From positions 1 to 64,000 of the forward strand of contig ONGE01000003.1 of NCBI GenBank assembly GCA_900317325.1: a DNA stretch of 64,000 bases. The letters run 5' to 3'. The position numbers were made by a program, and so were the translations under genes. The notes under the pieces were generated by a model, which ran no database searches, had not been told where the DNA came from, and saw only the letters and a list, made by a program, of their open reading frames with translations. This DNA is from an uncultured Prevotellaceae bacterium. Its GTDB lineage: Bacteria; Bacteroidota; Bacteroidia; Bacteroidales; Muribaculaceae. This document shows positions 1 to 64,000 of the stretch, piece after piece; position 1 is the stretch's first letter, and each line of letters opens with the position of its first letter.

Positions 1-1512
1 TGCGCTCATGTGCATCTTCTGTCGGCTGACGGTTTTCTTCGGCAAAGCCCATCCTCTTTGCTTGGCAACCTCACAGTTGAATTTATACCACACATCTTCG
101 TCAAGGAACTCAAAGTGCATCGTTCCTTTCTTGTATGCCTTGCAACGGAAGAAACCCCACACGAACCACTCACCCCATGCTTCGCGGTCATGGTGGCAGT
201 GTAATCCTGGAACATTGTCATAGTTCGTGCATGTGATGTAGCACAAAGCCTTGCAGATATCCTCCAGCTGCTCGATGTTATAACCATCTAACTGCACCGT
301 GGGATATGCCTCCTTGCCGTTTTTCGTGCAATAACCGCCATAGCCTGCGCCATGAAACACATAGCGGTCGTGATAGCCATTGCACATATACGGTACTATG
401 AATTTGCGATTGACCATGTAGTTCGCATTGGTTTTCCATTTTTCCCCTGCGGTGCTGTTATCAGCCGAGAAGGAGCAGATAAGGTCAAAGGCTTCAAGCA
501 ACGCTGTTTGCATCCGCTGTCCGTTGGTCTGTATCACCATGTCGATAACACGATAGATGTTCCCCATGGTGAAAGGCACGTTGGTCTGTTGCTCAATGAA
601 GCGGTTAATCTGTTCTCGAAGTTGCTTCGTGGCATATTTCTCCATGTGCAGTTTCTTGAAAATAATGCGCCAGTAGTATTTCTGGAGTTCTTTCTTGTAC
701 TGCTGATGCGTTACCACTTTCTCATCACCGCTGTAGCCTCCTGTCATGGTTCCGAATTTGATGGGGATGTAGTCATAACCCTCAGCATCGGGATATTTGG
801 CAGTCTCATTGATTTTGTTGGCTGCTGCCAGTGTCTCGTCGAAGAGTTTCACTGCCGCCACATATCGGTTTACAAGGTCACGCACGATGTTGTATTGCAT
901 GATTCCTTCCCTCTTATTCATATTTGCGATGTCCTCATCCACCTGTGAGAAGAAATAGCCAGCGAATTCATCCTTTCCTTCGCCCTCCTTATAGAGTTTT
1001 AGAAGCGCCACATGTACATTAGTCTGACGCTCAGCCTTGCTGAACACGTCACCGAGATACTCTCTGCGCCCATAGAGTTTCACCGTCTCTATAAGCTGCT
1101 TGTTTTTCTCGTATCGCCATCCTCTTTCGAGGTTATCATCATTGCATAATGCCACAATAGTACATCCTGCCGGTGCGATGTCAAAGGCATGGAGGATATG
1201 CCTGGCACCCTCGCTAAATGGCGGGTTCATTACAATGTAGTCAATGTGGCTTACCTGCTCGGACGTGACGGAAAGGAAGTCATCAGCAATGATTTCACAT
1301 TTTCCGTTCAGCAGTTTGCGGATGTTCGGGTCTTTCTCACAGGCGATGACTTGTGCTGATCCGTTTTCATTGAGCCAATCCACGATGTTGCCTTTCCCTG
1401 CCGATGGCTCAAGAACAGTCTTGCCACACACGCTTTCGTCCATCATCATTCTCTCAATGACCTCTCTCGGTGTCGGGTAGAAGTCCGGGTTGTCTGTAAA
1501 AATATTGTTCAT
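1..1512 (-). CDS. DUF4942-type DNA methyltransferase, C-terminus beyond window edge
   Basis: The reading frame starts at the ATG at 1512 and stays open for 504 codons to base 1, so the stop lies outside the window. The N-terminal third looks like an adenine-specific SAM-dependent methyltransferase: it starts MNNIFTDNPDFYPTP, has the SAM-loop-like LEPSAGKGNIVDW and the catalytic NPPF motif (near residue 98). The rest, with many aromatic residues (for example YVFHGAGYGGYC), matches what I know of the DUF4942 domain of Bacteroidales conjugative elements. In such elements these proteins are thought to methylate the element DNA, either to evade host restriction or to regulate it; that role is inferred. 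The gene lies 52 bp downstream of the 1565-2116 gene, same strand, probably one operon. Confidence 0.8.
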   Translation of the reverse strand, partial: MNNIFTDNPDFYPTPREVIERMMMDESVCGKTVLEPSAGKGNIVDWLNENGSAQVIACEKDPNIRKLLNGKCEIIADDFLSVTSEQVSHIDYIVMNPPFSEGARHILHAFDIAPAGCTIVALCNDDNLERGWRYEKNKQLIETVKLYGRREYLGDVFSKAERQTNVHVALLKLYKEGEGKDEFAGYFFSQVDEDIANMNKREGIMQYNIVRDLVNRYVAAVKLFDETLAAANKINETAKYPDAEGYDYIPIKFGTMTGGYSGDEKVVTHQQYKKELQKYYWRIIFKKLHMEKYATKQLREQINRFIEQQTNVPFTMGNIYRVIDMVIQTNGQRMQTALLEAFDLICSFSADNSTAGEKWKTNANYMVNRKFIVPYMCNGYHDRYVFHGAGYGGYCTKNGKEAYPTVQLDGYNIEQLEDICKALCYITCTNYDNVPGLHCHHDREAWGEWFVWGFFRCKAYKKGTMHFEFLDEDVWYKFNCEVAKQRGWALPKKTVSRQKMHMSA

Positions 1513-1564
1513 ATTGTTTAGGTGTTGTGGAGGACTTGTTTCATCCCTCCGATTAAACATGTTA

Positions 1565-2116
1565 TTAAAAATCGTCGAATAGTGATAACTGGCCTGTTGA
1601 AGCCCGCATTTTCTTTATCAGCGGCAAATACTTTCGGTCTTTTTGGACAGTGCTGCTTTCCACATAGCCAATGAGCTTGTCAAGTGTTGCATTCAGCGCG
1701 TTTCTTCTTGTGTCGTACTGCTTTTCCCAAATGCTGGGGTATGAACCTCCACCACAGATGGAAAGGCTATAACATAAAGTGCCAATCCATTTGCCGTTAG
1801 GGTGTTGCAGCAACATGATTTCAGCATTGAAGGTGCCATCTTTGAACACTTGAACATGTTCAGTCTTTTCTTTCAAGCTCATGCAATTACCGTTTTCAAG
1901 CCACCCATATTCATTAAAAACAGGTTTCTCTTTGTAGCCACACATCAGGAACTGCTCGTATGTCCTGGCATTGGTGATCATCTGGCATTCCCATTTCTCA
2001 GAGCCAAACTGAGCGAACCATGCCAGTTCTTCAGCGTCGTTATTTTCGACAGCCTTGTCATACCTTTCATACATCGGTATTTCTACCTTGCAGATGTTAA
2101 AATCACGTTCTCTCAT
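1565..2116 (-). CDS. Uncharacterised mobile-element protein (183 aa)
   Basis: A 183-residue soluble protein starting MRERDFNICKVEIPMYERYD, without signal peptide or membrane segment. It has an aromatic, cysteine-containing middle (LCYSLSICGGGSYPSIW) and ends in QLSLFDDF, an acidic-aromatic tail of the kind that can bind the sliding clamp (QLSLF resembles the clamp-binding consensus QLxLF). That is a motif reading only. It is transcribed toward and lies just upstream of the methyltransferase gene, so the two are likely co-expressed. I do not recognise the family; its position beside a DUF4942 methyltransferase supports it being a real backbone gene. Confidence 0.65.
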   Translation of the reverse strand: MRERDFNICKVEIPMYERYDKAVENNDAEELAWFAQFGSEKWECQMITNARTYEQFLMCGYKEKPVFNEYGWLENGNCMSLKEKTEHVQVFKDGTFNAEIMLLQHPNGKWIGTLCYSLSICGGGSYPSIWEKQYDTRRNALNATLDKLIGYVESSTVQKDRKYLPLIKKMRASTGQLSLFDDF

Positions 2117-2175
2117 CTTTCTCGCTGTTAAACCGTTAAACTCTTATTATTCTTTTCCCTTTTATCGAAGCTATT

Positions 2176-2384
2176 GCTCCGTCGGGAATTGTTTTTTACG
2201 TTGCAAGAAAGGTAGTCTTCCCATGGAAAGATGAGACAAGTAATATGAAAGGGATTTGATGGAACACCCCGATTGTAGGCAATCTGTGGAAGGCTGCCGT
2301 CAAATTCCTTTCAGATAACTACGTGGTACTTGGCGTTCTTTCAGAAGACATTACCTTTGCATAGGAAAAACAATCCGACGGAGC
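2176..2384. repeat. 209-bp imperfect palindrome (long hairpin)
   Basis: Two arms of about 95 bp are inverted and imperfect. The outer ends pair GCTCCGTCGG (2176-2185) with CCGACGGAGC (2375-2384), followed on both sides by TTGTTTTT-like sequence. Inner blocks at 2247-2262 and 2297-2312 pair with two mismatches (GAAAGGGATTTGATGG against CCGTCAAATTCCTTTC). The centre is a small perfect hairpin, GATTG-TAGG-CAATC at 2271-2284. No gene lies in it. It could be a structured leader RNA of the minus-strand operon ending in the methyltransferase, a degenerate MITE, or a replication or transfer structure. Confidence 0.7.
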
Positions 2385-2507
2385 CAAACCTGAATTGAAA
2401 ACTGAAATGTCGGTTAGAAATCAGTTTTTGACATTTTTTTGAATGGTTGAGTGACGAAGGTCTATATTTTATCATTCCTTATTATGTCATCGTCGATTTG
2501 ATTATCC

Positions 2508-2682
2508 ATGAATATTTGTCGAATTATTGATGAAGCAAAACAGAGTGTGGCCGTTTCTGTCAATAACGCATTGACGATGATGTATTGGCATATAGGCAAA
2601 AGCATTGATTCATTTGTTCTTGATGGCCGTCGTGCATAATATGGTAAACAGATTGTGTCGACAGTGTCGACACAATTAACGG
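2508..2682 (+). pseudogene. YhcG/DUF1016-type nuclease N-terminal remnant
   Basis: From ATG 2508 the frame reads MNICRIIDEAKQSVAVSVNN and then MMYWHIGKSI, which matches the N-terminal domain of the YhcG (DUF1016, PDDEXK-associated) family. After GRRA there is an in-frame TAA at 2637-2639 exactly where the family normally has Glu, then the family sequence continues as YGKQIVSTVSTQL. Recognisable similarity stops at about 2680, immediately before the left copy of a 24-bp direct repeat. So the gene has both a nonsense mutation and a missing C-terminus. Family members are nucleases or restriction-related proteins; this copy cannot be functional. Confidence 0.65.
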
Positions 2683-2706
2683 TTCCGCCATCATCACTTT
2701 CTCTTT
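2683..2706 (+). repeat. 24-bp direct repeat, left copy
   Basis: Matches 4957-4980 at 23 of 24 positions; begins TTCCGCCATCATCAC and continues with TTCTCTTT after one variable base. It sits exactly where similarity to the YhcG-type gene ends, so it marks a likely junction of the inserted toxin-antitoxin module. Confidence 0.7.
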
Positions 2707-2720
2707 ATCTGAACTATACT

Positions 2721-2814
2721 CGAAATGATATATAATTGTTAAAAATCTAATTTTTTATATCCGAAATGATATAAAATCAGGATTATTTCGTAATTTTGCA
2801 TTCGAAATAATATA
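2721..2814 (+). promoter_or_regulatory. Phased operator repeats upstream of hipB-like gene
   Basis: Three direct copies of CGAAAT(G/A)ATATA begin at 2721, 2762 and 2803, exactly 41 bp apart (about four helical turns). An inverted half-copy, ATTATTTCG, at 2782-2790 makes a 9-bp perfect dyad with the third copy. The -7 box lies between the second and third copies, so a protein bound there would cover the promoter. In hipB families the antitoxin autorepresses cooperatively from several such sites; that it does so here is inferred. Confidence 0.7.
2791..2798 (+). promoter_or_regulatory. Bacteroidota -7 promoter box for hipBST-like operon
   Basis: TAATTTTG fits the Bacteroidota consensus TAnnTTTG. 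It lies 22 bp before the hipB-like start codon, giving a short leader, and sits inside the operator array. Confidence 0.6.
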
Positions 2815-2820
2815 ATTTTT

Positions 2821-3024
2821 ATGGAGAAGACCAAATTATCAATGATTGTAAAGGCTTTACGCAAGGAACATGGCCTCACGCAAGAAGGCCTTGCAATGAA
2901 GTCGGGAGTCGGACTAAGCTTCGTGCGCAATCTGGAGCAGGGCAAACCATCACTGAGAATGGATAAGGTCAACCAGCTCCTCGATCTGTTTAACTATGAA
3001 TTGACGGCAACCAAAAGGACATGA
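2821..3024 (+). CDS. hipB: XRE-family antitoxin/repressor, HipB-like
   Basis: A 67-residue Cro/C1-type helix-turn-helix protein. The helix-turn-helix covers about residues 10-60: LSMIVKALRKEHGLTQEGLA, then KSGVGLSFVRNLEQGKPSLR, the typical HipB pattern, with a short C-terminal extension. Its stop overlaps the next start (ATGA at 3021-3024), so translation is coupled to the hipS-like gene. It is expected to bind the CGAAATnATATA repeats upstream and repress the operon, and in HipBST systems it also acts as part of the toxin complex. Confidence is high for an XRE protein and good for HipB because of the two partner genes. Confidence 0.85.
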   Translation: MEKTKLSMIVKALRKEHGLTQEGLAMKSGVGLSFVRNLEQGKPSLRMDKVNQLLDLFNYELTATKRT

Positions 3025-3353
3025 AACAAGCAGAGATATATAGGAAGGGCATACTTGCAGGCATACTTACTGAAGATGGTGGCGAATACCGGTTCTGTTA
3101 TGAGGGTTCGTACCTTCATCGAGAAGATGCCTGTCCCATTAGTCTTACGCTTCCCTTACAGGCTGATGCATTTGTCAGTCCTGTTCTTTTTCCTTTCTTC
3201 GACGGATTGATTCCCGAAGGCTGGTTGCTTGATATCGCTCTAAGAAATACCGATGTCAGCATTCTTGACCGCATGTCGTTGCTGATGCTCTGCTGCAAGG
3301 AATGCATCGGTTCCATTAGTGTAGTTCCTATCAACAATGGAGGGCAGGAATAA
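3021..3353 (+). CDS. hipS: HipS-like protein (separate HipA N-terminal subdomain 1)
   Basis: This 110-residue protein corresponds to the N-terminal subdomain of HipA kinases (couple_hipA). It has the typical GILAGILTEDGGEYRFCYEG strand pattern, followed by PISLTLPL and FPFFDGLIPEGWLLD, which is a family hallmark. In most HipA proteins this domain is fused to the kinase; here it is a separate gene placed between hipB and the kinase, overlapping each by 1-4 bp. In the described E. coli HipBST system the equivalent protein HipS is the neutralising component. The gene order, sizes and coupling fit that arrangement well. Confidence 0.82.
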   Translation: MKQAEIYRKGILAGILTEDGGEYRFCYEGSYLHREDACPISLTLPLQADAFVSPVLFPFFDGLIPEGWLLDIALRNTDVSILDRMSLLMLCCKECIGSISVVPINNGGQE

Positions 3354-4288
3354 TGTGTAAATGTTTATATTGCTATAAAGAGTTGGAGAAAGGTCAGCGG
3401 GATTTCCATCCTCAATGTGCCCGAAAATTCTTCGGAATGCGCGAAGCGCCTTTACTGGAATATCGTCATGAAGACCTCGACCAGTTAGCCGAGCAGGTAA
3501 TTCGCGCTCAAACTTCGCTGACAGGTGTGCAGCCTAAACTGTCATTAAATCTCAACAAACATGAAGGTTGCAGCCGATTGACAATAGTAGGTTTGTGGGG
3601 TGAATACATATTTAAGCCACAGACAGATATGTATCCGCAGCTGCCTGAAAATGAGGACCTGACCATGCATCTTGCTGAAGTAATTAAGATTCGTGTTGTT
3701 CCCCATAGCCTCATTCGCCTGGCAGATGGGAAACTTGGCTATATCACCAAACGCATAGACCGTACAAAGAATGGTGAGAAGATAGACATGGAAGACATGT
3801 GCCAGTTGACGTTGCATCCCACAGAGTATAAATACAAAGGCTCTCATGAACAGATAGCAAAAGTCATCAAGCAGCATTGCGACATGCCTAAACTCGATCT
3901 TACGAACTATATGCAGGTATTGCTGTTCTGCTTCGTGACGGGTAATAATGACATGCATTTGAAGAATTTCTCGCTTTACCGGCCCTTGAATGGCTATCAG
4001 CTTTCTCCCGCCTATGACCTTATCAATGTAGCCATTGCCAATCCTGAGGACAAGGAAGAATTGGCTCTATCATTGTCTGGCAAAAAGTCGAATTTGAAAC
4101 TGAATGATTTCCTGAGGTCTGCAACAACAATGGGGCTGGAGGCAAACGTTGTGCTGCGTCTAATTGATAATATGCGTAAAGCGATTCCCAAATGGACATC
4201 GTTAATTCATGGTTCTTTCCTCAGTGAAGATATGAAAGACAGATATGGGCAAATCATCATGTCCAGAATAAATCGTTTACAGGAATAA
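3353..4288 (+). CDS. hipT: HipT-like Ser/Thr kinase toxin (HipA core)
   Basis: 311 residues forming the HipA kinase core. The Gly-rich loop is at about residues 55-64 (SLTGVQPKLS); its S-x-T pair is the position of autophosphorylation in HipT proteins. The catalytic segment is NNDMHLKNFS (about 198-207) and the metal-binding DFG-equivalent is SPAYDL (about 218-223). An N-terminal CLYCYKEL...DFHPQCARKFFG segment has CxxC and HxxC spacing, a small zinc-binding-like extension common in Bacteroidales HipA proteins. HipA/HipT kinases phosphorylate aminoacyl-tRNA synthetases (GltX or TrpS) and arrest growth; the target here is unknown. The start ATG overlaps the hipS stop by one base. Confidence 0.85.
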   Translation: MCKCLYCYKELEKGQRDFHPQCARKFFGMREAPLLEYRHEDLDQLAEQVIRAQTSLTGVQPKLSLNLNKHEGCSRLTIVGLWGEYIFKPQTDMYPQLPENEDLTMHLAEVIKIRVVPHSLIRLADGKLGYITKRIDRTKNGEKIDMEDMCQLTLHPTEYKYKGSHEQIAKVIKQHCDMPKLDLTNYMQVLLFCFVTGNNDMHLKNFSLYRPLNGYQLSPAYDLINVAIANPEDKEELALSLSGKKSNLKLNDFLRSATTMGLEANVVLRLIDNMRKAIPKWTSLIHGSFLSEDMKDRYGQIIMSRINRLQE

Positions 4289-4395
4289 TTCTCGGCGGAA
4301 TCTTTGCCCGTTACAGTGTCTAAAACACTTTAATATCGTGGATTGACACCTATAGTTTCGTCTAAAATAGAATAGTTCATTAATTCGCATAAGTT

Positions 4396-4917
4396 ATGTT
4401 AGTACGATCAAGAATCATTAATGTGAAACGCAAACCGACAAAATGTCCTATTTGCGGTGAACGTGTTGTAGATATTATCTATGGCACAGGTATCATGACT
4501 GAAATAGATTTCGCTCTTGAATACAGAAAGGAGGGCATCATGGGAGGTGATAACATCCCACGCCGCCCACCCATTTGGGCATGTGTTTGTGGTTGTTTGC
4601 GTTTCCGTAAGGTCAATCCTGATGGCACGGATGCGTCTGTAAAGGTAAAATTGCTGAAGAACACTCGAAAAGCCCCCGCATCAGTCTTTACATGGGAATC
4701 GGAGATGGTTAAGCGTGTATTACAGACTGGTGGCGTTAAGACAATATACCACTATAAAGTGACGGTGACAACAGAACTTGGAGAAAATGAGATTCTTTCG
4801 GTTGCAGCACTCAGTGGTGATGACGCGCTTAATGAAGCAGAGAGAATCATTTCTCTTGGCGCCACTGGACTTAAGGGCAGAAAGTGTGCTTCAATGGAAG
4901 TGTTTGACAATAAATAA
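4396..4917 (+). CDS. Uncharacterised protein with zinc-ribbon-like cysteines
   Basis: 173 residues, start ATG 4396. The N-terminal half has CPICGE (about residues 18-23) and CVCGC (about 64-68), two CxxC-type knuckles that suggest a zinc ribbon. The C-terminal half is a beta/alpha segment (YHYKVTVTTELGENEILSVA, then DDALNEAERIISLG). It lies 107 bp after the hipT-like gene, on the same strand and inside the pair of 24-bp direct repeats, so it probably arrived with the toxin-antitoxin module. No signal or membrane segment. I do not recognise a family. Confidence 0.6.
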   Translation: MLVRSRIINVKRKPTKCPICGERVVDIIYGTGIMTEIDFALEYRKEGIMGGDNIPRRPPIWACVCGCLRFRKVNPDGTDASVKVKLLKNTRKAPASVFTWESEMVKRVLQTGGVKTIYHYKVTVTTELGENEILSVAALSGDDALNEAERIISLGATGLKGRKCASMEVFDNK

Positions 4918-4939
4918 CTTAGTGCCATTATGATAAGGA

Positions 4940-5098
4940 TCACCATCCGAAGAACTTTCCGCCATCATCACATTCTCTTTCCCAATCGGATTTCCCATGT
5001 CGGGTTGTCCGATTATTCTTTTTGTGTCGTTTCCCGGCTCTGTTCAGGACAAACACGATGAATAGTATGATCAGTACAACTCCCATCATCATAAACAT
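4940..5098 (-). CDS. Small single-pass membrane protein (52 aa)
   Basis: On the minus strand, ATG 5098 lies inside the last codons of the M23 gene (stop at 5089-5091), a typical translational-coupling overlap; two further in-frame ATGs follow shortly. The product is MFMMMGVVLIILFIVFVLNR, one hydrophobic helix, then a basic, hydrophilic tail ending DDGGKFFGW. Its last codons overlap the right 24-bp repeat. It could anchor or assist the M23 enzyme at the envelope. Without homologues in hand this rests on the overlap, the start and the helix-then-basic topology. Confidence 0.5.
   Translation of the reverse strand: MFMMMGVVLIILFIVFVLNRAGKRHKKNNRTTRHGKSDWERECDDGGKFFGW
4957..4980 (+). repeat. 24-bp direct repeat, right copy
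   Basis: Direct copy of 2683-2706 with one mismatch (position 16, A for T). It lies within the 3' end of the small minus-strand membrane-protein gene. The two copies enclose the hipBST-like operon and the zinc-ribbon gene. Confidence 0.7.
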
Positions 5099-5742
5099 GT
5101 TTTGCTGTATTTCAGCAATTCGTTAGTAATGAACCGTAGCAGCACCTTGGGATCGAAATATTTCCCCGTGTCGCTCCATTTACAGGACAGGTGCAAGTGC
5201 GGTCCAGTTGTCCGCTTGCCGGTGTTGCCACTGACACCAATCTTCTGTCCGGCACTTACACGTTGCCCTTTGGAAACTTCAATCTTAGACAGGTGCAGGA
5301 ATGAACAGGTGCATACACCATAATCCACCGTGACATAGTACCCACCGCTTGATGAGTAGGATGCCGCTATGACCGTGCCTGGGAACATCGAATAGACATT
5401 CTCAAACCTCGCTTTCAGGTCAAGCCCGTTGTGCATGCGGCTTTTCTTTCTGTTCATCGGATCTCGCCGCATTCCAAAGGGCGAGTTCACCTTTATCTCC
5501 TTCAATGGCAGTGACACCATCAGAGGCACATAGTATGTAGTCGTATCGGATCCCATTGATTCCTGCTCGTTTAATGAGTCGGCATCTACTGCTTCAGAGG
5601 TTTCCGTTACAGTCGGCTCGCTCACTATTTCTTTTGTCTGCGTCTTGCCAATCGTGTTGAAAGGTGCCGCTTCTCGTTGTTGTGCATTGCCCATAAAATA
5701 CAGGCCCAAGCACATAGCTAATAACAATGTCGTTTTTCTCAT
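5089..5742 (-). CDS. Secreted M23 metallopeptidase
   Basis: 217 residues with a clear signal peptide (MRKTTLLLAMCLGLYFMGNA, cleavage near AQQ). The M23/LytM catalytic domain occupies about residues 80-205, with the zinc ligands in HNGLD (HxxxD) and HLHL (HxH), and the typical GVSGNTGKRTTGPHLHL stretch. It cleaves peptidoglycan cross-links in the periplasm; in a transfer element this would make room for a secretion channel. It is the first of three M23-domain genes in the element (also 13236 and 18294). A palindromic operator candidate (5768-5783) lies 26 bp upstream of its start. The 52-residue membrane protein gene overlaps its 3' end. Confidence 0.88.
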   Translation of the reverse strand: MRKTTLLLAMCLGLYFMGNAQQREAAPFNTIGKTQTKEIVSEPTVTETSEAVDADSLNEQESMGSDTTTYYVPLMVSLPLKEIKVNSPFGMRRDPMNRKKSRMHNGLDLKARFENVYSMFPGTVIAASYSSSGGYYVTVDYGVCTCSFLHLSKIEVSKGQRVSAGQKIGVSGNTGKRTTGPHLHLSCKWSDTGKYFDPKVLLRFITNELLKYSKTCL

Positions 5743-5767
5743 GTAAAGGTAATCATTTTCTGTGATA

Positions 5768-5783
5768 TATCAAAATTTTGAGC
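5768..5783. promoter_or_regulatory. Shared element operator, site A
   Basis: TATCAAAATTTTGAGC, an imperfect palindrome around TCAAAATTTTGA, 26 bp upstream of the M23 gene start. The same pattern recurs at 6185, 37728 and 42488, always in promoter regions of this element. Confidence 0.5.
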
Positions 5784-5846
5784 AATAATCTTTGCTAAAA
5801 GCAACACTTTTTGCAGGTTTTATAGCCAAAAAAATCTTTCAAAATA

Positions 5847-6065
5847 TTGACACATCATTGGTTGTTGTTAAATGGCGCTTTATGTTTCTACGCAATCATA
5901 TGCGCTACTTTGTTTGTATGTCTGAATTTCCCTTGCATCTGTTGCATACATCAAGAGAAGGAAGCGTTCGAGCGGATTTCTCTGTTGTTCTGGCATTTCC
6001 GCGATAAGGATGAGTTTACCAGACAGTACAAGCCAACCATCTCCGCCACCTTGCGGCAAAGATAA
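5847..6065 (+). CDS. Possible small membrane protein (doubtful)
   Basis: The 452-bp gap between the M23 gene and the 6225 gene contains one frame that might be real: 72 residues, TTG start, a hydrophobic segment (LCFYAIICATLFVCL) followed by a charged tail (QEKEAFERISLLFWHFRDKD). Overlapping frames of similar length exist, and there is no convincing ribosome-binding site. The only other structured items in the gap are the operator-like sites and the dyad at 6130-6167. Confidence 0.25.
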   Translation: MTHHWLLLNGALCFYAIICATLFVCLNFPCICCIHQEKEAFERISLLFWHFRDKDEFTRQYKPTISATLRQR

Positions 6066-6129
6066 AATCACAATTATGCTCCTAAGGAAATCAGGCAAAA
6101 CAATCCCACTATTTTGAGCCGAAGATCAA

Positions 6130-6167
6130 TTATTGGTACTAATGGCCTTACTTGTTAGAACCAATAA
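6130..6167. promoter_or_regulatory. Inverted repeat upstream of 6225 gene
   Basis: TTATTGGTACTAA (6130-6142) and TTAGAACCAATAA (6155-6167) pair at 12 of 13 positions around a 12-bp spacer. Placed about 60 bp before the gene start it may be an operator, or the stem of a weak terminator for upstream transcription. Confidence 0.45.
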
Positions 6168-6184
6168 AAAGAAACGCGGTCAAA

Positions 6185-6200
6185 TATCACGATTTTGAGC
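6185..6200. promoter_or_regulatory. Shared element operator, site B
   Basis: TATCACGATTTTGAGC, two mismatches from site A, 25 bp before ATG 6225. It overlaps the TTG at 6195, which argues against that codon as the start of the downstream gene. Confidence 0.4.
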
Positions 6201-6224
6201 GCATATAGAATAATCACACTTGAT

Positions 6225-7130
6225 ATGCCCTCTAATTTTGCCATGTCAAAATCTCAATTCACCGACTATATGGAAGAAAAGAAATTCTACCGTGAGGACT
6301 ATCCTCTTGACATCCTTGGCGAGTTCGGCTTGACCGAGGGAATGATTTATGACCTCCCTGATTTCGTTCATGAGACGATAGAAAGAGGAGGAAAATCGCC
6401 TTTGCTGCCGATCAGTATTGAGCAGCCATTTGGTGTTACCCGTGGCTATGCCAAGTTTTCCCTGGTTGATACAGAAGAAGGTATTGATGTCGTATTCTAC
6501 CCGAGGTTCAAACAGGCCAATCTTGCTGTCTTCGGTGAGGAACAGAAAAACGCGCTCATGGAAGGCAAGGTCATCGTTGCAGACATCAATGACACCTTCA
6601 TTACCCAAGAAGGAGTCGAGGACACACAACGTATCAAAGCTTTTGTACAACTTGATAAAGACACGAATACTGTCATTTATGTTCCCACACCAGCCATCGG
6701 TAAAAACCTAACCGCTGTTGCAATGGAGTATGACATTTCCGGTGATGACCTGCTGCGCATATGGGATGGAGACCTGATAACCATCAAGGAAGCGACAGAG
6801 CAAGGCGGTGAAGATCCCGTAACCATTGGCGTTGACCTCTTTATCGACACAGGTGTCATTGTCATCCCCGGCACGGCAGCCCAGTGGGAGAATACGGTCA
6901 GGCGCACAATGCCCAAATATTCCTTCGGCAATGACGGCTGTTGGGTCAACCAAGACGGCAGGCTATCTTACGTGCCAGAGGGAAATTTCACCAAAGACAT
7001 CATGGATGCTCTTGAACGTCTGGCCAAACAGAATGGCATGACCTTCCAAGAGCCGGATACTCAGCAAGAGCAGATTTTACAGCCTCAGGTTGGCGAAGTA
7101 GAGGAAGAACAGCGTCAATTTGTGCGGTGA
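6225..7130 (+). CDS. Uncharacterised mobile-element protein (301 aa)
   Basis: I chose ATG 6225 (MPSNFAMSKSQF) because the longer frame start, TTG 6195, lies in an operator-like site; ATG 6243 is also possible. The protein is soluble and acidic, made of alternating beta segments such as LVDTEEGIDVVFYPRFKQAN and VGVDLFID-like strands, and ends in a Gln/Glu-rich tail (TQQEQILQPQVGEVEEEQRQ). No catalytic motif is evident. It starts a long co-directional run of element genes to 22.8 kb. The family is not recognised; the size and composition resemble DUF4099/DUF3945-type proteins of Bacteroidales elements, but I cannot confirm that. Confidence 0.6.
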   Translation: MPSNFAMSKSQFTDYMEEKKFYREDYPLDILGEFGLTEGMIYDLPDFVHETIERGGKSPLLPISIEQPFGVTRGYAKFSLVDTEEGIDVVFYPRFKQANLAVFGEEQKNALMEGKVIVADINDTFITQEGVEDTQRIKAFVQLDKDTNTVIYVPTPAIGKNLTAVAMEYDISGDDLLRIWDGDLITIKEATEQGGEDPVTIGVDLFIDTGVIVIPGTAAQWENTVRRTMPKYSFGNDGCWVNQDGRLSYVPEGNFTKDIMDALERLAKQNGMTFQEPDTQQEQILQPQVGEVEEEQRQFVR

Positions 7131-7179
7131 CACCAGTAAAACAAGGAATAACTTATTCACAAATAAAAACCGAATCAAT

Positions 7180-7395
7180 ATGGAAAAGAACTATCCTGAT
7201 TACGATGACCTCCGTGAGCAGTATGAGGAGGGCAACATTTCCGCAGTGGACTTCGTGACCCAGCAATCCGATGAACTGACGGAGGACTATGAGCGCTATT
7301 GTAAGGAGAAGTCGCTGGATCCCAACAGTGAAGCATCAGCACAGGCTTTCATGGCCTACCGTGACGAACTCTTTGAAGAGAGCCTCTCCAACTAG
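7180..7395 (+). CDS. Small acidic uncharacterised protein (71 aa)
   Basis: ATG 7180 gives MEKNYPDYDDLREQYEEGNI..., a strongly acidic, helical protein of 71 residues with no membrane segment. The open frame extends back to 7120, but the segment before ATG 7180 overlaps the previous gene and looks non-coding. Its stop is 25 bp before the next start, so it belongs to the same transcript. The acidic composition could mean a DNA mimic or a chaperone, but nothing specific supports either. Confidence 0.55.
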   Translation: MEKNYPDYDDLREQYEEGNISAVDFVTQQSDELTEDYERYCKEKSLDPNSEASAQAFMAYRDELFEESLSN

Positions 7396-7420
7396 TGTTA
7401 TCTCACAAGTAACAAGTGCT

Positions 7421-9061
7421 ATGAGCATCCGTTCAGAATCGCTTCCGTACCGAGGCCGACTTTCCCGTCAGTTGGAAGACCTGTTGCGCAGGAATGGCAT
7501 GAACGCACAGCTTGCCGTTGAAGACGGGAAGTACAAGCTCCTTGTCCAGGGACATGACTCACCGTTGCTGAGCTATGACATCAGTGAGCAGCAGTTCCGT
7601 GCCCTGGGTGAAGGCGGCACCAACTACGCCAATAAGAAAGCCTATAATGTATTCAATGGCATCATCGGTAAAGACTTTGATTTGCCGTCATCGTTTGTCG
7701 CTGCCCGTAATGTCAATGGCCGTGTCGTCATGGGTTTGCATGGTTATAGAGCCGGAGCCGAGGAATATGGCAGGCCGTTTCCCATGCCTCCCCATGCTTT
7801 TGGCCCAGGCTTTCTCGGATGGGCACCTCGTCACCAGCCAGGCTTCCATATTCGCCGATATGGTGATGTGCCGATGGTTATTGAACATGCTGACGGTCGT
7901 CAGAGGCCTGGCGAGATGAAAAGTGGCGGTTATGGCTATTATTACAAAGGCGGTCAGCAATCCGCCCAACAGGTATCAGATCCGCTGAAGGACTTACAGA
8001 CGTACTTCCCACCTGTGCTGACCCGTCCCCGTCCAGCTGAACCTGCCAAGCCTTACAAGGAACTCATCACTTCCGATGTGTACTTCTCCAATGAGAAATG
8101 GCAGGAAGTCCTGGCATCCCACGGTATCATCATCGATGCGGACAAGAAGCTTCTTACCATCCAGTCTTCTGGTGCCCAACAAGATTTCGCCTATGACCTG
8201 AAGGAGGATGAAGTCAAGAAACTCACTGATAACTCCTTGAAGAAGGCATCCTTGCAGTCACGCCTTGACATCCTAAATCATGTCATTAGCGGTGACTTCA
8301 AAGATTCCATCACCAAGGACATGCTTAACAGCACTGACCATATTGCCATCACTCTGAAGCAGGAAGTGGAACAGTCGTTCATACAGCAACAGCAGGAGAT
8401 GAGCCAGCAGTTTGAGGCCATTCCAGATCCCTTGCAGGAACAACAACATTTTGCCCCCACCATGAACCCGGAACAAGGCTATGTCAACGGAGCAGACCTT
8501 GATGATGAAGACGAGCGTAAGGGCTGGTATCGAGAGGGCAAACACGGACGAGCCGTGGAGGTTGGAGACATCTGGGTGGAGAAGGTGCTGCTGCAGAAAA
8601 CGGAAGAAGAAAGTCAAAGCTCGGAAGAGAACAGGAAAAACGATGTCACCTATCGCATGAGTGCCGTTATCAATGGTCAGGTCATCTCCCATGAAATCAG
8701 CCAGAAACAGTATGACAAGTTTATGGCCGTCGATGACTACCAGCGGATGCGTATGATGTCGAAGGTGTTCAAAGAGGTCGATATGAAGACCCGTCCTGAG
8801 ATGCGTCAGGGCTTCAACCTCGGTGCCTTCCTGGCCGCCGGTCTCACGGCTGCCCGTGATGCCACCTACATTGGTGCTGACATTGCCCATAATGTAGAGC
8901 ATATCAAACATCCACACTTTGCACCTGATGTGTACCATGAGGTGCATGGCACTGGCCGGATCCTCGTCAAGCCAGGTGTGGACTCTCCTCAAGACATCGC
9001 TTCCCGAGCTTTTGAAGCAGGACTTAACCAAGGTCTCTACGGACACGGAATGGGAAGATAA
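7421..9061 (+). CDS. Large protein with three DUF3945-like repeats
   Basis: 546 residues from ATG 7421 (MSIRSESLPYRGRLSRQLED); the frame is open further upstream, but that part overlaps the previous gene in another frame. Three segments share a layout of a beta hairpin, a Y-x-(I/L)-(S/K) turn and a helical pair: about residues 25-80 (LLSYDISEQQFRAL), 225-300 (FAYDLKEDEVKKL) and 410-475 (ISHEISQKQYDKFMAVDDYQ). The third resembles DUF3945 proteins of Bacteroidales conjugative elements. The middle is rich in Pro, Gly, His and aromatic residues; a Gln-rich linker precedes the third repeat. No enzyme motif. Probably a DNA- or protein-binding scaffold; function unknown. Confidence 0.65.
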   Translation: MSIRSESLPYRGRLSRQLEDLLRRNGMNAQLAVEDGKYKLLVQGHDSPLLSYDISEQQFRALGEGGTNYANKKAYNVFNGIIGKDFDLPSSFVAARNVNGRVVMGLHGYRAGAEEYGRPFPMPPHAFGPGFLGWAPRHQPGFHIRRYGDVPMVIEHADGRQRPGEMKSGGYGYYYKGGQQSAQQVSDPLKDLQTYFPPVLTRPRPAEPAKPYKELITSDVYFSNEKWQEVLASHGIIIDADKKLLTIQSSGAQQDFAYDLKEDEVKKLTDNSLKKASLQSRLDILNHVISGDFKDSITKDMLNSTDHIAITLKQEVEQSFIQQQQEMSQQFEAIPDPLQEQQHFAPTMNPEQGYVNGADLDDEDERKGWYREGKHGRAVEVGDIWVEKVLLQKTEEESQSSEENRKNDVTYRMSAVINGQVISHEISQKQYDKFMAVDDYQRMRMMSKVFKEVDMKTRPEMRQGFNLGAFLAAGLTAARDATYIGADIAHNVEHIKHPHFAPDVYHEVHGTGRILVKPGVDSPQDIASRAFEAGLNQGLYGHGMGR

Positions 9062-9079
9062 CAAAATGGAGTGAAGCCA

Positions 9080-10516
9080 ATGAGTGACAACGACCTTACC
9101 TATCAGGACTATCTTGACAGGATAAACATTCAGGATGTCCTTGTTCACGCAGGTTACACCTTGAACCGTCGTGACGGACTGCGTTATCCCTCGTATGTCC
9201 GTCACGACAGCAATGGCCGTCGCATTCATGGTGACAAGTTTATCGTGACCAATCACGGCACCAGTTGCTTCCGTCCTCCAGAACAGAAAACCTATAATCT
9301 CATCAGTCTCATCAAGACCTTTCCAAGTATGTTCCCGGAACACGTCCGTTGCACCAATCCAGACCATCTGGTGAATGAAGTATGCCGTAGGTTGCTGAAT
9401 GTGCCCAACGAGCATCGAGGAGTCATTGTTGGGTTTCAGAAAGAAGCAAAGCCTTTTAATCTCAATGAATACAGCATTCATGCATTCCGCAAGTATGACT
9501 TTGACAGCATCAAGAAGTTCTATCCGTTTTTTGTGACCAGAGGCATTAACCTTGATACCCAGAAAGCGTTCAGCGCCCATTTCATCCTTGCCACCAAAGA
9601 AGCACAGGCACAAGGCAAGACCTATACCAATCTGTCTTTCCCCATGTATGTGCCAGGAAACGACAACGTTGTTGGCTTGGAAGAGCGAGGCCGCCTCCGA
9701 CTAGATGGCAGTTCCGGCTATAAAGGCAAGGCGATGGGCAGCAACAGTTCCGAAGGGCTGTGGATAGCCCAATTAGGCAAAGGCGGGTTGGCCGAAGCCA
9801 AACATGTCTATTGGTTTGAGTCCGCCTACGATGCCATGTCCTATTATCAGTTGCATGTGAAGGATAAACCCGAATTGAACAAAGCCATCTTCGTCTCTAC
9901 TGGCGGTAATCCCACTGTGGGTCAGATGCGTGGAATGTTGAAACAGACACCCACAGCGTTGCACCATATCTGCTTTGACAATGACCTTGCCGGGCGGCAG
10001 TTCGCCGAGAATTTCAGGAACGAGCTGCACCAGCAGGTGCGTTTCAATATCAAAGAAACGCCAGAGCGAAAACCTTATCTCGATTCCCTGCCCTTTGCTC
10101 AGGATTTAGCCAACGGCAATATAGATCTGTTACCCGACTCTGTAAAGGAGAAATATGCCAAATATGAATCCGCATGGGAAGAAACCATGTCTATGCGCCA
10201 GAGCCGCTTATGCTTTGACGGAGACATCAAAGAACAGGAGAAACAGGCGGAGGCACTGTATAAAGATTTCCGTTCCTCTTTACGGGCATTTCTGGGCATC
10301 ACTCCATTGCAGGACACACAGTCAGTGCGTGAAATCCCTTTCAAGGGAAAAGACTGGAATGAGCAACTGCTTTTGGAAAGAGAGGAAGGCCGCCTTGCAG
10401 CTGATGAGACCGATGAGACAAGAAATGTCACTTCCGGCATTGATCTCGATGCCGATGGAGAGATTGAGGCTTGTGAGAGTGAGGAGAAGAAACAAAACCA
10501 TAAAGTCAGGAGGTAG
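9080..10516 (+). CDS. Toprim-domain protein (DUF3991-like primase relative)
   Basis: Start chosen at ATG 9080 with GGAG eight bases upstream, rather than the in-frame GTG 9071. 478 residues. The N-terminal part (about 1-200) resembles DUF3991 proteins; the toprim fold follows, with the conserved Glu in YWFESAYDAMSYYQ and the acidic pair in CFDNDLAGR. Toprim domains are the catalytic cores of primases and topoisomerases. In transfer elements such proteins are thought to prime the incoming single strand. A zinc finger is not obvious, and the C-terminal 120 residues are charged and helical. Same strand and transcript as its neighbours. Confidence 0.72.
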   Translation: MSDNDLTYQDYLDRINIQDVLVHAGYTLNRRDGLRYPSYVRHDSNGRRIHGDKFIVTNHGTSCFRPPEQKTYNLISLIKTFPSMFPEHVRCTNPDHLVNEVCRRLLNVPNEHRGVIVGFQKEAKPFNLNEYSIHAFRKYDFDSIKKFYPFFVTRGINLDTQKAFSAHFILATKEAQAQGKTYTNLSFPMYVPGNDNVVGLEERGRLRLDGSSGYKGKAMGSNSSEGLWIAQLGKGGLAEAKHVYWFESAYDAMSYYQLHVKDKPELNKAIFVSTGGNPTVGQMRGMLKQTPTALHHICFDNDLAGRQFAENFRNELHQQVRFNIKETPERKPYLDSLPFAQDLANGNIDLLPDSVKEKYAKYESAWEETMSMRQSRLCFDGDIKEQEKQAEALYKDFRSSLRAFLGITPLQDTQSVREIPFKGKDWNEQLLLEREEGRLAADETDETRNVTSGIDLDADGEIEACESEEKKQNHKVRR

Positions 10517-10518
10517 CC

Positions 10519-11013
10519 ATGAGTCAGAAATATCCTGTCATCATATTACGTCCGCATAGATTACAGATCGTGGTGGAGAACATGGGAAGCATCCTTTGTT
10601 TAGCTCTCTTCTTTGTTCTTGCCGGGTGGGACGGTTTGCTCCCAAATGCGTTGTTCCCGTTTCTGATGACCGCAGCAGCCATACTGCTGGCAAACCTTTT
10701 TTGCAAGTATCTGTATCTGAGTCGTGTCCGCTACGCCATCAATGAGGAACAGCTTCAATATGAATATGGCATCTTCTCCATTCAGAGAGACTACATCGAA
10801 TTGTACCGCGTGGTCGATTATAGCGAGCAACGCAGTTTTCCACAGAGGCTTTTCGGCTTGAAGACCGTGAGCATCTACAGTGGCGACAAGACTTGTCCCC
10901 GTCTGGATGTCGTGGGCATCCGCAATCAGACGGATCTCATCAAGGTCATACGGGAACGAGTAGAGTATAACAAGAAAAAACGCAATATCCATGAGTTTAC
11001 GAATATCCGATAG
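10519..11013 (+). CDS. Membrane protein with bacterial PH-like domain
   Basis: 164 residues: a short cytoplasmic start, two hydrophobic helices (about 20-38 and 45-63, SILCLALFFVLAG and FLMTAAAILLANLF), then a bacterial PH-like domain typical of YdbT/YdbS proteins (RYAINEEQLQYEYGIFSIQRDYIELYRVVDYSEQ). Such domains sit at the inner membrane and bind proteins or lipids. It starts 2 bp after the toprim gene stop, and its 3' end overlaps the next gene by 23 bp, so expression is tightly coupled. A membrane anchor for a transfer complex is a reasonable inference. Confidence 0.7.
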   Translation: MSQKYPVIILRPHRLQIVVENMGSILCLALFFVLAGWDGLLPNALFPFLMTAAAILLANLFCKYLYLSRVRYAINEEQLQYEYGIFSIQRDYIELYRVVDYSEQRSFPQRLFGLKTVSIYSGDKTCPRLDVVGIRNQTDLIKVIRERVEYNKKKRNIHEFTNIR

Positions 11014-11770
11014 ATTCCGCATAAAATCCAAGAAGAGCAGTACGCTTCCTCCGTTAGGCGACAGTTCTGTAAAGCGGTGGCTTATTGTATCGTTGATGTC
11101 ACTCATCCTTTGGGTGGTCAGCTGTCAGCGTGGCTATTGTCAGATAGTCACATCCAATCCGGGTGAGTACACTATCCTTGCTACAGGCAATGCACTCATC
11201 AACAATACCGTGAAGTCGGAGACCAAGGCAGAACGAGAGACCGCCGAATTGCAGAATGCGATGGCGGGAGAGTTCACCAAGATGGCCGAATGGGAACGTC
11301 AGTATAATTCCTATCTGAAAACCGCTACCGGGTACGCCTCAGCCATCAAGGCTGCCACCCATATCTATGACGATGGCGTAAGGGTGCTGATTACCCTGAA
11401 CAAACTTCGTCAGGCGGCAAACAATAATCCGCAGGGAGTGGTGGCCACGCTTGACATGAATAACCTATATATGGAAACGGTTACGGAAATGGTCAGTGTC
11501 TTCACTTTGTTAAAAAATGCCGTTGCCAAGGGAGGAGAAGAGAATATGCTTACAGGTTCGGAGCGTTCCCAGACCTTATGGGAACTGGAGGACAAGCTTT
11601 CCGCTTTCTCCCACAAACTCCAGCTGCTCTATTTCAGCATCCGTCATTACAGGATGGCCGATGTATGGAATAGGGTCACGGCAGGGATGATAGAACGCAA
11701 CAAGAGCCAAATCGCCCAGCAGTCCTTATCTCACTGGCGCAGATATGCCCGTGAGGTCACTATACACTAA
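10991..11770 (+). CDS. Secreted or membrane-anchored coiled protein (259 aa), transfer-like
   Basis: Starts in the end of the PH-domain gene. A basic N-terminus of about 27 residues is followed by a hydrophobic helix (RWLIVSLMSLILWVV) and then a mature helical domain (KSETKAERETAELQNAMAGE...WERQYNSYLKTATGYASA). The long basic leader may mean a membrane anchor and not a cleaved signal. It shares length, helical layout and position with the next protein (11784), and both resemble the periplasmic helical proteins encoded in transfer regions of Bacteroidales elements. Named function cannot be assigned. Confidence 0.6.
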   Translation: MSLRISDRFRIKSKKSSTLPPLGDSSVKRWLIVSLMSLILWVVSCQRGYCQIVTSNPGEYTILATGNALINNTVKSETKAERETAELQNAMAGEFTKMAEWERQYNSYLKTATGYASAIKAATHIYDDGVRVLITLNKLRQAANNNPQGVVATLDMNNLYMETVTEMVSVFTLLKNAVAKGGEENMLTGSERSQTLWELEDKLSAFSHKLQLLYFSIRHYRMADVWNRVTAGMIERNKSQIAQQSLSHWRRYAREVTIH

Positions 11771-11783
11771 TTACGATAGCAAG

Positions 11784-12479
11784 ATGAGAAATACCATATA
11801 TATCCTATCGCTAGTATGCCTTGTATGGCTTTCCACGAGTCCTTCTTTTGCCCAGATGGACCCGACACTGACAGCCATGATTCTGGAATACACCCAAAAG
11901 GCGAAGTCCCAGTACAATACCCAGCTGGAGACAATGGCTGTTGAGACGGAAGGACATGTTTGGCTCAAACAGGAGGTAGAAGCCACAAAGAACTACCAGC
12001 AGCAGTTTGATCGCTATATCTGCACTTTCAGGGGCATCCTCTCATACGCTGCACAGGTCTATGGCTTCTATTACGAGGTCAATCACTTGACAGAGAACAT
12101 GGGGCGCCTCTCCAGACAGATAGGTGATACCCCAGTCAATGCCGTTGCAGTGGCCTTGCATCATAACCGTAATGACATCTATGTGGACATCATCAACCGC
12201 AGTATAGGCATCGTCAACACCATCCGTCAAGTGTGTATCGACACAAAAATGACGGAGAAACAGCGCATAGAACTTGTGTTTTCCATACGCCCGCAACTGC
12301 AACAGATGAACAGAAAACTTGCCATGCTTACCAAATTGGTGCGTTGCACAACAATGGCACAGGTGTGGTACGAGATAGAATATCAGTCGCTCTCACACAG
12401 GGAGGGCAAAGCAGGTATCGTGGAAGAATGCCTCGAAACCTGGCGCGTGAATGGACAAAGTGTTAAACCTAGAAGATAA
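11784..12479 (+). CDS. Secreted helical protein (231 aa), transfer-like
   Basis: Start ATG 11784 (MRNTIYILSLVCLVWLSTSP, a good signal peptide with cleavage after SFAQ); the longer frame start at 11745 would bury the signal. The mature part is helical (EYTQKAKSQYNTQLETMAVE, then YICTFRGILSYAAQVYGFYYEVN) and probably periplasmic. It follows the 259-residue protein after 13 bp and is followed directly by the next start, so it belongs to one operon. The two helical proteins look like paralogues or partners in an envelope structure. Confidence 0.62.
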   Translation: MRNTIYILSLVCLVWLSTSPSFAQMDPTLTAMILEYTQKAKSQYNTQLETMAVETEGHVWLKQEVEATKNYQQQFDRYICTFRGILSYAAQVYGFYYEVNHLTENMGRLSRQIGDTPVNAVAVALHHNRNDIYVDIINRSIGIVNTIRQVCIDTKMTEKQRIELVFSIRPQLQQMNRKLAMLTKLVRCTTMAQVWYEIEYQSLSHREGKAGIVEECLETWRVNGQSVKPRR

Positions 12480-13175
12480 ATGACTATGGGATGGTTATCA
12501 TTAGCTACCAGAATAGTGCCCAAGGTATGGAGGGCAGGAACAAAGGCCACTTCCAGCCTCTGGCGTGGAGGAAGTGCAGTATTGGGAACAAGCGGTAAGG
12601 TGCTGTCCGTTGCTGCGAAGAATCCGAAGACTACAGTCGCCGCAGGTGTGGCTTCATTTGCCGGATGGCGTATGCTCGATCATCCAGAGGAGAGTGCAGG
12701 CACCGCAGTCGGCAAGACAGTAAGGAGCGGAGTCGATGGCTCTGGCGATTTTCTCCATGATGCTGTCAATGGTTTTACGGGAGAAGAGACTGTCGAGGAG
12801 GTCAAGGACACTACCACCCATGTTGTCAATGATTTAAAAGAAACTGTCGCTGAGTCGAAGAACGTCCTCGGTTCCCTCGGAAACACATTGCAGGAACTTG
12901 GCTCCTCTATCGGGAATCTGTTAGGTTCTGGCATCAACATGATTTCCAATCTCTTCGCTAACATCAGCAATGGCAGGATTTCGGGTCTTGGCATCGGTGG
13001 CCTCATAGCCGCTTCTTACATGATGTTTGGACGAACAGGCTTGCTGGGTAAGATCGGCGGTGCACTGCTTGCCACGATGCTCATCGGCGGCACTTCTCGT
13101 CAGCAGACACAGACAGTCGGTCTGGAAACAAACCAGCAGCAGTCACATGAACAACAGCATATGATAAGAAGATAA
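12480..13175 (+). CDS. Gly-rich membrane-associated protein (231 aa)
   Basis: Begins at the base after the previous stop. An N-terminal amphipathic region (WLSLATRIVPKVWRAGTKAT) is followed by small-residue-rich segments (AAKNPKTTVAAGVASFAGWR), an amphipathic helix stretch with VKDTTTHVVNDLKETVAESK, and two C-terminal hydrophobic segments (GIGGLIAASYMMFG, GGALLATMLIGG). It ends in a Gln-rich tail. The composition is that of proteins that insert into or permeate membranes. Its place in the run of envelope proteins suggests a channel component; unproven. Confidence 0.55.
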   Translation: MTMGWLSLATRIVPKVWRAGTKATSSLWRGGSAVLGTSGKVLSVAAKNPKTTVAAGVASFAGWRMLDHPEESAGTAVGKTVRSGVDGSGDFLHDAVNGFTGEETVEEVKDTTTHVVNDLKETVAESKNVLGSLGNTLQELGSSIGNLLGSGINMISNLFANISNGRISGLGIGGLIAASYMMFGRTGLLGKIGGALLATMLIGGTSRQQTQTVGLETNQQQSHEQQHMIRR

Positions 13176-13235
13176 ATGATTAGCCCCCGTTTTCTCAAAC
13201 CACAAACGTATTTATAGACAATTAAATCATACGTT

Positions 13236-14096
13236 ATGGATTACGTACAAGCAATGAACCTGCATTCGCCAAGCGGTTATGCCATGCCGTTTGAGGCAGA
13301 TGAACATACCCCTTTGGAAATCACCAGTGGGTATGGGGCACAGGTAAATCCCCGTACAGGAGAAGAAACCTTTAACCATGGCATGGATTTCCGTGTGCGC
13401 CGTGGCACATGGTTAAAAGCCCTTGCGACAGGTGTCGTGACTGGCATAGCCAGTGACTTGAAAAGTGGTTTTAACATCACCATCAACTATCCCAATTATG
13501 CGGATGGCAGGAAAAGTTCCTATGACGTGGTTTATTCCCATATCAGTGAATCCCTCTGCAATTTCGGGAAAAATGTTAAAGCCGGTGACAATGTGGCACG
13601 TTGCGACGGTCATCTGCATCTAGAGGTGCGCTTCAACGGAGAAGAGACAAATCCCCTGGAGTTCCTGACCATGCTACGTGACAATCTGGTGATGAACAGT
13701 CAGACTCAGATGGAAGGCAGTAATCCTGAAATCGCCACCCTTGATCTCGATGTGCATACTCCATACGATCATCAGCAGGGCGAGATAGACCAACTTATAT
13801 ACCGTTACTTCGGGGATTACATGACAGACATCTTCCGGGGTCGCTATCATGTGCCTGGTCCGACAGAACAAGGGCTGCGTGATGTGATTACAGAAGGTGC
13901 CAGCAGTGGAGCATTTTACGAACATGCTCCGAGTATGCTCAACCCGCTTGGACTTGGTCGCAGGAGCTGTTCGATCATTGAGCGTGTACAGACCATCCTG
14001 ATAACAGATTTCCTGAATTATCTGGCTATAATGCACAGTGTGTTCCTGTCATCCATGAGTGAAATCGAAAAAAAAAAGCTGTTGACTGGGCTATAG
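13236..14096 (+). CDS. M23 metallopeptidase, interrupted at an A10 run
   Basis: 286 residues; no signal peptide. The M23 domain (about residues 20-150) keeps the ligands in NHGMDFR (HxxxD) and HLHLEVRF (HxH). The frame then hits a run of ten A (14068-14077) and ends 19 bp later. If translation moves to the -1 frame at that run, coding continues as AVDWAIESQGVLDPLADFEID without interruption to 14410, giving about 391 residues. A run of A followed by G is a classic slippery site (as in dnaX), so this may be programmed slippage, a phase-variable tract or a sequencing error. Sits between the membrane protein gene and a 565-residue gene. Confidence 0.75.
   Translation: MDYVQAMNLHSPSGYAMPFEADEHTPLEITSGYGAQVNPRTGEETFNHGMDFRVRRGTWLKALATGVVTGIASDLKSGFNITINYPNYADGRKSSYDVVYSHISESLCNFGKNVKAGDNVARCDGHLHLEVRFNGEETNPLEFLTMLRDNLVMNSQTQMEGSNPEIATLDLDVHTPYDHQQGEIDQLIYRYFGDYMTDIFRGRYHVPGPTEQGLRDVITEGASSGAFYEHAPSMLNPLGLGRRSCSIIERVQTILITDFLNYLAIMHSVFLSSMSEIEKKKLLTGL
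14068..14077 (+). other. A10 homopolymer slip site in M23 gene
   Basis: Ten consecutive A followed by G, with the -1 frame open downstream to 14410 and coding-like from the first codon after the run. A shift of one base here fuses the two open frames. Confidence 0.6.
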
Positions 14097-14410
14097 AAAG
14101 CCAGGGTGTACTCGATCCGTTGGCCGACTTTGAAATAGACATTCAAAGCTTCGACATCCAGCGGACAGTCAGTGTCTATCCGGACAGAGACGGCATTGTT
14201 TGGTGGACGAAGGCATGGTTCAACGGGCGAAAGAAAGGGGAACGAGCAATTGAGATAACGAGGGCGCTCGCCATCAAGTTCATTCATGATGACATCCAGA
14301 AAGACGAATGGCTTGAAGAGTTCTTCCCCAAACAGATGGCGGTTCTCCATGCGGCTCTTGAACAGACAAGAGAACAGGTAATCAACCAATATAAGCAAAC
14401 AGCAGTATAA
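14078..14410 (+). CDS. C-terminal part of the M23 protein in the -1 frame
   Basis: The open segment continues directly from the A10 run (AVDWAIESQGVLDPLADFEI) and reads well into DRDGIVWWTKAWFNGRKKGE and a helical C-terminus. A separate start would have to be TTG 14120 (96 residues), which would lose 14 coding-like residues, so I take it as the 3' part of the M23 gene. The domain itself is not recognised. Its stop is 2 bp before the next ATG. Confidence 0.55.
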   Translation, partial: AVDWAIESQGVLDPLADFEIDIQSFDIQRTVSVYPDRDGIVWWTKAWFNGRKKGERAIEITRALAIKFIHDDIQKDEWLEEFFPKQMAVLHAALEQTREQVINQYKQTAV

Positions 14411-14412
14411 CA

Positions 14413-16110
14413 ATGGCAGAACAGAAAGACATCTTTCTATCCACGGTCATACCTATCATGGATAAGGTGCGTGATGACCTTAGCAGAAAACAGGCTGCCG
14501 AGTATGGCCGTCATGCTTCATCTTTTGGTGCTGTCATGGCAAGTGCGGCCGGACCGGACGGCGGCATGGCAGGTATGGATGCTTACAATGCGACCATCCA
14601 TTATATCGGCAAATGGAACAGCAAGACGGTGGATGATTACATTGATCTGGTCAAGTTGGAACTGAAGAAGAAAGGGATTACAGTCGATGCTGTCATGGAG
14701 AAGAGGATGATAGACCATCTTATCAAACAGCAGATGCCCAAGTCCACAGCCGATTATATCCTTCGAAAGGCCACCCAAGGCTCGATATTCTATATGCCGC
14801 AACGTGCCAGGACTTCTTCCCTTCAAGACCATATCGACAAGGAAGGAGAGCGACGCTATCATCCATCCTTGGCATCAGAGATTACCGGCAACATCCTGTC
14901 ATGGGCATCTAATGCCGCTTCCACTGGTGGCTTTGGCGGTTTTTGGGGACAGACTGTTTTAGACCTTGCCGTTGAGGGTAGCTCCCAACTCGCCCCAGGG
15001 CAGCAAGAGAAATATCTTGCAGAACAGAAAGCGCTGGCAAAAAAAGAAGTGGCAGCTGCCACCAAGCAGAAGGCAGCCATCCCCAAATGGATGCTCACAC
15101 AGATGGGTTTTGAGCGAATCAGCGAAGCTTCAGACAAACAGCTTGCGATCGCAGCAAATTGGGCCAAGTCCAATGCGGACATCTATCGAAAGAGGGTGGA
15201 TGCCGCCGTCAAGGAGGGAAATCGTACTGTCAAAGCCTCAGGCAAAGGAACTGAAATATCCGTTTCAGATGCTACCATACGCGCCATGCAGTATGAAGCG
15301 TTTGTTCATGCCATCAAGAAAGAGCAGTCTGCAAGAAAAGAAGCATCTCAGGTTGCAGCAACCCCAAAAACAGATCGTGTTGCCAAAGCCGATGTGTCGC
15401 CAGCTGCTCAAACAGATAATGCGCAGCAGACCACGCAGGCAGTAAATGCTGCCAAGTCAGATAATGAAACTATTGAATCCGCTCATCCGCAAAGTATAGG
15501 GAACTATAGTGGTTGGATCAACCTGCTTGATTCCCTTGGCCTTGCCGGATCTGGCGATACTTTCAGACATCTTGGTCTGACGCTGGCCACCTTGCCTGAC
15601 ATGCTATTAGGGGTATTTACAGGAAAGACCAGATCGGTTGGCTTGAACAAAAGTACCATGATGCCTTTAGCTGCCCTTATTGGTGGCACATTTATCAAAA
15701 ATCCACTTCTGAAAATACCTTTGATGCTCTATGGCGGAGCCAATCTGGTTAACAAGGTCGGTCAGGAGGCTTTGGCCGACTACAGACAGGAACATGGCAT
15801 CATGTCATTAGTAACCCGCTATAAGCAATATCCCGACGAAGAACTCAATCCCAGAATTGGCAATCCCCATGTCGAAGGCAATGTGCTGATTGTGGATATT
15901 GACCATGTCCCCAGAATTGTCACCATGCCGCCAACATTGGCTGACGCTTACCAGAGTGGGGCAATTCCGTTGAACACCCTTGCCAATCATATCCTTGCAA
16001 AGTCCGAGCAGATGCAGCAGACGATTACCAAGGAACAAGAACCTCAGGTTGACGCTTCTCGGAAGTATGAGCAAAGACAACAGCGTGAGCAAGTACGTGG
16101 AATCAGATAA
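14413..16110 (+). CDS. Large uncharacterised element protein with membrane-like middle
   Basis: 565 residues. N-terminal half helical and soluble (STVIPIMDKVRDDLSRKQAA; then YIDLVKLELKKKGITVDAVM), then an Ala/Gln/Lys-rich linker (about 310-365). The C-terminal half holds weakly hydrophobic segments (HLGLTLATLPDMLLGVF, MMPLAALIGGTFIKNPLLKI) and ends in a charged tail. No known motif. It follows the M23 gene by 2 bp and precedes the ArdC-like gene by 45 bp. It could be a membrane-interacting component of the transfer or DNA-entry machinery. I do not recognise the family. Confidence 0.58.
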   Translation: MAEQKDIFLSTVIPIMDKVRDDLSRKQAAEYGRHASSFGAVMASAAGPDGGMAGMDAYNATIHYIGKWNSKTVDDYIDLVKLELKKKGITVDAVMEKRMIDHLIKQQMPKSTADYILRKATQGSIFYMPQRARTSSLQDHIDKEGERRYHPSLASEITGNILSWASNAASTGGFGGFWGQTVLDLAVEGSSQLAPGQQEKYLAEQKALAKKEVAAATKQKAAIPKWMLTQMGFERISEASDKQLAIAANWAKSNADIYRKRVDAAVKEGNRTVKASGKGTEISVSDATIRAMQYEAFVHAIKKEQSARKEASQVAATPKTDRVAKADVSPAAQTDNAQQTTQAVNAAKSDNETIESAHPQSIGNYSGWINLLDSLGLAGSGDTFRHLGLTLATLPDMLLGVFTGKTRSVGLNKSTMMPLAALIGGTFIKNPLLKIPLMLYGGANLVNKVGQEALADYRQEHGIMSLVTRYKQYPDEELNPRIGNPHVEGNVLIVDIDHVPRIVTMPPTLADAYQSGAIPLNTLANHILAKSEQMQQTITKEQEPQVDASRKYEQRQQREQVRGIR

Positions 16111-16155
16111 TGTTTTCATTCACAATATTTTCAACCATTAAATGATACGATTATT

Positions 16156-18285
16156 ATGGCAGAAGAAACTATCCAGAAGAAATCTGGCGCGGAACGTCAA
16201 GCGGCGCTCCTGATTTCGGCGCTCGAAAAGGCCAGCCAGAATGATGGCGTCCTCTTGAACGGCACCATGAAGCAAGCCCCTCGTTTCTACGACAAAGGTT
16301 TGCGTGTGAATCCAGTCAACGCCCTTGTCATGGCCATTCATAGTGACCAGGCAGGGTACAAGACCAACAGTTACGTAATGTTCAACGACACGAATAACCG
16401 CGGAGAAGCCATCCGTAAAGGAGAAACTGGTGTGCCATTCGTGTGGACGAACAACAGTGAGTATATCAACAAAGAGAATCCAGAGGACAAGATCAGCAGG
16501 GCGGAATACAAGCAGCTGCCGGAGTCAGATCAGGCCCGCTACAAACCCAATCCCAGGGAAGATGTCTATGTGCTCTTCAACATTGACCAAACGACGATGC
16601 CAAGCGTTCACAGGGAAGACTATGACAAGCATGTCGCCCAATTCGGTGGTATGGACGGAGGATTACAGGAAACCTATCTCGACAAGGATGACAAGGCGAA
16701 GCGTATGAGTGTGAACCACTTCATCCTTAACATGCGTGATAATCTTGTGCCTATCCGCAAGGATGCCACAGGCATAGCCCACTATGACGGCAAACGTGAC
16801 ACCATTTACATTCCTGCCCAGAAAAACTTCCCGACCTATGGTGACTATGTGCAGGAAGTCGCCCGTCAGGTCGCCCACGCCACAGGTATCACAGGTCGGC
16901 TCAACCGTGATAGAGGCACAATGCAGAAAGAAGCTATCGTTGAGGAACTGGCTTCAGCGGTTAAGATGCTTGACTTCGGTATGACCGCCAAGCTGCGCCC
17001 GGAAACCATGAAAGAACTTCCTGCTATCATTGAACGGATGAAGGAGAATCCTCAATATGCGAAGGAGGTCATGCGCGACGTCAATCGCACCGTCGGGATG
17101 ATCAAGAAGGCCGAGAGTGGCGAAAAGATACAGATTATCGAGAGCCCAAGCGAGAAGCGTCAGCAGGAGTGGGCCGCACAGTTCCCGATAGAGCAGGTGC
17201 CGGAGAAGTTCAATGTTGTTGTCATGCTGAAAGATGATGAAGGGAAATGGGCACTTGCCGCAAAGCCTGACAGCCAACCTGTATTTGCCGTTCATCCGTC
17301 TAAAGAAGATGTCAGCCTGTATTTTGATGTCATCAAAACCGACCATGATGAAGCCCATGTGCAGGAGTTCCGTACGCAGATGGCTCAGAAGTACTATTCC
17401 TTGCTCTCCAATGGTGAGGCTCAGCCAATCCATCTCTTCAAGAGCCAAGCCAGTCAGGAGGCTTTAGATCTTATCTCTAAGGTCAATGCTTTCAAGACCA
17501 AAGACTCCAAAATGCTCCTTGTCGCCACAATTGGCGGTGAGAAACAGAGACCCGTCTATGTCAGCCAGGATCAGTGGCAACGACTTTGGCTTGCGGATGA
17601 CAAGCAAGACTATAAGACCCATCTGGCTGCCACACTCTATTCTGATGTCTTGACGGGTAAACTGGAAGCCATGAAACAGGCTACATCTCCTAAAGTTGAT
17701 GGCACTCCTCTCCATGAAGAGCAGGAGCAACGTGATAGCCGGCAACAGGTTGCTCAGACCGAAAACGAGAAGAAACAGGAGGACGGTCGCCGTAATTCCC
17801 CGGAACAAAAAGAGAAAGAGCGCCAGGAAGAGAAAGCCAAGGAAGAAGCAACCAAGGCAGAAACAAAAGCTGTCGCTGCCGTTGCCCTGTCACCGATGAT
17901 GAAGCAGTTCATGGATTTGAAGAGTAAGCATCCCGATGCCCTTCTTCTGTTCCGTGTCGGTGACTTCTACGAGACCTACCAACAGGATGCCCGCAGAGCG
18001 TCTGAGGTGTTGGGTATTACGCTCACCAGGAGCAACAGTTATAAAGGACCGGATGGCAAAGCAGCTGAAATGGCCGGTTTTCCACATCATGCCCTTGACA
18101 CTTATCTCCCAAAACTGGTTCGTGCTGGAGAGCGTGTGGCAATCTGTGACCAGCTGGAGGCTCCTCGTGCAACTACACAGCACGGTTCAGGAGAACATCA
18201 AGAAGAGGGTCAACAAGCCGTGAAGGAAATGGTCATCCCTGCACAAAAGCAGGAGGAACAGCAACCTAGAGGAATGCACAGATAA
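16156..18285 (+). CDS. ArdC-like protein with dead zincin site and MutS domain I
   Basis: 709 residues. The N-terminal half resembles ArdC antirestriction proteins, including the single-strand-DNA-binding region and a zincin-like segment around residue 235. The usual HExxH is replaced: the stretch reads [18 protein letters not shown], so the first His and the Glu are lost. A charged Gln/Glu/Lys linker (about 515-570) follows. Residues about 577-675 are a MutS mismatch-recognition domain [21 protein letters not shown] with the Phe-x-Glu (FYE) that contacts mismatches, and [20 protein letters not shown]. The rest of MutS is absent. It may bind incoming or mismatched DNA; no catalysis is expected from the zincin site. 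Confidence 0.75.
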
Positions 18286-18293
18286 AACACATT

Positions 18294-19916
18294 ATGGCAA
18301 AATCAACATCCAGACAGCAATACATTGACCAGTATGCGGAATACGCCATGGAACAGATGCGTCGCTATGGAATTCCCGCATCCGTGACCCTTGCGCAGGG
18401 CATCATTGAGTCAGCTAATGGCAAAAGTACACTTGCCGAGACGGCCAATAACCATTTCGGTGTGAAGGGTACATTCAATGGCGCATATGTGGTGGCCAAT
18501 GATGATAAGCCCAATGAAAAGTTCAAGAAGTATGATAACGTGGGGCAAAGCTATGAAGACCATTCCAAGGTACTCATGGCATCCCGTTATCAGAAATACG
18601 TCAGCAGTCTTTCACCTGACGACTACAAAGGTTGGGCGGCAGGTATCAAGAAAGGCGGTTATGCCACGGATTCCAACTATGTGTCAACCATCGTTGGGGT
18701 CATCGAGGGCAACAATTTACAAAAGTACGACCAGATGGTAATGGAACAGATGAAACGGGAGGGGCGACAGTTCGGTGTCGCCTCCAACCCGTTGTCTGCC
18801 GCCTCTCAAGGCACCCCATCAACGTTAAGCACCTCGCTGAAACGGACTGGGTTCGATTTGGCGCAAGGGCAGTACAGCATGCCCGTCAGCCGTGACGCGT
18901 TCATGCTCGTCACCTCTCCATACGGTCTCCGTAAAGACCCGATGGACAGGACAAAGACGCAGATACATCATGGTATTGACATCAAGACAAATAGTGACGC
19001 GGTTCTCGCTACAGAGAATAACGGTACAATTGTCGCAGTCAATCACAACACCAATACTGGTAGCGGAAAGAGCGTGACTGTGGAATATTCCCGTGCAGAT
19101 GGGAGCGCAACACGCGTACAGTACATGCACCTTTCTCAGATAAACGTGCAGAAAGGTGATTCCGTCAATGCTGGCCAGAAGTTGGGGGTGTCAGGGAATA
19201 CAGGCTCTCGGACAACAGGAGAACACCTTCATTTAGGAGTCATCAATGTCTCTGCCGATGGCAAGCAGCAATGGGTCAATCCAGCGGCCTACCTTTCCGA
19301 GATCAACCAAAAGGGCAATCTTCAGAAACAGGCACAGTACAACGGCAAAGATTTATTGGCACAATATCAAGCAGGAGGGAGCACGACAATGCCGTCTCAA
19401 TCACAGGAACAGGCCTCACCTGATGACTGGATGAACAGACTGATGTCTTCTGATGATGCCGCCTTGGGATATGGACTGACGGGGAGTAATGGGAACGATG
19501 GAGGTCTCTTGGATTCCATCATGAAGATGTTCATGACAATGCTGATGCTGACCATGCAAATGGAAAATAGGACTCAGGAGGAAAAGGTGCAGATGGTTAC
19601 CGATGCGTTGGTTAACAAGCGCATAGATCTCAGTGGCTTTACTCCGAATCTGCAATCTTCGGCATTGACCATCAAACAGGATGGCACGGCAGTTCTGACA
19701 ACGGATGACGGCAAACAGCAATACAGTCACGAGTTGACAACAGCCGAGCAGACGCGTCTATCCCAGATACTCAACAGTGATGCAGACAATGCGACGAAAC
19801 AGCAGCGCATAGGCACGATGGTCTATACCATCACATTCGCTCAGCAGGCATCTCAAAATTATGAGCAAATTGCTACGCAGCAACAGTCGCAAGAACAGAC
19901 AATTCAACGTAAGTAA
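18294..19916 (+). CDS. Bifunctional glucosaminidase / M23 peptidoglycan hydrolase
   Basis: 540 residues, 8 bp after the previous gene. Residues about 8-150 are a FlgJ/LytG-type glucosaminidase domain (TLAQGIIESANGKSTLAETA, with the catalytic Glu in IIES; then NNHFGVKG). Residues about 200-345 are an M23 domain with HHGIDIKT and HLHLG ligands. The C-terminal 190 residues are Gln-rich with a Met-rich hydrophobic segment (MKMFMTMLMLTMQM). It cuts both the glycan strands and the peptide bridges. No signal peptide is visible, so export would have to use the transfer machinery or the C-terminal segment. Confidence 0.85.
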   Translation: MAKSTSRQQYIDQYAEYAMEQMRRYGIPASVTLAQGIIESANGKSTLAETANNHFGVKGTFNGAYVVANDDKPNEKFKKYDNVGQSYEDHSKVLMASRYQKYVSSLSPDDYKGWAAGIKKGGYATDSNYVSTIVGVIEGNNLQKYDQMVMEQMKREGRQFGVASNPLSAASQGTPSTLSTSLKRTGFDLAQGQYSMPVSRDAFMLVTSPYGLRKDPMDRTKTQIHHGIDIKTNSDAVLATENNGTIVAVNHNTNTGSGKSVTVEYSRADGSATRVQYMHLSQINVQKGDSVNAGQKLGVSGNTGSRTTGEHLHLGVINVSADGKQQWVNPAAYLSEINQKGNLQKQAQYNGKDLLAQYQAGGSTTMPSQSQEQASPDDWMNRLMSSDDAALGYGLTGSNGNDGGLLDSIMKMFMTMLMLTMQMENRTQEEKVQMVTDALVNKRIDLSGFTPNLQSSALTIKQDGTAVLTTDDGKQQYSHELTTAEQTRLSQILNSDADNATKQQRIGTMVYTITFAQQASQNYEQIATQQQSQEQTIQRK

Positions 19917-19940
19917 GTATAACATCAAAATTCAAAAACA

Positions 19941-20570
19941 ATGATTAAAGCAGAAGTGAATCTGGTGGGTACCGTCAAACGCGGTGCCACCATGCGTGAA
20001 GACAAAAACAAAAAGTCCTATCTGTCGTTTGTCATGGCAGTGAATATTACAGATGGCAATGGAAACAGTAAAGACATGGAAATCCATGTCATGTACTACA
20101 ATGCTAAGAAAAGTGATTTGCCTCTCTATGTCGAAAATCGCAGGATTGTTGCCCAGGGCATACTCGACATTCACAAAAAAGGCGAGGACTATATTTTCTA
20201 TCTGTCAGCAAGGAAACTCTCAGTCAAAGATGTGTCAGATGAAGACGCCATCGTTGGCGAGTTGCAGTTCCGAGGCCGTTTAAAAAACGATGACATCATG
20301 GAGGAGAAGATTGACAAGAACGGCAATCCGTACATTGTCTTCTCGGCATTCTCCTCAGAGAAAGTGGGTGATAAGTTCGTCAGCACATGGGTGCGTTTCA
20401 TGCGTTTCCCTGCCAAAGGGGCTGGTGTTGAAACAATCAAGCCCGACTGGATGAGACCTAAGGCACATCTCACCGCGACAGGCGACTTGCAGGTATATGT
20501 ATATAACAACGTGTTCCGCTTCACCTGCATTGTGAAGGGTATGGAAGAGTATGTCAAGGAAAACAACTAA
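19941..20570 (+). CDS. SSB-like protein with two OB-type segments
   Basis: 209 residues. Two successive segments have the order of a single-strand-binding OB fold: residues 1-95 (MIKAEVNLVGTVKRGATMRE... SFVMAVNI... VAQGILDIH) and 100-205 (GELQFRGRLKNDDIMEE ... ARPKAHLTATGDLQVYVY-like strands). The first strand pattern is that of bacterial SSB. There is no acidic C-terminal tail of the SSB type. In transfer elements such proteins coat the single strand after entry. It lies between the hydrolase and the ArdC gene, in the same run. Confidence 0.65.
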   Translation: MIKAEVNLVGTVKRGATMREDKNKKSYLSFVMAVNITDGNGNSKDMEIHVMYYNAKKSDLPLYVENRRIVAQGILDIHKKGEDYIFYLSARKLSVKDVSDEDAIVGELQFRGRLKNDDIMEEKIDKNGNPYIVFSAFSSEKVGDKFVSTWVRFMRFPAKGAGVETIKPDWMRPKAHLTATGDLQVYVYNNVFRFTCIVKGMEEYVKENN

Positions 20571-20585
20571 TAGCAGGTTTCATCT

Positions 20586-21851
20586 ATGGCAAAGAAAAAC
20601 TATACCCCGAATCCTGATGGCCGCTCAGCTGAGGACAGAGCCTTGGATAAGTTTGCCGAGCTGATGATTGAGAAAATCACCAATCTGCAAAGCGACTGGA
20701 AGAAGCCGTGGTTCTCTCCTCAGGCTGCTCAATTACCCAGAAATCTAAACGGAAGACAGTATAACGGCATGAACAGTATCATTCTCATGCTTCAGCAGGA
20801 GAAGAATGGCTGGAAGACTGCACGTTATGCCACATTCGACCGTATCACGGGACTGAACTATGGTCAAGATAAGCAAGGTAATCGCCAACCCCTCACCGAT
20901 GAGAATGGCGAGAAGCTGCCTATGGTAACAATCAACAAAGGTGAGAAAAGCACCCCTGTAATGCTAACGACATTCACTGTTGTCAATGCAGAGACCAAAG
21001 AGAAGATCAAGTATGATGATTACCGCCAGATGAGTGATGAGGAACGTGCGAAATACCATGTCTATCCAAAACTACAGGTATTTAACGTGTTCAATCTGGA
21101 CCAAACCAATCTGAATGAAGCACGGCCCGAGATGTATGAAAAGTTTCTTATTGAATCGTCAGGAGAGTCGCAGAGATCAGACAAGGATATGGAAAGCTTT
21201 CCTCCCATTGATACGATGATTGATAAAGACCTGTGGGTGTGTCCCATCAAGCCGGTTCATGGAGACAATGCCTATTACAGTCCAAGTAAGGATGTCATTG
21301 TCGTGCCAGAGAAACAACAGTTCATCGATGGCGAATCTTTTTACAGCAACCTGCTCCATGAGATGAGCCACAGCACGGGATCAGAGAGCCGTCTGAACCG
21401 CCTGAAGCCTGGGCAGAGCTTCGGCAGTTCTGAATATGCCCGTGAGGAACTGGTGGCCGAACTGACGGCGGCCTTAGTATCGTCTCAGTATGGCATGACT
21501 AAACATGTGAAGTCCGACAGTGCTGCCTATCTGAAGGGCTGGCTCTCCAAGCTTCAGGAAGATCCTTCGTTCATCAAGACCACTCTCATGGATGTGAAGC
21601 GTTCCGCTTCGTTTATCGGCCAAAGAGTCGATGCAGTGAAAATGCGTCTGGATCGTGATGGCGTAGATGCTGACTTCGCTGACATTCGTGAACAAAACAA
21701 GCAATACGCCCCGACATTCGGCAATACTAAAGCAGAGGAAACGGCACAGGTTCACCAGGAGGAGAAAACCCAACAATCAGAGGAAAGGCCAAAGGAAGAA
21801 CAGGACTTGACTGCGGCACGCGGCGTTGATCCTCCCCGATTTCACCGTTAG
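20586..21851 (+). CDS. ArdC-family antirestriction protein with intact zincin motif
   Basis: 421 residues. The N-terminal DUF1738/ArdC ssDNA-binding domain (about 1-170: FAELMIEKITNLQSDWKKPW, NGRQYNGMNSIILM) is followed by a zincin-like peptidase domain with HEMSH (about residue 259) and YAREELVAELTAALVSS, all key residues present. ArdC proteins bind single-stranded DNA and protect the entering element from restriction. Its companion at 16156 has lost this active site. The Glu-rich tail overlaps the next gene by 26 bp in another frame. Confidence 0.82.
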   Translation: MAKKNYTPNPDGRSAEDRALDKFAELMIEKITNLQSDWKKPWFSPQAAQLPRNLNGRQYNGMNSIILMLQQEKNGWKTARYATFDRITGLNYGQDKQGNRQPLTDENGEKLPMVTINKGEKSTPVMLTTFTVVNAETKEKIKYDDYRQMSDEERAKYHVYPKLQVFNVFNLDQTNLNEARPEMYEKFLIESSGESQRSDKDMESFPPIDTMIDKDLWVCPIKPVHGDNAYYSPSKDVIVVPEKQQFIDGESFYSNLLHEMSHSTGSESRLNRLKPGQSFGSSEYAREELVAELTAALVSSQYGMTKHVKSDSAAYLKGWLSKLQEDPSFIKTTLMDVKRSASFIGQRVDAVKMRLDRDGVDADFADIREQNKQYAPTFGNTKAEETAQVHQEEKTQQSEERPKEEQDLTAARGVDPPRFHR

Positions 21852-22806
21852 TGTCAATCCTTCGGATCAGCTGGGTGTCCTGTTCATGTTCAATACCGAA
21901 CATGCTGAAATGTATATGGGGTATCGTCCTATCTCAGTTGATATGGATACAGCTCTGTATATGCTTCAACAGAGGGAATCCATGCCGTATGGTCTGTCAT
22001 GGGGTAGCAGCTTTCCGGCTGTGGTGAACCACACCAGTTCGCATGTGGCAAGAAAGCACCCGGACTTTGAGGCAGCCAAGCATGGCGACTTCGATGCGGC
22101 TATCCGACTGGTCGATGACCTCGTGAAGGATGACAAGGTATTGGAGGTCGCCGAGCAATATCCAGATGCACATGTGGCTTACATCCATAGGCGGCAAGGT
22201 AATGGCATTAACATGATACCTGCTGCCTATGCTGCCAAGTTCGCAGCATTGGGAATGACGGTGGATGACGACATCATAGCTGTTACTGATGTCAAGCATA
22301 CCAACGCTTCTGACATCGCGCGTCTGGGTCGCAGGATGCGTTACGAGGGCGAAGTAGAGAAAGGAAAGGATTACATACTTCTGGATGACTTCATCACCTC
22401 TGGTGCGGAACTCAGGGATCTGCGCGACTATATCTCCAGCAAGGGAGGCAATGTTGTGATGATAACCACCTTGGGTCATGGCAGTTTCGGAAAACTGAAA
22501 GACATCAGAATAGACAATGATTACAAAAGCAAACTTCAACAAGCCGGTATCACCGATCAAGATTTAAGAAGATATGGCATCGCATCAGAAATCGGATGTC
22601 TCACCATCAGTGAGGCTGCCAAATTCAACAGAATGGTTAACAAGAAGCGAGAAAGACCTACTTCGACAGTCTTCGAAAGATTTTCAAGCTTACGTCAGGA
22701 ACAGTCCTCAGTTCCACCGATGGCAAAAGAACTTCCAGAGAATGAAGGAAGGACACAAGTAAGTCTGCCACTTCCTGTTACTCAGCACCCCTCTATGAGA
22801 AGGTAA
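21826..22806 (+). CDS. Phosphoribosyltransferase-like protein
   Basis: 326 residues from a TTG at 21826 inside the end of the ArdC gene; the frame is closed at 21808, so the only other option is ATG 21889. The central DYILLDDFITSGAELRDLRD segment is a PRPP-binding signature of type I phosphoribosyltransferases (hhhDDhhTSG). The N-terminus (FNTEHAEMYMGYRPISVD) and an Arg/Lys-rich C-terminus are not typical of nucleotide salvage enzymes. PRTase-like proteins occur beside ArdC genes in Bacteroidales elements; the substrate is unknown. It ends the long co-directional run; the cargo island starts after it. Confidence 0.65.
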   Translation: MILPDFTVSVNPSDQLGVLFMFNTEHAEMYMGYRPISVDMDTALYMLQQRESMPYGLSWGSSFPAVVNHTSSHVARKHPDFEAAKHGDFDAAIRLVDDLVKDDKVLEVAEQYPDAHVAYIHRRQGNGINMIPAAYAAKFAALGMTVDDDIIAVTDVKHTNASDIARLGRRMRYEGEVEKGKDYILLDDFITSGAELRDLRDYISSKGGNVVMITTLGHGSFGKLKDIRIDNDYKSKLQQAGITDQDLRRYGIASEIGCLTISEAAKFNRMVNKKRERPTSTVFERFSSLRQEQSSVPPMAKELPENEGRTQVSLPLPVTQHPSMRR

Positions 22807-22892
22807 TCATGCGTCGTTATGGATATGTCATAAACAGTATACTGATTTCAAGTAGTCAAAAAAATGACTACAACTTATTTTTGCTGATGCAA

Positions 22893-24179
22893 TTAAAATG
22901 GAAGATCTTCTTCATTCATATTATCTTCTACTGAATTTTGTTTCTTTAATCTAAATATGTTACTATATTTGACCCTGCCATATTGGCTCTTATTTTCTGG
23001 TGATGTGGGCATCGGTTCAAATGACTCTGTTGTATGAATCCCAATAGAATCTTCTGTATTAATAGTTACTAGACTCCTATATTGGTTGGAGTGGATATAT
23101 GACCTTATGCCATATGTTGAGCCATTGTGTAATATTATAGATCCATCTTTTTTATATAAAACAATACGATCATAATATCGCAGAACGCAACCATTAGGTA
23201 TAACGACAGAAGACATGATTTTTTTGCATCCTTTAACTTCCTTGATTATTCGTTTATAAGCCCCCTCCGTTCTTTGTTTGAAATCTGTTACAAAGAATGA
23301 TCCGTCTTTCAATTTTATAAATGCTGATGAACTGCTATTGAAGCAATAGCTAAGATCGTCATTTTTTACGTCAAGTTCATCAAGTAGTGGATCCATTTTA
23401 TCGACCTGAATTGCAAAATTTACAATTTGCTTGTATTCTCCCCCTTTTCTTAGAGTATAGTAATTTGGTATATTTTTATTTGTTCGTTGAGATTCATTAT
23501 GAATATACTGAAACTTACTTTCTGCATCATAATTTAATAAATCAATGTCTTTCCAATCAGTCCGCAATGAAGATCCGCCCACCTTGGGTCTTTCATCAAT
23601 TTTTACGTGTAATTCAGGATCACTAATATTCGATGAAAAAAGCCCCTCCCTATCTGCCGAAATTGCAATAGTTCCATACCTGGCATTTACCGAAACCACC
23701 TTTGAGTCAAAAACTTTGTCTATATTACCAGGGGTAACTTTTGCTTTTTCATCTTGGATAATTATGCTCTCATAAAGACCATCTTCACAACCCATGTATA
23801 GCCGCATTGCGTAAAGGCGTACATCTAATGGCATTGATTTCCATTCACCTATATCATGGAAATAGCGACTTATACTTTCGAAAGAAATTGTAAAACAAAC
23901 TTCTTTTCTGGCTTTTTCCCATTCTTTAATAATCTGCGACTGTACACCATTAATCCCTAAAAAAAGACGACCAGGAGCAGTATTTGTATAATCATTGTGC
24001 AGAAAAGCTAATTGAAATAAATTCTTAAAATGTGGATAATTGTCTTGTAATAATCTGACTAAATAGGTGAAAGAAATATATGCAATACGACCGTTCTCAA
24101 AAAAGACATACAAATTACCAGCATATAGATATGAATCTATCGCATTGATATTCCCAATTGTGAAATTTAATGTTTTCAT
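22893..24179 (-). CDS. Uncharacterised cargo protein with propeller-like repeats (428 aa)
   Basis: 428 residues, AT-rich codon use unlike the backbone. The middle has segments ending in short Gly-Leu turns: CEDGLYESIIIQDE, NARYGTIAISADREGLFSSN, then further strands such as GCVLRYYDRIVLYKKDGSII and RSLVTINTEDSIGIHTTES. This resembles a beta-propeller or a repeated beta-sheet protein, so a binding or sensing role is possible. No catalytic motif. It overlaps the stop of the 138-residue gene by 4 bp (ATGA) and is the last gene of a three-gene minus-strand operon. Family unknown to me. Confidence 0.6.
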   Translation of the reverse strand: MKTLNFTIGNINAIDSYLYAGNLYVFFENGRIAYISFTYLVRLLQDNYPHFKNLFQLAFLHNDYTNTAPGRLFLGINGVQSQIIKEWEKARKEVCFTISFESISRYFHDIGEWKSMPLDVRLYAMRLYMGCEDGLYESIIIQDEKAKVTPGNIDKVFDSKVVSVNARYGTIAISADREGLFSSNISDPELHVKIDERPKVGGSSLRTDWKDIDLLNYDAESKFQYIHNESQRTNKNIPNYYTLRKGGEYKQIVNFAIQVDKMDPLLDELDVKNDDLSYCFNSSSSAFIKLKDGSFFVTDFKQRTEGAYKRIIKEVKGCKKIMSSVVIPNGCVLRYYDRIVLYKKDGSIILHNGSTYGIRSYIHSNQYRSLVTINTEDSIGIHTTESFEPMPTSPENKSQYGRVKYSNIFRLKKQNSVEDNMNEEDLPF

Positions 24180-24592
24180 ATTTCTCTTTTTAGCAGATTA
24201 CGATAATTACGTGTTGAAATGAATGCAGACTCTTTCCAGCGTTTTATAACCTCGTCACTAATATCTTTTGATGATACAGGATATCCATGCCATGGGTTGT
24301 TTCCAGGTTCAGGGAAATAAGCTATTCGCTCTTCATTATCCAATCCAAGAACTTCATCCATATTATCTAAGAAACTATACAAACCTCCGTCGCCTTCATA
24401 ATGTTCTTTATCTTCATCAGCCACTCGGAAAACTTCATACTGCTCAGGTGGCTTTATGCGCCATCGACTTTTATTCGCTCTCTTTTTTGCTGTGGGATTG
24501 TGGTAGCTAGCAGGAAGATAGAAATGCCCTTTATTAGTGGGACCATAAGTCTTATCTGCATTCCTTGCAATATGTGGATAGTTATATGCCAT
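24176..24592 (-). CDS. Uncharacterised cargo protein (138 aa) with PWHGYPV motif
   Basis: 138 residues, basic N-terminus (HNPTAKKRANKSRWRIKPPE) and an acidic middle. A distinctive stretch, EPGNNPWHGYPVSSKDISDE, precedes a short helical end with WKESAFISTRNYRNLLK. The start is 2 bp after the upstream AlbA_2/ATPase gene and its stop overlaps the 428-residue gene, so the three are translated together. The small size and coupling suggest a partner of one of the two larger proteins, for example a toxin inhibitor or adaptor. Function unknown. Confidence 0.6.
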   Translation of the reverse strand: MAYNYPHIARNADKTYGPTNKGHFYLPASYHNPTAKKRANKSRWRIKPPEQYEVFRVADEDKEHYEGDGGLYSFLDNMDEVLGLDNEERIAYFPEPGNNPWHGYPVSSKDISDEVIKRWKESAFISTRNYRNLLKREI

Positions 24593-24594
24593 TG

Positions 24595-26838
24595 TTATGC
24601 CTTTTTGTGATCAAAAATATGTGATACTTCTCTGATTTTTATCAAATCACTTTCTATCCGTTCCATTCTGTCCACGACAAGTTTGACATAGTGGAAATCA
24701 TTTTCATCAGGATAATAGAACTTAATATCACGCATCACCGCCAATCCAAGACCATCACCTTCATCTCTCATGTTAAAGATATTTGAATACAACAAATGCC
24801 GCTCATTAATTAGTTTATATTCAATATTGGGACCTTCATAAATTTTGGTCTCGCATCTAGGAAGCTTTTCTTTTAGCATCACAATCAGGTGAGATTCATG
24901 CGAAGGGACCTGATATATTGGTATATCTCCATACTGATAACCAAATTCAGTCTCTTCTATTGCGATATCACCTCCATATAGTTTATCATACGTGCCTAAA
25001 TTGAAACTTGTAATTATAGCAAATCTTCCATCTATGCCTAAAGACTTAAACGCATCTTTGATTTCAGAGAAACGAATCTTGTAACTTGCTTCTGAATGAT
25101 GCATTAGGAATTGAACATTGTAGTGCTGCCATATGTTTCCTTGTATCTCATGCAAATATAGTTCTGGTGTTTCGTAGATCCAGATGCCGTTGTCCTTGAA
25201 CATTTCTTTCTTCATCTTGTATGCGGCTGGAAAGCAACGAACATCTATAACAGGAAGTGTGGATTTATACTGTTCTTCTATATGTGGTAAGCTAATTGGA
25301 AAATGAGGTAATGCTTCTTCAAATTCGGCAATCAGCCGGTTCACTCTTTCTTCGGACACACCACCCATTGTTTGATTACCTTCCGTTTCATTTTTAAGCA
25401 TTTCTCTCCCTAAATCAGTCAAATAATACTTTTGAGTAGGGCTTTTGGGTGAATTGGGATGAGTCATAGCTAATAATCCTTCTGCAATGAGGGGGTCTAT
25501 GAATTTGGCCTTAAAATAGGACGAATCTTTTTGTCCGCAAAAATGCCTCATATCTTTTGCCGACATTGGGGTAACCATTTTTCGAAGCAACTCAATTGTC
25601 ATGGGAACGCTTAATGACAACTTGACGATTACTTGATGACTACTTAATGACTGCTTAGTGACAACTTGCCCTTCCTCAGTTTTATTTAGGCTTATATCAT
25701 ACCCCATTGAATATATGATGGTCATAAATTGGCTTGCAGTAGATTTGAATACTGGTTTCAACTCTTCTCTGTACCCATCTAATGCCTTAGTCTCATTACA
25801 GATCCGCTTCAATCCACTACCTCTTTTTTCCATATAATCCAATTGAGCCATTACATCAGCTAGAATTGGATTTCTTCTTTCTGATGATATCTCTTCAAGA
25901 GCCAAGTCTTGAATCTTTTGACCACTATACATCCCACCTGGAGAAGTAATCGCCAATCTATCATCATAGATATCCAAATGAACTTCACCGCCCATTACCG
26001 TATAGTCACGATGAATGAAGTGATTCACGAGGGCCTCAAGTACTGCTCTTTCAGCGTATTCAGGCTTATTCTTTCTGCCATGAGGTAGTTTCTCCCATCC
26101 TTTACGAGTATTTACCTTTACGAAGTCCATTGCTTCACGAAGCAACAATAGGATATTACCTTTAAATTCAGAATCGTTGATAGCATCACTCTTCTCTAAA
26201 CCATTCCATCGTGTGCAGTATAATCTAGATTGGCTTAAGTTACAGTCATCGGAGAACAAAGCACCAGCATTAGTGAGATCACCTGTATTAGTGACAAGTC
26301 CAAAAGACAAGAGATACTTCTTGTCCCATTTTTGATTTGTTCGGGTTTTAAACGTATTGGCCAGTATAGTGAAAGAATAATCGTCCACTTTATAATCCGT
26401 ATTTAGGGAGTCAAAAGTTTTGTTTGAACCTTTCAGAACCAAACGAACCATTTGCTCTGAAGTTGCAGGTATGCTCTCATCACCATTACGGACATATGCC
26501 ACTCTTTGGCCGTCTCCAACATAATAATAAGGAGTGTAACGACCTGATATCACTTTTAATTGCAATACTTGTAAACCATCCATTAAATGCGGAATCATTT
26601 CAACCTCAGGAAGGGGATCCATATAATCACGGATTTTAATGCTGATGGTTTCACAAACATGTTGCACATCGTCAACGCCTCTTACAATGCCATCATTGTC
26701 AATACCAAAGAAAAGAGAACCACCATACCCATTGGCAAAAGCGCTTACACTCTTCAGCCAGCTTTTAGGTCTGTTTTCTTCAAGCATCAACTTGAAATCG
26801 AATGCAGTACATTCTGTAATCAGAGTTTCTAATTTCAT
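24595..26838 (-). CDS. Schlafen AlbA_2 / HATPase-like protein with extra C-terminal domain
   Basis: I start it at ATG 26838 (MKLETLITECTAFDFKLMLE), where the family begins; the open frame runs on to 27048, but that stretch is not domain-like. 747 residues. Domains in order: AlbA_2 DNA-binding domain (about 1-125, SAFANGYGGSLFFGIDNDGI), a HATPase_c_4 type ATP-binding region (about 290-410, AVLEALVNHFIHRDYTVMGG and ITSPGGMYSG), a winged helix (about 450-540, YYLTDLGREML) and an unassigned C-terminal region of about 200 residues (IIDVRCFPAAYKMKKEMF onward). Many AlbA_2 proteins are regulators; the long extra C-terminus is unusual. First gene of the cargo operon. Confidence 0.75.
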   Translation of the reverse strand: MKLETLITECTAFDFKLMLEENRPKSWLKSVSAFANGYGGSLFFGIDNDGIVRGVDDVQHVCETISIKIRDYMDPLPEVEMIPHLMDGLQVLQLKVISGRYTPYYYVGDGQRVAYVRNGDESIPATSEQMVRLVLKGSNKTFDSLNTDYKVDDYSFTILANTFKTRTNQKWDKKYLLSFGLVTNTGDLTNAGALFSDDCNLSQSRLYCTRWNGLEKSDAINDSEFKGNILLLLREAMDFVKVNTRKGWEKLPHGRKNKPEYAERAVLEALVNHFIHRDYTVMGGEVHLDIYDDRLAITSPGGMYSGQKIQDLALEEISSERRNPILADVMAQLDYMEKRGSGLKRICNETKALDGYREELKPVFKSTASQFMTIIYSMGYDISLNKTEEGQVVTKQSLSSHQVIVKLSLSVPMTIELLRKMVTPMSAKDMRHFCGQKDSSYFKAKFIDPLIAEGLLAMTHPNSPKSPTQKYYLTDLGREMLKNETEGNQTMGGVSEERVNRLIAEFEEALPHFPISLPHIEEQYKSTLPVIDVRCFPAAYKMKKEMFKDNGIWIYETPELYLHEIQGNIWQHYNVQFLMHHSEASYKIRFSEIKDAFKSLGIDGRFAIITSFNLGTYDKLYGGDIAIEETEFGYQYGDIPIYQVPSHESHLIVMLKEKLPRCETKIYEGPNIEYKLINERHLLYSNIFNMRDEGDGLGLAVMRDIKFYYPDENDFHYVKLVVDRMERIESDLIKIREVSHIFDHKKA

Positions 26839-27005
26839 TTTAACGGTAACTATATTACAAAAGAATTTTAGTCTTTTCGCTTGTAAAGTTACTACTTTTT
26901 CTAGAAATGGAAACATAAAACCATAGTTTCGTGCTCTTTTTAAGCAAATTTTGTCTAAACAAGACTGTGGCATTACAATAATAAACGCTTTATGCAAAAA
27001 ATGAT

Positions 27006-27013
27006 TACCTTTG
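27006..27013 (+). promoter_or_regulatory. -7 promoter box, plus strand, in cargo divergent region
   Basis: TACCTTTG fits TAnnTTTG and lies 28 bp before the ATG of the short remnant frame at 27042. It is the clearest promoter in the region between the divergent cargo genes and may drive the 1243-residue gene. Confidence 0.4.
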
Positions 27014-27041
27014 TACTTGTAAATCATAAAAACTAGATGAT

Positions 27042-27128
27042 ATGGCACAGCATTCGATTAAGCTGTTCAATTTCTACAATGAGAGACTTGATCTGAAGTT
27101 ATTAACAGGAGTATCGCATGAAATTTGA
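27042..27128 (+). pseudogene. Short N-terminal gene remnant upstream of the 1243-aa gene
   Basis: ATG 27042 starts a protein-like frame (MAQHSIKLFNFYNERLDLKL, 28 residues) ending at TGA 27126. Further protein-like words appear downstream in another phase (KSLYEQYYSNVISR before a stop near 27257), so 27042-27300 looks like a gene lost by deletions. Nothing else in the 307-bp gap is recognisable. Confidence 0.35.
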
Positions 27129-27355
27129 CGGGCGGTGCACTATGGATCGTAGCGAGATGTAGGTATAGTTGTAGTGATCAGGTAAACAGGAAAGACTCTC
27201 TGCTTTTGTTCCGAAAAGTCTGTATGAGCAGTATTATTCGAATGTTATTAGTCGCTGAGAGATAAGAACCATAAGGGGCTGAAGGCAGTCTAGATTCTAT
27301 TATATAACGAATGGAGAATTAATAAAATAAGAAGAAATTAAACGAGAGATTTGAC

Positions 27356-30300
27356 ATGAATATAGTTATATCTTCTATCATCAGAGGGACTATCGGTTAT
27401 TTCGTTAAAAGAGGATGGGACAAAATCCTTACTGAAGACGAATATTGTGAGGAGTTGAACCACATTATTTCGGCAACTATTGAGGAGTTTGCCGACATAC
27501 GCCCTGTGGAGAGTACGCATGATACCTTTCCGTTTTATCAGTCGCAAATTATTATTAATGAGCTTGTGAAGTTGGGTGTTGAAGAAAGTGACGAAGATAC
27601 AGTAAGAAATATTGAAGAGGAATTAGAAAAGAACGAGCATATCATTAAGCCCAAGCCAGGCGATTTGAGACTGTTTCTTGACTTGTTCTATGCAAACTGT
27701 ACTAAGAATGAGAAGATTAAACAGCTCCATATAGAGAAATTCTACAAAGAGGAAGTATTCATCATTTCTCAAAAGATTGATAGGCTTCAGAATTCGGTCG
27801 ATCAGATAGCAATCCTCCTAAGAGAAAGTCTGAAAACAGAGTGGAAAAGACAATTTGATGTTTATAAAAAGGAATTAACAAAGTATAAGCCAAAGACGGC
27901 ATTGGAACTATTGGAAAAACTTGATGAAACCATTAGGGAGTCAGGAAACGAGTTTCCAAATAGTATTATGGCAAAGCTACATCAAATGAAGGCGCTTTGT
28001 TATGAAATGATGAGGGACAAGAAATATGATAATGAGTATCATATGTGTTACGTTATGGACAATAAGAATGTCCAGTATATGGAGCACGAAACGATATGGT
28101 TATTATACAAGAAAAAGAAAGATGAAGCGATAGCGTTAGCCAAGAGCATCAAGGAGAGGGATGAGGATAACCCAACGGCATTATTCGTTTTAAGCTTTGA
28201 TGAGAATCGGGAGAATTTCGGACAGAACCTAAACGCCCTTCCCCAATATGTGAAAAAGAGTGCACGCTTACTCTCCTTGGTATACCAATACATTGTCAAT
28301 AGACAAGTAATAACCGCTACAGATCCATTGATTTGTTTTTTAATTGACAATTATGAGCGGCAAGAGGACGTTTGTGATGACTTTGCACACTTCATGGAAA
28401 ACCACCGACGGATGGAATATGTACAATTCGTCTATATCATAACAACACATCAGTATTTCTTTGATAAACGAATGACATCCACTCCTCAGATGGAAGAGAT
28501 TTATAGTTTGTCGTCAGTGTTGGCAAAGCAGATGAGAGGCACAGAAATAGAAGCGCTATTTCCTGAGGTTTATTTCTTTGAAGGATTATCGGGATATATT
28601 GTAAAAGATATAAAGGAAGGGTTAATTAATGCTATAGGTTGTATTGACTCTAAGAAAACAAACTATCTTCTATTGCATGCTGTATGCCTGCAATATGAGG
28701 ACTACAATGAAGAGGCAATCAAGATAGTAGACACAATGAATGAAGCAAAAGACCAGGCTCATTTCCTGAAGATGCACATCTACAACAAAACCCAAAACAA
28801 GGAGAAAGCTCTCGAGGAATACGCACTATACCTCAAATCTCTGGTAATAATTGATAAACTGAATTTTCCAAGAGTGTTCAATGGCGTTATCAATAAGATG
28901 CTCAATCCAACAGATACTGATATGATAGATATGGAGAATCTGATGACGAAACAATTTGAGTATGAACAACATCGGAAATTGATGGTGGATCTAAAAAAAT
29001 GTATTGACGAACCCAATGAGAGTAATTATAGGGTTCTGTGCGAAGATGCAAACAAAGAGGAGGTGGATTTTAAATCTGCTATAGCGTTTGTTACACTGAT
29101 GGGGGGCTATCATCAGTTGGCTCTGCCCATCTATGAGGAGATAGTTATGCACGGGGTATATGATGAACGCATGTTCTATTACCTGCAAGCTTTGCATCTG
29201 GGAAAAACACATAATGAGTTGTTGCTGGCTTTGCTTAAAAATTGGCGTCTGTACGCAGACCATCAAGAAATAAAGCTGCTCGAAATAGAATTACAGCTAA
29301 GAATGAGATTAAGAGAATGGGAGGAGGCATTAGATGTAATCAGAATTCTGTATGGAATGAAACCCCTCGCGGAGAATTTGTATGCTGCATATCTAGTCAT
29401 TCTGGTAAATAACGGGAAATTTATGGAGGTGGGACAGCTTAAAGACCTCGCACCATCTATCATGTTTACAACAGACAATTATATTTTGGAGACTGCTTCA
29501 GCCCTAAATGAGGCAGGTTATTTAGAAGATGCGATGAATTTTCTATTGCCATATGCCAAGAGTTCGGATCGTCCGAGACTGCGTATGTTTTATCTCACCT
29601 TGTGTCATTCTTCCAAAGATGGCAGCACCGCTCTGAAACAATATGACGAAATTATTGAAGGTTCATACGTGTTTTACACCCTAAATGGTGAAGAACAAAA
29701 GACTCCTTTATTTATAAAACCACACAGTAGTATGCCTTCGATAAAAGTACTGTTAGGCCATAAGAAAGGAGATGTTGTATCAATAGATAGAGGTTTGGGG
29801 ACAATGTCGGACAAGGTTGAGGTGAAAATGATAGCCAACGACCACTATGCCCTTATGAAGGAGATATATGGCGAGATGGAGAATCCCATTACATCGCAAT
29901 TGCCTGGCAAGATGTTCAAACTACCAGATGATACAGATATAGAAAGCCTTAATGACTTCTTTATTAAGAATTTTGCAAGTCAAGAAGAGCATAGAAGGCA
30001 GGTCTATAAAGATTGTTTAGCTCAATACGACCGAGGTGATATGCCTTATGGCATGGTTCCAATACTACTCTATGAAGGCGATTTTATCAGAGGGTATTAT
30101 ATTCTTTGTGGTGAAGAGCATGGTATCTTGCTTAATCCACAATGTAGAGAAGAACAATTTAACTATGCACAAGAAATTGAGTATGTGCTTGATTATAGTA
30201 GTTTGATGCTGTTTTTTGAACTGAGCAGGACTGAGGGGTTTGAGTTTAAGCAAAGGTTTGTGGTATCGAAAGTCGTGGAGGAGATAGCACAACAAGAACT

Positions 30301-31087
30301 TGAAAAATTGGAGAAATTACCAGATGACTCCCTGTCGCTTGATATTTCAATTAAGGGTGTCACACCCATTATTCACACAAAAGAAAGCAAACAGTGGCAG
30401 GTTGATCTTATACGGGACTTGCTAGATTGGATTCGCAACAACTGTAAGATAGAGACGGCTGAGGGAAGACTTGATGTGCTAATGGAGCATGAAATAAGGT
30501 TTGAAGTACAAGGAGGATACAGCCTAGATTATGTGGCTGATTATATAAAACTAGTAGACAAGAACAGAATATTGGTTTCAGATGACAAGCTGCTACAGCA
30601 GATGTATCTTCCCATGAAACAGGGAATTAGTAGTTATACCTATCTGAAGAATGTTTTTGACGATAATACTATTTGCAGAAATATGCTCAAGATGCATTAT
30701 ATTGGAGTACCTATAAATGCAGAACTCACATATAAAGAGTTTTTGAAAAAGCAAGAAGGATGCGAGAATGTGTACAATCAGGCTTTAAAAGGCTGGAGCT
30801 ATTTGGTGTCAGTGAATAGAGCGTTTATTATCTCTGAACTAGTTAGACTAGTGAAGAAAATATATCTAACTCCAATTATTGTGACTGATTTGCATATGGA
30901 GGTTGAAAATGTTTTTGTGACCGTTTTAATGAGTGTATGCGATATCAATGTATTTTTCTTTCTCCAGAAAGAGTTGAATGCAGAATTCAAACTGTTGGGA
31001 CAAAAATTGCCACAAGTGTTGCATGATTTATTGATGGCACTAGATAAGATCTCAATTGGAAGAAGCAATGTGGTAATAGGACCGTAA
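27356..31087 (+). CDS. Giant TPR - GreA/B-C-like - PIN protein (1243 aa)
   Basis: 1243 residues. N-terminus (1-60) unassigned, with a short hydrophobic start. About residues 150-780 is an array of TPR-type helix pairs (TALELLEKLDETIRESGNEF, EDYNEEAIKIVDTMNEAKDQ, REWEEALDVIRILYGMKPLA). About 785-835 reads like the GreA/GreB C-terminal domain: PSIKVLLGHKKGDVVSIDRG and IANDHYALMKEI. About 940-1095 reads like a PIN nuclease with four acidic positions in order: Asp in LDYSSLMLFF, Glu in SKVVEEIAQQ, Asp in GYSLDYVADY and Asp in ILVSDDKLL. PIN domains cut RNA; TPR arrays bind partners. Adjacent to a degraded CHAT-like gene and divergent to the AlbA_2 operon. A defence effector is the most likely role; domain calls are from memory of motifs. 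Confidence 0.62.
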   Translation: MNIVISSIIRGTIGYFVKRGWDKILTEDEYCEELNHIISATIEEFADIRPVESTHDTFPFYQSQIIINELVKLGVEESDEDTVRNIEEELEKNEHIIKPKPGDLRLFLDLFYANCTKNEKIKQLHIEKFYKEEVFIISQKIDRLQNSVDQIAILLRESLKTEWKRQFDVYKKELTKYKPKTALELLEKLDETIRESGNEFPNSIMAKLHQMKALCYEMMRDKKYDNEYHMCYVMDNKNVQYMEHETIWLLYKKKKDEAIALAKSIKERDEDNPTALFVLSFDENRENFGQNLNALPQYVKKSARLLSLVYQYIVNRQVITATDPLICFLIDNYERQEDVCDDFAHFMENHRRMEYVQFVYIITTHQYFFDKRMTSTPQMEEIYSLSSVLAKQMRGTEIEALFPEVYFFEGLSGYIVKDIKEGLINAIGCIDSKKTNYLLLHAVCLQYEDYNEEAIKIVDTMNEAKDQAHFLKMHIYNKTQNKEKALEEYALYLKSLVIIDKLNFPRVFNGVINKMLNPTDTDMIDMENLMTKQFEYEQHRKLMVDLKKCIDEPNESNYRVLCEDANKEEVDFKSAIAFVTLMGGYHQLALPIYEEIVMHGVYDERMFYYLQALHLGKTHNELLLALLKNWRLYADHQEIKLLEIELQLRMRLREWEEALDVIRILYGMKPLAENLYAAYLVILVNNGKFMEVGQLKDLAPSIMFTTDNYILETASALNEAGYLEDAMNFLLPYAKSSDRPRLRMFYLTLCHSSKDGSTALKQYDEIIEGSYVFYTLNGEEQKTPLFIKPHSSMPSIKVLLGHKKGDVVSIDRGLGTMSDKVEVKMIANDHYALMKEIYGEMENPITSQLPGKMFKLPDDTDIESLNDFFIKNFASQEEHRRQVYKDCLAQYDRGDMPYGMVPILLYEGDFIRGYYILCGEEHGILLNPQCREEQFNYAQEIEYVLDYSSLMLFFELSRTEGFEFKQRFVVSKVVEEIAQQELEKLEKLPDDSLSLDISIKGVTPIIHTKESKQWQVDLIRDLLDWIRNNCKIETAEGRLDVLMEHEIRFEVQGGYSLDYVADYIKLVDKNRILVSDDKLLQQMYLPMKQGISSYTYLKNVFDDNTICRNMLKMHYIGVPINAELTYKEFLKKQEGCENVYNQALKGWSYLVSVNRAFIISELVRLVKKIYLTPIIVTDLHMEVENVFVTVLMSVCDINVFFFLQKELNAEFKLLGQKLPQVLHDLLMALDKISIGRSNVVIGP

Positions 31088-31205
31088 AACTATGGGAATT
31101 ACGGCATATTATAAAAGAAACAACATGGTCTCCTGTGAAAAGAGAGAGGCACAGAAGGCCTAAACGAGCTTAGTATAAATCATTCTATGAAGCGATGAGT
31201 CCTGA

Positions 31206-31493
31206 TCAAGGATTGCGGTAATCGAATCATTTTTAGAAGAAATACATGCTGGAGAAAAACTATACGAAGTAGAACTGGCTCCCTTATTTCTTAGCGATAA
31301 TTTGATTACGACCTCATTTCATACAGTAAAAGAAAATTCATTCAAAAGTTCAAATCAAGAAATCTTCAATGGCGTAAGTGGCGATGACCTTGTTATACTT
31401 CATATAGAAGCTCATGGTTCGGAAGAGAAAGGATTATTCTTTTCATCTAGAATTATTCTTGAATGGATTAACTCAATTGTTGTAGTTTTTTAA
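31206..31493 (+). pseudogene. CHAT/caspase-like protease remnant
   Basis: A frame open from 31206 to the TAA at 31493 contains IAVIESFLEEIHAGEKLYEV and then DDLVILHIEAHGSEEKGLFFSS. The HIEAHG segment matches the His-Gly motif of CHAT-type peptidases, followed by the expected I-x-W-I-N words (ILEWINS). The start, the Cys-bearing part and the end are missing, and the upstream TGA at 31203 and the lack of a start show it is not functional. CHAT proteases act in several bacterial conflict systems. Confidence 0.4.
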
Positions 31494-31761
31494 ATGAGGT
31501 GTTAAATGGGCTTATAGTTGTGACTATATCGAAGTGAAATACACTGTTGAGACTGGGTAACATTGATTTGACAAATAGGGTTCCATACAGAGTTTTTTGT
31601 TGACAAACAAGAATGTAATTGTAAATGAAGTAGAAGGTGCACACAATGATGACCCGATGTGTCCTCATTTTTTCCTGAAGCAGGAAAAGGCAATGCTCCC
31701 TCAGCAACTCGTAGTTACTAAAGGAGCGGCTGCCAGCTATGATGACTCGATAATCGTCCAT
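31468..31761 (-). pseudogene. Truncated cpYpsA/DUF2493-type SLOG protein
   Basis: The first 40 residues (MDDYRVIIAGSRSFSNYELL, then LLQEKMRTHRVIIV) match SLOG/DUF2493 proteins of Bacteroidales elements. These normally continue with a SGxARGADxLG nucleotide-binding motif; here the sequence changes after VIIV (about 31642) to unrelated CTFYFIYNYILVCQ. So the gene was cut at that point, which marks the right boundary of the cargo island. It begins 9 bp after the OmpA gene stop and was the third gene of the mobV-ompA operon. Confidence 0.65.
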
Positions 31762-31770
31762 TTAATTGAC

Positions 31771-33111
31771 CTATTGCTCGTCGTCAATTTCCAGATAGAG
31801 TGACACTCTACTGTATCTGTTGTCTTTCGGGTTGCTAAATTCCTGTATGCCCCCAAGTGAAACGCCTTTCATCTTATCTGTTGGCACACCACGTTTTGAC
31901 AGTTCTTTTGCAATGAACCTGGCGCGCTCCTTGCTTAATTCAGAATTGACATTCTCAGAACCCGTTGCACTGTCGGCTGCACCCGCAATATGTACTCTAA
32001 GATTATGCTCGATGGCCACCTTTGCCAGTTCGTCCAGGTTAATCAATTGGGAATTATCTGTCAACTTAGCTTTACCCAGCTCAAAGAAGAAGTATATGGG
32101 TATGTTCAAAACATTCGGTCTGTCCTGTAATGAGTAAGGCGGGGCGTATTCATTCATGCCCTTCATGCGAGAACGCAGTGAAAGCAGTCCTCTGTAATTG
32201 TTCTTGGCATTACCATCGTCGCTGTTATCAAAAAGATAGCCATACTTGCCCAATAGTCCTTCAATCTCCAAAATCTTTTTCAGTTCATCCAAAGTCTTTC
32301 GGTCGATATTGCGTTGGTCACGAAGATGTTTGTTGGATTGTTCCAGCCGTTCTACGTAAGCAAGCAGATTGTCGTTCTGATTGATGAAAGGATTTGCATC
32401 AACGGCATGATTCCATCGTGGCGTTCCAAAGTTGAATCCGATGCCGAACGTCAAAGACGGCATGTTGTCGCATAGCTTTCCATGTGAACCATAGCCGTCG
32501 AAATCTCGGAATGTAGTGAAGTTCCCCAATTCCCCAGACAGGTAGAAACGTTCCCCGAAATGGCATCGTGTATGGATGCCATAGGTAAGGGCAAACAAAT
32601 AGTTCCGATCCTTGCTACCGTCCTCACAGAACTGGTCAGCGCCATGAACGAGTCCTGCACCTATAAAAGGAGCAAAGTCAAACTTGGGCAAGCGTTCCGA
32701 TGGCTGTCGGAACAAGTTGGCGACGTTATACATCAGGTCAGCATGTCCCAACTGGTAGTCAGCCATGTCAAGGTTACTGTTCTTATACTTAAACCCCTGA
32801 AAAGCTAACCGCACACCAAAAGCTGGTGTAATCCATTTGCCTACATAGGCATTGAATGAAGGCATGATGCGATCGAACAGGTCGCCACATCCTACCGGGT
32901 TCCCAATGAATGCTGATGCACCACCTTGGGCACCAACAAACCAGTGCTGACTTGCTATGCCCAGCTGCACATAGTCAGTTGTCAATGTCGGAGTTAGACG
33001 ATGTAAATCCCGGTTGTCAACTGTAACCCGTTGAAGGCTGTCAATCATACTTGCGTGGACGCTTGTCGCCATTGACAAGGCTAAAAGTGAAATCAGAATA
33101 CTTTTCTTCAT
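31771..33111 (-). CDS. OmpA-family outer-membrane protein
   Basis: 446 residues, signal peptide MKKSILISLLALSMATSVHA. An N-terminal beta-barrel-like region (about 40-235, with YVQLGIASQHWFVGAQGGAS and FGIGFNFG) is followed by a helical linker (RLEQSNKHLRDQRNIDRKTL) and an OmpA C-terminal domain (about 340-440, IPIYFFFELGKAKLTDNSQ and LSKERARFIAKELSKRGVP) that binds peptidoglycan. Such OmpA proteins occur in Bacteroidales transfer elements and may help mating contact. It lies between mobV (62 bp upstream) and the truncated SLOG gene. Confidence 0.83.
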   Translation of the reverse strand: MKKSILISLLALSMATSVHASMIDSLQRVTVDNRDLHRLTPTLTTDYVQLGIASQHWFVGAQGGASAFIGNPVGCGDLFDRIMPSFNAYVGKWITPAFGVRLAFQGFKYKNSNLDMADYQLGHADLMYNVANLFRQPSERLPKFDFAPFIGAGLVHGADQFCEDGSKDRNYLFALTYGIHTRCHFGERFYLSGELGNFTTFRDFDGYGSHGKLCDNMPSLTFGIGFNFGTPRWNHAVDANPFINQNDNLLAYVERLEQSNKHLRDQRNIDRKTLDELKKILEIEGLLGKYGYLFDNSDDGNAKNNYRGLLSLRSRMKGMNEYAPPYSLQDRPNVLNIPIYFFFELGKAKLTDNSQLINLDELAKVAIEHNLRVHIAGAADSATGSENVNSELSKERARFIAKELSKRGVPTDKMKGVSLGGIQEFSNPKDNRYSRVSLYLEIDDEQ

Positions 33112-33173
33112 GATGTAATTGATTTAGATATTACTAATGATACTGATATTACTTGTATTACTCATATTGATGA

Positions 33174-34628
33174 TTATCTGCTTCTTTTGATTTTTCGACC
33201 CGCAGGTCTGACCATTGCGGCGGCCTGTAAGATGCACCTCATCCACCAGTGCTCATCATCGTCTTCCTTGTCTCGTCCCCATCCAGACATATTACCGCTG
33301 CCTCCGCCGCCACAGGACTCTGCATAGGTCGTGGCTTGACTGATGTAGTTGATGGCCAACAGAAGGGCGCAGTTGATGATATGTTGAGAATTGTTTCTGA
33401 GGTCAAAGAAGCCGGACTTATCTAAAATCTCATGTTGTTCCGCATTAAGGGTAGGCAAAAGAGGTTCCATCAAGGACGCCACCATCTTATAATAAGTGGC
33501 ATTGATGTTTGAGTGAACTATTTCAGCCCTTCTGTCGATGTCATCTCCGATTGATTTAGACATTTCGCCATGCGCTCGCTTCAGTTTTTCAAGTTCCGTT
33601 TTGGCATTCGATAGTTCGGATTCTGTTTCGTCCAACATCCTTTGCCTGTCCGCCATCTTCCGGTCGATATCCTCCATCTGCTTGCGGAGCTCTTCCATGC
33701 GATTGGCCAACTGTTCCTTGTCCTGTCCATCCTCACCAAGTTGCTGAGCGATAAGTTCTATTTCTTCGTTTATTTTTTCTTTTCGGGTCTGTAAATTCGC
33801 TATCATCGTGGACAGCCCCTTCAGTTTGATCTCTGCTCTACGAATCTGCCTCTGTAATCCTTCCCTGGTGCACTCCAGCTCCTGCACCTGATTGATGAGA
33901 TCACGCTTGTATTCCTCTGTCGAGCGGTGCCTTGCGCCTGTTTCAGCCTTATTGCTGCCACGTTCAAGTCCCCAGTGACTGTTGACTTCCTCGTACAGTT
34001 CATTGTGAAGTCGTGTAAAAGTTGCTTTCTCTTCCATGGGATTCTTCCCAAAAACGCTTGTCCATGAAATCCGTTGGTTCATTTCGTCAATGGGAAGGAC
34101 GGTACAGTGGCAATGAGGATTCGTTTCATCCAAATGAACGTAGAAACTGACGATGTTTTCCTCGCCGAATTTTCGGGCAACAAAGCGATAGACATCAGCC
34201 GCCCATTTCTCAATGTCCTTGGTTCTTGTTAGTTTTGAGTTATCCGCCCCTTTATTGAGATTTACGTCCTGCTCTCCGAACGCCATTTCCAACATGCGCC
34301 CTCTACTGCCGCCGAATATCATCTGGGCAAGGATCCGCTGCTTTCTGCGTGCCATAGCCCTGGCATTAGGATTCTTGATACCACGTGAGTTGAGGATGTC
34401 ATTCATCCTCTCGTCAATGCTCTTGGACTTGTCTATCGGCTGGACCTTTCCTCCTTTTGTGATCTCGAAATTCAGATGGGCACGAGTCGGGTCGTAATTG
34501 GCGAGGCTGTCTTTGGATTTTCTGTCCCAAAGGTTTTCTGACCAGTTGCGCTGCTGCTCATTGCTTTCCTGTTTTGATATGCCATCCTTGTTTGGACGCA
34601 CATCCATTACTTGTTTCTTTTCTGCCAT
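33174..34628 (-). CDS. MobV-family relaxase (plasmid recombination enzyme)
   Basis: 484 residues. The N-terminal relaxase domain has a MobV first motif (NYDPTRAHLNFEITKGG) and the metal-binding motif HLDETNPHCHCTVLP (about residues 164-178). From about 245 to 385 it is a strong coiled coil (LQRQIRRAEIKLKGL, LEKLKRAHGEMSK). MobV relaxases nick oriT and lead the strand into the recipient; the 250-bp region upstream of this gene is the natural place for oriT. It heads the mobV-ompA-SLOG operon. The C-terminus has a Gly-rich turn (SCGGGGSGNMSGWG). Confidence 0.85.
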   Translation of the reverse strand: MAEKKQVMDVRPNKDGISKQESNEQQRNWSENLWDRKSKDSLANYDPTRAHLNFEITKGGKVQPIDKSKSIDERMNDILNSRGIKNPNARAMARRKQRILAQMIFGGSRGRMLEMAFGEQDVNLNKGADNSKLTRTKDIEKWAADVYRFVARKFGEENIVSFYVHLDETNPHCHCTVLPIDEMNQRISWTSVFGKNPMEEKATFTRLHNELYEEVNSHWGLERGSNKAETGARHRSTEEYKRDLINQVQELECTREGLQRQIRRAEIKLKGLSTMIANLQTRKEKINEEIELIAQQLGEDGQDKEQLANRMEELRKQMEDIDRKMADRQRMLDETESELSNAKTELEKLKRAHGEMSKSIGDDIDRRAEIVHSNINATYYKMVASLMEPLLPTLNAEQHEILDKSGFFDLRNNSQHIINCALLLAINYISQATTYAESCGGGGSGNMSGWGRDKEDDDEHWWMRCILQAAAMVRPAGRKIKRSR

Positions 34629-34656
34629 TTTTTGTTTCTATTAATCTCTTCTGCCT

Positions 34657-34797
34657 GAGCTTGCTCCCCGTAGGAACTCTTTCAGGAGAGGCAGCCTAAC
34701 GAGTTAATGAATGTTAACTCTTATTAGGCTAAGAGTTTTTATAAAACTCCCATCCCTTTGTTCGACATCATATCTCTTTGTTCGGAGGAGCAAGCTC
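34657..34797. other. Candidate oriT: inverted repeats upstream of mobV
   Basis: The 250-bp gap between mobV and the 34879 gene carries nested inverted repeats: GAGCTTGCTCC (34657-34667) with GGAGCAAGCTC (34787-34797); GCCTAA/TTAGGC (34694-34699, 34724-34729) enclosing GAGTTAA/TTAACTC (34701-34707, 34714-34720); and GAGTTTT/AAAACTC (34733-34739, 34743-34749). TTTGTTCG occurs twice, 20 bp apart (34757, 34777). Relaxase origins usually show this kind of structure immediately upstream of the mob gene. The nick site itself is not recognised. Confidence 0.45.
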
Positions 34798-34878
34798 CCC
34801 ATTTGGGAGAGTGAAGTTCCGATCTTTGATTGTGGCTGCCTGCTCATATTCGAGAAGATTGAAGAGTATGCTATCAAT

Positions 34879-35220
34879 TCACTTGATAAATTTCTCTGCT
34901 TCGGCACTCAGCGAATAGGCAAAATATTTGCCGAAACGCTCCCGTCTAAGTAAACCCAGATCGATGAGTTCCTGAGTGAATTTCTGGACGCTTGGGCGGC
35001 TCCAATGCCATAGTTTTGCCAGTTCACTGTTTGTGACTTTGTACAGTTGTAACTGGCCTTCTTTTTGGGAAAAAGGAAATCCATCAAGTATATGCTCCGC
35101 TAACCACATGAATGCGTCAAAACGAGACAGCTTGTGATTGTCTTTCGTTTTAAGGATATCCAGGAGAGTGATGTCAAACGTCATCTTATGGATGGTTCTA
35201 TTTATCTGATTCTTTTTCAT
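34879..35220 (-). CDS. Winged-helix DNA-binding protein (113 aa)
   Basis: 113 residues with a central winged-helix pattern: KVTNSELAKLWHWSRPSVQK as the recognition helix and LGLLRRERFGKYFAYSLS as the wing. The N-terminal helix (LSRFDAFMWLAEHI) is typical of replication-initiator-like or MarR-like small proteins in Bacteroidales elements. It lies immediately upstream of the candidate oriT and mobV, and so could regulate mobilisation or act with the relaxase. No partner gene identifies it further. Confidence 0.6.
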   Translation of the reverse strand: MKKNQINRTIHKMTFDITLLDILKTKDNHKLSRFDAFMWLAEHILDGFPFSQKEGQLQLYKVTNSELAKLWHWSRPSVQKFTQELIDLGLLRRERFGKYFAYSLSAEAEKFIK

Positions 35221-35256
35221 GACGAATTGTTTTTATTATGGTGTTAATGTTTATTT

Positions 35257-35745
35257 TCAACTAAAATAGGAGTCAACGAATTTCTTGTTCATACCCTCCT
35301 CATGAAGATGCTTCTTCTGAAAGTCCTCAACTTCTTTGGATGGAAAGAATGTTGCACACTCCAGGATCAATGCCAAAGATATAGAAGTCGAGAATGTGTG
35401 AGGTGCGAATAGCAGAGCAACGCTTGCAATGGCCATGAGCCGATACAAGATCTTGTTCCGTCTGGTGGCGAGCATCAGCCGGACAGTTGTTTTGGTTGCA
35501 AACATGAAGAATACAATGAAGGAAGAAAAGATAAAACCGTAGTCTTCGGGAAACACGGCAAAGTATGTGGCATGAAAGAAAATGAGCACAAGTTGTGTGA
35601 TGTTCGTTGCCATCTTTCTGGCATTGTTGTCGAATGCCAAGCGAAGCCATACGATGATGTACGGTGGTTTGTATTTCCGATAAAGCAATAAAGGAAGCAA
35701 TATCAGTAATAAGGGAAATACGAAGAATAATATCTTTGCTACCAT
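35257..35745 (-). CDS. Polytopic membrane protein (162 aa)
   Basis: I start it at ATG 35745 (MVAKILFFVFPLLLILLPLL), which leaves a 40-bp gap from the upstream gene; the longer frame to 35826 would overlap that gene. 162 residues with at least four hydrophobic segments (about 5-20, 50-66, 70-82, 105-125) and a hydrophilic end. No known family. One of a cluster of element genes of unknown function (34879-37674) on the minus strand. Confidence 0.55.
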   Translation of the reverse strand: MVAKILFFVFPLLLILLPLLLYRKYKPPYIIVWLRLAFDNNARKMATNITQLVLIFFHATYFAVFPEDYGFIFSSFIVFFMFATKTTVRLMLATRRNKILYRLMAIASVALLFAPHTFSTSISLALILECATFFPSKEVEDFQKKHLHEEGMNKKFVDSYFS

Positions 35746-35785
35746 ATGTGATTTTAATAATACAGGTAATACGGATAATATGGAA

Positions 35786-36169
35786 TTAACTGTTCTCCGA
35801 GTAGATGTCGTAGGCCGTACTGACAAGCTTCAGTTTAAGCGCTTGGAATGATGCCCGACGCACAATGACCTCAATGTCAAACAGGGTCGGCTCGCCATTG
35901 TCAATTCGCTGTGCAAACGCCCTATCCCTGCGACTGATTTTTGTGATAATTCTGTCGATGTCATTTTCATAAATGTTCCAGATGCTCCGATTCACATGGT
36001 TCTTCGGTCGGGTCGTCACCATAACATTAAGGACAAGACAAGTGGACTTGACAAGGATTTTGCCCTGTTGTGTCATATACTGCCTTTTAGCGCGAGGGAT
36101 GACAGCACGGTATTTCGTGCTGTTGGCGTTGATCATGTCGGCTATCTTATATAGGAGTTCTGTTCTCAT
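35786..36169 (-). CDS. Uncharacterised basic protein (127 aa)
   Basis: 127 residues, basic (NSTKYRAVIPRAKRQYMTQQ), then helical (IYENDIDRIITKISRRDRAF). Overlaps the upstream 149-residue gene by 4 bp (ATGA at 36166-36169), so translation is coupled. No signal or membrane segment. Basic composition would suit nucleic-acid binding, but nothing specific supports it. Confidence 0.55.
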   Translation of the reverse strand: MRTELLYKIADMINANSTKYRAVIPRAKRQYMTQQGKILVKSTCLVLNVMVTTRPKNHVNRSIWNIYENDIDRIITKISRRDRAFAQRIDNGEPTLFDIEVIVRRASFQALKLKLVSTAYDIYSENS

Positions 36170-36615
36170 TCCAACAGACAGAATAAGCCAAGCACTTCAG
36201 AAACCTCCATGGCCTGTATGAAGTCGAAACTTTTGGCATGTGACGTCAGATCTGATTCCAGCTCACTCTCCATCGTGTCAAGCGAGTCAAAAATGGAAAT
36301 GGTCAGGTCACTGACATATTCACGGTTATCTGAGACCATGTTGAACTTAAACATGTTCTTTCCATTGGCTGTAAAGAAACAGCAATGATGCAGCTTTGTG
36401 TTGTCCTTACTTGTGCCATGATAAAGCAATGACAGTTCCATGTCATCTTCAAGCATATCCATCACGAGGCTGATTGGCAATGCCTCCTCCAATGTGAAAT
36501 ACAATATGGCGGAATCGTCAGTGATGTCCGTTTCTTCGGCTGTCGTGTTTTTTATCAACTTTGGCAGCATGAGCGGCGCTAAGGCCATAAATCTGGTTAC
36601 TTCGTCTTTAATCAT
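36166..36615 (-). CDS. Uncharacterised acidic protein (149 aa)
   Basis: 149 residues, acidic and helical-beta mixed (TAEETDITDDSAILYFTLEE, LEDDMELSLLYHGTSKDNTK). It resembles small effector-binding or chaperone-like proteins only in size. The start follows the lipoprotein gene stop by 12 bp and its stop overlaps the next start. Family unknown. Confidence 0.52.
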   Translation of the reverse strand: MIKDEVTRFMALAPLMLPKLIKNTTAEETDITDDSAILYFTLEEALPISLVMDMLEDDMELSLLYHGTSKDNTKLHHCCFFTANGKNMFKFNMVSDNREYVSDLTISIFDSLDTMESELESDLTSHAKSFDFIQAMEVSEVLGLFCLLE

Positions 36616-36627
36616 ATCCTTGAATAT

Positions 36628-37674
36628 TTAGAGTGTTAATACATACATTTTCAAGAGTTGTTGAGGAAGGAGATAGTTTAAGGCACGTTGGTCAATGCCG
36701 AATGTCTCGGCAAACTTGACCGACTTCGGCAGTTGTGCGATGATGTAGTTGAAATGACTATGTTCCTGTGGCGTGAGTGTGGCGATCGAAAACTGGTCAA
36801 TGCTGATGAACGGCTGAATAATCATCCATAGATAGGCATTTCCCTGAGCCTTGCTCATTGTCTTCTGATTGTTGATGTCCGATATGCAGGCGGTGGAGTT
36901 TTGCAAAAGCCGTCTGACCGTCCGCATAGACATATAGACCATGGCGTCACGTGCAGCAATCTCTCCGTTTCTCGCAGCAATAAAGATGTTCCGGCAAATC
37001 CGTTCCGTTTCTTGTGTGATGTCAGATAACGGCTCGTTATCCATCTCATAGATGTGAACCAGGAATGAGCGGAACAAATTATCCTCCCTGCCGATGAAGT
37101 CAAGCATGGCAGCCTTATCATGGATGCCGGATTGTATGGTGTGCTTCAGTAGGCTACGATATTGAGAAAGAATATCTTTCTTGTTGGATTCTATGACAGG
37201 AAGGCTGTCTAATGCGACAAAGAAAGGCTGCGCTTCAATGACGGCCTCGTGCAGCTCATTGTCCTCATGGAATATGGATGTCTGCTCCTTGATTTGCAGA
37301 ACATCCTCGTATGAGTACCGCCATGTCTCAGTCAGTCTGAGAAACTCAAAACGAATGGAGTCGTGGATTGATGCATAGTCATTTGCACAATGTAAGTCTT
37401 TAATGAATGTGGAATCCTTCATCAGAAAGTGGTAAACGGTATCTGAGATATCCTTCCATACCTTGATTTCTTTACAGAATGATGAAGTGTTGCAGATCTT
37501 TGTTTCTTTGACGGAACTCAGATAATCCTGATATGCTCTTAACGCATCATTTGAAGATCTGAAATCAAGTTTGTCATCACTGGAGCATGATGAAAACAGG
37601 AAAACCGTCAGGCATAATAAACATAGTTTTAATGTCAAATGTTTTGAGTTTTTGAACGTGTTAAATGTGATCAT
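36628..37674 (-). CDS. Predicted lipoprotein of the element (348 aa)
   Basis: Start at ATG 37674 (MITFNTFKNSKHLTLKLCLL), because the longer frame adds a non-signal leader. The lipobox is FLFSSC with the modified Cys near residue 30, followed by SSDDKLD, typical of Bacteroidota surface-exported lipoproteins. The mature part is helical with no recognised domain. Divergent from the resolvase-like gene; a -7 box (37711-37718, minus) and the element operator site E lie upstream. Probably an envelope component or surface protein of the element. Confidence 0.7.
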   Translation of the reverse strand: MITFNTFKNSKHLTLKLCLLCLTVFLFSSCSSDDKLDFRSSNDALRAYQDYLSSVKETKICNTSSFCKEIKVWKDISDTVYHFLMKDSTFIKDLHCANDYASIHDSIRFEFLRLTETWRYSYEDVLQIKEQTSIFHEDNELHEAVIEAQPFFVALDSLPVIESNKKDILSQYRSLLKHTIQSGIHDKAAMLDFIGREDNLFRSFLVHIYEMDNEPLSDITQETERICRNIFIAARNGEIAARDAMVYMSMRTVRRLLQNSTACISDINNQKTMSKAQGNAYLWMIIQPFISIDQFSIATLTPQEHSHFNYIIAQLPKSVKFAETFGIDQRALNYLLPQQLLKMYVLTL

Positions 37675-37710
37675 ATCCTTATAAATATGTTTGGGTTGAT
37701 TTACAGGATG

Positions 37711-37718
37711 CAAAACTA
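37711..37718 (-). promoter_or_regulatory. -7 promoter box for lipoprotein gene
   Basis: On the minus strand TAGTTTTG fits TAnnTTTG, 37 bp before ATG 37674. Confidence 0.5.
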
Positions 37719-37727
37719 CTGTGTTTT

Positions 37728-37743
37728 GCTCAAAATATTGATA
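37728..37743. promoter_or_regulatory. Shared element operator, site E
   Basis: GCTCAAAATATTGATA; differs from site A (read on the other strand) at one position, T to A in the centre. It lies between the divergent lipoprotein and resolvase-like genes. Confidence 0.55.
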
Positions 37744-37875
37744 TTATTTCCTAATATTTTAATTATTGGTATCATTTTATTGAGAAATAGAACCAAACAG
37801 AACCAAATTGCTTATTTGATTGCAAAACAAAGTGTTAAAGTTGACAAATAAAGTGTCTATTAAATAATTATAATA

Positions 37876-37883
37876 TAACTTTG
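37876..37883 (+). promoter_or_regulatory. -7 promoter box for resolvase-like gene
   Basis: TAACTTTG, a perfect TAnnTTTG match, 30 bp before ATG 37913. A weaker operator-like copy (GCTCAATATTTGCA, 37885-37898) follows directly, at the expected transcription start. Confidence 0.65.
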
Positions 37884-37912
37884 CGCTCAATATTTGCAGC
37901 AAGAGGTACAAC

Positions 37913-38524
37913 ATGAGTTGCGTCGGCTATATAAATAATGCTCAATATGTTGATAATATTGAAGTGGGGGTTTCAAAGATGAAACAGCTTCAATGTTCCC
38001 CTATCCATATTGAGGACAAGGATGACAATGATCGTCTTGAATGGAAGTGTTTTCTCGGCAAACTCAATGAAGGCGACGCAGCGGTGCTTCTGTCATTTGA
38101 CAATGCCTTCAAGAATCACACGGATCTGGTGTTTTTCCTGAAATACTGCCTAAGTCGGCACATTCGGATTATTTCTTTGTTCGATGGTTTGGACACCTCC
38201 GATGAGTTGTTCCCAAATGGCAGCACCAGGAATGTGCTCTCTGCCATTGTCAATGTGCGTACAGACAAGCGTGATGAAGGTTTTGATGACTTTGAGGCGG
38301 AACTCATTGCAGATAAGCACCAGGAGAAGAAACTGAAGAAATACCGCATGGTCATCAATATGTACAATGCGGGTTACAGCATCAAGGAAATCATGTCAAG
38401 GACGGGCTATCACGGGAAGAGCAACATCTACAGGATTCTCCACATGTACAATGTGGAGCTGGAATACCCAACGATGGTCCGCACAAGACACCAGTCACCA
38501 AATATCATTCAAAGGAACCTGTAA
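37913..38524 (+). CDS. Serine-recombinase-like regulator lacking catalytic residues
   Basis: 203 residues. The N-terminal 130 residues follow the resolvase fold in order: CVGYINNAQYVDN at the start, LNEGDAAVLLSFDNAFKNHT, then RIISLFDGLDTSDE. The catalytic Ser of the Y-x-R-V-S motif is absent (YINNA), and the Arg pair of the active site (usually DRLxR) is replaced by DNAFK. The C-terminus is a resolvase-type helix-turn-helix (VINMYNAGYSIKEIMSRTGY, GKSNIYRILHMYN). So it keeps DNA binding and dimer fold but cannot cut DNA. It precedes topB by 11 bp and has operator sites in its own promoter, so it may be the regulator of the element. Confidence 0.68.
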   Translation: MSCVGYINNAQYVDNIEVGVSKMKQLQCSPIHIEDKDDNDRLEWKCFLGKLNEGDAAVLLSFDNAFKNHTDLVFFLKYCLSRHIRIISLFDGLDTSDELFPNGSTRNVLSAIVNVRTDKRDEGFDDFEAELIADKHQEKKLKKYRMVINMYNAGYSIKEIMSRTGYHGKSNIYRILHMYNVELEYPTMVRTRHQSPNIIQRNL

Positions 38525-38535
38525 ACATAATCGTT

Positions 38536-40653
38536 ATGACAGTTTATATTGCAGAAAAGCCGGACATCGCCACAGCTATAGCGTCTTACTTGTGGACTGA
38601 TTATGCCGCTTGTAGGAGCAAGCACTGCTACCAGAAAGATGATGTCATCGTGACATGGGCGTTTGGCCACATCTTGATGACGGCTATGCCTGAGGCCTAC
38701 GGTAAGGAATATGCTGATTTTAAGAAATATCCCATATTCCCGACAGAATGGAAGAAACTCCCCTCGCCAACAGCCAAGGGACAATTTGAGTATATCCGCA
38801 CTGTTTTGAAGAAGGCCGATGTCGTAGTCAATGGCGGTGACCCTGACCGTGAGGGGCAGTTGCTGATTGACGAAATATTGGAATATGTAGGCTATAAGGG
38901 GGATGTACGGCGCATTCTCATCAATGCCAAAGACAGCGACAGTATGAAACGGGCGTTTGACAATATCGTGCCGAATGAACGGTTTCGTTCATTGTACCAT
39001 GCAGGCATGGCGCGTGAACGGGCAGACTGGTTAGTAGGCATCAATCTGTCGAGGGCATATACGATCAGTGCCCGGACAGGCGGTAATGGTTGTGTCTGGC
39101 GTGTAGGGCGTGTGAAGACACCCACGCTTGCTTTGGTGGTCAATCGGGAAAAGGAGATAAAAGATTTCCATTCCATCAACTACTATGAATTGAAGGCTAA
39201 CCTCTCAAAGGGCGGCATCCCCTTCACGGCAACATTGACATCGACAGCGGATGCTCCGACTGACTGCGAAGGGCGTATCATTGACCGGAAATATCTGGAG
39301 CGGATCAAGGAAGAAATCAAAAATAAAACCGCAAGGGTCACCCACTGCGAGAGGCATAGCCAGACTGAAAGTTCGCCATTGCCTTACTCCATCGATACTT
39401 TGCAGGTGGAAGCCAATAAGCGTTATGGCATGTCTCCGTCGAGTGTGCTTGCAAGGGTACAGTCCTTGTATGAAGAGAAGTTCGTGAGCTATCCACGTTC
39501 TGACTGTAATTACATCCCATCAAGTCAACACCAGGATGGTGTCCGAATTTTGAAATCCCTTGGCGATTATGGCATGGAGGCTGCACTCCATGCCGACTCC
39601 ACAATAAAGAGTCGCTGCTTCAATGACAACAAGGTCAGCGCACATCATGCGTTGATACCTACTGGCGTTGTCCCAAAAAACTTGGACGAATGGGAGCGCA
39701 AGATCTATGAAATGATAGCCATGCGGTACATCATCCAGTTCTTTCCCCCTTGTAAATACAACGCCATCAAATACGAAATAGAGGCACAAGGATGTATGTT
39801 CACAGGAACTGGCAAGGCGGTTGTCAGTCCAGGATGGCGTAGTGTTGCTAAGTCGGATGACAAGGAGGATGAAGTCAAAGACATTCCAAACCTTGTGGTT
39901 GGCGATGAGTTCCCTATACCTGTATATATTATAGAGGATAAGAAGACCACTCCCCCTAAGCGTTTTACGGAAGGCTCGCTGCTGGCAGCGATGACCAATA
40001 TCTGGCGTTTTGTCAACCCGGACAATCCTAACAGAGAGAAACTGAAGGAGTGCAAAGGCATTGGAACGCCGGCAACTCGTGATAGCATCATTGCTGACTT
40101 GCTCGCCATATCGTCAGGAAAGTCTCATTCGTTTCCCTGTATTCAGAAAAAGGGTAAGGAACTCGTTCCGACTGACTTCGGCGTGGCAATGATCGAGAAC
40201 ATTCACGAATCATTGACCAAGCCTGACCTCACGGCAGAAATGGAGTATAATCTCTCGGCCATTGCCGATGGCAAGATGGGGTTAGGTGACTTTATGGAGC
40301 AGACCGAGAGGATGGTTCGCGAAAACATTAAGTTCGCAGAAGAGACCTCTCCTCGTATGTCATTGACAATCAAAGCAGCTGAAGGCCAGGATGTTCCCAA
40401 TAGGGAATGTCCTGTATGCCATCGTAAAACGCTTGTACGCAAGTATTCCCCGAAGACCAAGAAGCACTTCTGGATCTGTCAGGAGAATTCTTGTGTACAT
40501 CCGACCACTCTGAAACCAATCTTCTATGCGGACCTGCGGATGAAGCCTGTCATCAAGCTTTGCCCGATATGCGGTCTGCCGCTGATAAGCGTGTTCAGCA
40601 AAAAGAAGAAGCAATCATACTGGTTCTGTCCAAAGTGTAATGAGTTCAAATAA
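38536..40653 (+). CDS. topB: DNA topoisomerase III
   Basis: 705 residues. The toprim domain is at the N-terminus (MTVYIAEKPDIATAIASYL; Glu and the DPDREGQ acidic triad near residue 93), followed by the type IA core with the active-site Tyr in KFVSYPRSDCNYIP (about residue 320). The C-terminus has two zinc-ribbon units (CPVCHRKT and CPICGLPL...CPKC). It relaxes or decatenates DNA during replication and transfer and is common in large Bacteroidales elements. Followed by a strong terminator at 40719-40753. Confidence 0.92.
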   Translation: MTVYIAEKPDIATAIASYLWTDYAACRSKHCYQKDDVIVTWAFGHILMTAMPEAYGKEYADFKKYPIFPTEWKKLPSPTAKGQFEYIRTVLKKADVVVNGGDPDREGQLLIDEILEYVGYKGDVRRILINAKDSDSMKRAFDNIVPNERFRSLYHAGMARERADWLVGINLSRAYTISARTGGNGCVWRVGRVKTPTLALVVNREKEIKDFHSINYYELKANLSKGGIPFTATLTSTADAPTDCEGRIIDRKYLERIKEEIKNKTARVTHCERHSQTESSPLPYSIDTLQVEANKRYGMSPSSVLARVQSLYEEKFVSYPRSDCNYIPSSQHQDGVRILKSLGDYGMEAALHADSTIKSRCFNDNKVSAHHALIPTGVVPKNLDEWERKIYEMIAMRYIIQFFPPCKYNAIKYEIEAQGCMFTGTGKAVVSPGWRSVAKSDDKEDEVKDIPNLVVGDEFPIPVYIIEDKKTTPPKRFTEGSLLAAMTNIWRFVNPDNPNREKLKECKGIGTPATRDSIIADLLAISSGKSHSFPCIQKKGKELVPTDFGVAMIENIHESLTKPDLTAEMEYNLSAIADGKMGLGDFMEQTERMVRENIKFAEETSPRMSLTIKAAEGQDVPNRECPVCHRKTLVRKYSPKTKKHFWICQENSCVHPTTLKPIFYADLRMKPVIKLCPICGLPLISVFSKKKKQSYWFCPKCNEFK

Positions 40654-40718
40654 CCGCAGCAATACAAACACCAACTAACTTTTTTCATTTCATACGACTA
40701 GTTTTTAATAAAACAATG

Positions 40719-40753
40719 CAGGGGTCACCTTTGGCAGGCCGCCCCTGTTTTTT
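40719..40753 (+). terminator. Rho-independent terminator after topB
   Basis: CAGGGG (40719-40724) pairs with CCCCTG (40742-40747) and is followed by six T (40748-40753), 66 bp after the topB stop. Confidence 0.75.
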
Positions 40754-40852
40754 GTAGCGAAACAAAACCTAAAATAAACCATGTAGCGAAGCATAAGTCG
40801 CTGATATTTAAAAAGAACAATGGGGTTGTTTGTGCTTCGCTACATCGCTACA
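40753..40852. repeat. Four TGTAGCGA octamers in dyad arrangement
   Basis: TGTAGCGA occurs at 40753-40760 and 40782-40789 on the plus strand and, as TCGCTACA, at 40837-40844 and 40845-40852. The inner pair extends to a perfect 12-bp inverted repeat (TGTAGCGAAGCA, 40782-40793, with its complement at 40833-40844). No gene overlaps. The cluster lies between topB and the excisionase-like gene, where a replication or excision control site would be expected. Confidence 0.65.
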
Positions 40853-41215
40853 AGAAAATAAAGCAATCTCATATGAAGCTATTATATTTCAGATGAATGA
40901 GGGTGGTGATGCAGTCCATGCCAACAATGAATCTGCCTGCCAGGCCATTGCATGGTGGTGACCTGTGAGTGTCGTCGAAAAAGAAACTCCGTGTTATATG
41001 TACGGAAAAGAGAAGGCATGTCTGTTGTCAGACTTGCATTCTCCAGTACATACATCACAGAGTTTCTCGGCGACTCTCACTGGTCATTGTCCAATACTGC
41101 GAAGGCTTTCATGCTTGCACGAAAGGCCGAGACGTGATGGACAAAAGCGATGCCAATGGCTGGCAAGTAGAAAGACACAGAAATTTGGCATGGGCGCATC
41201 TTGGGTGGGGATGAG
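40853..41215. other. Non-coding stretch after the octamer cluster
   Basis: About 360 bp. Three short frames on the plus strand and one on the minus strand overlap each other, with no shared codon bias, start signal or recognisable domain. I see no gene; some inverted short motifs (TGGTGACC and related words) but nothing specific. Confidence 0.4.
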
Positions 41216-41602
41216 TCATCTTCTTGGATAGAATCCTTTGGGTTTTCGTCTAAATGAAGCCAGGCGCATGTCATTCTCTTCGTCTGTATTCATGCTGCTT
41301 TCCTGGTTTTTCCTGCCGCCTTCAAGCCAATGCACAAGTTCATCTTTGAAAAAAATGAAGTTTTTCCCTCGTTTGGTGACTGTGATGTTTCCACGTTCTA
41401 CGTGATAGTACATTGTTGATTTCTTCATCTTCAGGAAGTCACATGCCTCGTCAATAGTCATTGGAATATGTTCGGCTGAAGATGTGGAATTGCCGTCTAT
41501 CCGTTCTCTGATGGTTTCAATTACACGTTCAAGCCGCTCCATTTTGCTGAGCACCTGTGAGACCATCATGGGAAGGTCGTTGAATGTAATCTGTTCTTGC
41601 AT
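41216..41602 (-). CDS. Excisionase-type helix-turn-helix protein
   Basis: 128 residues. An N-terminal coiled helix (QVLSKMERLERVIETIRERI) is followed by a MerR/excisionase-type HTH (MTIDEACDFLKMKKSTMYYH, then GNITVTKRGKNFIFFKDELVHWL, about 47-95), the HTH_17 layout of Bacteroidales element proteins. These sit near the integrase and often control excision. The last 30 residues are basic and disordered. Start ATG 41602 follows a -7-like TTACTTTG on the minus strand near 41628. Confidence 0.72.
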   Translation of the reverse strand: MQEQITFNDLPMMVSQVLSKMERLERVIETIRERIDGNSTSSAEHIPMTIDEACDFLKMKKSTMYYHVERGNITVTKRGKNFIFFKDELVHWLEGGRKNQESSMNTDEENDMRLASFRRKPKGFYPRR

Positions 41603-41721
41603 ATTGTCGAAATTATTATGATTCCGAGGGCAAAGTAACAGACTGATTCAATGCTGGATGATGTCATCAAAAGTTAAGTTTGGAATAAGTCAGAATAAGT
41701 TGTAACAAGCAGGTAAATGTT

Positions 41722-42477
41722 TTATGGCAAGCTGGCGGATGGGGTATGAAACTTGAAACAGCCTTTGTCCGGGATGTCTATCGGGATGATGCAAGTTCCA
41801 TGTTGTCGCAGGTTTTGCCGGATAGATTTGATTTCAAGATCTCTGAACTCATTGGGGAACGACCGCTTGATAAATATGGCCCGCTGCTCACCATTCCACT
41901 TGAAACGTTCTCCGATGTTCCAGGCTAAATGTCTGAGGTCCAATGTTGAAAGTTGCCCGTTGGTTATGGACGGCGAAGGTTCAATGTCCTTTGAGGTCTC
42001 CCAATTTTTGATGTTGTTACAAAAAACATGGAGGTCAGAGGTCTTCATGTAGGGGGCCAGTGTGAGCTCCACGTAATCCAAAACACATGTCATAATTTGA
42101 CGCTTACGTTGTATGAGCTGCTGCTGATGGCGTTCTCTGATGACCTCAGTCTTATCTTTCTCCGGCTCTTCTGTCATTAAATCGTTTTTTGATCCAGTGA
42201 CAAGACGCAACTGCTGCTTACTATGAGGGATAACAACTACCGTCTTGCCCATTGCATAACTGATGAATGTCATCCTGATAAGAACCAGCAGCGCCAGGGT
42301 AATATATAAGATGGGTGTGAAGGCTTTTGCTTGCTCATACTGTCCGCTGATGAACTTTGAGGGAAGTATGAACCAGTCGGCACAATCAATCCATTCGAAA
42401 AGCATTGCTATATATAAACCCATTGCAATACAGCCTACAACCAAAAAGAAAAGTTCCGTAACCTTTTTGCTCTTCAT
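41722..42477 (-). CDS. Membrane protein with cytoplasmic C-terminal region (251 aa)
   Basis: 251 residues with two hydrophobic segments (about 9-27, FFLVVGCIAMGLYIAML, and 54-72, ILYITLALLVLI), a charged linker and a soluble C-terminal part (about 120-250) with a helical layout (DLRHLAWNIGERFKW, RDLEIKSIRQNLRQ). The promoter is well defined: -7 box TAACTTTG at 42505-42512 (minus) and an overlapping element operator at 42488-42503. Family unknown; presumably an element membrane protein under the shared regulator. Confidence 0.6.
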   Translation of the reverse strand: MKSKKVTELFFLVVGCIAMGLYIAMLFEWIDCADWFILPSKFISGQYEQAKAFTPILYITLALLVLIRMTFISYAMGKTVVVIPHSKQQLRLVTGSKNDLMTEEPEKDKTEVIRERHQQQLIQRKRQIMTCVLDYVELTLAPYMKTSDLHVFCNNIKNWETSKDIEPSPSITNGQLSTLDLRHLAWNIGERFKWNGEQRAIFIKRSFPNEFRDLEIKSIRQNLRQHGTCIIPIDIPDKGCFKFHTPSASLP

Positions 42478-42487
42478 ATTAATGAAA

Positions 42488-42503
42488 TATCAATAATTTG
42501 AGC
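42488..42503. promoter_or_regulatory. Shared element operator, site C
   Basis: TATCAATAATTTGAGC on the plus strand, placed over the probable transcription start of the 41722 gene, directly downstream of its -7 box. Confidence 0.55.
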
Positions 42504-42504
42504 G

Positions 42505-42512
42505 CAAAGTTA
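42505..42512 (-). promoter_or_regulatory. -7 promoter box for 41722 gene
   Basis: TAACTTTG on the minus strand, a perfect consensus match and the same box as at 37876. Confidence 0.6.
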
Positions 42513-42618
42513 CGGAATTATCCACTAATAACAGCAATCAATCCATCATAATTATGGATTTTGTGGTTAATTGGCATATTTCTGCGTCGCCTCAATATAT
42601 TGAGGTATTTCGCAATCT

Positions 42619-43788
42619 TTAGCCACAATTCTTCGTTTTCTTGGTTTGAGCCGTTACTTTTTTACCATCATCACCGAGAAGCATGGATGATATCCTTTCG
42701 GCAGCTTCCCGTCTCTTTGGGTCGGCATGACAAGCATAGATTTGTGTGGTTGTGACACTCTTGTGTGCCAGGAGCTGCTGGACAGTGTAGAGATCCGTGC
42801 CAAGTTCCACTTGAAGCGATGCGAAAGTATGCCGGAATGAGTGGAATGTTATCCGCTTTCTGATACAAGCCTTAGCAAGCCAGGTTTTCAGCGGTTTCCG
42901 TGCCATGTCTATCTCAAACCCGTCAAATACGGGCCCATATAAGGATTTTCGTCCCTCAGAGATGAGTTCGTATGCTCCCATGGTGATGGGGATAAGGTTA
43001 CGTGTTTTAGTCTTTTGTGCATAGAACTCGACATACTTGTTGCCGTCGGCGTATTCCTTGATGTTTTCCCATCTGAGATTGATGATGTCACTTCGGCGCA
43101 TACCTGTTAAGCAAGCGAAAATTGATGCCTTTTTCAGTACGTCGATGTCACATGGAGTACGGTAAAGCCTGCGAAGCTCTTCCATTGACAGACTCTGCTT
43201 GTCAACAGGAATGGTCTTGATTTTGTCCAAGAAGTCATTGGGGTTAGTTCGGATCATCTTGTCACGGTAAGCAATATTCAGGAAGCCACGGAATGTTGAC
43301 CAATAGCCAGCGACTGAGTTGATGGCCATCGGTCTGCCGTTGCGCATGTTCTTTGCTGTCAGAAGGTATTCGCGGAACTTGTTGCACAGATCAACGTCGA
43401 TTTCTTCGCAGCGGCACTTGCCGCCAACAAAGTATGAGAAGTGTTCATAGACAAACCTCCACTTGGGGTCTTTGTTTTGAAGCATCTGATAGAAGTAGGC
43501 AAGGAAGTCGCCGTTGAATCTTTTTTTGTCAAAAATGTCATAACGTTCGTTCACGATGGACTCAAAACGCCTGCAACGGATGGCTTCAGCTTTTTCAATC
43601 ATTACCTTATTGAAGTCCTTCTCACGCTTGTTTTGAGGCTTGGGATAAATGTAAATACCAAGTGATTCACGACGGATGGTCTTCATAGAAATGATGTCAC
43701 GATAGCCTGGATAATAGTCCAGATAGAGGGAAATCATCCCGCATTTGAGGATGCGTTTCCGAAGTGTGATTGTCTTGCAGTACTGCAT
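42619..43788 (-). CDS. Tyrosine integrase of the element
   Basis: 389 residues. An arm-binding N-terminus and a core-binding (SAM-like) domain (about 100-200, FLAYFYQMLQNKDPKW) are followed by the catalytic domain with Arg in TGMRRSDI, Lys in the QKTKT strand, HSFRHTFAS (HxxR), AHKSVTTTQIYA with the second His and the nucleophile Tyr. All active-site residues are present. It should integrate and excise the element. It lies 2 kb from the mnmE 3' end, the probable target. The start ATG 43788 leaves a 102-bp gap from the helix-turn-helix gene. Confidence 0.9.
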   Translation of the reverse strand: MQYCKTITLRKRILKCGMISLYLDYYPGYRDIISMKTIRRESLGIYIYPKPQNKREKDFNKVMIEKAEAIRCRRFESIVNERYDIFDKKRFNGDFLAYFYQMLQNKDPKWRFVYEHFSYFVGGKCRCEEIDVDLCNKFREYLLTAKNMRNGRPMAINSVAGYWSTFRGFLNIAYRDKMIRTNPNDFLDKIKTIPVDKQSLSMEELRRLYRTPCDIDVLKKASIFACLTGMRRSDIINLRWENIKEYADGNKYVEFYAQKTKTRNLIPITMGAYELISEGRKSLYGPVFDGFEIDMARKPLKTWLAKACIRKRITFHSFRHTFASLQVELGTDLYTVQQLLAHKSVTTTQIYACHADPKRREAAERISSMLLGDDGKKVTAQTKKTKNCG

Positions 43789-43890
43789 GTCTTTATTGTT
43801 TTATTAGTTTGCAAATGTCTTGACTTATTTTATGCTGATGGCAATCAGCGGATTATAATTGAAAATAATGCTGGGATAAGTCTGAGCTTA

Positions 43891-45438
43891 TTATTTCTTA
43901 TTGTCCTTCTCTTGTTTATCGGAAAAGTACTTATCGATGGCGGATTTAAGATACACTCTGAACTGGCCGTCTTTGACGCTCGGGATTTTTTTGTATCTGA
44001 CAATACCATACACAGTCTCCCTGTCAACATGATACTTGGCCATAATCTGCTCGACCATGTAGTAGTCTTCGGCATATTGGAGCCCTGGATTACGTGCAAA
44101 GTCAACATGGAGCTTGGAGTAATACGTGATGCCATACTCCTTTTTTGTAGGGATATTGTGACGATGAGTAAAGCTGCGTCTGGCCACAGGTGTCATGTTG
44201 TACATCTTTTCTATATCATCTGTGGTGTACCATTCTGTGATAGAGTCTGGTGACGAGTATCTGCTGAATACATCGTCAACCGCTGTCTCATCGTAGAGCA
44301 GGATTCCTGCTACCTGCACCCTCGGTATTTTTTTCTGACGCAGTAGGAAGCCAACCCACTTTTTACTTTGTTTGTATCGTGCAGCAATCTCCTCGGCACT
44401 AATATAGCCTTCGTACCCATCTGCATCATTCTCTGATTCCACACTTGGTATGATTTCAATGCTACCAGAATGAAGTGTGATTTGCTCTGTTCTTGTTCGG
44501 TCTTCCTTTGCTTCTTCAATCTTTGCGTTGAGTTCAGAGATGCTTGTGAATCCATGCATGCGTTCCTTGATTGTCTTGTCAAACTCCTTCCGGTTAATCA
44601 TTGTAAAAGTACCTCGTTTGAAGCGGTCTATATGATAGGTATGGAGATAATGGCTTACTTGATCTTTTGTGAATCCGTACTTCTCCATCACCTCCTTGAA
44701 AGTGTAGTAGAGAGGATCAATAGCTTCACCAATACCTTTCAGGCTGTCGATATGGGGTTTGGAATAGAACACTTCCCTCCGCCTGGTGACCCTTGGTAAC
44801 TTATGCCGTTTGGCAAAAGAAATGACGGCTGAGTAGGACATGTTGAACTTCTCCATAACCTGTTGGATGGTGTAGTAATTCTCCTTATCAAAGTCCTCGA
44901 TGAGTTCGGAAAAGTACCTGTCAACGGCAGTTTTTGAGAAGGACACATTGCGTCCCTCGTATATCTTTGGGATGTCGAACTGCTCAATCCGTCGCATGGC
45001 CACTTTTCGGGTCACTTGATATTTCTCACAAATCTCCTTCATTGTATAGCTATCGTGCTCGATCTTATGCCTGTGGTTGTTCCGCTTGACATATGCGGGG
45101 GCATTGTCAAACATGGCCTCCAAATCAATTCTTCTTACGAGGGTCTTGGCCGGTAGTCTAAGAACCTTGAATTGCCCCTGAGCCATATACCTATATATGG
45201 TTGTTTTTCCCACACCCAGAAGCTTTGCAGCTTCCATTGGGCTTAGGTATGGTTTGTCTCCAAGACTTTCAACGATGGGCAACTTGGAGTGTTGTTCCTG
45301 CTCGACTTCTTCTTTCATCATCTGTTTCTTTTTTGCCTTGTAAGCCTTGTTAACACAGCTTGAAGAGCAGTAAAGAGTCGTCATTTTGTGTGCTATGAAT
45401 TGTTTCCCGCACCACTGACATCGTTTCTCTATTTCCAT
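43891..45438 (-). CDS. Multi-helix-turn-helix protein with N-terminal zinc knuckle
   Basis: 515 residues. An N-terminal zinc-finger-like unit (CQWCGKQFIAHKMTTLYCSSSC) precedes about seven HTH_17/MerR-type units: 68-110 (AAKLLGVGKTTIYRYMAQGQ), 130-180, 190-240, 245-295, 345-395, 400-450, 450-510. Each has a Y-x(T/I)-x-E-I or Q-I pattern followed by a recognition helix and a lysine-proline turn. The gene lies between the integrase and mnmE, and the region upstream carries three TGTTCCA repeats. It probably binds the attachment region as an accessory or excision factor; a string of this many units is unusual. Confidence 0.78.
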   Translation of the reverse strand: MEIEKRCQWCGKQFIAHKMTTLYCSSSCVNKAYKAKKKQMMKEEVEQEQHSKLPIVESLGDKPYLSPMEAAKLLGVGKTTIYRYMAQGQFKVLRLPAKTLVRRIDLEAMFDNAPAYVKRNNHRHKIEHDSYTMKEICEKYQVTRKVAMRRIEQFDIPKIYEGRNVSFSKTAVDRYFSELIEDFDKENYYTIQQVMEKFNMSYSAVISFAKRHKLPRVTRRREVFYSKPHIDSLKGIGEAIDPLYYTFKEVMEKYGFTKDQVSHYLHTYHIDRFKRGTFTMINRKEFDKTIKERMHGFTSISELNAKIEEAKEDRTRTEQITLHSGSIEIIPSVESENDADGYEGYISAEEIAARYKQSKKWVGFLLRQKKIPRVQVAGILLYDETAVDDVFSRYSSPDSITEWYTTDDIEKMYNMTPVARRSFTHRHNIPTKKEYGITYYSKLHVDFARNPGLQYAEDYYMVEQIMAKYHVDRETVYGIVRYKKIPSVKDGQFRVYLKSAIDKYFSDKQEKDNKK

Positions 45439-45487
45439 AAATGTGCGTCATTAAAAAGGTTTAACTCTGCGGAAAAACCGCCATTTT

Positions 45488-45579
45488 TGTTCCATTCAGT
45501 TCCGCAATTTCCCACTGTGTTCCACTTTGTCCCGTCAGTAGCGTTTTGGATAAGTTTCATGCTGTTCCATGTTTGTCCC
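45488..45579. repeat. TGTTCCA / TTTGTCCC direct repeats before mnmE
   Basis: TGTTCCA occurs at 45488, 45518 and 45563. The last two extend to TGTTCCACTTTGTCCC (45518-45533) and a copy with one inserted base (45563-45579). They lie upstream of the multi-HTH gene in the element terminus and could be arm sites for the integrase or operators of that gene. The rest of the 326-bp gap up to mnmE holds only the hairpin and the 10-bp repeats listed separately. Confidence 0.6.
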
Positions 45580-45699
45580 AAATATTGCATAATGGAAGAC
45601 AATTTGAACACAGTTTACACTCGCGGTAGAAATATGATACAAAAATAGTACGAGAAAGTTGAAGAAAAAAATATGCAACCCGAAGTGTTAAAAACGAGT

Positions 45700-45722
45700 A
45701 AACCGCTATAAATTAGCGGTTT
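45700..45722. terminator. 9-bp stem hairpin after mnmE
   Basis: AAACCGCTA (45700-45708) and TAGCGGTTT (45714-45722) pair perfectly around TAAAT. On the minus strand, downstream of mnmE, it is followed by ACTCGTTTTT, a weak T-run. It can serve as the mnmE terminator or as part of the attachment region. Confidence 0.5.
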
Positions 45723-45727
45723 GCTTC

Positions 45728-45757
45728 AAGTTGTTCAAAGTTGTTCAGAGTTGTTTC
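45728..45757 (+). repeat. Three 10-bp-phased AAGTTGTTC repeats at mnmE end
   Basis: AAGTTGTTC starts at 45728 and 45738, and a 7/9 copy (GAGTTGTTT) at 45748: exact 10-bp spacing, one helical turn, ending 8 bp before the mnmE stop. This is the layout of arm-type or accessory-protein sites in an attachment region. Confidence 0.55.
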
Positions 45758-45764
45758 TAAGGCT

Positions 45765-47162
45765 CTATTTGCCGACGCAGAAGTGGGTGAAGATTTCGGC
45801 GAGGATGTTGTCGGTGGTGATTTCGCCGGTGATTTCGCCGAGCCAGTGGAGGCATTCGCGGATGTCTTGGTCGAGAAGGTCGCCACTCAAGCCGCTGTCA
45901 AGGCCGCTGATGGCGCGGGCGATGGCGTCGCGGGCGCGGGTTAAGGCTTGGTAGTGGCGGGCGTTGGTGACGATGACGGCGTCACCGCTCACATCGGGCA
46001 AAGAGGCGGTCTTGACGATGAGGCCGCGCAGAGCCTCGATGTCGGCATCGCATTTAGCGCTGATGGCAACGACTGGTGTTTCATCGGGAAGGAGATCGCT
46101 CAGCTCACTCCTCGCGGCTACATCGTCGTCAAGGTCGGTCTTGTTGAGCACGGCGATGAGTCGTTTACCCTCGCAACGAGCGAGGATGTCATGGGCCATA
46201 CTGATGTCGGCACTGGTGACATCAACGACCCAAAGCACGACGTTGGCCTTTTCGATAGCCTGCCAGGTGCGCTCGATGCCCATCCGTTCGACGGTGTCAC
46301 TCGACTGGCGGATGCCTGCCGTGTCGATGAAGCGGAACAGGGTTCCGCCCATGATGACGGTGTCCTCGATGGTGTCGCGTGTGGTGCCGTGGATGTTGCT
46401 TACCAGGGCACGGTCGTCGCCCAGCAACGCATTGAGCAGTGTGGATTTTCCGGCATTGGTCTGGCCGACGATGGCGACTGGCAGACCGTTGCGAATGGCG
46501 TTACCCTCACGGTAACTATCGGCAAGGCGGCTGACGAGCGTGTGAATTTCCCGAGCCAGCGAAGTCACCTCGCTGCGGTCGGCAAAAGTCACGTCCTCCT
46601 CGCTGAAGTCCAGTTCCAGTTCGATGAGGGCCATGAAGTGCAACAGTTTGTCACGCAGCCCCTTCAGTTCATCGCTATAGCGGCCGCGCATCTGGCTCAT
46701 CGCCACACGGTGCGCCGCACGAGACTGGGCTTCAATCACGTCGGCGACCGCCTCGGCCTGTGACAGGTCCATGCGGCCGTTGGCGAAAGCGCGACGCGTG
46801 AATTCGCCTGCCGTGGCGTGGCGACAACCCGCGTCGATGAGCGTCTGGATCACCTGCTGTTGAATCCATGTCGAGCCGTGGCATGCCAACTCCACAACAT
46901 CCTCACCAGTGAACGAATTGGGCGCCTTGAAGACGGTCAATACCGCTTGGTCAAGCACATCGCCATTGCCATCGGTCAACTGGCCCAAGTGAACGGTATG
47001 CGAAGCCATGTCGGCAAGCGGTTTGCCCTGCCAACGGCATTGCACGATGTCAAGCGCCTGCGGGCCACTCACGCGGATGACAGCGATGCCTCCCCTACCC
47101 TGAGGCGTCGAGACGGCACATATGGTGTCACCCGAAAATCCGGTTAATTCAATGCTGCTCAT
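45765..47162 (-). CDS. mnmE: tRNA modification GTPase MnmE
   Basis: 465 residues. The folate-binding N-domain (TICAVSTPQGRGGIAVIRVS), helical domain and inserted G domain (about 220-380) are all present: P-loop GQTNAGKSTL, DTAGI (G3), NKTD (G4). The C-terminus ends in FCVGK, the conserved Cys-Gly-Lys tail that is required for cmnm5U34 formation in the tRNA wobble position, done with MnmG. The start overlaps the stop of the nuclease gene by 4 bp (ATGA). The 3' end abuts the mobile element. Known from SGI1 that the 3' end of trmE can host insertion. Confidence 0.95.
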   Translation of the reverse strand: MSSIELTGFSGDTICAVSTPQGRGGIAVIRVSGPQALDIVQCRWQGKPLADMASHTVHLGQLTDGNGDVLDQAVLTVFKAPNSFTGEDVVELACHGSTWIQQQVIQTLIDAGCRHATAGEFTRRAFANGRMDLSQAEAVADVIEAQSRAAHRVAMSQMRGRYSDELKGLRDKLLHFMALIELELDFSEEDVTFADRSEVTSLAREIHTLVSRLADSYREGNAIRNGLPVAIVGQTNAGKSTLLNALLGDDRALVSNIHGTTRDTIEDTVIMGGTLFRFIDTAGIRQSSDTVERMGIERTWQAIEKANVVLWVVDVTSADISMAHDILARCEGKRLIAVLNKTDLDDDVAARSELSDLLPDETPVVAISAKCDADIEALRGLIVKTASLPDVSGDAVIVTNARHYQALTRARDAIARAISGLDSGLSGDLLDQDIRECLHWLGEITGEITTDNILAEIFTHFCVGK

Positions 47163-48046
47163 CGGCGGGGATAATATGCTGGCCAGTCCTTAATGTTCTC
47201 TTTGTTCTCAACGACGTTCTCCACTTCATCATCAAGCGAAGCGAGGAAGTCATAGCCCGTCAGCGCCTCCACCTTGTCGATGGTGGTGGCATAGTTAGTC
47301 CAACTGTTGGGCATCTTCTTGTTCTCCATCACAAAGGCGATGGCGCGGTTCTGTTCAGGCGAGTAGATGACCTTGAAGAAACTCTTGGGTACTGCGATAT
47401 CGTCATGCTTACCGATACGTTCCATGTCATTGGAAAAAATCGGTCCTGTCAGCACAATCAGCCTCTTGGCAGTTCTCGACCACTTGTGCACCGCCTCCTC
47501 GACATGGCGCCACTCGCCGTCGTTCATCTCGTCGAGCTGCGGGCAGATGTTGGTCATCAAGAAGCACTGCTCCATCGCCGTCTTGTTCCAGCGCATGTCC
47601 ATCGCCGGCGCCATGTGACCACGGGTGTAGCCGCTTTCCTTGTACTCCCACCAGTCGGGACAGCCCTTCACGTTGTGATCACGCTCAAACTTGTAGTTGG
47701 CGCGGTTCTCGGCATCACGCGAGTCGGCCATCGACGTCATGGTATTCGTCAGTTCGTAGGCCACACAGTTGGGTACACGGTAATACTTGTTGAAATACAC
47801 CACAATCGACTTGTAGTGCACGGTCTGGTTGTCGAGGCGTTCAGGAAGTTTCACGTCGAGCAACGACAGGTCGCCCGTGGACTTATACTCCTTACCATCT
47901 TGCTGCACAGCCTTGCCGTCATCATAGGCACTCTTGTAGAACGAGTCCACCTGGGCAGTCTCCTCGGCGCGCTCATTGCCGCCACGGCATCCTGTCAAGG
48001 CCACCGCCAGCAGCAAGAAAACAAAAAACAGATGCTTCTTCATCAT
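47159..48046 (-). CDS. DNA/RNA non-specific endonuclease lipoprotein
   Basis: I start at ATG 48046 (MMKKHLFFVFLLLAVALTGC); the frame is open to 48076. A lipobox (ALTGC) puts it in the envelope. The nuclease domain of the NucA/EndoG class has the catalytic motif TRGHMAPA (DRGH equivalent, Asp replaced by Thr) and the metal-binding Asn in TNICPQ. It may degrade extracellular or periplasmic DNA. Translationally coupled to mnmE, but no functional link is implied. A -7 box lies at 48094-48101. Confidence 0.8.
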   Translation of the reverse strand: MMKKHLFFVFLLLAVALTGCRGGNERAEETAQVDSFYKSAYDDGKAVQQDGKEYKSTGDLSLLDVKLPERLDNQTVHYKSIVVYFNKYYRVPNCVAYELTNTMTSMADSRDAENRANYKFERDHNVKGCPDWWEYKESGYTRGHMAPAMDMRWNKTAMEQCFLMTNICPQLDEMNDGEWRHVEEAVHKWSRTAKRLIVLTGPIFSNDMERIGKHDDIAVPKSFFKVIYSPEQNRAIAFVMENKKMPNSWTNYATTIDKVEALTGYDFLASLDDEVENVVENKENIKDWPAYYPRR

Positions 48047-48093
48047 TATCGTATCTCGTGACATTAAATTGTTCAACTATACATTTGATGACG

Positions 48094-48101
48094 CAAAAAT
48101 A
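48094..48101 (-). promoter_or_regulatory. -7 promoter box for nuclease-mnmE operon
   Basis: TATTTTTG on the minus strand fits TAnnTTTG, 48 bp before the nuclease start. Confidence 0.5.
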
Positions 48102-48254
48102 CACAAAAAACATGTAAATTGCACACCCAAAAGTTAAAAACGGCAATGATGACTGGAATTTCAAAAAAAAGAAGTAATTTAGGGGACTTAATACGAGGAT
48201 GATAGCCGTTAGACGGTTATCACCAGACAAGGAATAATCAAAAAAAGATTGACT

Positions 48255-49019
48255 ATGAACAGACGAGAGATGATCAAGATGACAGGCACGGCAGCAGTGG
48301 GTGCCGCTGTGCTGGGGCTCACAACAGCCGCCAATGCTCAACCCGGCAGTGACAACAATACAAATCCCCGCCGCAGGCTCAAGGTGCTCGCCATCGGCGC
48401 TCACCCTGACGACCCCGAAACCTGCTGCGGCGGCACGATGTGTTTGTTCACAGATGCGGGCCACGAGGTGGTGTGCGTATATCTCACACGCGGCGAAGCC
48501 GGCATCGCGGGCATGAGCCACAGCGAGGCTGCCGCCATCCGCGTCGTCGAGAGCGAGAATGCCTGTAAAGTGACCGGTGCACGCCACATCTTCATGAATC
48601 AGGTGGACGGCAACACTGAGGTGAACCTGGAGCGTTACAAGGAGATGCGCGAACTCATCGACCGCGAGAACCCCGACATCGTGATGACCCACTGGCCCAT
48701 CGATGCCCATCGCGACCACGCCGCCTGCGGTATGCTTGTACTCGATGCCTGGCGTCGGTTGGACCGCCGTTTCAAGCTGTACTATTTTGAAGCCATGTCA
48801 GGCACGCAGAGCCAGATGTTCCACCCCACACACTGGGTCAACATCGAGTCTGTGCTCGAACGCAAACACGAGGCCTGCAACTGCCACGTGAGCCAGCACA
48901 TGGATGACATCTACGACGGCTGGCACACCAAGATGGAACTGTTCCGCGGCATCGAGAGCCGCTGTGGTGCTGCCGAAGCCTTCGCCCTGCACAGCGAGCC
49001 GCTGCCCATCTTGCCGTAA
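48255..49019 (+). CDS. PIG-L family deacetylase with Tat-like leader
   Basis: 254 residues from ATG 48255. The leader NRREMIKMTGTAAVGAAVLG has an Arg pair followed by a hydrophobic stretch, as in twin-arginine signals. The PIG-L (LmbE) fold follows: zinc ligands in AHPDDPE (about residues 49-55) and HRDH (about 155-158). Members remove acetyl groups from N-acetylglucosaminyl substrates; the substrate here is unknown. Divergent from the nuclease gene and separated from the FAD-oxidase gene by a strong hairpin. Confidence 0.85.
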   Translation: MNRREMIKMTGTAAVGAAVLGLTTAANAQPGSDNNTNPRRRLKVLAIGAHPDDPETCCGGTMCLFTDAGHEVVCVYLTRGEAGIAGMSHSEAAAIRVVESENACKVTGARHIFMNQVDGNTEVNLERYKEMRELIDRENPDIVMTHWPIDAHRDHAACGMLVLDAWRRLDRRFKLYYFEAMSGTQSQMFHPTHWVNIESVLERKHEACNCHVSQHMDDIYDGWHTKMELFRGIESRCGAAEAFALHSEPLPILP

Positions 49020-49050
49020 CCCGGCCATTCCCCCCTTCGGATACTGAACA

Positions 49051-49094
49051 AGAAATGCCCATAATTCATGTCGAATCGAATTATGGGCATTTCT
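49051..49094. terminator. Bidirectional terminator, 17-bp stem
   Basis: AGAAATGCCCATAATTC (49051-49067) pairs perfectly with GAATTATGGGCATTTCT (49078-49094) around a 10-nt loop. It lies between the convergent deacetylase and FAD-oxidase genes and serves both. Confidence 0.85.
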
Positions 49095-49110
49095 CATCTC
49101 TTGAAAAGAA

Positions 49111-52074
49111 TCATTTCGGTCGTGTAACCTCGTTAACGAGATAGACAATGCTCTGGTAGGGAATGCCGCCGTTGGTCTCCAGGCCCACCTCGCAAGTGCG
49201 GCTGTTGCTGTAACCCATCTCAATATGGTTGTCCTCTAGTTGACAGCGCAGTTTGCGCAGGGCCCAGCGGTTGACCTCGGGATGCGTCCAGCCACGGTCG
49301 CCGGCAAAGCCGCAGCAGCCCACACCCTCGGGCAGGAAGACGTTGTTGCTGCACAGGCGCGCCAAATCGGTCATCTTATCCACCAGCCCCATCTCGCGCG
49401 TCGAGCAGGTGAAATGCAGGGCGATACGGCGATCGATGGGCGTGAATTCCAGGCGGTTACGCAGGTATTCCCAAATGAACTCGACGGGCTCATACAACTG
49501 TATGCGCTTGATGCACTTGTGCAGACGATGCAGACAGGGGCTTTGGTCGCACATCACGGGATACTTGCCCTGTTCGCTGGCCCGCCACAAGGCCTCGTCA
49601 AGTTCGGCGGTTTTCTGGTCGGCAATATCAAGCATACCCTTGGACTCCCAAATAGTGCCGCAGCACATCTTCTCAAGCCCCTCGGGGAAGATCACCTCGT
49701 AGCCAGCCTTGCGGCACAGCTGCACCATCTCATCGACGAGCGTGTTCTTCACGGGCGAGCCTTTTGACAGGCCCATCGTCTGGTTGATGCACGAGGGGAA
49801 ATAGACCACCTTGAGGTCACACTCTCCTACCCTGCCAGCCCTTGGCTGACGGACTTTTCCAGGCATGGCAGGTGACCACAAGGGCAATCCCGCCTTGTGC
49901 ATGGCTCCAGCGACGCCCTTCATGGCCGAGGTTCCTAGGACATTATGCCCCAGGCGTGCCACATCCAACGTGAGGCGCAATCCACGCTTGATGCCTGCGA
50001 AATGCCGTGCGGCAAAGTCACCTGCTTTGTAACCCATGCTACCGTGCGGCAAAGCCTCCTGGCGCACAAGATGTGTCAAGTCGGCGACATTGATTTTCAT
50101 CGGGCAGGATGTGGAACACAGGCCGTCGCCCGCACACGTCTGATCACCCTGATAACGGTATTGCTTGACGAGGGTCGCCAGGCATTTGGGATCACTGCCC
50201 GTCTCACGCAGGTGGGAAATCTCGCGCTGGATGACGATGCGCTGGCGCGACGAGAGGGTGAATCCGCAAGTCAGGCAGTTCACCTCGCAGAAGCCGCACT
50301 CGATGCACTTGTTGGCCTTCAGGACACCTTCGACAGTCTCGCGAGTGCTGTCGTGACGGTCACCCTCGGGAGCAAGGTTATTCTCAAGTCCCTTCATCTT
50401 CAGTTCGGGCAGGGGCTTGAAGTGCTTGATGAAGCACTCGGGATCGTCATTGAAGATGACCCCCGGGTTGAGCAGATAGTGAGGGTCAAATATCTCCTTC
50501 AGCTCACGCATGGCGCCAAAGGCCTCCTCGCCCCACTCATACTTGACAAAGGGTGCCATGTTGCGGCCAGTGCCGTGTTCGGCCTTCAACGAGCCGTCAT
50601 ATTCCTCGACCACCAGGCGCGCCACATCACGCATCATCGCGGCATAGCGTTGCACCTCGCTCTCGTCGCTGAAGAGCTGATTGATGATGAAGTGATAATT
50701 GCCTTCAAAGGCGTGGCCGTAGATACAGGCATCCTTGTAGCCATGGTCGGCTATGAGTTTCTGCAACTTGACGGTGGCTTCGGGCAGGTCCTCGACGACA
50801 AAGGCCACATCCTCGATGAGGCACGAAGTGCCCACGGGACGCGCACCGCCCACGCTGGGGAAGATGCCCGAGCGGATGGCCCAGTACTTGCCATAGACGG
50901 CCGGGTCGGTTGTGAACTCTACGGGGATATAAGTTTTGAACTGCGACAGGCAATTGGTAATGGTGTCGATGCGGTGCTGCAGGTCATCGGGCGTCATGGC
51001 TTTGGTCTCGGTAAGGATGGCAGTGAGGTTGTGGTAGTCGCCAGGCTCCACGCCCTTAATCTTGCCTGCATCCACATCTTGCTTATATCGCAGATACACC
51101 GGGTCATCGACCGAGGCCAGCGACAGGAAGTCGAGCATCTCGGCGCTCTTGACCATCAGGTTCTCCTCGCTCATGGCGATGTCATCATCGCTGGAGTGCA
51201 ACTGCTTGAGGGCAACTACCGCCTCGCAACTCTCCTTCATTGTGAAAAAGTAGAGCATCGCCGAGGCCTTGCAGGGATAGTCGTGCAACGTGCGCATCGT
51301 CACCTGGCTGATGAAAGCCAGCGTGCCCTCGCTGCCCACCACGCAGTGGGCGATGATATCGAACGGATCGTCGTAGGCGATAAAAGGTCGCAGGTTCAGA
51401 CCCGTGACGTTCTTGATGCTATATTTCTTGCGGATTCGGTCGGCCAACGGCTGATTCTTGCGGATGCGGTCACGCAATGCCTCGATTTTAGCGATAAACT
51501 CGGGATAGGATTGTTTGAATGCCTCGCGGCTCACCGCGTCACCCGTGTCTAGCACGGTGCCGTCGGGCAGCACCAGACGCGCCGACAGGAGCATGCGGTC
51601 GCTGTTGGCGTGAGTGCCGCAGTTCATACCCGAGGCGTTGTTGGCGACGATGCCGCCCACCATCGCCGAGCCGATGCTGGCGGGATCAGGCGGAAAAACG
51701 CGCCCCAGCGGTTTCAGGATCTGGTTCACTCTCGCGCCCACGATACCGGGTTGCAGGGTGATGCTCTCGGCATCTGCCGAGACACGATACTCCTCCCAGT
51801 TCTTTCCGGCAACGATGAGAATGCTGTCGCTCACGCTTTGACCCGAGAGCGACGTGCCAGCAGCGCGAAAGGTGAACGGCAGGCCATATTTGTTGGCCGT
51901 TTTGATGATTGTTGAGACTTCGCCCTCGTCCTTGGCGCGGATGACCACCCGCGGCGTCAAGCGGTAAAAACTCGCGTCAGTACCCCAGGCCAGCGTCCGC
52001 AACTCGTCGGTGTAAACCCGTTCGGCGGGCAACACCGCCTTCATTTCCTTCAAAAATCCGCTATAGTCTTTCAT
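49111..52074 (-). CDS. FAD-linked oxidase / Fe-S D-lactate dehydrogenase-like protein
   Basis: I start at ATG 52074 (MKDYSGFLKEMKAVLPAERV); the frame is open to 52110. 987 residues. N-terminal FAD-binding_4 domain (about 40-260, FTFRAAGTSLSGQSVSDS and NNASGMNCG), FAD-oxidase C domain (about 270-540, KAEHGTGRNMAPFVKYEW), then a 4Fe-4S ferredoxin segment (CIECGFCEVNCLTCG and CAGDGLCSTSCPM) and a CCG-type cysteine-rich domain. This is the layout of single-chain D-lactate/glycolate dehydrogenases that pass electrons to the quinone pool. It stands alone, convergent with the deacetylase. Confidence 0.87.
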   Translation of the reverse strand: MKDYSGFLKEMKAVLPAERVYTDELRTLAWGTDASFYRLTPRVVIRAKDEGEVSTIIKTANKYGLPFTFRAAGTSLSGQSVSDSILIVAGKNWEEYRVSADAESITLQPGIVGARVNQILKPLGRVFPPDPASIGSAMVGGIVANNASGMNCGTHANSDRMLLSARLVLPDGTVLDTGDAVSREAFKQSYPEFIAKIEALRDRIRKNQPLADRIRKKYSIKNVTGLNLRPFIAYDDPFDIIAHCVVGSEGTLAFISQVTMRTLHDYPCKASAMLYFFTMKESCEAVVALKQLHSSDDDIAMSEENLMVKSAEMLDFLSLASVDDPVYLRYKQDVDAGKIKGVEPGDYHNLTAILTETKAMTPDDLQHRIDTITNCLSQFKTYIPVEFTTDPAVYGKYWAIRSGIFPSVGGARPVGTSCLIEDVAFVVEDLPEATVKLQKLIADHGYKDACIYGHAFEGNYHFIINQLFSDESEVQRYAAMMRDVARLVVEEYDGSLKAEHGTGRNMAPFVKYEWGEEAFGAMRELKEIFDPHYLLNPGVIFNDDPECFIKHFKPLPELKMKGLENNLAPEGDRHDSTRETVEGVLKANKCIECGFCEVNCLTCGFTLSSRQRIVIQREISHLRETGSDPKCLATLVKQYRYQGDQTCAGDGLCSTSCPMKINVADLTHLVRQEALPHGSMGYKAGDFAARHFAGIKRGLRLTLDVARLGHNVLGTSAMKGVAGAMHKAGLPLWSPAMPGKVRQPRAGRVGECDLKVVYFPSCINQTMGLSKGSPVKNTLVDEMVQLCRKAGYEVIFPEGLEKMCCGTIWESKGMLDIADQKTAELDEALWRASEQGKYPVMCDQSPCLHRLHKCIKRIQLYEPVEFIWEYLRNRLEFTPIDRRIALHFTCSTREMGLVDKMTDLARLCSNNVFLPEGVGCCGFAGDRGWTHPEVNRWALRKLRCQLEDNHIEMGYSNSRTCEVGLETNGGIPYQSIVYLVNEVTRPK

Positions 52075-52144
52075 ATCTCTTGCAACTGATATCACCCTCA
52101 AAGATAACACTTTTATCTTTTATCCAAGTCAAAAAAAAGAAAAA

Positions 52145-52178
52145 CATTTCTGCCGGGTATCATCCTCGAGCAGAAATG
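52145..52178 (-). terminator. Terminator after the 103-aa gene
   Basis: Read on the minus strand, CATTTCTGC pairs with GCAGAAATG (9 bp), followed by TTTTTCTTTTTTTT. It is placed 10 bp after the stop of the 52188 gene. Confidence 0.8.
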
Positions 52179-52187
52179 CCATTTTAT

Positions 52188-52499
52188 TTATTCCTCACCA
52201 GAATAGTACTGTACCTTGAAACTGGTGGTAAGGCTGAGTTCATCGCCCCACGAGTCACGGTAGATAATGGGGACACCGCGATAGGCTTCGGGCACCAGCA
52301 GCGTCTCGATTTTGCCCCATCGCGGCGTGCCGTAGTCGAACGACTTGCCTGACAAAATCAACATATTATCGGCATAGTCATACTCATAAAAACCACCGCC
52401 CAGGCACTGCTCATGAGGCATGAGCAGATCACGATGCAAGGTCACCATGCCCAATCGAAGGTGACCTCCACTGGTGATGATGAATTTAGGATGTTGCAT
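52188..52499 (-). CDS. Conserved small Bacteroidales protein (103 aa)
   Basis: 103 residues beginning MQHPKFIITSGGHLRLGMVT and containing HRDLLMPHEQCLGGGFYEYD and VPEAYRGVPIIYRDSWGDEL. This pattern is familiar to me from Prevotella/Bacteroides genomes as a conserved uncharacterised protein. Mostly beta-strand, no signal or membrane segment. It is followed by a good terminator, so it is expressed. It comes right after the CotH cluster on the same strand. Confidence 0.65.
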   Translation of the reverse strand: MQHPKFIITSGGHLRLGMVTLHRDLLMPHEQCLGGGFYEYDYADNMLILSGKSFDYGTPRWGKIETLLVPEAYRGVPIIYRDSWGDELSLTTSFKVQYYSGEE

Positions 52500-52546
52500 G
52501 GTCAGATGCGGTGTAAGGCCTTGACGTGGCCGGTAATAGATGAAAC

Positions 52547-54178
52547 CTATTGATTGAGAATGATGTCAAGAACTGCCGCAATGTCGCCCAAGGTAATCTC
52601 TCCGTCCTCGTTGACATCGGCCCGTGCCATCGTCTCCTCGTCCACTTTTCCTCCCAGGATAATGTCAATCAAGAGATTGACATCAGCGATATTGACCTGA
52701 TAATCGGCATTCACGTCACCCTTGGGGATAACGGGGGGAGGTGGGGGAGGCAGCGGAGGCGCCTCATAGCCCAGTTGATCATCCATCCAAGCGATGCGCG
52801 TGGTGAGCCAGTCCTTCAAGAAAGCAATCTCGTCGGCATAGTCGGTTGACACATAGTAGTTGGGCCATACCCATACGCCCCATCGCGGCCAAGCTTGACT
52901 GTTGCGTTCCACAGCACCGCAGCAAGTGACCACGTTAGCCAGCGAGTCGATGGTGGCCATGATGCGGTCCTCACGCACATTGGCCCCGCGCCACTCGGCC
53001 CAACGCTCCTTGCGCAAGTTGAGATATGCATTGTCGCACCTGAGTTTGTACCACCAGAAAGGTATCATGTAGTCACCGTTGGCATAGAGCGTGGGGTTTG
53101 ACCTGTAAACCCAGGTATTGGTCTTGTAGCCCTGGTTGTGCCTGGCGTTGCCGAAGGCCAGATTCAAGTCCCAGACCACCATCTTGAAGCGCGGGTCAAT
53201 ACTGTCGCGGCGCTTGTAGAACTTACCGCTCAAGCGATAAGCATCCACATTGTGACTTATCTCCATCACCAACTGATAGTCGAGAAACGACATCACGTCA
53301 ATGTACTTGCGGTAACCTTCCTCGGGGTCCTTGAAGTTGTCCGAGGCAAAGGCATCCTCCATCTGGTCGATGGCGGCATTGATGTAATTGATCTGCGGCC
53401 AAGTCATGTCCTCATAGTCGGGCGACTTGTACTGGTGAATGATGAATTTATCGGTATAGAACTTACCGTTATTGTCCACGGGTGAATACTTCGAGAGGTG
53501 GTACATGCCCTCGTTCATGCCCACTTCCAGCAGGTAACCGCCAGTGAGGGCATCGCCCTCCTCGCCGGGATCGTCGAGGTTCAAGCGGTGCTTGCCCTTG
53601 GAAACCACCTCGCACATGATGTAAACGCCATAATAGACGCCGTCGAGGTACACCTCGCAAAAGCGTCCCTGCGGCGTGTATTCCATCCACGGACGAGCGA
53701 TTTCAAAGCCCAGCAGGTCGCGTATCATGCTGCGGTCGGAATAGGGAGCCAGCAAGGCCCAGTTGTTGTCTTTGCCCATGCCCAGGATGTCCACCTTCTT
53801 CTTGTCGTCGCTCTCCTCCAGAGGATGACTCAGCGTGCGGAACGAATAGGCTTTCTTGTCGCTCAGGCGATAGGTTGAATTGCCGCGGTAGCGCAATGCG
53901 ATGTAGCCCTCGTAGTCGATATGCTGGCCGGGATGAGCCACCGTATCGCCATAATTGAGTTTGCCATCACCATTGTGGATGACTTTCATGCGGGCACCGA
54001 TGCGGCTGCGGCGCTGAATCGTCGCTCCGTCCACGTCAATCCACACGATGGGCAGGTTGGTCGAGTCGATGACCACCGTCTTGTCGTCGGGCGGGAAATT
54101 TTGAGCATTCTGCGCTTGAGACCACTGTCCCAGCGACAACATCAACACCAGTAATATGAATAATCTCTTCATGATCAA
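52547..54178 (-). CDS. CotH-family protein with dockerin-like C-terminus (paralogue 1)
   Basis: 543 residues, signal peptide (MKRLFILLVLMLSLGQWSQA; ATG 54172 is an equally likely start). The CotH kinase-like domain spans about residues 70-420: YRGNSTYRLSDKKAYSFRTL, ILGMGKDNNWALLAPYSDRS, EVYLDGVYYGVYIMCEVVSK and the late KMVVWDLNLAFGNARH, the usual core with the Asp/Asn metal region. A proline hinge (PPLPPPPPP) leads into two dockerin-type Ca-binding repeats (GDVNADYQVNIADVNLLIDI, then ADVNEDGEITLGDIAAVLDI). Likely surface-exposed; CotH proteins are atypical kinases phosphorylating secreted proteins. First of three tandem copies. Confidence 0.85.
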   Translation of the reverse strand: MIMKRLFILLVLMLSLGQWSQAQNAQNFPPDDKTVVIDSTNLPIVWIDVDGATIQRRSRIGARMKVIHNGDGKLNYGDTVAHPGQHIDYEGYIALRYRGNSTYRLSDKKAYSFRTLSHPLEESDDKKKVDILGMGKDNNWALLAPYSDRSMIRDLLGFEIARPWMEYTPQGRFCEVYLDGVYYGVYIMCEVVSKGKHRLNLDDPGEEGDALTGGYLLEVGMNEGMYHLSKYSPVDNNGKFYTDKFIIHQYKSPDYEDMTWPQINYINAAIDQMEDAFASDNFKDPEEGYRKYIDVMSFLDYQLVMEISHNVDAYRLSGKFYKRRDSIDPRFKMVVWDLNLAFGNARHNQGYKTNTWVYRSNPTLYANGDYMIPFWWYKLRCDNAYLNLRKERWAEWRGANVREDRIMATIDSLANVVTCCGAVERNSQAWPRWGVWVWPNYYVSTDYADEIAFLKDWLTTRIAWMDDQLGYEAPPLPPPPPPVIPKGDVNADYQVNIADVNLLIDIILGGKVDEETMARADVNEDGEITLGDIAAVLDIILNQ

Positions 54179-54210
54179 TTCTCAGTCAATTTGCATTGAG
54201 AGTGCGAAAT

Positions 54211-54250
54211 TAGGCACAAAAAATGAAATATCAATCATTTTTTGTGCCTA
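54211..54250. terminator. 16-bp perfect hairpin between CotH genes
   Basis: TAGGCACAAAAAATGA (54211-54226) pairs with TCATTTTTTGTGCCTA (54235-54250), loop of 8. It lies 49 bp after the stop of the 54299 gene and just before a -7-like TAATTTCG of the next CotH gene on the minus strand. It may end one transcript or control the next; there is no T-tract. Confidence 0.6.
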
Positions 54251-54298
54251 AATAATCCAGAAATCTAATAATTACTGATTTGACTGAAGCCCAACGCC

Positions 54299-55915
54299 TC
54301 ATTCATCAGGCCAATGCCCATTCATGAGAAAATTGATGAGAATTGTGGCATCGCCGATGTTGACGGTGCCGTCCTGGCTGCAGTCGGCCGCATTGAGGTC
54401 AATGCCAGCACTGTCTTCGGTCATCAGATAGGTGATGAGCAACGTCACATCACTCACACTCACCTCGCCATCGCTGTTCACGTCGCCGCGCAAGCTGATC
54501 ACCGGATGATAGCCCAGGCGCTCGTCCATCCAAGTGATGCGGTCACTGATCCATTGCTTGAGGTAGGCAATCTCGTCGGCATAGTCGGTCGAAACGTAGT
54601 AGTTAGGCCACAGCCATTCATCCCATCGCGGCCATGCCTGGCTGTTGCGGTCTACAGCGCCGCAGCAAGTCACCTCGTTAACCAGCGAGTCAACGGTGGC
54701 CATGATGCGGTCCTCACGCACATTGGCTTCACGCCACTCGGCCCAACGCTCCATGCGCAGGTTGGTATACCATGGATCCTTGTCAAGCCTGTACCACCAG
54801 AAGGGTATCATGTAATCATCGTGCTTGTACAGGACACTATTCAGTCGGTAAACCCATGTGGTGGTCAAGTAACCCTCATTGTGCCTGGCGTTGCCGAAGG
54901 CCAGATTCAAGTCCCATACCACCATCTTGAAGCGCGAGTCGATGCTGTCGCGATGCTTGTAGAACTTGCCGCTCAAACGATAGGCGTCCACGTTGTGGCT
55001 CAACTCCATCACCAGCTGATAGTCGAGAAACGACATCACATCGATGTACTTGCGATAGCCCGTATCGGGATCGCGGTATTTCTTTGAGGCAAACACATCC
55101 TCCATCTGGTCGATAGCGCCGGTGATGTAATTGATTTGGGCCTCGGTCAGGTCCTCAAAGTCGGGCGACTTGTATTGATAACAGATCTGCTTGTCATCGT
55201 AATAATAACCGTTGTTGGAAACGGGCGGGTATTTGGAGACATAATGCGGTTCATCCTCAGCACCCACTTCCATCAGGTAGCCTCCCGTGAGGGCATCGCC
55301 TTCCTCGCCGGGGTCGTCAAGGTTCAGGCGGCCCTTACCCTTGGAAACCACCTCGCACATGATGTAAACGCCATAATAGACACCGTCGAGATACAGTTCG
55401 CAGAAGCGTCCTTGCGGCGTGTATTCCATCCACGGACGAGCGATTTCAAAGCCCAGCAAGTCGCGTATCATGCTGCGGTCGGAATAGGGTGCCAGCAACG
55501 CCCAGTTGTTGTCCTTGGGCATGCCCAGGATGGACACCTTCTTCTTGTCGTCACTCTCCTCGAGGGGATGGCTCAGCGTGCGGAACGAATAAGGTTTCTT
55601 ATCGCCCAACGTGTAGGTCGTGTTGCCGCGATAGCGCAACGCGATATAACCCTCGTAGTCGATATGCTGTCCGGGGTGAGCCACTGTGTCGCCGTAATTG
55701 AGTCGGCCGTCACCATTGTGGATGACTTTCATGCGGGCACCGACGCGCTCCACGCGGTCGATCGTCGCCCCGTTCACTTCAATCCACACGATAGGCAGAT
55801 TGGTCGAGTCGATGACCACTGTCGTGTCGTCGGGCGGATAATTGGCCGGATCCTGGGCATGAGCCGTGAAAGCGCCCATCAACAGCACCAACAATAATAA
55901 CAATCGGCTTTTCAT
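54299..55915 (-). CDS. CotH-family protein with dockerin-like C-terminus (paralogue 2)
   Basis: 538 residues, signal peptide MKSRLLLLLVLLMGAFTAHA. The CotH domain shares long identical words with paralogue 1 (for example ILGMPKDNNWALLAPYSDRS, RPWMEYTPQGRFCELYLDGV). The C-terminal repeats read GDVNSDGEVSVSDVTLLITY and DCSQDGTVNIGDATILINFL, giving two Ca-binding loops. It lies between the other two copies on the minus strand. The high similarity outside the C-terminal unit indicates recent tandem duplication. Confidence 0.85.
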   Translation of the reverse strand: MKSRLLLLLVLLMGAFTAHAQDPANYPPDDTTVVIDSTNLPIVWIEVNGATIDRVERVGARMKVIHNGDGRLNYGDTVAHPGQHIDYEGYIALRYRGNTTYTLGDKKPYSFRTLSHPLEESDDKKKVSILGMPKDNNWALLAPYSDRSMIRDLLGFEIARPWMEYTPQGRFCELYLDGVYYGVYIMCEVVSKGKGRLNLDDPGEEGDALTGGYLMEVGAEDEPHYVSKYPPVSNNGYYYDDKQICYQYKSPDFEDLTEAQINYITGAIDQMEDVFASKKYRDPDTGYRKYIDVMSFLDYQLVMELSHNVDAYRLSGKFYKHRDSIDSRFKMVVWDLNLAFGNARHNEGYLTTTWVYRLNSVLYKHDDYMIPFWWYRLDKDPWYTNLRMERWAEWREANVREDRIMATVDSLVNEVTCCGAVDRNSQAWPRWDEWLWPNYYVSTDYADEIAYLKQWISDRITWMDERLGYHPVISLRGDVNSDGEVSVSDVTLLITYLMTEDSAGIDLNAADCSQDGTVNIGDATILINFLMNGHWPDE

Positions 55916-55987
55916 TGTTCCTGTATTATATTTTCAAAAAATAGTTAATTACTTATACTTTCTTCCCTACCTGACGAATCATTCTCT

Positions 55988-57598
55988 CTACCAATTCCCG
56001 GAGAGGAGATAGTTGATCAGAGCAGTCACATCACCGATGTTGACCGCGCCATCTTGACTGCAATCGGCAGCATCAAGGTCGATGCCAGTGGCATTCTCGG
56101 TCATCAGGTAATTCAAGAGAACAGTCACATCGCTCACGTTCACCGTGCCGTCACTGTTCACATCGCCGCGCTCACGGGCATTGGGATCAAAGCCCAGCTG
56201 CTCGTCCATCCAGGCAATGCGATCGGTGAGCCACTGCTTGAGGTAGTCCACCTCGTCGGCAAAGTCGCTGGCCACATAATAATTGGGCCACACGTCCACA
56301 CCCCATCGGGGCCAGGCCTCGCTATTGCGGTCAACAGCGCCATGAGCCGTGAGCACGGCAGCCAGCGAGTCGATAGTGGCTGTCACGCGGTCGATGCGCA
56401 GGTTACTGCGACGGTACTGTGCCCAACGTGCCTTCAGTGCAGCGAGATACTCGGGACTGGTGTTGAGTTTATACCACCAGAAGGGTATCAGCTGCGGATC
56501 GCCGGCAGCGTTCATCGTGTTGTTGTTCTTGTACATCCACGTGTTGGTGCGCCAACCCTGATAATAGTCGGAGTTACCGTAGGCCAGATTCATGTCCCAC
56601 ACCACCATCTTGAAGCGCGCGTCCTCGCTGTCGCGGCGCTTGAAGAATTTGCCGCTCAAGCGGTAGGCATCCACATTGTGGCCCAGTTCCTGAGCAATCT
56701 GGTAGTCGATGAAATTGGTCACGTCGATGTATTCCTCGTAGGTTGTGGCACCCGCGGGCCTGTAATTCCACAACGTTTCCTCCATCTTATCGATGCGCCC
56801 CGTAATGTAGTTCACCTGATCCTGGGTCAACTCCTCGTAGTCGGGCGACTTGTACTGGAAGTGGATGTACTGGTTCATGTAGCGGGTTCCCGTACTGCTC
56901 ACGGGATGATACTTGGAAGTGTAAACCACTTCATTCTCGGTGCGGTTCACCTCCATGATGTATCCACCCGTGATCGAGTCGCCGCTCTCGCCGGGATCGG
57001 GCAGATTGATGCGGTGTTTGCCCTTGGAGACGACCTCGGTGAGGACATACACGCCATAGTAAGTCCCGTCGAGGAAAAGTTCGCAGAAACGGCCTTGGGG
57101 GGTATATTCCATCCATGGTCTTGACACCTCAAAGGCCAGCACGTCACGCATCATGCTCTTGTCGGCATAAGGGGCCAGCAAGGCCCAGTTGTTGTCCTTG
57201 CCCATGCCCAGGATATTCACCTTCTTCTTGACGCCGCCATCTTCCAACGGCTTGTCCAGCGGGCGGAAGGAGTAGGGTTTCTTGTCACTCATGCTGAACG
57301 ACGAACTGCCACGATAACGCAGTGCCACATAGCCCTCGTAGTCGATGGTCTGACCGGGATGAGCCACCGTGTCGGCATAATTGAGTTGACCCTCACCGTT
57401 GTGCAAAATCTTCATGCGGGCCGTGATGCGTTCATCGCGGTCGATGTACTGCCCATCAACATCAAGCCACACGATGGGAAGATTGGTGGATGTCAGCTGG
57501 ACATCCTCGTTGTCGGGCGGGTAATTCCACCATGACCAGGCACGTGCCGTTCCTGTCAACGCCAGCACTGCCATCATAAACAGAAAGAGTCGTTTCAT
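55988..57598 (-). CDS. CotH-family protein with dockerin-like C-terminus (paralogue 3)
   Basis: 536 residues, signal peptide MKRLFLFMMAVLALTGTARA. The same CotH order as the other two but more diverged (YRGSSSFSMSDKKPYSFRPL, ILGMGKDNNWALLAPYADKS, KMVVWDMNLAYGNSDY). The dockerin-like C-terminus is GDVNSDGTVNVSDVTVLLNY followed by DCSQDGAVNIGDVTALINYL. It is the first gene of the cluster on its strand and has a consensus -7 box at 57625-57632. All three probably act at the cell surface. Confidence 0.85.
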   Translation of the reverse strand: MKRLFLFMMAVLALTGTARAWSWWNYPPDNEDVQLTSTNLPIVWLDVDGQYIDRDERITARMKILHNGEGQLNYADTVAHPGQTIDYEGYVALRYRGSSSFSMSDKKPYSFRPLDKPLEDGGVKKKVNILGMGKDNNWALLAPYADKSMMRDVLAFEVSRPWMEYTPQGRFCELFLDGTYYGVYVLTEVVSKGKHRINLPDPGESGDSITGGYIMEVNRTENEVVYTSKYHPVSSTGTRYMNQYIHFQYKSPDYEELTQDQVNYITGRIDKMEETLWNYRPAGATTYEEYIDVTNFIDYQIAQELGHNVDAYRLSGKFFKRRDSEDARFKMVVWDMNLAYGNSDYYQGWRTNTWMYKNNNTMNAAGDPQLIPFWWYKLNTSPEYLAALKARWAQYRRSNLRIDRVTATIDSLAAVLTAHGAVDRNSEAWPRWGVDVWPNYYVASDFADEVDYLKQWLTDRIAWMDEQLGFDPNARERGDVNSDGTVNVSDVTVLLNYLMTENATGIDLDAADCSQDGAVNIGDVTALINYLLSGNW

Positions 57599-57624
57599 TT
57601 TTCTAATCTTTTCGGTAGTCGCTG

Positions 57625-57632
57625 CAAAATTA
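57625..57632 (-). promoter_or_regulatory. -7 promoter box of the CotH cluster
   Basis: TAATTTTG on the minus strand, a perfect TAnnTTTG match, 27 bp before ATG 57598. Confidence 0.6.
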
Positions 57633-57822
57633 CAACAAAGTTTCCAATCAGCACTTTAGGCCAACCGCTTTTCTTTTCCACGAAACAACAGTGTAGCGTG
57701 GAGGGAGACATCTTTTTTTCAAACAGCTTGCACAGCATCACATGACTAAAACAACTCTATTTTTCAACGTAAATTCGACGAAATTCTATGCTAGATCTCA
57801 GTGAGCTAGCCACCTGATAGCA

Positions 57823-57902
57823 GTAGAGACGCAAAATTTTGCGTCTCCAATCGTCAAACATGACCAATGCTGCCCTCGAGACGCAAAATTTTGCGTCTCT
57901 AC
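57823..57902. repeat. REPIN-like pair of GAGACGCAAAATTTTGCGTCTC palindromes
   Basis: Two perfect 22-bp palindromes (57826-57847 and 57878-57899), 30 bp apart. Each starts GAGACGCAAAA; flanking GTA (57823) and TAC (57900-57902) make the whole unit an inverted repeat. Such GAGACGCAAAATTTTGCG repeats are common between genes in Bacteroidales genomes. The rest of the 502-bp gap (57599-58100) holds the CotH promoter and no gene. Confidence 0.8.
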
Positions 57903-58100
57903 ATAGCGAACGAATTGATCATCAACAATTTATCATTTTTTGAATTCGTAAAATTAGCATTAGCCCTGCAGTGTTTGATTTAGCAAAAGTTAAAGGTTGG
58001 GCCAACATCTATATCTATATCATTGCCAAAATCTTAGAGTGTGGTCTCAAGCGCGGATGCAAGCAAGAGGCTGATAGCAAAAACAGCAATATGTTCTAAG

Positions 58101-59015
58101 CTAAATCGGGTGGTTGCGGGGGTGGTGGGCAAGGATTTCGTCGCGCAGGCGCGTGCGGTCGATGTGGACGTAGATCTCGGTGGTGGTGATGCTCTCGTGC
58201 CCCAACATCTGCTGGATGGCGCGCAGGTTGGCACCCCCCTCGAGCAGATGGGTGGCAAAACTGTGGCGCAGGGTGTGCGGACTGATGACCTTGCGGATGC
58301 CCGCCAACTCACACAGTTGCTTGATGATGTGGAATATCATCTGGCGCGTGAGCATGGCGCCACGGCGGTTGAGGAACAGGATGTCCTCGCTGCCTTTCTT
58401 GGCCACCTGGTGGGAACGGGTCTGCTCCAGATAGAGGTTAATCTGTTCGATGGCGACTTGCGAGATGGGCACCAAGCGCTGCTTGTTGCCCTTGCCCTGA
58501 ATGATAACATAGCGCTCCTTGATATAGAGTTGTGAAAGCTGCAGCCCCACCAGTTCGCTCACGCGCAAGCCACAGCCGTACATCGTCTCGATGATGGCGC
58601 GATTGCGCTGCCCTTCGGCCTTGGACATGTCGATACAGGCGATCATGGCATCAATCTCGGCAATGGTAAGCACTTCGGGCAGGTGGCGACCGATTTTTGG
58701 CGTGAGCAACAGTTCGGTGGGGTCGGTTTCCATATAGCCCTCCAGCCTCAAGAACTTGTAAAAACTTTTCACCCCGCTGATGATGCGCGCCTGGGAACGC
58801 GGCTGGATGCCCACGTCCTGCAAGGTGCAGACAAAGCGTTCCAGGTCGTCGGTCGTGGCATGCTCGATGCCGATACCGGCGTCGTTCAGGTAGCGAATGA
58901 GTTTGTCCACATCGTCGCTATAGGCCACAGCGGTATTGGCGCTCATGCCCTTGGTCAAGGTCAAGTGCCCCAAGAATCGCTGTTTCACGTCCGCTATGTC
59001 GGTAATCTCTCTCAT
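58101..59015 (-). CDS. xerD: Chromosomal tyrosine recombinase XerD
   Basis: 304 residues, the standard length. Core-binding domain (about 10-95, FLGHLTLTKGMSANTAVAYS) and catalytic domain with Arg in YGCGLRVSELVGL, Lys in GKGNKQRLVPIS, HTLRHSFATHLL (HxxR), LGHESITTTEIYVH with Tyr. It resolves chromosome dimers at dif with XerC. It is the last gene of a run with three serine-hydrolase genes, 28 bp after the stop of the nearest. This recombinase is chromosomal and is not part of the mobile element. Confidence 0.92.
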   Translation of the reverse strand: MREITDIADVKQRFLGHLTLTKGMSANTAVAYSDDVDKLIRYLNDAGIGIEHATTDDLERFVCTLQDVGIQPRSQARIISGVKSFYKFLRLEGYMETDPTELLLTPKIGRHLPEVLTIAEIDAMIACIDMSKAEGQRNRAIIETMYGCGLRVSELVGLQLSQLYIKERYVIIQGKGNKQRLVPISQVAIEQINLYLEQTRSHQVAKKGSEDILFLNRRGAMLTRQMIFHIIKQLCELAGIRKVISPHTLRHSFATHLLEGGANLRAIQQMLGHESITTTEIYVHIDRTRLRDEILAHHPRNHPI

Positions 59016-59043
59016 TTATCAGTTGCTAAGGTCTTTAAGGTCC

Positions 59044-60645
59044 TTAAGGCTCACTTCTAACTCCTAACTCCCCCTGAATGGTATCGTTCAACAGCGGGTC
59101 AAAATTGTCATTGACGATGACCGTGATGCGATTGCCCTCGGGGTGGATCTTCATGCGGCGGTTGTCGCCGCCATCAAGCCAATCCATGCGCATAGTCAGG
59201 GTATCGCCCTGCCAAGCGTAGGCCGCGGCCGACGTGAACGGCCGCTTGGTTCCTACCAATTGCTCCAGGCTTTCCATGATGTAGATGGGACGATCGTCGC
59301 TGGTGGTGATGCGCCACTCGCCACAGGCCGCGACTGCACGCAGCGGGCCGCGCCAGTCGGTCATGGTGAAGACAAGATCGCTGCCCGACCGGGTAACTTC
59401 AATGAATTGCAGGCCCACCAGGTTATCCTCGTCTAACTTGAAGGTTGCGCCCAATAGCCGGTCTTCCAGCGGATGAGTCGCTTCGCCCTGCGGCAACGCT
59501 ATCGCCAGCGAGGGCGACGGAACCAATGCTTGAGGCTGCTGCTTGGCAATGAGCGGCTCCAGCAGTTCGTAATAGATGGTGTTCAACTCATCACCGTAGT
59601 TGGACGCACGGCCATTGATGACGATGACCATGTCCAGTTTGGGCACCACATAGATGAGTTGGCCACCGTAACCAGCCGCGAAGAACGACTCTACTCGAGG
59701 ATGCTGGATGGCCTTGGTCTGGTAGCCGTAGCCCAGATAGTAGTGGTCGATGTTGTAGCCCGTGAACCACGAGCGTATCGTGTGCCAGATGCCGCGCAGG
59801 AAATTCATGATTCTGGCCTTCAACGGCAACTTATGTTTGATGTCCTTGGTGGAAATGAGGCGTTGTGTCATGTCGTGAACCCATTTCTTGCTCACCAGTT
59901 GCTGGCCGTTCCACTGGCCGTCATGCAGCATGAGCAAGCCCAGTTTGGCCTCGCTCTCGGTCTGGAGTCGCAACCCCCACCCTGCCGCCTCAACGCTGTC
60001 GGGCGCCAATTCCCAATCGGCCTCGGTGATGTGCAGGGGAACGAAAATGCGTTGGCGCACATAATCCAGCATAGGCTTCCCAGTAACTCTCGCAACAATC
60101 ATCGCCAGGGCATGGGTACACATCGAGTCATACTTGAACTGCCTCCCCGGCTCGCCGAAATCGCCAGCGAACCATGCGGTCAGCCAGTCCTCTTTACCCA
60201 TAAAAAGGTCAAGGTCGGGCTCACGGCCAGCCGACATCATGAGCACATTGCGAACGGTGAGTTTTTCCAACGCGGGCGACAAGGTGGCGGGCATCTTGTC
60301 ACGCAGGTATTTCGATACCTTGTCATTGATATTGAGCAGGCCGTCGTCCACGGCGAGCCCCACAGCGAGGGCCGTGACCGTCTTGCTGGCGCTATAGAGC
60401 GTGTGCAGTTGTTCGGCCCGATAAGGCGCTGCGTGCAGCTCGCCGATGACCTTGCCGTGGCGCAGCACCATCAGGTGGTGGATATCCACGTCGGGCAAAG
60501 CTGAAATCTTGCCGTAGAATCGATTGAGCAACGACGCATTCACGCCCTCGGCCTCGGGAGTGCTACGCGGCAGTTCGCCCACCTGGGCTGTCGAAGTCAA
60601 AGCAAGAGCCAGAAACGCTATAAGAGCAACGCAGAAACGGGTCAT
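59044..60645 (-). CDS. Serine beta-lactamase-like hydrolase (paralogue 1)
   Basis: 533 residues with signal peptide (MTRFCVALIAFLALALTSTA). Class C beta-lactamase/esterase fold: SxxK nucleophile in LYSASKTVTALAVG (about residue 81), YDS in FKYDSMCTHALAMIV (Y-x-N equivalent) and YGGQLIYVVPK near the third motif. The C-terminal 150 residues form an extra beta domain. It starts with an ATGA overlap with the upstream paralogue (60642-60645). Probably a secreted peptidase, amidase or esterase, not a resistance beta-lactamase. Confidence 0.82.
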   Translation of the reverse strand: MTRFCVALIAFLALALTSTAQVGELPRSTPEAEGVNASLLNRFYGKISALPDVDIHHLMVLRHGKVIGELHAAPYRAEQLHTLYSASKTVTALAVGLAVDDGLLNINDKVSKYLRDKMPATLSPALEKLTVRNVLMMSAGREPDLDLFMGKEDWLTAWFAGDFGEPGRQFKYDSMCTHALAMIVARVTGKPMLDYVRQRIFVPLHITEADWELAPDSVEAAGWGLRLQTESEAKLGLLMLHDGQWNGQQLVSKKWVHDMTQRLISTKDIKHKLPLKARIMNFLRGIWHTIRSWFTGYNIDHYYLGYGYQTKAIQHPRVESFFAAGYGGQLIYVVPKLDMVIVINGRASNYGDELNTIYYELLEPLIAKQQPQALVPSPSLAIALPQGEATHPLEDRLLGATFKLDEDNLVGLQFIEVTRSGSDLVFTMTDWRGPLRAVAACGEWRITTSDDRPIYIMESLEQLVGTKRPFTSAAAYAWQGDTLTMRMDWLDGGDNRRMKIHPEGNRITVIVNDNFDPLLNDTIQGELGVRSEP

Positions 60646-62153
60646 TGGATGGTAAAAGGTATTGTAACAGGTTTAGAATTGGGATAAGTATCGCCTACGG
60701 TCACTTCATTTTTGCCAAAATCAAAAACGAAGGTCATGCCGCTGATCCAGTCCACATAGTGCACACGCACCTCAAGCCGATCGGACGACGGCCAGGCATA
60801 GGCTGCAGCGGCCGTGAAACCGTGGGCGAAGCCCTGCATGCGGTTGATGGCGTTGATGGAATAATACGGGAAACCCGACATCGGGGTGTAGCACCAATTG
60901 CCGTAACCCAGAACATAAGTTTCACTGCCTTGAGTTTCATACTCCACCTTCATCGTGTTGGCCTCAGCGCCCCACGTCAGGCCTATCTGTCGCATTCCGA
61001 ATTTATTGGAAGCCAATTGCAGCAGTTTCACCTGCTTCTTGCCTTTTTTGCCCTTCGGCAACTGCAACTTGGCATTGGCACAATTCTTTTCAAGGCGCCG
61101 TTGCAATTTATTTTCGGGCTGGAGCGGGACAGGCTTCAAGCCTGGCATCAGTTGGTTCCAGATGCAGGCCAGTTCCTCGTGGCCGTACAGTTTCATGCCC
61201 AGGATGACCACAACAAGGTCTTCTTGGGGCACCACCACGGTATATTGACCCATAGCGCCGTCGGCACGGAACGAGCCAGGCCATTTGCTCTGCCACACCT
61301 GGTAGCCGTAGCCCTGATTGCCGTCGGTGGGCGGCACGGTTTCCTTGGCGCCACCATCGATGAGTCGCGAGCAAGCTGCCGTCACATAGTCGGCACTGAT
61401 GAGTTGTTCGCCGTTCCAGTTCCCCTTATTGAGCAGCAACACGCCCAACTTGGTCATCGTCTCGGCCTGGACACGCAAGCCCCAGCCACCGGTATTGATG
61501 CCGTCGGGACTGGTCTCCCAGTCGGCCACGGTGATGTGCATGGGGGCGAAAAGTTTCTTCTGAAGGTATTCCAGCATGGTCTGACCCGTCACGCGCTGCA
61601 CAATGGCACTTAGCATGAAAGTGCACATCGAGTCATACTGGAACAAGCTGCCTGGCTTATCGTCAACAGGTTTGGCGAGCCAGTCTTTTACCCAATCGGT
61701 GCTATTGTTGCGCATCGTCCAGTCGGGTTTCACGCCCGAGGCCATCATCAGCAGGTCACGCACGGTCATTTCGGCCATGTTGTCGCTCACAGGAACAGAG
61801 CGCTTGTCAGGGAAAAAAGTCATCACACGGTCATCGAGCCGCAGCAGATTTTCGTCGATGGCAATGCCCACTGCCAGCGAGGTAAACGTCTTGCTGGCCG
61901 AGTAGAGCGTGTGACTGTCTTCGGCACGGAAGGGCGCGGGATGCAGTTCAGCCACCACCTTGCCGTGGCGCACGACCATCACGTGATGGATGTCACACTC
62001 GGATAGCGCCATCAGCGAGTCCATCATGTTGATGACCGCCTGGGTGCTCACGCCCTCGGCTGCAGGCGCGCTGCGAGGCAGGTCACCCACCTGTGCCTCC
62101 AGAGCCAGGCAGGCAATCAAACACAAGAATAAGGAGGTAATGCGAAGTCTCAT
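60642..62153 (-). CDS. Serine beta-lactamase-like hydrolase (paralogue 2)
   Basis: 503 residues, signal peptide MRLRITSLFLCLIACLALEA. The nucleophile motif is LYSASKTFTSLAVGIA, then FQYDSMCTFMLSAIVQRV and, later, GQYTVVVPQEDLVVVIL. Same layout as paralogue 1, with a C-terminal domain of about 150 residues (NRMQGFAHGFTAAAAYAWPS). Its ends overlap both neighbours by 4 bp, so the three genes are translated as one unit. Confidence 0.82.
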   Translation of the reverse strand: MRLRITSLFLCLIACLALEAQVGDLPRSAPAAEGVSTQAVINMMDSLMALSECDIHHVMVVRHGKVVAELHPAPFRAEDSHTLYSASKTFTSLAVGIAIDENLLRLDDRVMTFFPDKRSVPVSDNMAEMTVRDLLMMASGVKPDWTMRNNSTDWVKDWLAKPVDDKPGSLFQYDSMCTFMLSAIVQRVTGQTMLEYLQKKLFAPMHITVADWETSPDGINTGGWGLRVQAETMTKLGVLLLNKGNWNGEQLISADYVTAACSRLIDGGAKETVPPTDGNQGYGYQVWQSKWPGSFRADGAMGQYTVVVPQEDLVVVILGMKLYGHEELACIWNQLMPGLKPVPLQPENKLQRRLEKNCANAKLQLPKGKKGKKQVKLLQLASNKFGMRQIGLTWGAEANTMKVEYETQGSETYVLGYGNWCYTPMSGFPYYSINAINRMQGFAHGFTAAAAYAWPSSDRLEVRVHYVDWISGMTFVFDFGKNEVTVGDTYPNSKPVTIPFTIQ

Positions 62154-63676
62154 TTTACAGTAAAGTGGATTTTATAGGGTTGGTTTCCGGGGAAATCATC
62201 CCTGAACGTCAATTCCGATTTGTTGAAATCAAAAACATAGGTGCTGGATGCTATCCAGTTGACATAGTGGGTGCGCACTTCCAGCATCGCCGGCGAAGTC
62301 CAGGCATAGGCCGACGCCGTGACAAAATCATGGTTGAGGTCCCTCATGCGGTTGGCTGCATCGATAGAGTATGGCGGGAGACCCTTCAATTGGCCGTAAT
62401 GCCATTCACGATACCCCATCGGGAAGACTTCGACCTGCTGGCCATCGCGAGCCAGCAGCAAGGTGTCGCTGTTGAGCATGGCCCATGCCAGTCCGCTGGA
62501 ATTAGGCATCATCTCCAAGCGTTTACGGTCAACAGGTTTCCCTTTCGGCTCTCCTTGGGGAAGATAAATCATGGCATTGGCACACAGGCTGTCCAATTGT
62601 TGCTGCAGCTGTTTTTCACCCTTCGCGGCGCCACCGATCACGCCCGGCAATAACTGATTCTTGAGAAATGACAACACGCCACGGTCATCAACCATGACGC
62701 CTAGAACGACAACCACCATATCCTGATCAGGCAGCATGGCAATCGTCTGGCCATACTTGCCCATGGCCATCGACAGTTTGCCCAGACCCTGCCATGACGT
62801 ATTCCACAAGTGGTAGCCGTAAGAAAAACCGCCGCCATCGCTCGACTCGGACTCAGCACTGATGAGCGGCGAGCATGCCTGCTCGACATAGTCGGCACTG
62901 ACCAGTTGCTGTCCGTCCCATTCTCCTTTGTTGAGAATCAACACACCCAATTTGGCCAACGCCTCGGTCTGCACACGCAATCCCCAACCGCCAGTGCATA
63001 TTCCATCGGGACTCTTTTCCCACTCGGCTTGATTGATGTGCATCGGGGTGAACAGTTTCTCTTGCAGATACTCAAGCAACGAGCGCCCTGTCACGCGTTG
63101 CACGATGGCACTGAGCATGAAGGAGCACATCGAGTCGTAGTGGAACGCCGTGCCGGGTGCTTCATCACAGGGTTGGGCCAACCAGTCGCGCGCCCAATCG
63201 TTGCTGCGCGTCCTGATGCTGACATTCGGGGTGATTCCCGACGACATCATCAGCAGGTCACGCACGGTCATGTCGGCCATCAAGGGGCTGATGACATCAG
63301 GCATCTTGTCAAAGAAAAACGTGAGCACACGGTCATCAAGGCGCAAGCGGTTCTCATCAATCGCTATGCCTACGGCCAACGCCGTGAACAGTTTGCTCAC
63401 CGAGTACAGCGTGTGGCTATCTTCGGCCCGAAAGGGGGCGGCATGCATCTCGGCCACCACCTTGCCGTGCCTGACGACCATCACGTGGTGGATATCGCAC
63501 CCCGGCATCATCAGCAAGGAATCCATCAAGTTGATGACCGCCTGGGTGCTGATGCCCTCGGCGGCTGGCGTGCTGCGAGGCAGGTCATCGGTCTGGCGTG
63601 CCGACAGCCACAAGGGCAGCAATGCAAGCAATGCCACCAGCGGTATAAACAACAGAAGCCATCGACGACGTTTCAT
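62150..63676 (-). CDS. Serine beta-lactamase-like hydrolase (paralogue 3)
   Basis: 508 residues. A basic N-terminus (MKRRRWLLLFIPLVALLALL) followed by a hydrophobic stretch: signal peptide or anchor. Nucleophile motif LYSVSKLFTALAVGIA (Ser-Val-Ser-Lys), FHYDSMCSFMLSAIVQR and a C-terminal beta domain (HDFVTASAYAWTSPAMLEV). It is the first gene of the triplet on its strand. The three copies diverge most in their C-terminal domains. Confidence 0.82.
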   Translation of the reverse strand: MKRRRWLLLFIPLVALLALLPLWLSARQTDDLPRSTPAAEGISTQAVINLMDSLLMMPGCDIHHVMVVRHGKVVAEMHAAPFRAEDSHTLYSVSKLFTALAVGIAIDENRLRLDDRVLTFFFDKMPDVISPLMADMTVRDLLMMSSGITPNVSIRTRSNDWARDWLAQPCDEAPGTAFHYDSMCSFMLSAIVQRVTGRSLLEYLQEKLFTPMHINQAEWEKSPDGICTGGWGLRVQTEALAKLGVLILNKGEWDGQQLVSADYVEQACSPLISAESESSDGGGFSYGYHLWNTSWQGLGKLSMAMGKYGQTIAMLPDQDMVVVVLGVMVDDRGVLSFLKNQLLPGVIGGAAKGEKQLQQQLDSLCANAMIYLPQGEPKGKPVDRKRLEMMPNSSGLAWAMLNSDTLLLARDGQQVEVFPMGYREWHYGQLKGLPPYSIDAANRMRDLNHDFVTASAYAWTSPAMLEVRTHYVNWIASSTYVFDFNKSELTFRDDFPGNQPYKIHFTVK

Positions 63677-63701
63677 AATTGCTCTCTCGTGATAGTCAAG
63701 T

Positions 63702-64000
63702 CTAACGATAGTTGTCTAACGCCCGCTCGAGTTCTGTGCGGATAAGGGTCTTCAGTTCCTTGGGTTCCACCACCTCGATGCTGGCGCCATGCGACATGAG
63801 TTCTTCCTTGAGGTCGTAGGTGATACGCATCTTGTAGGTGAAAACGGAATAATTGTCGTGAATCTCCTCTTGCTGAGAATTGTGCAACGGCAGGGCGCGG
63901 AAGTACTTGGCCTGCGTGGGTTCGACACGCAGGACGATGCGCTTGGGCTCATTCTGATTGGTGATGATGCCAAAACAGTCCTTGAAGAACTCCGACGGGT
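63702..64000 (-). CDS. WYL-domain transcriptional regulator, C-terminal end
   Basis: The frame runs off the window. The visible 98 residues (PSEFFKDCFGIITNQNEPKR, VEPTQAKYFRALPLHNSQQE, then RITYDLKEELMSHGASIEVV) match the C-terminal WCX part of WYL regulators. These usually carry an N-terminal HTH and sense a ligand or nucleic acid. It lies upstream of the hydrolase triplet on the same strand, 25 bp away, so the promoter may be shared. The 5' part, the HTH and the start lie beyond base 64000. Confidence 0.75.
   Translation of the reverse strand, partial: PSEFFKDCFGIITNQNEPKRIVLRVEPTQAKYFRALPLHNSQQEEIHDNYSVFTYKMRITYDLKEELMSHGASIEVVEPKELKTLIRTELERALDNYR

What the first reader, a model, noticed from the sequence alone, without database searches (positions are those of the whole stretch)
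22893..31087. Cargo island with a possible undescribed two-arm defence system
Seen: an AT-rich island in the ICE backbone, between the PRTase gene and a SLOG gene that is cut off at about 31642. One arm is a minus-strand operon in which an AlbA_2/HATPase protein with an extra 200-residue C-terminus, a 138-residue PWHGYPV protein and a 428-residue repeat protein follow each other with 2-bp spacing and a 4-bp overlap. The other arm, divergent, is a 1243-residue TPR/GreAB-C/PIN-like protein. Known: cargo slots of ICEs often carry defence genes, and PIN and CHAT domains are common effectors. Inferred: sensor (propeller or AlbA_2/ATPase), adaptor (138 aa) and RNA-cutting effector.
Basis: partly seen in the sequence, partly recalled or inferred. 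Interest (0 to 1): 0.72.

Follow-up and report, generated by a model that had tools for sequence, protein, structure and literature searches.

The report
Two separate mobile-element cargoes, one undescribed
An apparent mobile DNA element in a bacterium carries two unrelated pieces of cargo: a large protein of an already predicted anti-invader type, and a pair of coupled genes that recurs in three bacterial phyla, sometimes beside a probable regulator, and that the protein family collections searched here do not name.

Summary
The two-arm system is not supported. The right arm (27356-31087) is a lone TPR-GreA/B-C-PIN protein, a predicted conflict protein described in 2021 (PMC8195603) as mostly standalone. 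Its PIN family is in 0 of 6 other pair-bearing genomes or plasmid records, and the left arm's large protein in 0 of 9 other genomes with a PF20698 match. The left arm holds something undescribed: a 138-aa protein (invariant H31, W44, HGYP) coupled to a ~400-aa partner. This pair lies in the same order, overlapping, at 8 loci in three phyla, without a significant Pfam or PDB match. In 3 of the 8 an AlbA_2-HATPase gene lies upstream; regulator and pair versions reassort independently, suggesting a real but exchangeable link. My reading: effector plus partner, in some lineages under an AlbA_2/HATPase regulator, probably defensive or addictive. The mechanism is inferred. Both structure models failed (pLDDT 34 and 30), no internal repeat was detected, and defence-gene neighbours were not shown to exceed background (3 of 10 control ORFs also hit).

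The parts
22893..24179 (-). Large partner of the two-gene family (428 aa; relatives 390-443 aa). Fold unknown.
   Evidence: A profile of three Bacteroidota-type rows finds the partners in L011-L014 at E 3.9e-9 to 1.3e-6. No Pfam match over cut-off; best PDB match E 1.3.
24176..24592 (-). Small 'WHGYP' protein (138 aa), coupled to the large partner by a 4-nt overlap.
   Evidence: Invariant in 8 of 8 rows: Y25 H31 W44 G83 F93 H102 G103 Y104 P105 I138. No Pfam match over cut-off; no PDB match at E up to 10.
24595..26838 (-). AlbA_2-HATPase_c_4-Fic-like_C protein, probable regulator/sensor (747 aa from ATG 26838; open frame to 27048).
   Evidence: Pfam; 80.9% aa identity over residues 1-377 with L040:10663-12135.
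24598..25416 (-). Orphan C-terminal extension of the AlbA_2 protein (about 270 aa).
   Evidence: No Pfam; no relatives; the near relative L040 has a different, HTH-type C-terminus.
27356..31087 (+). Lone TPR-GreA/B-C-PIN protein (1243 aa), a separate cargo unit.
   Evidence: PF20698 E 5.8e-8; relatives on a Hymenobacter plasmid (90% covered, 20.7% identity) and in other genomes of the window's phylum; PMC8195603 (passages).
27356..27826 (+). Unnamed N-terminal region of the giant, in the variable effector position.
   Evidence: No Pfam; matches the L031 N-terminus at 2.5e-16, L004 only at 0.024.
30185..30604 (+). PIN domain of the giant (residues 944-1083); acids D946, D1062, D1077.

Best explanation
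The island is a cargo slot holding two independent units. Unit 1 (27356-31087) is a self-contained TPR-GreA/B-C-PIN conflict protein, predicted in print to engage RNA polymerase on invader transcripts and cut RNA with its PIN domain. Unit 2 (22893-26838, minus) is a recurring three-gene unit: a conserved coupled pair (small WHGYP protein, ~400-aa partner) with an AlbA_2-HATPase protein upstream. Shown: gene order, overlap, recurrence of the pair in three phyla, absence of a named family in the libraries searched, reassortment of the AlbA_2 gene against the pair, and a dN/dS of about 0.1 for the small gene in one comparison. Inferred: the small protein is the effector, because it holds the invariant histidines and the HGYP motif; the large protein holds it inactive or delivers it and senses a trigger; the AlbA_2-HATPase protein, where present, controls the pair by nucleic-acid and ATP binding. 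The unit probably serves phage defence or maintenance of the mobile element. My estimates: two independent units 0.9; pair a genuine two-gene family 0.97; AlbA_2 functionally tied to the pair where adjacent 0.7; small protein the effector 0.45; defence role 0.5.
For: Pair at 8 loci: window; L008 (72%/68% aa identity to the window's small/large protein) and L040 (43%/30%); L006; Sphingomonas L011; Sinorhizobium L012; Agrobacterium L013; Ruminococcus L014. Overlap 4 nt in 6 loci, 13 nt in 2. Profiles from window, L008 and L006 alone recover both genes in L011-L013 and the large one in L014; profiles of the other four recover both genes in window, L008 and L006 at 7.9e-16 to 3.9e-11. Small gene dN 0.21, dS 2.10 against L008. 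DNA similarity to L008 covers 22939-24596, the pair less the last 46 nt of the large gene and 4 nt upstream, and nothing else; DNA similarity to L040 covers only the AlbA_2/HATPase part (25711-26841). So the window combines an L040-type regulator with an L008-type pair. Accessory pattern, own or centre genome included: 2 of 247 family genomes, 2 of 61 genus genomes, 1 of 49 in the genus of G151. Giant independent. PIN acids.
Against: No structure: both AlphaFold models failed. No enzymatic family is recognised. No AlbA_2 gene was found by profile in the stretches read at 5 of 8 loci. Defence-like neighbours are not clearly enriched: 5 of 10 chosen neighbours hit PADLOC and 3 of 4 (one of them the AlbA_2 gene itself), but so did 3 of 10 background ORFs of this window. 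Large partners show few invariant residues. The plasmid share (4 of 8) reflects that a plasmid collection was searched. The small-protein profile is weak: it also gave 8e-5 to two chance ORFs. dS is near saturation for the small gene and could not be computed for the large one.
Confidence: 0.45

Rival explanations
1. The pair is a toxin-antitoxin-like maintenance module: one gene poisons the cell, the other neutralises it, and its benefit is stabilising plasmids and integrated elements rather than defence.
For: Two coupled overlapping genes, 4 of 8 copies on plasmids (a plasmid collection was searched, so this share is biased), sporadic distribution, a small protein with two invariant histidines.
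Against: The ~400-aa partner is unusually large for an antitoxin (general knowledge). Copies with an added AlbA_2-HATPase gene suggest regulation beyond a simple pair. No toxin family matched.
Confidence: 0.3
2. One reading: the triplet senses, the giant cuts RNA, both divergently transcribed from one control region.
For: Divergent neighbours in one AT-rich island; the three PIN acids are present in the window protein.
Against: PF20698 in 0 of 6 other pair-bearing genomes/records; the large partner in 0 of 9 other genomes with a PF20698 match; published mostly standalone habit of the giant (PMC8195603, passages); about 518 bp lies between the divergent ATG codons.
Confidence: 0.04
3. The AlbA_2-HATPase gene is an independent hitchhiking regulator and its adjacency to the pair is incidental to crowded cargo islands.
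For: AlbA_2 relatives sit beside other things: inside a BREX operon (L036) and beside a large helicase-like ORF (L035; identified by eye). Not found at 5 of 8 pair loci.
Against: Same strand, same order, directly upstream in 3 of 8 loci with different AlbA_2 versions (28% and 81% identity to the window's), and 2 bp from the small gene here. Its genome-wide frequency was not measured.
Confidence: 0.25

Closest known systems
TPR-GreA/B-C-PIN conflict system (Kaur et al. 2021, PMC8195603; Pfam PF20698)
   Same: The giant has the PF20698 PIN domain with its acids, aligns over most of its length with other members (L031 residues 1-1215, L029 136-1212, L004 23-1135), and has no recurring partner gene among those looked for.
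   Different: Its N-terminus, shared with L031, matches no Pfam family, whereas relatives carry trypsin-like, alpha/beta-hydrolase or, weakly, Cap4-like nuclease N-termini.
AlbA_2/Schlafen-HATPase_c_4 ATP-binding proteins
   Same: Same domains, followed by a Fic-like_C domain.
   Different: An extra ~270-aa orphan C-terminus, and a place directly before the WHGYP pair that is seen in 3 of 8 pair loci.
Two-gene toxin-antitoxin modules
   Same: Small gene first, overlapping larger gene, sporadic distribution.
   Different: No family match, very large partner, optional third gene; toxicity untested.
Beta-propeller/Mrr-nuclease defence protein found by functional selection (PMC9519451, passages)
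   Same: Only the general idea of a propeller-sized part serving an effector.
   Different: There the propeller is fused to a nuclease; here no propeller fold or repeat could be shown.

Membership tests
TPR-GreA/B-C-PIN system (giant, 27356-31087) | C-terminal PIN-TPR-GreABC domain over the curated Pfam cut-off | tested here: met
   33.5 bits against cut-off 27.8
TPR-GreA/B-C-PIN system (giant, 27356-31087) | PIN active-site acids conserved | tested here: met
   All three in the window protein; across 10 aligned proteins D946 is D in 7 (E in one more), D1062 D in 8, D1077 D in 10. Naming these columns as the active site is from general knowledge of PIN domains
TPR-GreA/B-C-PIN system (giant, 27356-31087) | TPR and GreA/B-C domains before the PIN domain | tested here: inconclusive
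   Pfam reported only PF20698 in the window protein at E up to 1; aligned with L031 over residues 1-1215, L029 136-1212, L004 23-1135 at 21-23% identity
TPR-GreA/B-C-PIN system (giant, 27356-31087) | Mostly a standalone gene | tested here: met
   No pair or AlbA_2 gene in the stretches read in 9 other genomes with a PF20698 match (five of the stretches are short or end near the gene); other recurring neighbours were not searched for systematically; published habit
TPR-GreA/B-C-PIN system (giant, 27356-31087) | Variable N-terminal effector or EAD10 | tested here: inconclusive
   N-terminus has no Pfam match; EAD10 itself not tested
Toxin-antitoxin module (pair) | Two coupled genes | tested here: met
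   Overlap 4 or 13 nt at 8 of 8 loci; co-transcription itself inferred
Toxin-antitoxin module (pair) | One gene toxic, the other neutralising | not testable with these tools
   Needs an expression assay
Known defence system in PADLOC 2.0 (pair) | Match to a PADLOC model | tested here: not met
   Window copies only: large protein 0 families; small protein only NsnC at E 0.03 over 31 residues
Beta-propeller or other repeat protein (large partner) | Internal repeats or propeller model | tested here: inconclusive
   Profile self-alignment best off-diagonal P 0.11; model pLDDT 30.4
AlbA_2/HATPase family (24595-26838) | SLFN_AlbA_2 and HATPase_c_4 domains | tested here: met

The most novel reading that the evidence does not exclude
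The WHGYP small protein and its ~400-aa partner form an undescribed two-gene defence (or addiction) system present in Bacteroidota, Alphaproteobacteria and Bacillota, with a new effector fold built around two invariant histidines; in the window's lineage and its kin it is upgraded to a three-gene system by an exchangeable AlbA_2-HATPase sensor-regulator.
Probability: 0.35. Interest if true: 0.75.

Novelty: new variant of a known kind. Interest (0 to 1): 0.5.

Why it matters
A coupled gene pair kept together across three phyla without a named family, on plasmids and in an apparent mobile-element cargo slot, is the sort of unit from which new defence or toxin families have come. It also shows AlbA_2-HATPase proteins, common and poorly understood, placed upstream of the same effector-like pair in different combinations, which makes their regulatory role directly testable. 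For the giant, the result is a sharper boundary: it is a member of an already predicted, mostly single-gene system and can be studied alone.

Tried and rejected
Rejected: (1) the four-gene two-arm system. (2) Matches in L009 and L010: chance hits, lying inside a peptidase-like and a SusD-like ORF by my reading of the sequence (no family search run on them); dropped from all pair counts. (3) Weak Pfam names on the pair (Ribosomal_L50 0.1, HYLS1_C 0.077, DUF6751 0.13): below cut-offs. (4) NsnC for the small protein, E 0.03. (5) Propeller/repeat claim: not shown. (6) Defence-island argument from neighbours: PADLOC hits on single neighbours are common here (3 of 10 background ORFs), so not used as evidence. 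(7) A 0.0043 hit of the large-protein profile on the AlbA_2 ORF of L040: taken as chance.

Led nowhere: seven viral-contig scans for the small, the large, the giant and the AlbA_2 C-terminus; phage records; the empty site of the island (PRTase found only in G000 among 149); structure prediction with two-row alignments; a Bacteroidales promoter pattern (recalled consensus), no full match and matches to its shorter half near chance level; Rfam none at 20000-35000; literature searches: the system name in three forms found nothing before led to PMC8195603; the HGYP motif, propeller-type defence pairs, six protein accessions and AlbA_2 in defence gave nothing on the pair in the listings seen. 'Undescribed' rests on those searches of an open-access library and on the family libraries named.

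Limits: pair loci came from a sample (1999 genome-searches with repeats, one genome-contig scan with a single protein, plasmid tblastn); fast-evolving relatives are missed. G1053 was not searched genome-wide for PF20698; only its 19.5-kb stretch was tested with the giant profile, negative. PADLOC was run on chosen neighbours, not all; those of L014 were not run. Of the nine PF20698 stretches, five (L026, L027, L031, L033, L034) are short or end near the gene; G886 and G704 fell below the Pfam cut-off, and G812 and G886 matched only in short frames.
Full report
What is there. Four large genes fill an AT-rich stretch (G+C 0.368 against 0.475 for the window) between a PRTase-like ORF and a short SLOG-like remnant. 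On the minus strand: an AlbA_2-HATPase_c_4-Fic-like_C protein (24595-27048 as an open frame; the ATG at 26838 is the likelier start), a 138-aa protein after a 2-bp gap, and a 428-aa protein overlapping by 4 bp. Divergent: a 1243-aa protein with Pfam PF20698, the PIN domain of the TPR-GreA/B-C-PIN system, over its curated cut-off. Flanking genes include an ArdC antirestriction protein and a Mob_Pre relaxase, which fits a mobile element; the transfer genes themselves were not tested.

The giant is known in kind. PMC8195603 (passages read) describes a conflict system whose constant core is TPR, GreA/B-C and PIN, with variable N-terminal effectors, mostly as standalone genes, predicted to act on RNA polymerase hijacked by viruses. 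The window protein aligns over residues 1-1215 with L031, 136-1212 with L029 and 23-1135 with L004 on a Hymenobacter plasmid, at 21-23% identity. Its PIN acids: D946 is D in 7 of 10 aligned proteins and E in one more, D1062 is D in 8 and D1077 in 10, the window being one of the 10. Relatives carry trypsin-like, alpha/beta-hydrolase or, below the cut-off, Cap4-like N-termini; the window's first ~160 residues match no Pfam family but match one relative at 2.5e-16. PF20698 was found in 10 of 395 phylum genomes, the window's own included, 8 over the cut-off, and in 1 of 247 family genomes, the window's own.

The pair is not known in the libraries searched. Searching with the 138-aa protein and then with partners gave eight loci where both genes lie side by side in the same order: the window; L008, a goat caecum Bacteroidaceae MAG; L006 (G151, same family as the window); L040 (G1053, same genus); and plasmids of Sphingomonas aerolata (L011), Sinorhizobium americanum (L012, no feature listed over the small gene), Agrobacterium pusense (L013) and Ruminococcus albus (L014). 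The four plasmid cases reflect that a plasmid collection was searched. Overlap is 4 nt in six and 13 nt in two. The two genes test each other: a profile of the large proteins of window, L008 and L006 recovers those of the four plasmid loci at E 3.9e-9 to 1.3e-6, and a profile of the three small ones recovers those of L011-L013 at 1e-16 to 9.7e-6, missing L014 and also giving 8e-5 to the two chance ORFs that had been fetched with a related profile; the reverse profiles recover both genes of window, L008 and L006 at 7.9e-16 to 3.9e-11 with no chance hit up to 0.01. Ten residues of the small protein are invariant in 8 of 8 rows: Y25, H31, W44, G83, F93, H102, G103, Y104, P105, I138; the large one keeps M1, Y19, G169, G179 and S364. 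No row of either passes a Pfam cut-off; profiles find nothing significant in the PDB; members tested in PHROGs give nothing below 0.01, and the window copies nothing significant in PADLOC or NCBIfam. The small gene has dN 0.21 and dS 2.10 against L008, which points to purifying selection although dS is near saturation; the large gene could not be scored. Pair G+C is lower than its flanks in 7 of 7 loci measured, by as little as 0.014 in L013.

The regulator is linked but exchangeable. An AlbA_2-HATPase gene stands directly upstream on the same strand in the window, L008 and L040; a profile of these three finds none in the stretches read at the other five loci. Against L008 the window's DNA similarity is the pair (22939-24596, less the last 46 nt of the large gene), while the AlbA_2 proteins share 28%. 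Against L040 it is the AlbA_2/HATPase part (25711-26841, 74.5% DNA, 80.9% protein), while the pair shares only 43% and 30%. The window thus combines a regulator of one lineage with a pair of another, and in L040 the C-terminus after the HATPase domain is a different HTH type. Recurrence with different partners argues for function; swapping, and absence at five loci, argue that the pair is the core.

The arms do not travel together. PF20698 is absent from 6 of 6 other pair-bearing genomes or plasmid records (two genomes, four plasmid records), and the pair's large protein is absent from 9 of 9 other genomes with a PF20698 match (three of these nine, G812, G886 and G704, scored weakly or in short frames). 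Around G1053's pair no giant was found within 19.5 kb.

How it may work. Inferred, not shown: the small protein, with two invariant histidines and a strict HGYP motif, is the active part; the large protein is its keeper and trigger reader; the AlbA_2-HATPase protein, where present, sets expression. Defence is plausible (an nSTAND3-Mrr gene near L040, a Fic gene near L008, HNH and Vsr genes near L013), but PADLOC hits were 5 of 10 and 3 of 4 among chosen neighbours against 3 of 10 among background ORFs of this window, so enrichment is not shown. Structure prediction, limited to two-row alignments, failed for both proteins, and no internal repeat was detected.

Verdict. What deserves follow-up is the pair, alone and with its AlbA_2 gene.

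Noticed in passing
window 31206-31493 (+): Remnant reading '...VILHIEAHGSEEKGLFFSS...', which resembles a CHAT/caspase-like protease core by eye (recalled motif, no family search); preceded by stops, so probably a decayed gene between the giant and the SLOG remnant.
   Followed up: partly
window 31647-31761 (-): N-terminal remnant 'RVIIAGSRSF' of a SLOG-like gene (motif recalled); Pfam YAcAr only at E 0.31. The rest was not looked for elsewhere.
   Followed up: partly
L040:12547-14847 (-): nSTAND3-Mrr protein (PADLOC PDC-S73, 1.4e-134) 411 bp upstream of the AlbA_2 gene of the eighth pair locus.
   Followed up: no
L036:8989-10452 (+): AlbA_2 relative sitting inside a BREX operon between brxC and pglX of an Azotobacter plasmid.
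   Followed up: no
L035:5983-7524 (+): Closest plasmid relative of the AlbA_2 gene (Phocaeicola massiliensis, 51% over 376 residues) is interrupted by an in-frame stop and follows a 1624-aa helicase-like ORF (by eye); no pair beside it was noticed.
   Followed up: no
L011:7963-10135 (-): Protein annotated as nucleoid-associated (YejK type by recall) with an overlapping 391-aa partner next to the Sphingomonas pair; a YejK domain is listed among newly validated defence domains in PMC13092281 (passage).
   Followed up: no
L005 (Runella plasmid pRUNSL03): A TPR-GreA/B-C-PIN relative with a trypsin-like N-terminus lies near MBL-fold hydrolases and a ThiF/multiubiquitin/DUF6527 cluster.
   Followed up: no
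window 24595-27048 (-): The AlbA_2-HATPase protein matches PADLOC models named for pAgo and pAgo-associated proteins (1.2e-13 to 1e-9) over its AlbA_2-HATPase part; meaning of the shared region not examined.
   Followed up: no
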